A program made the position numbers and the translations under genes. 24,284 bases of DNA from a virus, in the IMG/VR virus record IMGVR_UViG_3300032516_000196, positions 1-24,284 of that record, one strand, 5' to 3'. Of the stretch, positions 1 through 24,284 are shown in pieces. Below the pieces are notes generated by a model. It was given only the letters and a program-made list of their open reading frames with translations, was not told where the DNA came from and did not search any database. Each line of letters begins with the position of its first letter. Positions within the stretch are counted from its first letter, which is position 1.

Positions 1-2144
1 CCTGTAACTGATTGAGGTCCTGATGTCCATGTTTGAACAGTTCCAGAAACAGCTTGAGGGGCAGATGTCCAAATCTGTGTTGCTCCAATTGAAACTGGAA
101 GAGATCCTGTGACAGTAATCCAAAGTGGTTGAATTGCAGAGTTTGCAACCTGAAGACCAATAGATCCAGTGGTTGTTATGTTAACTCCTCCTGGGAATGA
201 AACAGGAAGAGTTCCTGATGTAGTTATGTAAACAGCGCCACTGATATCAGTTTGGATCGCCTTTACGAGAGAGGCTGAAATACCAATAGAAGATCCAGTG
301 AGATAGACTCCGCCAATTACGACTGGGGATCCTATAAAAGTCGATCCCGTTAATTGAGATCCTGAAACAGCTTGAACAGCCGGAAAATTGTTTATACCAA
401 CGGTACCTGAAATCGCTTGTATTCCAAGATTATATGTGTTAAGAGTTCCTGTCACACCAACAGGTGCAGCTGACCAAACCTGTATAGTACCGGAAACAGC
501 TTGTGGTACAGACGTCCACGTTTGAATAGTACCTGAAACAGCACGTACACCAAGATCGTAAGTGTTGACAATACCAACTGAAACAGCAAGAGATCCCGTT
601 GAAGTAACAAATATTTGGTTGGTGATTCCAACCGATCCTGTTACACCGACCGATCCTGTTACCAATAATCCAACAGAACCAGTAGTCGTAACATTAACAC
701 CTCCTGGGAACGAAACAGGAAGAGTTCCTGACGTAGTAATGTAAACAGCACCTGAAATATCAGTTTGAATAGCTCTTATGAGAGATGCTGAAACTCCGAT
801 TGATGAACCTGTAAGATAAACTCCACCGATCACAACAGGAAGTCCACCAAATGTTGATCCTGTAATTTGAGATCCTGAAACCTGAACAACTCCCTGTATA
901 TTCAAAGGAGAAGAAACTGGGAAAGTAACCGCTATTGATCCTGTTGAAGTGATCCATAATGGCTGAATTGCAGAGTTTGCAATGTGCAATCCAGTAGATC
1001 CAGTAACAGTTACACTGACACCTCCTGGGAATGAAACAGGAAGAGTTCCTGACGTAGTAATATAAACTGCACCTGAAATATCAGTCTGAATAGCTTTCAC
1101 TATTGAAGCTGAAACTCCGATTGATGAACCTGTAAGATAAACTCCACCGATCACAACAGGAAGTCCACCAAATGTTGATCCTGTAACTTGAGATCCTGAA
1201 ACCTGAATAACTCCCTGTACGTTAAGAGGGGTTGAAACTGGGAAAGTAACCGCTATTGATCCTGTTGAAGTTATCCACAATGGTTGAATTGCAGAGTTTG
1301 CAATCTGAAGACCAATAGATCCAGTGGTTGTTATGTTAACTCCTCCCGGGAACGAAACAGGAAGAGTTCCTGAGGTTGTTATATAAACAGCGCCACTGAT
1401 ATCTGTCTGAATAGCTTTTATAATTGATGCAGATACACCTATAGAAGATCCAGTCAGAAACACACCACCTATAACAACTGGAGATCCTGTATAAGTCGAT
1501 CCCGTTAATTGTGATCCTGAAACAGCTTGAACTGCTGGGAAGTTGTTTACACCAATTGTTCCTGAGATTGCCTGTGTTCCTGTATCATAGGTTTTGATCG
1601 TTCCAGAAACACCAACCGGGCTGGCTTGCCAAACCTGTACAGTTCCAACAGAAACAGCGAGAGATCCAGTCGATGTAATTGTTACTTGATTCGTGATCCC
1701 GATTGAACCTGTAACAGTTTGAATGAGTGGAAAATTAGTAATCCCTACTGATCCTGTTATTCCAACCGATCCTGTAACGTTAAGAGTTGTTGAAGGTGGA
1801 AATGAAACCGGTAAAGAACCAGTTGTTGTTATGAAAATTTGATTTAGAACAGCAACTGAACCCGTTATTGTTTGAACGATTGGAAAATTTGTTATTCCTA
1901 CTGATCCTGTTACTCCAACTGAACCCGTCACAGTCATTGTTGATGGAAATGTTATTCCATTAACGCCTACAGATCCGGTGATAAGTAATGAATCATTAAC
2001 GAATCTTGCATAATGTACAGAACCAGTTTCATCAACACCAGCCATCACTATACCAAGACTACCAGTCGGTGCTTGCACCGACGCAGTAACTGCCATAGGA
2101 TTACCAGCAACGTCAAAAAGGATTACTGCAGGACTGTCACTCAT
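1..2144 (-). CDS. Repetitive tail-fiber-like structural protein (3' end outside window)
   Basis: An ATG at 2144 overlaps the preceding stop codon as ATGA, and the frame then stays open for all 714 codons to the window edge, so the C-terminus is missing. Residues 1-60 form a non-repetitive head (MSDSPAVILFDVAGNPMAV, then a GVDETGSVHYARF stretch). The rest is Thr/Ser/Gly/Val-rich repeats: short TGSVGVTGSVGIT blocks, NFPAVQAVSGSQ blocks and a 107-residue unit containing NSAIQPLWIT and SGTLPVSFPGGV. Cys and long charged runs are absent. Repeats of the type VxNFPAVQxVSGT are common in phage fiber or appendage proteins, and elongated beta-rich shafts are expected from such composition. It follows three other fiber-like genes. 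Role (fiber, whisker or baseplate appendage) is inferred; the frame itself is seen directly. Receptor-binding parts would probably lie beyond the window. Confidence 0.85.
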   Translation of the reverse strand, partial: MSDSPAVILFDVAGNPMAVTASVQAPTGSLGIVMAGVDETGSVHYARFVNDSLLITGSVGVNGITFPSTMTVTGSVGVTGSVGITNFPIVQTITGSVAVLNQIFITTTGSLPVSFPPSTTLNVTGSVGITGSVGITNFPLIQTVTGSIGITNQVTITSTGSLAVSVGTVQVWQASPVGVSGTIKTYDTGTQAISGTIGVNNFPAVQAVSGSQLTGSTYTGSPVVIGGVFLTGSSIGVSASIIKAIQTDISGAVYITTSGTLPVSFPGGVNITTTGSIGLQIANSAIQPLWITSTGSIAVTFPVSTPLNVQGVIQVSGSQVTGSTFGGLPVVIGGVYLTGSSIGVSASIVKAIQTDISGAVYITTSGTLPVSFPGGVSVTVTGSTGLHIANSAIQPLWITSTGSIAVTFPVSSPLNIQGVVQVSGSQITGSTFGGLPVVIGGVYLTGSSIGVSASLIRAIQTDISGAVYITTSGTLPVSFPGGVNVTTTGSVGLLVTGSVGVTGSVGITNQIFVTSTGSLAVSVGIVNTYDLGVRAVSGTIQTWTSVPQAVSGTIQVWSAAPVGVTGTLNTYNLGIQAISGTVGINNFPAVQAVSGSQLTGSTFIGSPVVIGGVYLTGSSIGISASLVKAIQTDISGAVYITTSGTLPVSFPGGVNITTTGSIGLQVANSAIQPLWITVTGSLPVSIGATQIWTSAPQAVSGTVQTWTSGPQSVT
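696..1337 (-). repeat. Two tandem 321-bp (107-codon) repeats in the fiber gene
   Basis: Segments 1017-1337 and 696-1016 are adjacent direct repeats of exactly 321 bp that keep the reading frame. A 79-bp stretch is identical between them (787-865 and 1108-1186). Partial copies lacking the NSAIQPLWIT half lie on both sides, roughly at 1338-1565 and 183-410. The distance between the GGV-coding points at 183 and 696 is 513 bp (171 codons), so another module of about 64 codons is inserted there. High DNA identity, not just protein similarity, points to recent duplication or ongoing recombination. Confidence 0.85.
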
Positions 2145-2830
2145 GTGATTGTTCTCGTTCTAGATGTTTCGAATACGCCAGAGTAAGTAATGGCGTCGGT
2201 CGCTGTAGCCAATACTGTAATGCCATTTGAGTCATACACTTTCCATTGTATTGTCATTGGTGTTTTATTTGAATTACGAACAACGTTTTTTTCAACTATT
2301 TTTTTCGTACGAGAAGCATCTGTATACCAAATACTAGCAGTGCTAAATGGAATTGGACCGGTATCATTAACTGCTCCCGGTGGGAATGCTTCATAAGGAC
2401 CATCACCATCAGAAAGATGTATTAATTGTCTTAGTGCAGCATGAGATTGTGATGTAAATGGTTGAGTTTCACTAATGACCAAACTGCCACTAGGACCATT
2501 ATCTGTAACAGTAATCCCTGATGAACCAGTAATATATCTACTATTTGGTAACGAACCAGTAAGATTAACTAACACATATGAAGCAGCAGCATCTGCGCCA
2601 GCATTTGTTGCTTGAGCTGCTTGCCAAAACATATTTGTATTATCTCTTCGATATAAAGCGTTATCTGAAGAGTTCCAAAAAATTTCGCCAGCGGTTCCTG
2701 ACGCCGGCAGTGATGAACCAGATGCAATGATTAGCACACCACCTAATGCACGATCAAATTCCCAAATACCAGTAATCGTCTTATTTGACGAATCATCAAT
2801 GATAACTTGTACAACGTGTAATGCAGACAT
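2141..2830 (-). CDS. Fiber/appendage-like structural protein, 229 aa
   Basis: This 229-residue protein starts at an ATG that shares one base with the upstream stop (TAATG) and ends in an ATGA overlap with the repetitive fiber gene, so the two are probably translationally coupled. It has a Ser/Gly/Thr-rich stretch (ASGSSLPASGTAGEIFWN near residues 37-54) followed by SSDNALYRRDN and a Trp; this 'GT-GE-FWN-LY-W' layout is often seen in phage tail-fiber and appendage proteins. The middle has ITGSSGITVTDNGPSGSL, matching the TGS-rich style of its neighbour. The C-terminal third looks like a separate beta-rich domain. No catalytic motif is seen. Structural role is inferred from composition and context; the precise part of the virion is unknown. 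Confidence 0.75.
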   Translation of the reverse strand: MSALHVVQVIIDDSSNKTITGIWEFDRALGGVLIIASGSSLPASGTAGEIFWNSSDNALYRRDNTNMFWQAAQATNAGADAAASYVLVNLTGSLPNSRYITGSSGITVTDNGPSGSLVISETQPFTSQSHAALRQLIHLSDGDGPYEAFPPGAVNDTGPIPFSTASIWYTDASRTKKIVEKNVVRNSNKTPMTIQWKVYDSNGITVLATATDAITYSGVFETSRTRTIT

Positions 2831-3291
2831 TAAAACACCTGTGCTGTTCTATTAATAAGTGTTATTCTGCGGCGGGAATCATATGTTGGTTCTTCCGTAA
2901 TCTGATACGACAACGTACCTGTAACATATAAACTAGCTGTAACGTTACTCATCAATCTATTAAACCCATAATGAACAACATAATCTTGCAACAATATTGT
3001 TTTTGAATTATCAGTAAATAGCGCCAAGTAAGTAATTCCGATAGTATTATATGATGCGCTAGTAAAACCTAAAGGTGGATCATGAGTAAACGTATTTAAC
3101 GCCTCATGTGTAGGAACATCTATTCCTAAGCCTTTTATTCTTCCTTCTTCGTTAAAAAAGAAACCGCTTCCGGAAATAGTTCCAGAAGCATATATCATCT
3201 CACCAGAATTTAATGGTAAATTTGAACCAGATTCAAAGATAATTGCTTCTTCAAATCTAGTACCTGGAAACTGATCGATCGTCGTTGCCAT
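2830..3291 (-). CDS. Structural protein, probable appendage/baseplate, 153 aa
   Basis: A 153-residue protein (MATTIDQFPGTRFEEAI...) rich in Ser, Thr, Gly and aromatic residues. It has an ASGTISGSGFFFNEEGRIKGLG segment around residues 35-56 and no Cys. It sits between two fiber-like genes, overlapping the next start by one base (TAATG) and following the 362-aa gene by 39 bases. No clear Shine-Dalgarno precedes its ATG, so re-initiation after the upstream gene is possible. I do not recognise the family. Composition and location in the fiber cluster suggest a virion appendage component or a fiber connector. The coding call is firm because it fills the gap with no competing frame. Confidence 0.7.
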   Translation of the reverse strand: MATTIDQFPGTRFEEAIIFESGSNLPLNSGEMIYASGTISGSGFFFNEEGRIKGLGIDVPTHEALNTFTHDPPLGFTSASYNTIGITYLALFTDNSKTILLQDYVVHYGFNRLMSNVTASLYVTGTLSYQITEEPTYDSRRRITLINRTAQVF

Positions 3292-3330
3292 CTTATGACA
3301 TAAGTATCAAACATTAGACGGAGGCAAACA

Positions 3331-4419
3331 TCAATAAATTGTCATCGATATATTTGATCCGCTCTTTAATTTAAATGCAAATTTAAGATCACCCGTTAAA
3401 GTAGAAATTCCGGGATATACGTCGTTAGGATTTGACACTGATGTTCCTGGATTTAACAAAACACCATTCAAATGTATTTCAACTTGTTGTTGAAAATTTT
3501 TGCTTGAATAATCACCAAGAGCAGCATCCAAATATGTTGGAAACGTTACATTTGCACCAATAGGAACACTTGATTTAACTCCAGTGATAAACCTTGTTCT
3601 TGTAATAACAGAACCAGTTGCTACTGAAGCTCCTGACTCAGGAACATCAAGAAAGATTGTATTACTTAGATATGCATCTTCAGGAACATCAGCAATTGTT
3701 GTTCTACTAATATAACTGTATTGAACTGTACGGCCTCCAACATTTATTGTTTGTACAGGATGAAGTGATGAAGTACCATTAAAAATCGTTTCTTCAACAA
3801 ATGAAATCTGCGTTTTTTGTGTTGAATCATTAAAAGCATCACCTGTCAAAGATCCAGATTGTATTTGTAATAATCCATACACATCACGACCATTTGTACC
3901 AGTCAAGTGTAGACCAGTCCATGCATCTCTCACAACAACAAGATTTTTTGGTGTTAAAACAGATGATCCTGACAATAAGGCCATAGAATGTGAACCATAC
4001 ACACCTTCAGAACCTGATAACAAAGCAACAAGACTACCTGTAGCAGTTGACTCAACCAACAATGGATGACTAACAACTGCATAATTTACAGGAGTAGTTC
4101 CAAGTGAAACACTCAATAGTGCTATATTTGAACCAGTCGCAATATTGATTAGGTTTAAATTTTGACGTCGAAATAATAAACGTTTTTGTTCAATTGTAGT
4201 CGACGTTGCAATTATGGTAAAATTGCCGCCGGGACCTGCATCAACAAAGGAAACACCTGCGCCTGCAGTTAATTTTCTTGAACCAGATGGAACTGCACCT
4301 GCTGTACCAGAAATTACTACCCAAGGAGTTGTGTTGACATATGAATCAAGATCAACATGTGTTACTTGTCCAGAATTGTCAAGTTCACCATGGTCAGTTA
4401 CTACTCTATTGGCTGTCAT
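3331..4419 (-). CDS. Fiber-like structural protein, 362 aa
   Basis: A 362-residue protein beginning MTANRVVTDHGELDNSGQV. The first ~75 residues include SGTAGAVPSGSRKLTAGAGV and GPGGNFTI, a Gly/Ser/Ala-rich segment of a kind common in phage fiber N-terminal or shaft regions. The middle is Ser/Gly/Thr-rich with repeated 'LLSGS' strings (residues about 133 and 148). The C-terminal region from about residue 275 contains PTYLDAALGDYSSKNFQQQVEIHLNG, resembling a beta-sandwich domain, and ends SMTIY. It is the first gene of the fiber cluster, after a 50-base spacer. Virion role is inferred from composition and neighbours; attachment point and receptor cannot be told from sequence. Confidence 0.75.
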   Translation of the reverse strand: MTANRVVTDHGELDNSGQVTHVDLDSYVNTTPWVVISGTAGAVPSGSRKLTAGAGVSFVDAGPGGNFTIIATSTTIEQKRLLFRRQNLNLINIATGSNIALLSVSLGTTPVNYAVVSHPLLVESTATGSLVALLSGSEGVYGSHSMALLSGSSVLTPKNLVVVRDAWTGLHLTGTNGRDVYGLLQIQSGSLTGDAFNDSTQKTQISFVEETIFNGTSSLHPVQTINVGGRTVQYSYISRTTIADVPEDAYLSNTIFLDVPESGASVATGSVITRTRFITGVKSSVPIGANVTFPTYLDAALGDYSSKNFQQQVEIHLNGVLLNPGTSVSNPNDVYPGISTLTGDLKFAFKLKSGSNISMTIY

Positions 4420-4469
4420 CTAACGCTTTCATCCGTCGGTAAAATATACAGCCTCTAGAAAACTTTGTC

Positions 4470-4691
4470 TTAATTCAATTGTTCTTTAATCATGAGCCTG
4501 AGATCTCTTAACGTTATTATGTTAATTGTCTCATCAATATTATCATCAACATCATTGATGATATCTTGTGTTTCATCTTTATTATCATCGCTATTTGCCA
4601 TCATACGGCGCCCACCAGATGCGGCACGAAAACCAAAAACAGTTTCTTCAGTTGCCTTAATTTTGGGTCTACGAAATTTTCTCGTTGTCAT
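4470..4691 (-). CDS. Small charged protein of unknown function, 73 aa
   Basis: A 73-residue protein with a basic N-terminus (MTTRKFRRPKIKATEE), a GFRAASGGRRMM middle, a very acidic stretch (DDNKDETQDIINDVDDNIDE) and a C-terminal helix TLRDLRLMIKEQLN. The last part resembles the L(R/K)xxIKEE helix found at the N-terminus of several head-region proteins in this window, but here it is C-terminal. No good Shine-Dalgarno lies before ATG 4691; an internal ATG pair at residues 30-31 is an alternative start. The gene lies between the endolysin and the fiber genes. Function unknown; it may be a small virion or assembly protein. Confidence 0.6.
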   Translation of the reverse strand: MTTRKFRRPKIKATEETVFGFRAASGGRRMMANSDDNKDETQDIINDVDDNIDETINIITLRDLRLMIKEQLN

Positions 4692-4737
4692 TTGTGGGCC
4701 ACAGATAACTATCTTGCATCATCAAACAACAACCAGG

Positions 4738-5538
4738 TTATGGAATTATGGCGCGGGCCTCGAAGTGCATCCCGTCAGAACGACCTTGAAAATGCCCGCC
4801 CCAACTGAATCCATGATCATATGCACTCATAACCAATTCTCTTATGGATCCTTTTTGGCCCTTGAGTGCGGGTTGTACACCTAACATATTCCATTGCACA
4901 TTTATGTCAAATGCGGTACCCCATGCATGATTAGAGAGATACGTTCTAGATCCTCTAACGAACCGTGGGACCCAAGAACCACCAAATGTCAGAATGAGAG
5001 GCATGAGTCCCGCAGCTTCCCAAGCAGCAAACATTGAAACAACTTGTGGAGCGATCAACTTGTGACAAGCCATGTTATCACCAGGTGGCCGGCCAATCAC
5101 GTTGAACTTTGAAAACTGTGGAACGTGTACATTGACGATGTTGTTCGCAGGCCAGTTGTCTGTGATCGTGATTGCTTCTGGGTTGCTAGCTGTCGGGGCA
5201 GCAACGTACGCAAATTGACCAAATAGCTTCAGGCGTTCCATAAAATTGAGACCAGGACCTGGAGAAGGTGGCCAGTTTGGACCACTCTCGTCTGTACGAT
5301 CGTCTGACAACGGATTAAACCCTAGACCAAAAGCTTTACCCAAAGTCCCAGGTCCCACAACGCCATCTACGTCATTTCCCAAGTACCCGACACTCGACTG
5401 GAACTGTTTCGTTGCTTCTTTAGTTTCTTGTGAAAACGTTCCATCGGCAACGATTGTGTTATGTGGATTTGTTCCTAATAAGAAGTGTTGCCACGCTTTT
5501 ACATCATCACCAGATAATCCAAGATATAATGTTCGCAT
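4738..5538 (-). CDS. Endolysin: peptidoglycan-binding domain plus M15 zinc peptidase
   Basis: This 266-residue lysin should cut peptide cross-links or stems of host peptidoglycan at the end of infection, or locally if virion-associated. Residues about 5-72 form a PG_binding_1-type domain (LGLSGDDVKAWQHFLLG, DGTFSQETKEATKQFQ, DGVVGPGTLGKAF). A Pro/Gly linker at about 85-97 follows. Residues about 145-266 carry the M15 (VanY/L-Ala-D-Glu or D-Ala-D-Ala peptidase) signature: SNHAWGTAFD fits SxHxxGxAxD, giving zinc ligands H204 and D211, and DGMHFE supplies D255 and H258. Both domains look intact and all ligands are present. There is no signal peptide or membrane segment, so a holin elsewhere is expected. 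The exact bond cut cannot be told from sequence. Confidence 0.9.
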   Translation of the reverse strand: MRTLYLGLSGDDVKAWQHFLLGTNPHNTIVADGTFSQETKEATKQFQSSVGYLGNDVDGVVGPGTLGKAFGLGFNPLSDDRTDESGPNWPPSPGPGLNFMERLKLFGQFAYVAAPTASNPEAITITDNWPANNIVNVHVPQFSKFNVIGRPPGDNMACHKLIAPQVVSMFAAWEAAGLMPLILTFGGSWVPRFVRGSRTYLSNHAWGTAFDINVQWNMLGVQPALKGQKGSIRELVMSAYDHGFSWGGHFQGRSDGMHFEARAIIP

Positions 5539-5556
5539 AATTTATTCTTTCAATTA

Positions 5557-6141
5557 CTATCCTGCCGCTGAAGCAAGAAGCATTCTACATGCATTAACAA
5601 AAAGAACGTAGTCTTCTTCATGTGTTGTTGTCGTTTTCAACGTTAGACACATCCGAATCACTTTTTGCAATTCTTTTGGCATTGAATCGTAATTAACATA
5701 TCTAACTTGATCAAATTCATTAATATCAATTTGCTCAAATGGAATATCCTGTACGTCTGAACGTGGGATTGCAAATATGATTTCTTCAGGAATATCTTCT
5801 GCTCTACATGCTTTTGTAACAGACATCACTGAATGCAATTTTTCTATATTAACAGTTGTTATTGGTTCAGTTCCTTCAAAAATATTTGATAAGTCTACAG
5901 GAATAGGATCTTTACATTTTTTTCTATTGCCGTGTATCATACCACCAACATTTTTGATACGATTTGCTGCCTCAATAGGTGTCAATCCATTAACGGGAAC
6001 AAACAATAAGTTATTGTTGCTTTCACGAGTAATTGCATTTTCTAAAATTGCACCGGCAACTCCCCGTGGTCTACCCATAGGTTTATCAAATGCTTGCTTT
6101 GTTAACGCAATGTCAAGCTTTATATCTTCTTTTTTATTCAT
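5557..6141 (-). CDS. Hypothetical protein, 194 aa
   Basis: I do not recognise this 194-residue protein. It starts MNKKEDIKLDIALTKQAFD, has a GRPRGVAGAILENAITR segment near residues 23-39, a basic GNRKKCKDP patch near 71-79, and an otherwise acidic, helical C-terminal half ending CRMLLASAAG. No membrane segment, signal peptide or catalytic motif is visible. Its ATG overlaps the stop of the methyltransferase-like gene by four bases (ATGA), so the two are probably co-translated, and the endolysin follows after 18 bases. A regulatory or assembly role is possible but I see no basis to choose. Confidence 0.7.
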   Translation of the reverse strand: MNKKEDIKLDIALTKQAFDKPMGRPRGVAGAILENAITRESNNNLLFVPVNGLTPIEAANRIKNVGGMIHGNRKKCKDPIPVDLSNIFEGTEPITTVNIEKLHSVMSVTKACRAEDIPEEIIFAIPRSDVQDIPFEQIDINEFDQVRYVNYDSMPKELQKVIRMCLTLKTTTTHEEDYVLFVNACRMLLASAAG

Positions 6142-6734
6142 ACGTTTTTTGTTAATACTATAGGTTCACCTTGAATAGGTTTTGATTTAATCCATTTAGG
6201 ATTGTGTTCCAACCATTCATCAACTGCCGGTTTCACACCATGTTTTTCTGTATCTTTTTTAGAAGAAACATGTTGATTTAATTCATAACCTGCTCTATCT
6301 GCATACCATAAATCTTTATTTTCCCAACGACCATCATAATCATCTATAATGACAATTCCTCCATCATTCATCAATTCATTAATATAATTTAATTCATTAG
6401 AAACGGTATAATAATTGTGATCTCCGTCAAGTAACAATACGTCGAATTTAAATCCTTGTTCTATCATCTTTGGTAATGAAATTAAACTATTTTGTTCTAT
6501 CAAGTATACTTGTTGTGTTGGTCGTAGATCTGTATAGTTCAACATTAATTGAACCTGTTCTTGCACCATTACGTCTATTCCAACGGCCAAAAACTCCGCT
6601 TTACATCTTGTAAGAAAGTTCACAAGCGTTAAAAACGTTACACCACGATCAACACCAACTTCTAAAATTGAAGGTGCTGTCGCATGATCAAATAAAAACT
6701 TTTTTATAAGTGGGATATATCCGTGGTATGCCAT
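6138..6734 (-). CDS. Class I SAM-dependent methyltransferase-like protein
   Basis: The 198-residue protein has the layout of a Rossmann-fold methyltransferase of the Methyltransf_24 kind. Motif I is ILEVGVDRGVTF (residues 23-34), the acidic end of strand 2 is VGIDV (51-55), LLLDGDHNYYTV (100-111) matches the 'D-G-x-H-xY' strand-4 signature of that family, and GGIVIIDDYDG (125-135) is the next strand. These proteins usually act on small molecules, sugars or proteins rather than DNA, and no DNA-methyltransferase DPPY/NPPY motif is present. The C-terminus (KWIKSKPIQGEPIVL) may form the substrate cap. It lies in an overlap chain among head and tail genes. A modifying role on a virion glycan or host metabolite is inference; the substrate is unknown. 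Confidence 0.75.
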   Translation of the reverse strand: MAYHGYIPLIKKFLFDHATAPSILEVGVDRGVTFLTLVNFLTRCKAEFLAVGIDVMVQEQVQLMLNYTDLRPTQQVYLIEQNSLISLPKMIEQGFKFDVLLLDGDHNYYTVSNELNYINELMNDGGIVIIDDYDGRWENKDLWYADRAGYELNQHVSSKKDTEKHGVKPAVDEWLEHNPKWIKSKPIQGEPIVLTKNV

Positions 6735-6736
6735 TT

Positions 6737-6964
6737 CTACCTCCCTGATAACAACACTTGAATTGCAAGTTTTACTCGTTCTTGCATTTCAGTTGGAAGA
6801 GCCGACAACAATACATACGTTTCTATCTTTGTAATCCCTTGTTGAACACCTCCAACAACACTGTCAACATTTGGTGTAGTTCCAATACGAAGCGTTAATG
6901 GTGAAGGACCAATACGAGTATTGATCAAAGGCTGGTATAAATCGATTCTTTGAGGCGTCATCAT
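6737..6964 (-). CDS. Hypothetical protein, 75 aa
   Basis: A 75-residue protein, MMTPQRIDLYQPLINTRIGP..., with a helical C-terminal half (LPTEMQERVKLAIQVLLSGR). The start is in a TAATGATG string: the first ATG overlaps the stop of the 59-aa gene, and a second ATG follows at once, giving 74 aa. It ends two bases before the methyltransferase-like gene. The family is not recognised. Tight coupling on both sides supports it as a real gene; nothing in it indicates a function. Confidence 0.65.
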   Translation of the reverse strand: MMTPQRIDLYQPLINTRIGPSPLTLRIGTTPNVDSVVGGVQQGITKIETYVLLSALPTEMQERVKLAIQVLLSGR

Positions 6965-7143
6965 TATCCCTTCAAGATACTTGAGTTTTCGTTAAGCATA
7001 GAAACTGTATTCGTAAAACGAGCTCGTAGGTTATTAAGTTCTTCTTCCAAACTTGAAGAATCTAAACCATTAGATTTAGCTGATGTAATCGCGTCTTCTA
7101 TCTTCTTGATCTGCTCAATTAAAAGTTCTGTTGTTGCTGACAT
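6964..7143 (-). CDS. Small coiled-coil protein, 59 aa
   Basis: A short frame of 59 residues starts at ATG 7143 (MSATTELLIEQIKKIEDAIT) and ends at TAA 6966-6964, overlapping the next ATG by one base. Heptad-like spacing of Leu/Ile (LLIEQIKKIEDAI, LEEELNNLRARF) predicts two helices forming a coiled coil or helical hairpin. A stop codon lies four codons upstream in frame, so no longer version exists. No strong Shine-Dalgarno is seen. Coupling to the next gene and clean helical periodicity argue that it is real. Function unknown; small helical proteins at such places are often assembly or connector components. Confidence 0.65.
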   Translation of the reverse strand: MSATTELLIEQIKKIEDAITSAKSNGLDSSSLEEELNNLRARFTNTVSMLNENSSILKG

Positions 7144-7181
7144 GTCATTAATCTACATCATCCACATACAATGGATAAAAA

Positions 7182-7457
7182 TTATCCAATCCAAGATTTT
7201 TTTACGATGCTATTGACAACATCGACGTTGATCCTTTTTTCATTTTTTTCTTTTGTATTAGGCTCTGCGATCCCATCTATACTTGCTACTCTTAACACAT
7301 AACCTAATGATCTTGTTTTAACAAAGACATGTGATAACAATAATCCACACAATTTATTTAGATCTTTTGAGAAAAGACAACTTTTGTGGATTTTGTTATA
7401 TTTTAAATAATTTGTTGGTGCAATACGCCGGTCCAATTGTAACATAATCTCATTCAT
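7182..7457 (-). CDS. Hypothetical protein, 91 aa
   Basis: A 91-residue basic protein (MNEIMLQLDRRIAPTNYLKYN...) with two Cys, a hydrophobic strand-rich middle (LLLSHVFVKTRSLGYVLRVAS) and a Lys/Asn/Glu-rich C-terminal part (NTKEKNEKRINVDVV). Its ATG overlaps the upstream stop by four bases (ATGA). The family is not recognised. It lies in a chain of four small overlapping genes upstream of the methyltransferase-like gene, so it is probably expressed with them. Confidence 0.65.
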   Translation of the reverse strand: MNEIMLQLDRRIAPTNYLKYNKIHKSCLFSKDLNKLCGLLLSHVFVKTRSLGYVLRVASIDGIAEPNTKEKNEKRINVDVVNSIVKKSWIG

Positions 7458-7804
7458 TTTTTATTCTTGTTTTGTCTTTGGCGACTCACATGTGATCTTC
7501 GAGGATACACAACAGTTGAAAAATCTTCTTGCAATATTTCTTCTTTCAGAGAATCTGGATCTGTATCTCGTTCTTCAGTCTTTGACTCTAATATGAGTTT
7601 ATCTATTTTTTGTTGTTCTGATTTCATCCAGTTGGCTATTTGATCAGAACCATTATTTTTAAGTGCAGACAACAGATAAAAACGAACACGATCATACACA
7701 TTTGAAAGAATAACTCGATCATCTTTCATAGATTCAAATTTAGTGCTTACAAGCAATAAGTTATGTAAAGCCAATAGTTCTTTTGCGCTAAAATTAAAGT
7801 TCAT
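7454..7804 (-). CDS. Hypothetical protein, 116 aa
   Basis: A 116-residue protein with an all-helical N-terminal domain (FSAKELLALHNLLLVSTKFES) and a charged tail ending in a basic stretch (RRSHVSRQRQNKNKK) that could bind nucleic acid. It overlaps the upstream 200-aa gene by 11 bases in another frame and ends in an ATGA overlap with the next gene. The opening 50 residues have a layout like that of the upstream protein (MxF..K.(A/E)L.L...L, then a second helix ending FYLLSAL / DFILSEE), suggesting related N-terminal helical domains. No enzyme motif is seen. Confidence 0.65.
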   Translation of the reverse strand: MNFNFSAKELLALHNLLLVSTKFESMKDDRVILSNVYDRVRFYLLSALKNNGSDQIANWMKSEQQKIDKLILESKTEERDTDPDSLKEEILQEDFSTVVYPRRSHVSRQRQNKNKK

Positions 7805-8396
7805 AATTCACAATTTCTATTAAATCGTTTACTGGTAGTAGTTTTGTCCATTCCTTTGGAAATTTTCCAACTACGAATGTATGCCATTTTACTCCAGTAT
7901 CAATTTCACCAGTATCAATTTCACATAATGAAATTTGAGTTCCATTACGTTTAATATAACGGATTGGTCCAAGAACAAATGCCGCATTTGGATCATTCGC
8001 AATACTCACAAACAACATGACTTCACTTTTAACAGGGTCCTGATGGTGACCAAATCTTAATCTTAGATTCATTCCAAAATTTGCTGATGAACATTTTAAG
8101 GTTGTTGCATGACATTTTGTAAGTGCTCGGAGACTTTTTGTTTGGACATAATTTGTGACTTGATTTTCATCATCAATCTTTTGATCTTGCTCGTCACATT
8201 CCTCTTCGTCCTCTTCTTCTGAATCCTCTTCTGCCTTTCCATACTCATTGGTTTTTTCATTGTTTTCCTCAGATAAGATAAAATCTTCAACTTCATCACG
8301 TAGTTCAAGAACGTTTACGTCTATGCGCTCGGTAATTGCTTCATAATGAGATAAGATGGCAAATAAATCAAGCGCTTGTTTTTTTGTAAATTTCAT
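7794..8396 (-). CDS. Hypothetical acidic-linker protein, 200 aa
   Basis: A 200-residue protein in three parts: a helical N-terminus (MKFTKKQALDLFAILSHYEA), a very acidic linker at about residues 42-80 (including EEDSEEEDEEECDEQDQ), and a strand-rich C-terminal domain of about 110 residues (LRLRFGHHQDPVKSEVMLFV, VLGPIRYIKRNG, KWHTFVVGKFPKEW). A five-residue tandem duplication EIDTGEIDTG lies near residues 158-167. It is the first gene after the terminator at 8419-8444, so it may open a new unit, though only a weak Shine-Dalgarno (AAGAAAG) precedes it. The family is not recognised. Confidence 0.65.
   Translation of the reverse strand: MKFTKKQALDLFAILSHYEAITERIDVNVLELRDEVEDFILSEENNEKTNEYGKAEEDSEEEDEEECDEQDQKIDDENQVTNYVQTKSLRALTKCHATTLKCSSANFGMNLRLRFGHHQDPVKSEVMLFVSIANDPNAAFVLGPIRYIKRNGTQISLCEIDTGEIDTGVKWHTFVVGKFPKEWTKLLPVNDLIEIVNYEL
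7894..7923 (-). repeat. Tandem 15-bp duplication inside the 200-aa gene
   Basis: Two exact copies of a 15-bp unit (7894-7908 and 7909-7923) stand head to tail and keep the reading frame, encoding EIDTG twice. Perfect identity suggests a recent slippage event. Confidence 0.85.
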
Positions 8397-8418
8397 AATT
8401 ACTTTCTTTTAAATTGAC

Positions 8419-8444
8419 AAAACCGAGCGCTCTGGCCCGGTTTT
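8419..8444 (-). terminator. Probable intrinsic terminator after the 88-aa gene
   Basis: AAAACCG (8419-8425) pairs with CGGTTTT (8438-8444); two further G-C pairs follow an A-C mismatch. The stem is flanked by A and T runs, so it could work in both directions. On the minus strand the stem ends in CGGTTTTG. It falls between the stop of the 88-aa gene (8480) and the next ATG (8396), the place expected of a terminator. Confidence 0.65.
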
Positions 8445-8450
8445 ATCTTA

Positions 8451-8471
8451 TTCACTTTTTGAGCAAGTGAA
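8451..8471 (-). other. Second hairpin next to the terminator
   Basis: TTCACTT (8451-8457) pairs perfectly with AAGTGAA (8465-8471) across a 7-base loop. It lies nine bases after the stop of the 88-aa gene and six bases before the terminator stem. It may protect the 3' end of the message or help termination. It has no U-run of its own in minus orientation. Confidence 0.4.
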
Positions 8472-8479
8472 ACTTTTGT

Positions 8480-8746
8480 TCACGCTTTACGTGACTTGCC
8501 GGTTGCACCATAGTGCTTACGAATAAGCCTATACAGGCTGCGAACCTCATGACCGTTCAATCGAATGTCACCTGCCGCGCCGGGAAAATCGATGAACAAC
8601 TTCGTGTTGTTACTTCGCTTGTCAGTGCTCATTGCCATTAGTACCGCACCTTCATCACGACGCTGGGTCTCTGTTCGGGACTTACCCGTACGATCAATGC
8701 GGTTAACGATGATTGCGTTCTTGTTTGAATCTCTATAGTTTCTCAT
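8480..8746 (-). CDS. Small basic protein in its own transcription unit, 88 aa
   Basis: An 88-residue, Arg/Lys-rich protein starting MRNYRDSNKNAIIVNRIDRT and ending HYGATGKSRKA. The start at 8746 is chosen because AAGGA lies eight bases before it; an open frame continues upstream to 8872 but has no such signal and looks like leader. The C-terminal half (LFIDFPGAAGDIRLNGHEVR, LYRLIRKHY) reads like a compact fold with a final helix. The gene is flanked by a 150-base leader with dyads on one side and by two hairpins on the other, so it is probably transcribed alone or strongly. Base composition is higher in G+C than the next gene (32 of 60 at 8521-8580 against 24 of 60 at 8281-8340). Function unknown; a DNA-binding or abundant virion protein is possible. 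Confidence 0.75.
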   Translation of the reverse strand: MRNYRDSNKNAIIVNRIDRTGKSRTETQRRDEGAVLMAMSTDKRSNNTKLFIDFPGAAGDIRLNGHEVRSLYRLIRKHYGATGKSRKA

Positions 8747-8896
8747 TATCTTTTTCCTTTTATTAGACACGGTCTGTGTCAGATAATAGACTGTACTCTC
8801 GATGTGCCAGAGTGTACAACAGCATGAGATTATTCTTTTGTGGGTGCTTATAAGCCTTAGAACACCATTCAAAAATTATTCTGTGGGCGGCGGGTG
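8747..8896 (-). promoter_or_regulatory. Leader region of the 88-aa gene with inverted repeats
   Basis: This 150-base gene-free stretch is long for this compact region. It holds a dyad GACAC-GGTCT-GTGTC (8766-8780) and an imperfect one in which ACTCT (8795-8799) pairs with AGAGT (8809-8813), with GTAC on both sides. AT-rich TTATAAG and TATTAT strings are possible -10 elements but lack convincing -35 partners, so I do not place a promoter. A regulatory role is inferred from position. A 20-codon frame inside it (MLLYTLAHREYSLL...) has no good ribosome site. Confidence 0.35.
8755..8759 (-). promoter_or_regulatory. Ribosome binding site fixing the 88-aa start
   Basis: AAGGA ends eight bases before ATG 8746. 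No comparable sequence precedes the upstream in-frame ATG at 8872, so this site decides the shorter start. Confidence 0.7.
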
Positions 8897-9616
8897 TCAG
8901 CCAAAACTGCCACCAAAGTTATCTGTATATCTATTAACAAAGTAATTGTATGCAGCATTATCAAGAACATCGTTAATTGTTGACTCATCATATCCCATTC
9001 TTTTTTGAAGAAGATCAATAAGATCTTCATGTCGAGCCATAAGTTCACCGGCCTCTGGTGTTCTATTAATTTCATATGAATAGTTTAAAGGATTCTCTCC
9101 TTTTCCTGGATAAACTGCAGCATCATCTGATTTTTCAGGCGTTTCTGGATGTTCATAATCATCTAGTTTGTAATGCTTCACGTCAACACGTTTTTGATAG
9201 CGAGCCCAAATTTTCTTTGCTAAGTCTGAAACTGAGTTCCTATCTGGAATCAAACCACCCTCCATTCCCATAACAATATCATATAAAAAGGGACCGTAAC
9301 CTTTAACGGCGGCAGTCATCTTTATCTCTGCTGCACCATTTGAAGGATGGCCAGGCTTATTTGTCGTGATCGTTCCTAAGATGAATTTTCCACTATTTAT
9401 TAACTTTGGCGGGATCTTTGGTTCATCGTCAGTTGATTTTGCAGCTTTTTCAAAAACTTTAAGTGCAACGTTTGGATCATACAAGACGTACGTTGACGTT
9501 GTATCATTACGCTTACGTAATAATGCAAGACCTTGAGACTTTACTTGTGAAGGCGAAATTGCTGCTTCAGACAGCATATTCACTAATATCCTAAGGTTAC
9601 AAACGCTTATCTTCAT
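8897..9616 (-). CDS. Phage protein with GNAT-like motif and N-terminal LSEA helix
   Basis: A 239-residue protein. Residues 1-19 (MKISVCNLRILVNMLSEAA) form an amphipathic helix ending in LSEA, like the N-termini of several neighbours. The body has YVLYDPN (43-49), ILGTITTNKPGHPSNGAAEIKM (79-100), then KGYGPFLYDIVMGM (105-118) followed by GGLIPDRNSVSDLAKKIWARY (120-140). KGYGPFLYD resembles the Q/R-x-x-G-x-G/A acetyl-CoA loop and helix of GNAT acetyltransferases, preceded as expected by beta strands, and I recall similar 'GYGP-LYD...GL-PDR...VS' proteins from other phages without a proven role. AGGT precedes the start. Acetyltransferase activity is inferred; the end (NYFVNRYTDNFGGSFG) is strand or coil. 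Because of its N-terminus it could be packaged into the head. Confidence 0.7.
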   Translation of the reverse strand: MKISVCNLRILVNMLSEAAISPSQVKSQGLALLRKRNDTTSTYVLYDPNVALKVFEKAAKSTDDEPKIPPKLINSGKFILGTITTNKPGHPSNGAAEIKMTAAVKGYGPFLYDIVMGMEGGLIPDRNSVSDLAKKIWARYQKRVDVKHYKLDDYEHPETPEKSDDAAVYPGKGENPLNYSYEINRTPEAGELMARHEDLIDLLQKRMGYDESTINDVLDNAAYNYFVNRYTDNFGGSFG

Positions 9617-9617
9617 A

Positions 9618-10007
9618 TCAACCTGGTTCCCAAATTCCTATGCTTGCATCTAGGAAAAATATTTTTCCCGTTCGTCTATCTGTCGCAAGAATAGATTCAC
9701 CATATTCACCATGATCGTATGATTCAAAATCAAACAATCTATCGATTGCGCTTAAGTCTCCTGCCTCATCATCATAACCTGCTGATCCAACAAGTTCATC
9801 AACTATTCCATCACCAAATCGTTCATCGATATCAGCTGCACTAATGCGTTCACCATCTTCTGATCCATCATCTTTAGGATACTCTTTCACCCAATCTTCA
9901 TCGTATGATGAGCCTGTGTCCATTGATGGGAACTCACGATCTTCACTTGCTTCTTTGATCACAGACTTAATAACAGAACGGAGTTCTTGCTGTGATATCT
10001 TCTTCAT
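9618..10007 (-). CDS. Acidic protein with N-terminal core-like helix, 129 aa
   Basis: A 129-residue acidic protein beginning MKKISQQELRSVIKSVIKEA, followed by an Asp/Glu/Ser/Gly-rich middle and a short folded end (ATDRRTGKIFFLDASIGIWEPG). I chose ATG 10007 over an in-frame ATG at 10055 because the shorter form begins with the helix shared by neighbouring proteins, and the longer one would overlap the 58-aa gene. Its ATG is 11 bases after that gene's stop and lacks a Shine-Dalgarno, so coupling is likely. One base separates it from the next ATG. Function unknown; an internal head or core protein is inferred. Confidence 0.7.
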   Translation of the reverse strand: MKKISQQELRSVIKSVIKEASEDREFPSMDTGSSYDEDWVKEYPKDDGSEDGERISAADIDERFGDGIVDELVGSAGYDDEAGDLSAIDRLFDFESYDHGEYGESILATDRRTGKIFFLDASIGIWEPG

Positions 10008-10018
10008 GTACTTAAGTA

Positions 10019-10195
10019 TTAGATACGTTTGAAAACAAAAGAACCACAACCCCATATTTTTGAGACGCTGGCTTCAAGTGCTATTTGTTTTTCACTCTTG
10101 GAGTCATGAGCACGGTATTTGAATCTATCGTAACGCAGCACGTTGTCAGTATACCAATAATCAATATCTTGGTAATGTAAACTATTTACAGTCAT
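10019..10195 (-). CDS. Small protein, 58 aa, directly after the capsid terminator
   Basis: A 58-codon frame starts at ATG 10195 (MTVNSLHYQDIDYWYTDNVL) and ends at TAA 10021-10019. AAGG lies six bases before the ATG. The protein is rich in aromatic and basic residues (RYDRFKYRAH, WGCGSFVFKRI) and does not look like random sequence. It fills an otherwise empty 260-base space between the capsid terminator and the acidic 129-aa gene. The family is not recognised, and its shortness makes the call moderate. Confidence 0.6.
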   Translation of the reverse strand: MTVNSLHYQDIDYWYTDNVLRYDRFKYRAHDSKSEKQIALEASVSKIWGCGSFVFKRI

Positions 10196-10217
10196 CACAG
10201 CCTTGCAAAACGACGAA

Positions 10218-10237
10218 GGGCTCCGTTTCCGGAGCCC
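10218..10237 (-). terminator. Intrinsic terminator after the major capsid gene
   Basis: A perfect 8-bp stem (10218-10225 with 10230-10237) closes a GAAA tetraloop when read on the minus strand, with six G-C pairs in the arm GGGCTCCG. It is followed by TTCGTCGTTTTG, a broken T-tract. It lies 30 bases past the capsid stop, where strong termination or 3'-end protection of an abundant message is expected. Confidence 0.75.
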
Positions 10238-10266
10238 CTCAAATCTTTCTAACTAGTTGAAACTAA

Positions 10267-12174
10267 TCAGATTATGTTCATGTCGAGGACGGTGACGGTT
10301 CCGTAAAAATCAGATCGAACCATCTTTTTACCATATCTCGTCATTACACCCTTACGTGGCGTGAAATCTTCAGGTGCAAAGATCGTTGGTGTCACAATGA
10401 GTGGCACATACGGTGAGTACACATACCCGGTCTCAAGGTAGCTACCACCCTTGTAACCAATTAATACTCGGTTACGAGAGAAGTATGGATCCTTGTAAAC
10501 CGTGAAACGGTTAGAAACTGTACCGATTGCTTCCGCACCAATTGTGAACGGAGAACCAACCTGACCCTCGCCGTCAATTGAGTACTTCGGCTTGTATAGC
10601 ACGGAGCTCTCAAGAATCGTGCAGACGTCTGGTCCGGTAACAATGAAGTTAGCCGAGCCGCGGAGCGTCTTACGGTGAATCTGGTTTGCACAGTCGATCA
10701 TCGTTTCAACCAAGGTCTCGTACCATTCACGAACAGTTCCCGTGAATTGCGGTCCGATGCTAAGGCTTGAAGCAAGTTGCTGAGGAACACCCGTCAACTT
10801 GTTCACGAACTTACCTGGAGAACGGCTCCAGTAAAGGTTCGAGCCGTTTGCCTCGGTAACGAGGTCATTCAAGATCTCACGGTCAATTTCAAGAGCAATC
10901 TGTTCAGACAGAATACTCGTGAGTTCAACCTCGGCGTCCATTGAGTGGTACGCATTAAGATCCTGTGCCAACTCAGGTGACCAACGAGCACGGAGCTTGC
11001 GGGTTGTTGCTACGATAGCAAGAGACTCAATCTTGATGTCAATCTCTGGAATAGCTGGAGAAGCTGAAGAACCAAAGTCAGATTCGAATGAAGGAATCGT
11101 TAATACTGATCCAATTCCACCTGCTGTACCGTCAGTTGACTGTAGAACATCACCAATGGCCATGCTAAGCTTCTGCGTTGCAGAGTTCATCGATGATGCT
11201 ACTCCACCATTTGTAAGCCTGATAACCAATTGAATGTGTGAACCATTGAGAGGTGAAGGAGTAAACACTGAACCGTTCCAATCTCCACGCTTGTTCAAAC
11301 GACGAAGATTAAACAATCCCTTTCCTGATTGATATGCTTCACCCCATGAAGTTGCTCCACCATTTGACTGAAATCCAAAGAGAGCAATCTGCTCAACAGA
11401 GAGGAAGTCACCCTTTGGAATAACTGACACGATGCCAGAAACTGCAAAGTGAACGAACGTTACGTCAAGTAAGTTCAATCCAAGATCAACTTCAACCTGT
11501 GGATCGAATTGCAACATTCTTGCATTCGTACCTGAGAAATCAGTTGCTACTGTTAATGCAGAACCAGTTACGAATGCTTCGGCAGTACCCGTCCATGCAC
11601 CAATGTCAGCGTTTGATCCTGAGAGACCGAGCGTTCCAGAATGGACCTTGGTATAACCAACGTTAACTAGATCGTACATACCACCAGATGCGAGAGATCC
11701 TGATTGGATACCACGACCCGTTGGGTTGTTATAGATTGACTGACCACGCTGATACGTTTCAAACGTTGAAGTGTTGCTTAAGCCTGCGCCTGCTTCACCA
11801 CCCACGTTGGATCCATACGTGTAATCAAGATAAAAGATTAGGCCTGAAGGTAAGGACATTGGTTGAATCGAGACAAGCTCGTTCGCAACAAGTCCACCGA
11901 ATACCCTACGAACAATCGGGAATGCAATGTTCGAGAAACCTTGAACCTGGCCAGATGATCCCATTGCACCACCACCGGTTGATAGAGAGTTTGATTCTCT
12001 AAGGACCTGAGCTGCCTGGTTTTCCAAGAGCTGGGCCATCATTTCACGCTTGTTACCATCAAGTTGACGGAGCAAACCAGTGCGGCTCCACTTTTCGATT
12101 AGTCTTGCGCGTTCAGCTCCGACATGTCTTTCTTTGATGCCTGCTGAGAGTTGATCTATTGTAAAAAATTTCAT
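10267..12174 (-). CDS. Major capsid protein, T4 gp23 type
   Basis: This 635-residue protein forms the head shell. The N-terminus (MKFFTIDQLSAGI) is a helical prohead-targeting region; LLENQAAQVLRE (49-60) precedes the likely protease cut after E60, close to the place of the T4 gp23 cut (residue 65). FPIVRRVFGGLVANELVSIQ (about 85-104) and MSLPSGLIFYLDY are strongly gp23-like, as is the C-terminus (YKGGSYLETGYVYSPYVPL, KKMVRSDFYGTVTVLD). At 635 aa it is longer than T4 gp23 (521); extra Gly/Ser/Thr-rich sequence at about 125-370 probably makes an insertion domain on the capsid surface. An AAAGGA site lies eight bases before ATG 12174, and a terminator follows. Confidence 0.95.
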   Translation of the reverse strand: MKFFTIDQLSAGIKERHVGAERARLIEKWSRTGLLRQLDGNKREMMAQLLENQAAQVLRESNSLSTGGGAMGSSGQVQGFSNIAFPIVRRVFGGLVANELVSIQPMSLPSGLIFYLDYTYGSNVGGEAGAGLSNTSTFETYQRGQSIYNNPTGRGIQSGSLASGGMYDLVNVGYTKVHSGTLGLSGSNADIGAWTGTAEAFVTGSALTVATDFSGTNARMLQFDPQVEVDLGLNLLDVTFVHFAVSGIVSVIPKGDFLSVEQIALFGFQSNGGATSWGEAYQSGKGLFNLRRLNKRGDWNGSVFTPSPLNGSHIQLVIRLTNGGVASSMNSATQKLSMAIGDVLQSTDGTAGGIGSVLTIPSFESDFGSSASPAIPEIDIKIESLAIVATTRKLRARWSPELAQDLNAYHSMDAEVELTSILSEQIALEIDREILNDLVTEANGSNLYWSRSPGKFVNKLTGVPQQLASSLSIGPQFTGTVREWYETLVETMIDCANQIHRKTLRGSANFIVTGPDVCTILESSVLYKPKYSIDGEGQVGSPFTIGAEAIGTVSNRFTVYKDPYFSRNRVLIGYKGGSYLETGYVYSPYVPLIVTPTIFAPEDFTPRKGVMTRYGKKMVRSDFYGTVTVLDMNII

Positions 12175-12210
12175 ATTTATTTCCTTTGGTCTTTTTGAAT
12201 CAGAACCTAA

Positions 12211-14139
12211 TCACTGCTTATTGATACCTGCGAGTCTTGCCCAGCGATCCGCTTCGTAACCCTCATTGATTGCTTGCGTAGAGGCTGGACGAGTTGTCCT
12301 TGATGAAGATCCAAGAACCTTGCGATCCCTGTTCTCATTTACAGACTTTGACGTGCCGCCGAGAGCCTTATTAAGACTTTCGTAGACTAGCTTTGCTTCC
12401 CTTACGGTTGTTGCTGAATCAAGTTGCTCGATCACTTGTGCCTTAGCACGAGAGGTGAGTGACTCATTCTGCAAAAGCTTGTTGGTAAACATTAGCTTCG
12501 CGTTGATCAGATTCGTTTCTGCCAACTTATTGCGGAGTGCATTTTCGGTCGCCGCTGACCTTGAAGATCCACCATTCTGGTTAGATCGATTTGACTTCTT
12601 GGCTGATTCAGCCACTAGTCTATTAAGTTTGTTTGCACGAGCAAGCGATTCATTGAAACGCTTTGAAACCTGTGCATATTCTTTCTTAAGAGCTTCAATT
12701 TTTAGTTTGCTATTTGATTTTGATGCCTCTAATTTGATTGACTTGGCACGTGACTTGGCACGTTCCTGAAGTTTCTTCTCAAAAGACAATCTGCGTGATA
12801 CTGATTCAGCATAAGGCATGTTCTGCTTTGAGGTCTCATGACCATTAGAAACATCGGTTCCGAAGTCTTGACCCGAGCGTCGATTACCAACTTCGTCCAT
12901 ATCAGCTTCGTCCATCTCTTCAGCATCAGACTCATCCATCTGATCAGCTTCATCCATATCTTCATCGTCAGCCTCACCTAGTGGGCGAGCCGCTTTAGCT
13001 GGTGACAAATGCGGCATGTCTACGTCGAATGGGCTACCTTCATCGCTACCACCACCAAAATCATCTAGTTCTTTGCCACTAGGTGCATGACCTGCAGTAG
13101 AAGGTACAGCTTCTTCACGAAGCTTCTTAATCCGGAAAATCTCCCGGCGTAGCATGTTTTCATCGATTTCGACGATTGTGTCGTCGCTTAGCCTGAGATT
13201 CTCACCCATATCTTCTTCTCCTTGTTCTGAACCGCCCATATCTAAATCGCCTAAGTCCATATCACTACCAAACTCATCGTCAGTATCTTCATCTGATTCT
13301 TCAGAATCAACATCATCTGAGCTGTCAACGTCAAGATCATCTTCTTCACCGGTGATGAGATCAACACCAACTGAATCTAGATCAACGTCGTCAGGAAGTC
13401 CTGTCAACTTTAGAGTAACATCTGCTTCGTTCATTGTTTTTTTATTGTGCTTTTTGGACATTGTTAACCCCTGGAGTTTATTAAGTTCCTTGAAGTAGGA
13501 TTCTAGTTTGGTTTCGTATAAGTTTTTCTTAGCAGAATCAACAATTGACCCTTGCAAGTAGTCATACATATCTTCAACACGTGAAATCATCTGAGCGATT
13601 TTCACTTGATAGCCATTTGATTCTTGAATCAAGGCACCAGCGCCTTTGAATTTATTGATCATTTCACCTAAACGATAAACTCTTAATTCAAATTCTTTTG
13701 CTGCACCATTTTTTGTTGCATTCAAAACAGGTGATAATGCTGCGAGAGATTCAAGATTAATCTCATATTCGTCATTATTAAAAGCACCCATCATAGGAGC
13801 ATCAATTGAAACGCCTGCAGGATCAGCACACATTGCATCAATATCAAGTGTTACCTTACCTTCAGCATCAGGAGGTGCAATCGCAGAATCACCAATTTCT
13901 TCAGATCGTGTAGCCGGTGAAACAAGATCAGTTATCAAGTCATCATTATCGGGCGCGACTGAACCAGGTTCTGCAAATTCGTCATCATCTACGTTGTGTT
14001 CACGAAGTAATTCATTTTCAATTAAGTCACGAATTCTTGGTACAACCACATCTAAAACTGCACGTTGTGCATTTGCTTCTGCCACTTCCTTAATCTTTTT
14101 GACGTCGGCTAGTGCTTCTTCGTAAAGTTGCTTACTCAT
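12211..14139 (-). CDS. Large acidic/coiled-coil protein, candidate prohead scaffold
   Basis: A 642-residue protein directly before the capsid gene, the place of the gp22 scaffold in T4. The N-terminus (MSKQLYEEALADVKKIKEVA) and residues 130-215 are helical, about 230-310 and 370-410 are Asp/Glu-rich low complexity (DEEDMDEADQMDESDAEEMD style), and 440-560 form a long Lys/Glu/Ala coiled coil. Several LxE or IxE sites (RPLGEADDE, AINEGYEAD) fit gp21-type processing. It is more than twice the T4 gp22 length (269), so it may merge scaffold with other core functions. ATG 14139 is preferred to the upstream TTG at 14154 because AGGA lies six bases before it. Scaffold role is inferred from position and composition, not from a recognised domain. 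Confidence 0.75.
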   Translation of the reverse strand: MSKQLYEEALADVKKIKEVAEANAQRAVLDVVVPRIRDLIENELLREHNVDDDEFAEPGSVAPDNDDLITDLVSPATRSEEIGDSAIAPPDAEGKVTLDIDAMCADPAGVSIDAPMMGAFNNDEYEINLESLAALSPVLNATKNGAAKEFELRVYRLGEMINKFKGAGALIQESNGYQVKIAQMISRVEDMYDYLQGSIVDSAKKNLYETKLESYFKELNKLQGLTMSKKHNKKTMNEADVTLKLTGLPDDVDLDSVGVDLITGEEDDLDVDSSDDVDSEESDEDTDDEFGSDMDLGDLDMGGSEQGEEDMGENLRLSDDTIVEIDENMLRREIFRIKKLREEAVPSTAGHAPSGKELDDFGGGSDEGSPFDVDMPHLSPAKAARPLGEADDEDMDEADQMDESDAEEMDEADMDEVGNRRSGQDFGTDVSNGHETSKQNMPYAESVSRRLSFEKKLQERAKSRAKSIKLEASKSNSKLKIEALKKEYAQVSKRFNESLARANKLNRLVAESAKKSNRSNQNGGSSRSAATENALRNKLAETNLINAKLMFTNKLLQNESLTSRAKAQVIEQLDSATTVREAKLVYESLNKALGGTSKSVNENRDRKVLGSSSRTTRPASTQAINEGYEADRWARLAGINKQ

Positions 14140-14145
14140 GCTAAT

Positions 14146-14149
14146 TCCT
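14146..14149 (-). promoter_or_regulatory. Ribosome binding site fixing the scaffold-like start
   Basis: AGGA lies six bases before ATG 14139. It falls inside the frame if the TTG at 14154 were used, so it supports the shorter protein. Confidence 0.7.
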
Positions 14150-14179
14150 AACAATCTTCAGGTTTAATTATCACCATGA

Positions 14180-14719
14180 TCACACATTACCGCCAGAATC
14201 GCCACTTGGAGCTTTTACACCTAAAATATTCGCAGCAATAATCTTTGCAACTGTTGCGATTGGTGATTTAGTTCCTGTATTCGGAGCGCCTGGAACATAG
14301 TTTGGTTTCAAATCAGCTATTTGAATTTGTGGATCTTTATCTTTATCGGTTCCTTCAGTTTTTCCTGGACCTGGTGAAGAAATGTCAGGTGCATATGGAT
14401 TTGCAGCATCTCCAGCAGAATCCCACTTGACAGTTGAAATATCAGGAGCTCCTTGAAACTGCATGTCAACGCCAGTGGGAAAAAATCCCATATCACCAAT
14501 TTGATGAGCTGGTTGCATTGCAGCTTTTGAAATTGCAATAATATCTTTTCTCATTCCATCTTCATCAGCGGGATCATGTAAGACTTGAGGAGGTGCAGTA
14601 TCTAAACCTTCACCTGACTTTACATGCGATCCAAATAACTTCTTCAAAAAGTTTGCTTTTGGAAGCTGATCAGCTTTGCTCAATCCTGAGTAAGATGTAT
14701 ATTTTCCTTCGCCTGGCAT
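14180..14719 (-). CDS. Head-region hypothetical protein, 179 aa
   Basis: A 179-residue, Pro/Gly/Asp-rich protein starting MPGEGKYTSYSGLSKADQLP. There is one helical stretch near residues 20-35 (PKANFLKKLFGSHVKSG), a long low-complexity middle (YAPDISSPGPGKTEGTDKDK) and a C-terminal hydrophobic helix (IATVAKIIAANILGV) that is too polar around it to be a clear membrane span. AAGGT precedes the start. It lies between core-like genes and the scaffold-like gene. Likely a minor virion or core protein by context; the family is not recognised. Confidence 0.65.
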   Translation of the reverse strand: MPGEGKYTSYSGLSKADQLPKANFLKKLFGSHVKSGEGLDTAPPQVLHDPADEDGMRKDIIAISKAAMQPAHQIGDMGFFPTGVDMQFQGAPDISTVKWDSAGDAANPYAPDISSPGPGKTEGTDKDKDPQIQIADLKPNYVPGAPNTGTKSPIATVAKIIAANILGVKAPSGDSGGNV

Positions 14720-14747
14720 TTTCGTTACCTTTCACCAATCACAAAAA

Positions 14748-15008
14748 TCAAACAACGTTAACAATTTTCTTAAGATAACGCTGCTTTGTTTCTCTGATCG
14801 TCTTAAGACGCTTAATCAAACGACCTTCTTCAACTTTAAGTGCCTTGACATAATCGATGTGCTTCTCTAATGCATCAGCATACTCATCAGCATTTGTTTC
14901 TTCAGTATCATCTGCTCGATCTTCAACATCTTCCATGTCGCCGAACTTAGCAACTTCTTCATCAATAATACGTTTGAGTAATTTTGGGGTGAGCTTAACT
15001 TGTGACAT
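14748..15008 (-). CDS. Small helical core-like protein, 86 aa
   Basis: An 86-residue protein: N-terminal helix LTPKLLKRIIDEEVAKFGD, an acidic run (MEDVEDRADDTEETNADEYA), and a C-terminal coiled coil (LKVEEGRLIKRLKTIRETKQRYLKK). Acidic-then-basic helical proteins of this size resemble prohead core proteins such as T4 gp67/gp68 in general character, and the gene is in the corresponding place between protease and capsid. No sequence match is claimed. AAAGG precedes ATG 15008. Confidence 0.65.
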   Translation of the reverse strand: MSQVKLTPKLLKRIIDEEVAKFGDMEDVEDRADDTEETNADEYADALEKHIDYVKALKVEEGRLIKRLKTIRETKQRYLKKIVNVV

Positions 15009-15061
15009 TTTTGCACCTTTCGTGTTTATGTGCTAAACCTAAATATGTTGCGGCGACAAAC

Positions 15062-15493
15062 TTACGCTGATTTCTTCACTGGAGAATCGGCAAAAGCTAA
15101 ACTTGCCCATCGACCGGCACTTTCTTCACCAAATACTTGTTCTGGGTTTCCACTAAATTGTTCTTGTTGCGTCATGGCATGAACAGGAGCTCCGCCATCA
15201 CCACTAACCATCATAGTAGTTGCCGCTGTATCAGCAAAAATTGATTCCATTAACTTATTTCCACCAGCTTCACGCCTAATGGCTTCTTTTAATTGGTTTG
15301 GTGGTTGTTTTACTGGTGTGTCTAACGCGGGATCAAATCCTTGACGTGATCCCATTCTTGTTCTTTGTTCTGAAAATCCAGATATTTTTTGTGTTTGTGG
15401 TGCCAAAAATTTATTTGCACCAATTCCTTCTGATAGGATTTCAATCAAACACTGTTTAACAATTGTTTTTAATTCATCACGAGAAGTTTTCAT
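15062..15493 (-). CDS. Head-region protein with N-terminal LSEG helix, 143 aa
   Basis: A 143-residue protein beginning MKTSRDELKTIVKQCLIEIL followed by SEG, an amphipathic helix ending in an LxE protease-like site at residues 20-22. The rest is Gln/Gly/Ala-rich and probably partly disordered (PQTQKISGFSEQRTRMG, QQEQFSGNPEQVFGEESAG). AGGT precedes ATG 15493. It is one of five proteins here with such an N-terminus, which suggests targeting to the prohead interior. The upstream 90-base gap has no gene and no clear terminator. Confidence 0.65.
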   Translation of the reverse strand: MKTSRDELKTIVKQCLIEILSEGIGANKFLAPQTQKISGFSEQRTRMGSRQGFDPALDTPVKQPPNQLKEAIRREAGGNKLMESIFADTAATTMMVSGDGGAPVHAMTQQEQFSGNPEQVFGEESAGRWASLAFADSPVKKSA

Positions 15494-15583
15494 ATCACAC
15501 CTATTGTTATACCTGTTTTATCTGCACTAAATTTTTGAGGGTCAAATCTCGGGCCAAGTGACCAATTCTATCTATCATTAACA

Positions 15584-15994
15584 TTACCCGATGCCAAGCC
15601 ATCCTGCATCACCATTTGGTAATGTTCCAGACAATACAGGCATGTCTCTTGAATTTATATTTGTTAATCCGGCACATATCGAAAATGGAGCATTGGTTGA
15701 ATCGCCAGCAACGTAAACTTCTTTAACACGAAGTTCTAACGTAATTTGTTGACCACCATCAAGAAGATAATAAAAACCATTTGACATTCCATTTCGAGTG
15801 AAACCGATCCTTAATTTTTTTGTAACAGCATCTCCATTTGCAAAAGTAACAAAACGAGTAACTTTTGGAAAATCTAAACGCATTGGATTAACACCTGAAA
15901 TGTTTGGAGCAACGCTAGCCGTAACCCATGGCAGCGCCGAAGATTGAAATTCTGCAGCATAACCTATGCCACCTTTTGGATTGTCAAGCGTCAT
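15584..15994 (-). CDS. Beta-rich virion protein, candidate capsid decoration
   Basis: A 136-residue protein with alternating strands and Gly turns (GGIGYAAEFQSSALPWVTAS, RLDFPKVTRFVTFAN, GQQITLELRVKEVYV) ending GTLPNGDAGWLGIG. It has no signal peptide, membrane span or catalytic motif. The ribosome site AAAGGAAATA is nearly the same as that of the major capsid gene, hinting at strong translation. It lies immediately after the prohead protease. An outer capsid or decoration role is inferred from fold character, expression signal and location; an appendage protein is an alternative. Confidence 0.6.
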   Translation of the reverse strand: MTLDNPKGGIGYAAEFQSSALPWVTASVAPNISGVNPMRLDFPKVTRFVTFANGDAVTKKLRIGFTRNGMSNGFYYLLDGGQQITLELRVKEVYVAGDSTNAPFSICAGLTNINSRDMPVLSGTLPNGDAGWLGIG

Positions 15995-16026
15995 CTTTAT
16001 ATTTCCTTTGTATTAATTACCACAAC

Positions 16027-16638
16027 TCAATCACGATAAGACAAGACGTCATTTAGGATCCTGTCAATTCGATCTGTTTTATTAAAAAATCCTCGTAGTT
16101 CCTCTGGATTTATAGCTTTTCCTTCTGGTATCATGAAGGCTCCACTTGTAGACGGTTCACTTACAAAGTCCCAACAGATTAACTGAAAATCATCTTGTAC
16201 AACATGATAATCACCTTGTTTACGTGTTGAACCAACACCTCTTGAAGAGATACCAAGTTTAACGCCAGACTCAACTAAACCTTTAAGAATTGCTCCAGAG
16301 GGTGTCTTGTCTAAAACTTCAACTGTACCATACACTACGCCATTTTCAAGATATGCTTCACGTACAACATGAGAAACGTTCTTTAGATTAACAACTGAAC
16401 TTTCTGGATGATCAAGTTCTCCCATTGCTCTATTTTCAATGATAAACTTTTGATAATTTCTCACTTCACGCTCAAGGACTGTCATGGGATAAATTCTACC
16501 ATTTTGGTTAAGAGCATCAGCTTTTTGTAAAATTCCCTTCATTAGAATTTTACCTTCGTTTTTTTCTATCGATTCCTTGATCGTATCTGAAGTGTATTCA
16601 AATACCTCGTACGAGTTCAATAACTTAAGATCGTTCAT
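16027..16638 (-). CDS. Prohead maturation protease, T4 gp21 type
   Basis: This 203-residue serine protease should cut scaffold, core and capsid proteins during head maturation. Residues 44-51 give NQNGRIYP, the usual N-terminal signature of the family. GELDHPES (73-80) carries the catalytic His (H77) and LGISSRGVGS (128-137) the catalytic Ser (S131 or S132). The strand-rich core (NVSHVVREAYLENGVVYGTV) and the LICWDFVSEPS motif near 153-163 also fit. Length and residues look complete. The ATG directly abuts the stop of the upstream gene. The T4 enzyme cuts after Glu in (L/I)xE sites, which matters for several neighbours. Confidence 0.92.
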   Translation of the reverse strand: MNDLKLLNSYEVFEYTSDTIKESIEKNEGKILMKGILQKADALNQNGRIYPMTVLEREVRNYQKFIIENRAMGELDHPESSVVNLKNVSHVVREAYLENGVVYGTVEVLDKTPSGAILKGLVESGVKLGISSRGVGSTRKQGDYHVVQDDFQLICWDFVSEPSTSGAFMIPEGKAINPEELRGFFNKTDRIDRILNDVLSYRD

Positions 16639-17496
16639 TTATCCCTCTTCCTGTCCAAGCTCAGAAGCTAACTTTGTATACAACATGAATCTTGTCACTG
16701 TATCATCATCAACATTTTCAAATTTTTCATTCAAAAGTTTATTACGAGCTTCAACAAGTTTTTTGTTAATGTATTCATTTTCTTTATTCGATTGACCAAA
16801 TTCATCAATTGATATTAAAAGTTTCTGTTTTACTTCAAACAATTTTAACTTTATAGAACTTTCGTCATTGTTTGCAGCTGAAAATGCATATGCTCTAATC
16901 AACGACTTTTGCTCATCATTAAGTACACCAGAGTACTTCTCATTGAGTTTTTTCATCATGACTTTCATCAATAAACGACTTGTTCCTGGTGACTCTTCAG
17001 TTAAAATCGGAGAACCAGGTATTTCTTTTTCAGTCATTAACCACGTCATGACACTATCTTCATACTGAGCAACTCGAGCAATATCACGATCATTTGATCT
17101 CCAATCGTTAATCAATGATTGAATTGTTGCTAGTGTGCGATATCGATTCACTTGTTGATCATAAAAATTCTCATCATTGATAAGATGATTAACATCTTTA
17201 ATCAAAAATGATTTTTGTCTATCAAGTTTTTCAACATCATGTGATCTAGCAGCAGCTCTGGCTTCGCTTAAAATGTTTGCAGCAACTGATTCTGAACTAA
17301 CGGTCGTCTTAATCAATGAATTGATCAATCGAAACTCTTTATAAAGTTCAGTTCCTTGTTTAAAATGTTTTCTTAGAATTTTTAAAGCTTGTGCTGATTT
17401 TTTCTTGTCACCATCAACCAGTGAACGAGAAATTACACTAACAAGAAATTCGTATAACAATCCAACATTTCTTTTTTTATTATGTGACTTTGACAT
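16639..17496 (-). CDS. Conserved-looking head-region helical protein, 285 aa
   Basis: A 285-residue, almost fully helical protein: MSKSHNKKRNVGLLYEFLVS, then LVDGDKKKSAQALKILRKHF, and Lys/Glu-rich helices through to the end. A 'KRNVGLLYEFL' opening followed by helices is familiar to me from T4-like phage head clusters, but I know no proven role. ANILSEARAA (about 74-83) contains an LSE/A site that the neighbouring protease could cut. It lies between portal and protease, where T4 has the core genes 67 and 68, and abuts the protease start. A core or portal-linked scaffold part is a fair inference. Confidence 0.75.
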   Translation of the reverse strand: MSKSHNKKRNVGLLYEFLVSVISRSLVDGDKKKSAQALKILRKHFKQGTELYKEFRLINSLIKTTVSSESVAANILSEARAAARSHDVEKLDRQKSFLIKDVNHLINDENFYDQQVNRYRTLATIQSLINDWRSNDRDIARVAQYEDSVMTWLMTEKEIPGSPILTEESPGTSRLLMKVMMKKLNEKYSGVLNDEQKSLIRAYAFSAANNDESSIKLKLFEVKQKLLISIDEFGQSNKENEYINKKLVEARNKLLNEKFENVDDDTVTRFMLYTKLASELGQEEG

Positions 17497-17538
17497 GTAA
17501 TTTCTATCCTAACGAACCATTATTTGGTATCGTCTCTT

Positions 17539-20500
17539 TCAATCTTCCTCAACACTATTATCGCTTCCCTCAATGATAAGTACTTCATCTTCATCAGGAA
17601 GATCTTCATTGTTAACGTTTAATTCAATAGAGTCATCACTTTCTGTTAAAACACCAGATGAAAAACCTTGAGAGGTTGTTTTCATATCATTCTTAAATGA
17701 TGCCTGCATGTGTTTAAGCGAAGACCAAACATCAGGTGATAATCCTGAAAATGGAGACTTAACACGAGACGTAGATTCACCAAATGGATTTGAAACAACT
17801 GACTTAATAAAATCAGAATCAGTTGGATCTTTCATTGAACGACTATCAACACCAGTCATCTTAACAAAATCAGGCATATGTGTTTTTGAAGCTCCGTGTG
17901 TTCTATGACGAGAGTTATTATATAAAGCTCGTTTTAATTGAGGTTGAACTTTCACGGGTTTTTCAGAATCATTCATTGACGACATTTTAAGACTAAATTC
18001 TTCATCATCTTCATTATCATCAATAGATGTCAATAATTCTTTATTGTATTTTTCTTCTTCAGGTTCTTCACCTGCATTTTCTTCAGGAGGTATTTCACCA
18101 CCTGGTTCCTCATTTCCAGCGGCTTCCTCTTCCCCTCCGCCGCCTCCAAATAAATCATCTCCACCTCCACCAATATCATCTCCACCTTCGTCGCCGGTTG
18201 TACCAGCAGCCGCTGCTTCAATCTTAGCGTTCTGAACCTTTTCCTTCATTCTTTGTGCGTTGATCTTTTCAATCTCTTCTATGCTAAGACCCCAGATCTC
18301 TTGTTGAACAAATTCAGCACTTCCCATTCCTTCTGGCAAAGAGCCTCCAATTTCAAACTTTGCACGCCATAATTCAAGTTTTTGTTGTTGTGCAACAGTA
18401 GAAGGATTAGAAAGTCTTAATGTAAAATTTTGAAGATCTTCATTGTCAAATCCGTGAGCATACAAATGAATAATTGCAAGCTTGTTTAATTCAGCAATAA
18501 TTGTTTTTTGAATGACAGCAATTGTTCGTGAAAATCGAATATCTTCCTGCGCAAGAGTCGCCTTTGAAGATAACATTTCATCGTATCCAAGATATGCTCT
18601 TGGAATCTTTAATGCAGCAAACAACTTCTTTTGAATATACGCAACGTCCTCGACGGCTGCTGTGTTATTTCCACCTGCGAGAGTTTCAATACGCGTGCCG
18701 GAATCATTTCCTCTGACAGGAATAAAGTAGTCTTCGTCAACGCTAAGTGGGTTATAACGCAAGTCAACTCTTCCAGTGGTACTATCTACAACCTGGTTTG
18801 TTCTGAGATTTTTTCTTTGTTCTTCTATGTACATAGGTACATTTTCTGGTGGTACGTTTGCAACATCAACATAAAAAACTCTACGTTCAGGTGCTCTTAC
18901 AACACGATAAACTAACATCGCGTCTTCGATCAAAATCAATTGTCTCCAGATTCGTCTAGCAGGTTCAATGATGGAAGAACCATATGGCAAGAACATGTCA
19001 TTGCCAAGAAGTCTAAAATGTGTTACTTCCCAATTTTCAAGTGTACGATTTCCTAGTGTTACCCACCGATAACGAACAGCAAAAGGATCATCACGATCAT
19101 AATTTTCTTCACGCTCTATTTCATTAACAGGTATTGGAAATGAATTCACAACACCATATGTTGGTGAAACGTCATTATAAAGAAAGAAATCACCGTACTT
19201 ACACAGATTTCTTGCCCAGGATCTAAGATTAAATTCTACGTTCAATACGTTACAAAAAAGATCTTCTAAGTTTTCTTTGATCTTTTCATTTTCAGAATAA
19301 ACATGAAGAATTCGCCCTTTTTCATCTTGCGCACATGTTTCATCTGCATATATGTCTAACGCTGCCGCAAGCTCAGGTGTGTTGTGTGAGATAACACTGT
19401 CAGTTGCAAAGTTCTTATAACCATCAACGGTGAGATCGTAGAGGGGCAACACTCCAACGTACTCGACTGAAACGACCTTGCAATTAGCGTAAGATGTCTG
19501 GAACTCTGTATAGCGCTCATGGCCTTGCTGCGCGAGCCGAGAGATGATTGTATTCTTGTTGACGCCCAGCGTATCTGCGAGTCGAGGTAGCGTAAGACCA
19601 GGGGTGTAAGCATCGCAAATCTGTTTGAACGTTAGGTCGTTGCCATTGCTTCCCTTAGGGCGCCCGCCTGAACGAAATGTCGCCGGCTCCCAACCTAATT
19701 CAGTTCGTAACTGAATCCAACTTTTCACTAATTTTCTATCTAGGAATTTGTTGAAAACATTTACAGTACAACCCAATTTAATGCACAATGATTGCTTTGT
19801 ATCTGGCTCTTCGATCAAGGCTAAGATTTTTTCTATTGATAAATCACTAGTACGAAGAGATCTCTTATTTTCTAATAGTTCAGCACCTTGACGATACGCT
19901 TGTACAAAGCTATCATAGTTTGCAAATCCATGATCTGCGAGCCTAGAATAGATAACGTTACGATCAACATCAAGTGTTCGACATATTGAAATCAAATCAA
20001 AATCAAAACACTCACTAATCTCTAAAATACGACCAAATGTCACGTCGCGTCGAGCGGTCGGGGCATTATCTCGCATCCACGTTGCATGGTTCTTCTTGAA
20101 CTGCTCGATCCATTCATGATTCTCAGGTGCCCACTTCATGCCATTATTGATCGCGGCATGGTACGAATTGTGGTCAGAATTCGTCATGATCCGCAGATTT
20201 TCTGGCCTGTTATCTATTTTATCGAAATTGATGTGATGGACACACTCGTCTTCAGCAAGCTTGCGTCCCGCAATCCATTCAGCGATCAATTGGTGTTCCT
20301 TGGTCCAACCTTTGAACCTATCATCCATCGTGTAGACCCACGAGTAACCCTTTGTGCCTTCTTCAGCATTCGCAAACAGGTCTTTGCGGTAAAAAGGCAT
20401 CATTGCATCTCCAGGCTTCAGATCACCAATTTCTCGATAAGTTCCATCTCGCAACATTAATCGATGATTTGACGTACCGATTAATTCTTTACCATTATCA

Positions 20501-20937
20501 AACGTTACTTTCCACGCATGATCAGTTCTAGTTAAACGAGCTTGTTTTCCAATCGTAGGAACGATTTGTTTCTTTTCATGATCAAAAGAGTACACTATGA
20601 AGGTGTAATTTTGATCTTCTAGGCACCTACTAGCAAGCTCTCCAATCTCTACAAATCCATCAACAGTTGGTATAAGTGTTTGAAATGATACACAATATTC
20701 CATTTCTTGAAAATCTTGATACCTCATCATTCGCTCTGAGAGATTGTATGCATTTGATGTTATCGTCGCATACGTCGGCGACAAGGATTTTTGAAATAGA
20801 AGTGTTCCTGACGACTTTGCTTTATCAGCAATCGCAAGTGTAGTATCTAACCCTCGTATTTTTCTTTTAACAACGGGACCAGAGCGAAATAATGCGCTTA
20901 AACGTCTAAAAAGGCTTTTTGGTTCTTGTTTTGCCAT
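17539..20937 (-). CDS. Portal protein, T4 gp20 type, interrupted by an intein
   Basis: The frame encodes 1132 residues, of which 82-519 are an intein; the spliced portal would have 694 aa. The dodecameric portal is the DNA channel at one head vertex, docking the terminase and starting prohead assembly. Extein residues 1-81 end in MRYQDFQEMEY, and the second part resumes TPELAAALDIYADE, the usual gp20-family join. RAPERRVFYVDV (681-692) and KATLAQEDIRFSRTI (792-806), followed by QKTIIAELNKLAIIHLYAHGF, are strongly gp20-like. From about residue 880 the protein adds a Gly/Glu/Asp-rich low-complexity stretch and an acidic tail not usual in T4 gp20. GAGG lies upstream of ATG 20937. Splicing is needed for a functional portal. 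Confidence 0.93.
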   Translation of the reverse strand: MAKQEPKSLFRRLSALFRSGPVVKRKIRGLDTTLAIADKAKSSGTLLFQKSLSPTYATITSNAYNLSERMMRYQDFQEMEYCVSFQTLIPTVDGFVEIGELASRCLEDQNYTFIVYSFDHEKKQIVPTIGKQARLTRTDHAWKVTFDNGKELIGTSNHRLMLRDGTYREIGDLKPGDAMMPFYRKDLFANAEEGTKGYSWVYTMDDRFKGWTKEHQLIAEWIAGRKLAEDECVHHINFDKIDNRPENLRIMTNSDHNSYHAAINNGMKWAPENHEWIEQFKKNHATWMRDNAPTARRDVTFGRILEISECFDFDLISICRTLDVDRNVIYSRLADHGFANYDSFVQAYRQGAELLENKRSLRTSDLSIEKILALIEEPDTKQSLCIKLGCTVNVFNKFLDRKLVKSWIQLRTELGWEPATFRSGGRPKGSNGNDLTFKQICDAYTPGLTLPRLADTLGVNKNTIISRLAQQGHERYTEFQTSYANCKVVSVEYVGVLPLYDLTVDGYKNFATDSVISHNTPELAAALDIYADETCAQDEKGRILHVYSENEKIKENLEDLFCNVLNVEFNLRSWARNLCKYGDFFLYNDVSPTYGVVNSFPIPVNEIEREENYDRDDPFAVRYRWVTLGNRTLENWEVTHFRLLGNDMFLPYGSSIIEPARRIWRQLILIEDAMLVYRVVRAPERRVFYVDVANVPPENVPMYIEEQRKNLRTNQVVDSTTGRVDLRYNPLSVDEDYFIPVRGNDSGTRIETLAGGNNTAAVEDVAYIQKKLFAALKIPRAYLGYDEMLSSKATLAQEDIRFSRTIAVIQKTIIAELNKLAIIHLYAHGFDNEDLQNFTLRLSNPSTVAQQQKLELWRAKFEIGGSLPEGMGSAEFVQQEIWGLSIEEIEKINAQRMKEKVQNAKIEAAAAGTTGDEGGDDIGGGGDDLFGGGGGEEEAAGNEEPGGEIPPEENAGEEPEEEKYNKELLTSIDDNEDDEEFSLKMSSMNDSEKPVKVQPQLKRALYNNSRHRTHGASKTHMPDFVKMTGVDSRSMKDPTDSDFIKSVVSNPFGESTSRVKSPFSGLSPDVWSSLKHMQASFKNDMKTTSQGFSSGVLTESDDSIELNVNNEDLPDEDEVLIIEGSDNSVEED
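19381..20694 (-). mobile_element. HNH-homing intein inside the portal gene, 438 aa
   Basis: Intein residue 1 is Cys (portal residue 82), starting CVSFQTLIPTVDGFVEIGEL (block A). Block B is GTSNHRLML, with the TxxH motif at T74-H77. The C-terminal blocks are VEYVGVLPLYDLTVDGYKNF and VISHN, with His437-Asn438, and Thr is the first residue of the second extein, so all splicing residues of a class 1 intein are there. An HNH nuclease sits at 150-180 (ECVHHINFDKIDNRPENL, then SDHNSYH). Residues about 217-400 hold three helix-turn-helix-like repeats (for example LDVDRNVIYSRLADHGF and LGVNKNTIISRLAQQGH), probably for target DNA recognition. Both splicing and homing parts look intact. Confidence 0.93.
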
Positions 20938-21022
20938 TTTGTGCCCCTCTATTCAAGTTGAGGCTATCACGATAATATGTTATCTGTGCAGTTCGTATAG
21001 CACAAATAAGATAAAATGTTCA

Positions 21023-21316
21023 TCACTGGTGCTTGATAGCCTTAAGTGATACCTTTTTTGGTTCTGCTTTTTGCTTAGCAACGTATGAACCCGGAGAGCT
21101 CACCATATCTTCTAATGTTTTTTCAAGTTGATTTATATGAGGTGTTACAGCATTAATTGCTGAATGAGGTGCTGTTTCTTTAAACGCTTCTACTGCAGCG
21201 AGTAATTTGCTAGCACCATTAACGACATCTCTAATACCAGCATGATCAACTGCTTCGCTAAGATCATAAATCTCTTCTTTGATTATTTTACGTAAATCAT
21301 TAATATTGATCGTCAT
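21023..21316 (-). CDS. Small helical protein with N-terminal LSEA helix, 97 aa
   Basis: A 97-residue protein beginning MTININDLRKIIKEEIYDLS then EA, an amphipathic helix ending in an LxE site. The rest is helical (ASKLLAAVEAFKETAPHSAI, HINQLEKTLEDMV) with a basic tail (KQKAEPKKVSLKAIKHQ). GAGG precedes ATG 21316. It lies between terminase and portal, where T4 has sheath and tube genes. Function unknown; the N-terminus suggests a core or head-targeted protein. The 85 bases that follow have no gene; they contain AT-rich strings but no promoter I can defend. Confidence 0.7.
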   Translation of the reverse strand: MTININDLRKIIKEEIYDLSEAVDHAGIRDVVNGASKLLAAVEAFKETAPHSAINAVTPHINQLEKTLEDMVSSPGSYVAKQKAEPKKVSLKAIKHQ

Positions 21317-21346
21317 GAATATCCTCTATACATGTTAAGTATACAA

Positions 21347-22969
21347 TCATTTGTATAACCACGTAAAGTCACTAAGATCTGCATTTCTTACTTGTGATGC
21401 ATGACGTGGTCTATGAGCGGTATGTGGGTTGAATCCTTTGATTTGTGGATTAACAAGTGGTTTAATTACGTTAATGTCATTTGGCATCTGTGAAGAATCA
21501 CGACGAGAAACTGTAGTAGCTTTTAAAATTGCATATGACATTGCAACAGCTTGATCATTCAATCCAGCATTGCCTTCTACAAGCCAACATCCAATTGCTA
21601 AGCTCATAATCAAGTCATCATAACTATCTTTTGATGCTTGTGGTTTATTTCCTTGCCATATGAATGCTTGTAATTGATCATACAATCTTTGAGAATAACT
21701 TTTAAGTTGTTTATTTCTTATGAGTTCTTCTAATTTTGTTAATATTTGAACTCGCGTTTTTTGATTTGTTGGAAATCCAGGATTTTCTGTTTGATCAATT
21801 GGAATGTATGCGAATGGATCACCTTTATGACCATGATAATACAATTGTTTATATCCAATGGTGTCACGTAATTTTGTACAAACAAAATATCCAAATGTGT
21901 TATTTTCCGGAATGATTAGTGAATTGTTATACTTTTTCCCCCAGTCGGCCAACATATCGGCCAATTTTTCTGGTGGAACTTTACCCATATATTCCGCGGC
22001 GACTTCACTATCTTTCGTGTCAATGATATGAAATGTAGAAAAATCTCTTGCATCGCCACGGGCAACGTCAGCTGAAATAACATATGAACGTCCAGGAATT
22101 GGATGTGACCAAATCCAAACATTGTTATCGTGACCTGATTTCTCAATTGGACTAACAATCTGAACTCTTAGATTTTCAAGATCTTCTGGTTGTAGGAAGG
22201 TATCACCAGACGTTAAAAAGTCACACAAATATTCTTGTGCAATTTCACGTTTTGAAAAGCCTTTTGTTTCATTCACAAACCATGCCTGATCATGTTCAGG
22301 ATGAACTGTCCAAGGTAATCTTATTGCATTAAATTCATTAACACCAGCTTCAGCCTCTGTCCATAAGCGATAATATTGTCCACCAATTCCTTTTGGAGAT
22401 GACAATATTATCGCACGACCACCTGTACTTACGGTGGGATATAAACCAGTCCAAATTTCATCAAAATCTCTAATATGTGCAGCTTCGTCAATAATCAACA
22501 AAGATAATGCTTCTGAACGACCAGCATCATCAGAAGTTGGAACTGCTTTAATTTGTGAACCGTTACTGAATCCAATCTGTTGTTTAGATGGCTCAAATCT
22601 TGGTAATAACAACCATTTTGGTAAGCTTTGCAAAATCACAGCCACTTTTTTAATAAAATTTTGTGCTGTTGCTAATTTAGTAGCGATAACAAGAATATTT
22701 TTGTCCTTTTGAAAGATTGCTACCCATGTTGCATATGCAGCACTAATTGTTGATATCCCAAGTTGTCTAGATTTTAAAATGATATTAAATCGATGATCAA
22801 CAAATGATTGTACGCAATCATCTTGAAAATCATACGTTTCAAATAAAATTGTTCCACGCGTGGGGTGTTGAATCTTTGCGTAATTTTTTATGAAATAAGC
22901 AGGATCTTTACCGCACTTAATGATCTCTTTTACTTGTTCTTCTCGAGAAAATGTATTACTCGAAGCCAT
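21347..22969 (-). CDS. Terminase large subunit, T4 gp17 type
   Basis: The 540-residue packaging motor ATPase and headful nuclease. The ATPase half has Walker A KSRQLGIST (66-74), Walker B LLIIDEA (157-163, catalytic E162) and coupling motif ILSSPKG (188-194). The RNase H-like nuclease half has SADVARGDARDFS (D301), LIIPENNTFG (E355) and SYDDLIMSLA (D451/D452), the three acidic positions expected. Length is a little under T4 gp17 (610). AGGA lies six bases before ATG 22969. It follows the 128-aa gene by three bases. It moves DNA through the portal encoded just downstream. No intein or intron interrupts it. Confidence 0.95.
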   Translation of the reverse strand: MASSNTFSREEQVKEIIKCGKDPAYFIKNYAKIQHPTRGTILFETYDFQDDCVQSFVDHRFNIILKSRQLGISTISAAYATWVAIFQKDKNILVIATKLATAQNFIKKVAVILQSLPKWLLLPRFEPSKQQIGFSNGSQIKAVPTSDDAGRSEALSLLIIDEAAHIRDFDEIWTGLYPTVSTGGRAIILSSPKGIGGQYYRLWTEAEAGVNEFNAIRLPWTVHPEHDQAWFVNETKGFSKREIAQEYLCDFLTSGDTFLQPEDLENLRVQIVSPIEKSGHDNNVWIWSHPIPGRSYVISADVARGDARDFSTFHIIDTKDSEVAAEYMGKVPPEKLADMLADWGKKYNNSLIIPENNTFGYFVCTKLRDTIGYKQLYYHGHKGDPFAYIPIDQTENPGFPTNQKTRVQILTKLEELIRNKQLKSYSQRLYDQLQAFIWQGNKPQASKDSYDDLIMSLAIGCWLVEGNAGLNDQAVAMSYAILKATTVSRRDSSQMPNDINVIKPLVNPQIKGFNPHTAHRPRHASQVRNADLSDFTWLYK

Positions 22970-22972
22970 GAA

Positions 22973-23359
22973 TTATCCTAATTCAAATATGGCTTTACGA
23001 CGATAATAAGCTGTTCTTTTAGCGTTATGAATGTTTAGATTAATGATTTCTAATGAATCAACATGACCTTCTTTTGAAGATTTTGCACTTAACGTTGAAC
23101 CTGTTAACTCTTTATATGTTGATTTTACACGCTTGATTACTTCATTAACAATTGACTCTGACTCAGAGGCATATGCACGTTTCATCTCAATCATTTGACG
23201 TTCTGTTCCAAAATTAACAACTGCTGCGTAAGATACCAGCAATCTATCAGGACCCATTAACGACATCTTTACAGAATATGACGCTGTTTTTGGCGTGCTT
23301 GATCGGCCCCATGTTGTGTCAATAGCCTGGCCCAAAGCTGCATAATTAATTTTTGTCAT
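22973..23359 (-). CDS. Hypothetical protein upstream of terminase, 128 aa
   Basis: A 128-residue protein, MTKINYAALGQAIDTTWGRS, with a strand-rich first half (YSVKMSLMGPDRLLVSYAAV) and a helical second half (SIVNEVIKRVKSTYKELTG), ending NAKRTAYYRRKAIFELG. The ATG lies within the end of the endonuclease-like gene (14-base overlap, other frame), and three bases separate its stop from the terminase. Position would suit a small terminase subunit, but I see no helix-turn-helix or typical coiled-coil domain, so I do not assign that. A neck or head-completion protein is another possibility. Confidence 0.7.
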   Translation of the reverse strand: MTKINYAALGQAIDTTWGRSSTPKTASYSVKMSLMGPDRLLVSYAAVVNFGTERQMIEMKRAYASESESIVNEVIKRVKSTYKELTGSTLSAKSSKEGHVDSLEIINLNIHNAKRTAYYRRKAIFELG

Positions 23360-24284
23360 TTAGTCTCGCTTTTTCTAAATAGGATCTATTGTCATCGATA
23401 ATATTAAGCTTAATCAAATCTTTTCTCATCCACAATTGAGAGTTTGGGTAATTTGCATGAAACCATTCCCATTTTGCATACCCTCCGTCGTTATTTTGTC
23501 GACGTGACCACGTACCCTTTATCTCAATAAATGTATTTGCAAATGGTCCGCTTTTTATAAAACAATCAACATTGTAAATAACGGATCGTTTTAATTTTGG
23601 AGTCAACATTGGTAATTGTATCGGAATTTGCCAACCAAAATCATATTTGTTCATACACAACCAAACCAAAACAGCGTATTCAAATCCCGATGCAGGATAG
23701 CAAATTTCGTTAGTTTTCCAATGTTTAACAGATTTAAAAGAACGCATTGTCATAATTGCTTTTTTTAATTTGCCAGCGGGATGACCACGCCCCGACATAA
23801 CACTGCTAGGTGATGTCCACCATTCACCATATTGTTTATCGATAAATTTTGCTTTTTTACGTGTACCACAATAGGTGTCTAAACACATTATGATATTGTC
23901 ACCATGAACTTTTCGTATACGATCAATGATCGTATCAATAAAAAGCTTTCTAGAAGACACCGTGTTTGCTCTAGCACGCTTAGGATGTCGACCCGTTCCT
24001 CCCATTACATGAAGCGGTTTAACCCACCACTCACCATAATCTTTATCAATAAATCGAGCAGGTGTTTCACGATTTACATATGTAGATTCATCAAATGTTG
24101 CAACGCCATCCCACAAAAATTTCATATGTTGTGTAATTTTATTTGGCGTTAAACGTATAGAGTCAAACGTTTTTTGTCTTCCTCTTTTTGTGTGTCCATG
24201 ACCACTTAAAACAATGTTAACTTTCGTTACCCATTCGCCATAATCACAATCAATAAACGTTGCTTTTTTACTTACACTAATATA
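23346..24284 (-). CDS. Homing-endonuclease-like protein, repeats plus PD-(D/E)xK domain (5' end outside window)
   Basis: The frame is open to the right window edge, so the start is missing; 312 residues are seen (the first in-window Met, at 24125, is internal). Three copies of a ~68-residue unit have the signature FID..YGEW...(V)..G.GH, with Phe at about residues 10, 78 and 147 counted from the window edge. Such repeats are probably DNA-binding. The C-terminal domain has E202 (GFEYAVLVW), Q-rich strand (WQIPIQLP), D240 (YNVDCFI) and E254-x-K256 (FIEIKGTW), the order of a PD-(D/E)xK nuclease fold related to Vsr or endonuclease I types. It overlaps the next gene by 14 bases. A free-standing homing endonuclease in a packaging cluster is the best reading; a repair-type nuclease is the alternative. 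Confidence 0.7.
   Translation of the reverse strand, partial: YISVSKKATFIDCDYGEWVTKVNIVLSGHGHTKRGRQKTFDSIRLTPNKITQHMKFLWDGVATFDESTYVNRETPARFIDKDYGEWWVKPLHVMGGTGRHPKRARANTVSSRKLFIDTIIDRIRKVHGDNIIMCLDTYCGTRKKAKFIDKQYGEWWTSPSSVMSGRGHPAGKLKKAIMTMRSFKSVKHWKTNEICYPASGFEYAVLVWLCMNKYDFGWQIPIQLPMLTPKLKRSVIYNVDCFIKSGPFANTFIEIKGTWSRRQNNDGGYAKWEWFHANYPNSQLWMRKDLIKLNIIDDNRSYLEKARLNDKN

Follow-up and report, generated by a model that had tools for sequence, protein, structure and literature searches.

The gene examined here (Table 1) belongs to an uncultivated T4-like phage and lies in a virus record of 24,284 bases, the whole of which was analysed and is called the window below. It is assigned to the minus strand, since the plus strand of 8897–9616 is interrupted by 18 stops. 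The open reading frame from 9616 to 8897 described in the initial annotation, the loop string KGYGPFLYDIVM (residues 105–116, K105 to M116) and the LSEA motif (residues 15–18) were all confirmed. A copy of the gene on another contig (L002) differs at two of 720 nucleotides, and both substitutions alter amino acids.

The window carries a T4-type head cluster on its minus strand, including, at the place of the scaffold, a long acidic protein that has no family match. From their sequences, 21347–22969 is read as TerL and 17539–20937 as a portal gene with an insert. This insert occupies approximately residues 82–510 of the portal-like protein (minus strand), starts with CVSFQTLIPTVDGFVEIGELA, ends with SVISHNT and, by its sequence, looks like an intein. 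Proteins of L005, L021 and L033 match the portal-like protein near residues 66–225 and again after about residue 490, and those of L019, L070 and L097 match it only after residue 520. The capsid gene is followed downstream by a small acidic protein, for which neither PHROGs nor Pfam gave a family match, and then by the gene under study. The order of portal, capsid gene and family member recurs in L050 and L055, where the identity to the window is 39–40% for the family members, 68–70% for the capsid proteins and 79.5–81.5% for the proteases. Two adjacent proteins downstream of the gene under study (7454–7804 and 7794–8396, minus strand) have somewhat similar starts, MNFNFSAKELLALHNLLL and MKFTKKQALDLFAIL, and no Pfam match over the cut-off. 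A 73-residue protein at 4470–4691 (minus strand) has the C-terminus ITLRDLRLMIKEQLN, which resembles the leader helix described below.

Table 1. Features of the window; a slash marks a proposed or candidate cut.
Feature	Position	Strand	Remarks
GNAT-like protein gene	8897..9616	minus	ATG at 9616, stop at 8897; 239 aa + stop
Proposed capsid-targeting propeptide MKISVCNLRILVNMLSE, residues 1–17	9566..9616	minus	Low model confidence; tag statistics
Proposed gp21-type cut site LSE/A, residues 15–18	9563..9574	minus	L/I-x-E rule; enrichment; P1 Glu in 54/56
Predicted GNAT-like core, residues 29–186	9059..9532	minus	Model, Foldseek, VIA
Proposed acyl-CoA loop and start of helix 3, KGYGPFLYD, residues 105–113	9278..9304	minus	Invariant columns; strand-loop-helix in model
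Conserved D-R, S, A, W segment DRNSVSDLAKKIW, residues 125–137	9206..9244	minus	Family alignments
Two added C-terminal helices in the model, residues 190–235	8912..9049	minus	No counterpart in the L044 model
Neighbouring acidic protein; MKKISQQELRSVIKSVIKE/AS after likely codon-17 start (10007)	9618..10055	minus	Beside the target gene in L002 too
gp23-type major capsid protein	10267..12174	minus	PF07068, E 1.8e-74
Candidate maturation site of the capsid protein, LRE60/S	11992..12003	minus	Alignment with relatives
Tag-like head-cluster protein MSQVKLTPKLLKRIIDEE	14748..15008	minus	Homologues in L050, L055
Tagged head-cluster protein MKTSRDELKTIVKQCLIEILSE/G	15062..15493	minus	L050 homologue begins MKMTRSDMKMLVKECLLEILNE/G
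gp21-type prohead protease, proposed cutter	16027..16638	minus	PF03420, E 3.3e-23; phrog_207, E 3.7e-45
Tagged small protein MTININDLRKIIKEEIYDLSE/A	21023..21316	minus	No Pfam match

A Large Family of Mostly Viral Proteins

By sequence, the protein belongs to a large, undescribed and mostly viral family. A DNA pattern for GYGPxxYD matched 50 stretches of viral contigs, and the same protein family is encoded at 47 of these loci; L015, L024 and L040 match the pattern and are not family members. Loci from two further scans and one genome-contig locus were added, and the family profile was then run over 111 loci, which gave 118 distinct domain rows from 73 loci, near-duplicates included. The signature of the family is G-x-G-P-L-L-Y-D, followed by D-R-x-x-V-S-x-x-A-x-x-V-W-x-Y-Y-x-x-x-R-x-D-V. 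An alignment of 34 members is invariant at G106, Y107, G108, P109, Y112, D113, A133 and W137, so that GYGP as a chance motif is ruled out. In all, 13 positions stand out across sequences 20–39% identical to the window protein, eight being invariant and five nearly so; most of them lie near the loop and helix 4.

Searches beyond the viral contigs returned little. One peptide pattern matched a single locus among the genome contigs, L088. The contig, 306 kb long and catalogued with a marine Methylococcaceae MAG, encodes four or more tagged family ORFs; it is probably a phage. When six proteins (P0001, L028, L008, L042, L047 and L103) were run by tblastn against 50,697 phage records, with E limits between 0.01 and 1, zero matches were obtained; a search with the 65-residue core gave nothing better than E 0.3, and blastn with L013 gave zero matches. 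The L030 query matched 23 records, each time by its N-terminal 46 residues, an NTase-linked stretch. Given the single genome-contig locus and the empty tblastn searches, the family is known only from uncultivated viruses and the L088 contig. For the window protein itself, Pfam and PHROGs gave only sub-threshold or weak matches to unrelated families (UBA_2, IF2_N and a tail-fibre profile), which were set aside as its identity, and a search of the PDB by sequence gave no match. Across 34 family members, two Pfam GNAT models each matched one protein, with E of about 1e-3. A limited text search with chosen terms found no literature on the family or its leader in such phages.

A Predicted GNAT-Like Fold

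The initial annotation had called the protein GNAT-like. The structure prediction and the comparison with GNAT enzymes that it suggested were carried out, and the predicted fold is not unlike GNAT. An AlphaFold model of the window protein, computed with the 34-sequence alignment, reached pLDDT 88.2 and pTM 0.85, and a model of a minimal, 187-residue member (L044), computed from 56 sequences, reached pLDDT 89.0. In VIA, the best match of the window model is NatD (Z 6.7, rmsd 3.8, 113 aligned), and 49 of the 50 matches listed are acetyltransferases or GNAT toxins, as judged by title and known identity; the remaining one, 7byy, is titled 'bacterial toxin', which does not tell its fold. The best match of the L044 model is GCN5 (Z 8.9, rmsd 3.4, 116 aligned). 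All 50 matches listed for it were read as GNAT-superfamily folds, to which we take the C-terminal domains of ICL2 and Rv1916, the AHL synthases and the MYST enzymes to belong.

The Foldseek searches against the PDB were weaker, as neither model had a match with E < 0.001. The KKT23 acetyltransferase came first with both the window model (E 0.025, probability 0.92) and the L044 model (E 0.006). With the former, GNATs were mixed with unrelated folds from rank 4 on; with the latter, GNATs made up most of the 50 matches listed, together with a few unrelated folds. When the window model was compared with viral structure models, the best match was a 237-residue protein (E 6e-9), and giant-virus proteins named GNAT stood at ranks 3 and 6. 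The family profile A2 was also compared by hhalign with a GNAT of L102, chosen because Pfam recognises it (PF00583, E 1e-7), and gave E 9.8e-5 and a probability of 58% over 65 columns. The Foldseek E values above 0.001, the unrelated folds further down and the Z scores below 9 would suit the explanation that the likeness reflects a widespread arrangement rather than homology to GNATs. This explanation appears far-fetched, since no other fold was recognised among the 100 VIA matches listed for the two models (the title of 7byy being uninformative) and the stretch over which the profile aligns with the Pfam-recognised GNAT comprises the loop, helix 3 and strand 5. As both models align best with GNAT structures, the GNAT-like call stands and the predicted fold is almost certainly of this type; two predicted structures and the profile comparison bear it out, with Foldseek contributing less.

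The consensus of GNAT motif A is Q/R-x-x-G-x-G/A. In the window model, K105 and G106 sit between a strand (96–103) and a helix (107–119), the place expected of an acetyl-CoA loop. The profile comparison places G-x-G at G106-Y107-G108, and a register with the final G/A on a leucine was dropped. G-x-G is present in 56 of 56 rows of the family alignment, and 40 of them have Ala in place of Q/R. The acetyl-CoA loop and helix that the initial annotation had seen in this string are thus favoured by the strand-loop-helix placement and the invariance of the motif, and disfavoured by the divergence of the loop, mostly Ala for Q/R. The usual GNAT topology has helices 1 and 2 between strands 1 and 2. Both models have no helices between the first two strands, and the window model has helices 48–61 and 70–74 between the second and third. 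With its diverged loop and no helices between the first two strands, the protein is, as far as its sequence tells, not a canonical GNAT enzyme.

The Leader and Its Proposed Cut Site

The passages of PMC9026906 on T4 heads describe that gp21 cleaves after L/I-x-E, that gp22 is cleaved at a Glu-Ala bond, and that the internal proteins carry propeptides of 10–19 residues, which are able to target foreign proteins into the head. The candidate propeptide of the window protein fits this rule, being 17 residues long and ending in LSE with Ala next. Residues 1–20 lie outside the confident fold: the pLDDT averages are 48 for residues 1–10 and 63 for residues 11–20, and 91–98 for the four blocks up to residue 60. 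A helix modelled at residues 5–15 leads into LSEA, in keeping with the LSEA helix noted earlier at the start of the protein.

Such a site recurs across the family. Of 83 family domains, 52 have the strict pattern [LI]xE[ASG] upstream and the other 31 lack it there; none of the 83 downstream stretches of equal length has it, and 500 shuffles gave 9.0 ± 2.7 with a maximum of 18. The looser [LI]xE was found upstream in 73 and downstream in seven, against 41.0 in shuffles. The 83 domains are non-redundant (94 rows were merged to 84, and one more was lost to a short flank), and the count leaves out 30 rows (including duplicates) that did not match the loop regular expression. Some of the rows left out carry the strict site (LKES in L091, L101 and L107), and others carry TNEAA, which the strict pattern misses. 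L069, L073 and L075 (minus strand) hold arrays of strongly diverged members, many with another leader, MKLYPxxYxNEA or similar.

Among 38 implied propeptides listed, 30 are 11–20 residues long. Five have 4–6 residues; for some of these, including that of the window protein, the count starts at an internal Met. Those of 22, 30 and 51 residues are outliers. The P1 Glu is kept in 54 of the 56 rows of A2, which were chosen from 73 references, the 17 left out including both L060 copies, which have no site. The cutting rule is further supported by aligned sites in the capsid proteins. At the position of LRE60/S of the window, L050, L042, L139 and L135 have LKE or LRE with S, N, A and A next, and L005 has INE/S; LEE and IEE, each with A next, stand there in two alignments that are weaker (E 0.07 and 0.6).

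A Leader Shared with Other Cargo and Linked to the Protease

Three window proteins outside the family, encoded at 21023, 15062 and 9618, have the same type of N-terminus as the protein under study. A leader profile trained on 44 family leaders, with a cut of 10 bits, matched 128 of 3490 non-family ORFs (86 of them distinct), compared with three of 3490 shuffled ones. Ten tagged proteins, picked by eye as recognisable, were run against Pfam, one of which (from L031) scored 9.6 and thus below the cut of 10. Four were assigned over the cut-off, namely a poly(A) polymerase, a NUDIX protein, an RNase T-type exonuclease and a DUF2608 (HAD-like) protein. No Pfam family was found for the other six, three of which are ART-like by eye. 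The tagged poly(A) polymerase of L092 (10719–12341) has a C-terminal part that is GNAT-like by eye, and a second leader-like segment, VRKLVRSVLLAE, lies between the two parts.

The occurrence of the leader also goes with that of the gp21-type protease. Of the 541 ORFs in five records with the protease, 31 scored at least 10; of the 453 in three large records without it, one did (Fisher p 7e-8), with the training loci of the tested records excluded and seven family ORFs removed; the eight records were hand-chosen, and their GC is 0.34–0.46 in the protease-positive and 0.42–0.48 in the protease-negative group. Among the 13 family-bearing records of at least 150 kb, [LI]xE precedes the domain in ten of ten with the protease and in none of three without it (L041, L060 and L100), in a comparison made after seeing the data and on records that lack independence, L101 and L107 being closely related. 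A, S or G follows the site in eight of the ten, and L014 and L070 meet the looser rule only. Inner sites flagged in one L060 copy and in L041 were not counted, as they lie inside the domain, at most 45 residues from the loop or behind it. L041 has a gp23-type match (E 1e-17). In protease-negative L100 (398 kb; 2170–2688), the leader segment is kept as YLTGGAKRPEDL, against LxEAAxxPxDL in the family, and Gly stands at the position of the cut-site Glu, in this one case.

The protease was detected in 19 of 50 and four of 12 records, many of which are fragments. The tagged records L089, L094 and L110 (91–101 kb) have neither protease nor gp23 detected, probably because they are fragments. An HK97-type protease as a substitute was rejected, as PF04586 was found in none of ten records without a detected gp21-type protease.

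One could argue that LSEA simply belongs to the opening structural helix of a GNAT-like domain that stays in the cytoplasm, and that nothing is packaged. The segment after the Glu, EAAxxPxDL, is indeed conserved and abuts the domain, also within fusions. Yet unrelated proteins of the same genomes share the N-terminus, leaders are nearly missing from the three protease-negative records, L100 retains the segment without its Glu, and the window model gives residues 1–20 low confidence. We therefore regard this explanation as quite improbable, and a structural helix as the sole role of LSEA was rejected on the leader-protease comparison and L100. The shared cargo, the window examples, the protease link and L100 support the sequence-based reading that the N-terminus is a targeting tag and not a part of the domain. 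The head-targeting role first proposed for this N-terminus is thus backed by the site enrichment, the shared leader and the protease association, which together make packaging and cleavage well supported by inference.

Paralogue Arrays, Fusions and the Function of the Cargo

Family members are often multiplied or joined to other domains. A 273-kb record (L059) has nine family ORFs at one locus, one member of which is fused to PAP2 (E 2e-12), and L047 has four family domains across three ORFs. In L049, the domain is fused to an NTase-like region (PF01909, E 0.0045, below the cut-off), and similar NTase-like fusions were recognised by eye in L030 and L023. Several fusions have an L-x-E-type site inside the chain, before the family domain, as if they were precursors to be cut apart. 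A 1383-residue ORF of L102 (3227–5233) has an N-terminus that is ART-like by eye, three family copies, two Pfam GNATs and an HNH motif, with LTEA or similar ahead of several domains.

Two further explanations accept packaging and differ in what the protein does. The first is that the packaged and injected protein is a non-enzyme, a binder with a GNAT fold whose contact with host defence enzymes blocks them. Such a role would resemble that of the T4 internal proteins IPI–III, which, in the passages of PMC12373910 that concern them, carry a packaging leader, are injected and block GmrSD enzymes. The departure of the loop from the GNAT consensus is in its favour, and arrays of diverging paralogues such as that of L059 would suit a set of inhibitors. 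On the other hand, 13 invariant or nearly invariant positions at 20–39% identity are what is expected of a catalytic or cofactor site, and the binder is considered unlikely. The second is that the protein acts in the prohead or on DNA, by capsid acylation or a Mom-like base modification. The gene adjoins head genes, and Mom-type GNATs occur in jumbo phages, according to the part of PMC7824862 that treats them. However, a DNA modifier needs no packaging into every head, and the arrays and fusions with PAP2, NTase-like and ART-like parts suit effectors better, which makes this role very improbable.

Proposed Mechanism

We slightly favour the reading that the tagged GNAT-like protein is packaged, cut, injected and used to acylate a host molecule, and its steps differ in strength. 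Residues 1–17 would be a propeptide of the T4 internal-protein type, whose amphipathic helix would hold the protein in the prohead core. The gp21-type protease would then cleave after Glu17 and free the GNAT-like protein inside the head. Packaging and cleavage, based on the likeness to the T4 system and the leader statistics, are quite likely. The later steps are drawn from T4 IPI–III and Rac. The mature protein probably enters the cell along with the DNA. It may well perform acyl transfer, with acyl-CoA bound at the KGYGP loop. Action on the host is more tentative; in that case, the acyl group would most likely be used on a host molecule in the first minutes, and this molecule would probably be a protein, i.e., a defence or transcription component.

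A broader reading, for and against which we would place equal weight, is that uncultivated T4-like large phages carry a head arsenal of tagged enzymes, with one leader loading all of them. The cargo would comprise arrays of paralogous GNAT-like acyltransferases together with ART-like, NUDIX, poly(A)-polymerase, exonuclease and other proteins, and the head protease would cut some of these out of fused precursors, at [LI]xE sites within the chain. If this is true, the injected proteome of a phage could be read from sequence via its leader. To our knowledge, targets have been established for few injected phage proteins. A GNAT-like, tagged and fast-diverging family with up to nine members in one locus hints at a contest with the host over protein acylation or over an enzyme that its members would block. 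The question is testable, because the leader predicts both the particle proteins and the positions at which they are cut.

Comparison with Known Systems

The closest parallel is T4 IPI–III, as far as the cited passages describe them. Both systems have a short N-terminal helix, L/I-x-E before the mature part, a gp21-type protease and a gp23-type capsid, and in both, one leader is found on unrelated cargo. The T4 cargo consists of host-nuclease inhibitors, whereas here it is a GNAT-fold family with many paralogues. Packaging is established for T4 IPI–III, and it is deduced here from sequence.

With the GCN5-related superfamily, the family shares the predicted strand-loop-helix core and the G-x-G loop, and NatD, GCN5 and KKT23 are nearest by structure. 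It differs in having mostly Ala for Q/R and an invariant G-x-G-P-x-x-Y-D, and Pfam barely detects it.

Injected GNATs were predicted earlier among the polyvalent proteins (PMC5512222). In the sections of that paper concerned with them, these are phage GNATs near structural genes, ART-linked and predicted to be delivered together with the DNA, which is similar to what is proposed here. They are described as RimI-like, and by this description the present family is set apart by its own signature and its T4-type leader. Polyvalent proteins also have several effector domains per chain, whereas the window protein has one, and some of its relatives are fused. Rac, the GNAT of phiKMV, is said in the relevant part of PMC7824862 to acetylate the host RNA polymerase; compared by description, it is likewise a phage GNAT directed at the host, in an account that makes no mention of packaging. 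Set against these systems, the GNAT-like family, its amplification and the T4-type leader that it shares with a wide cargo in uncultivated large phages appear to be new.
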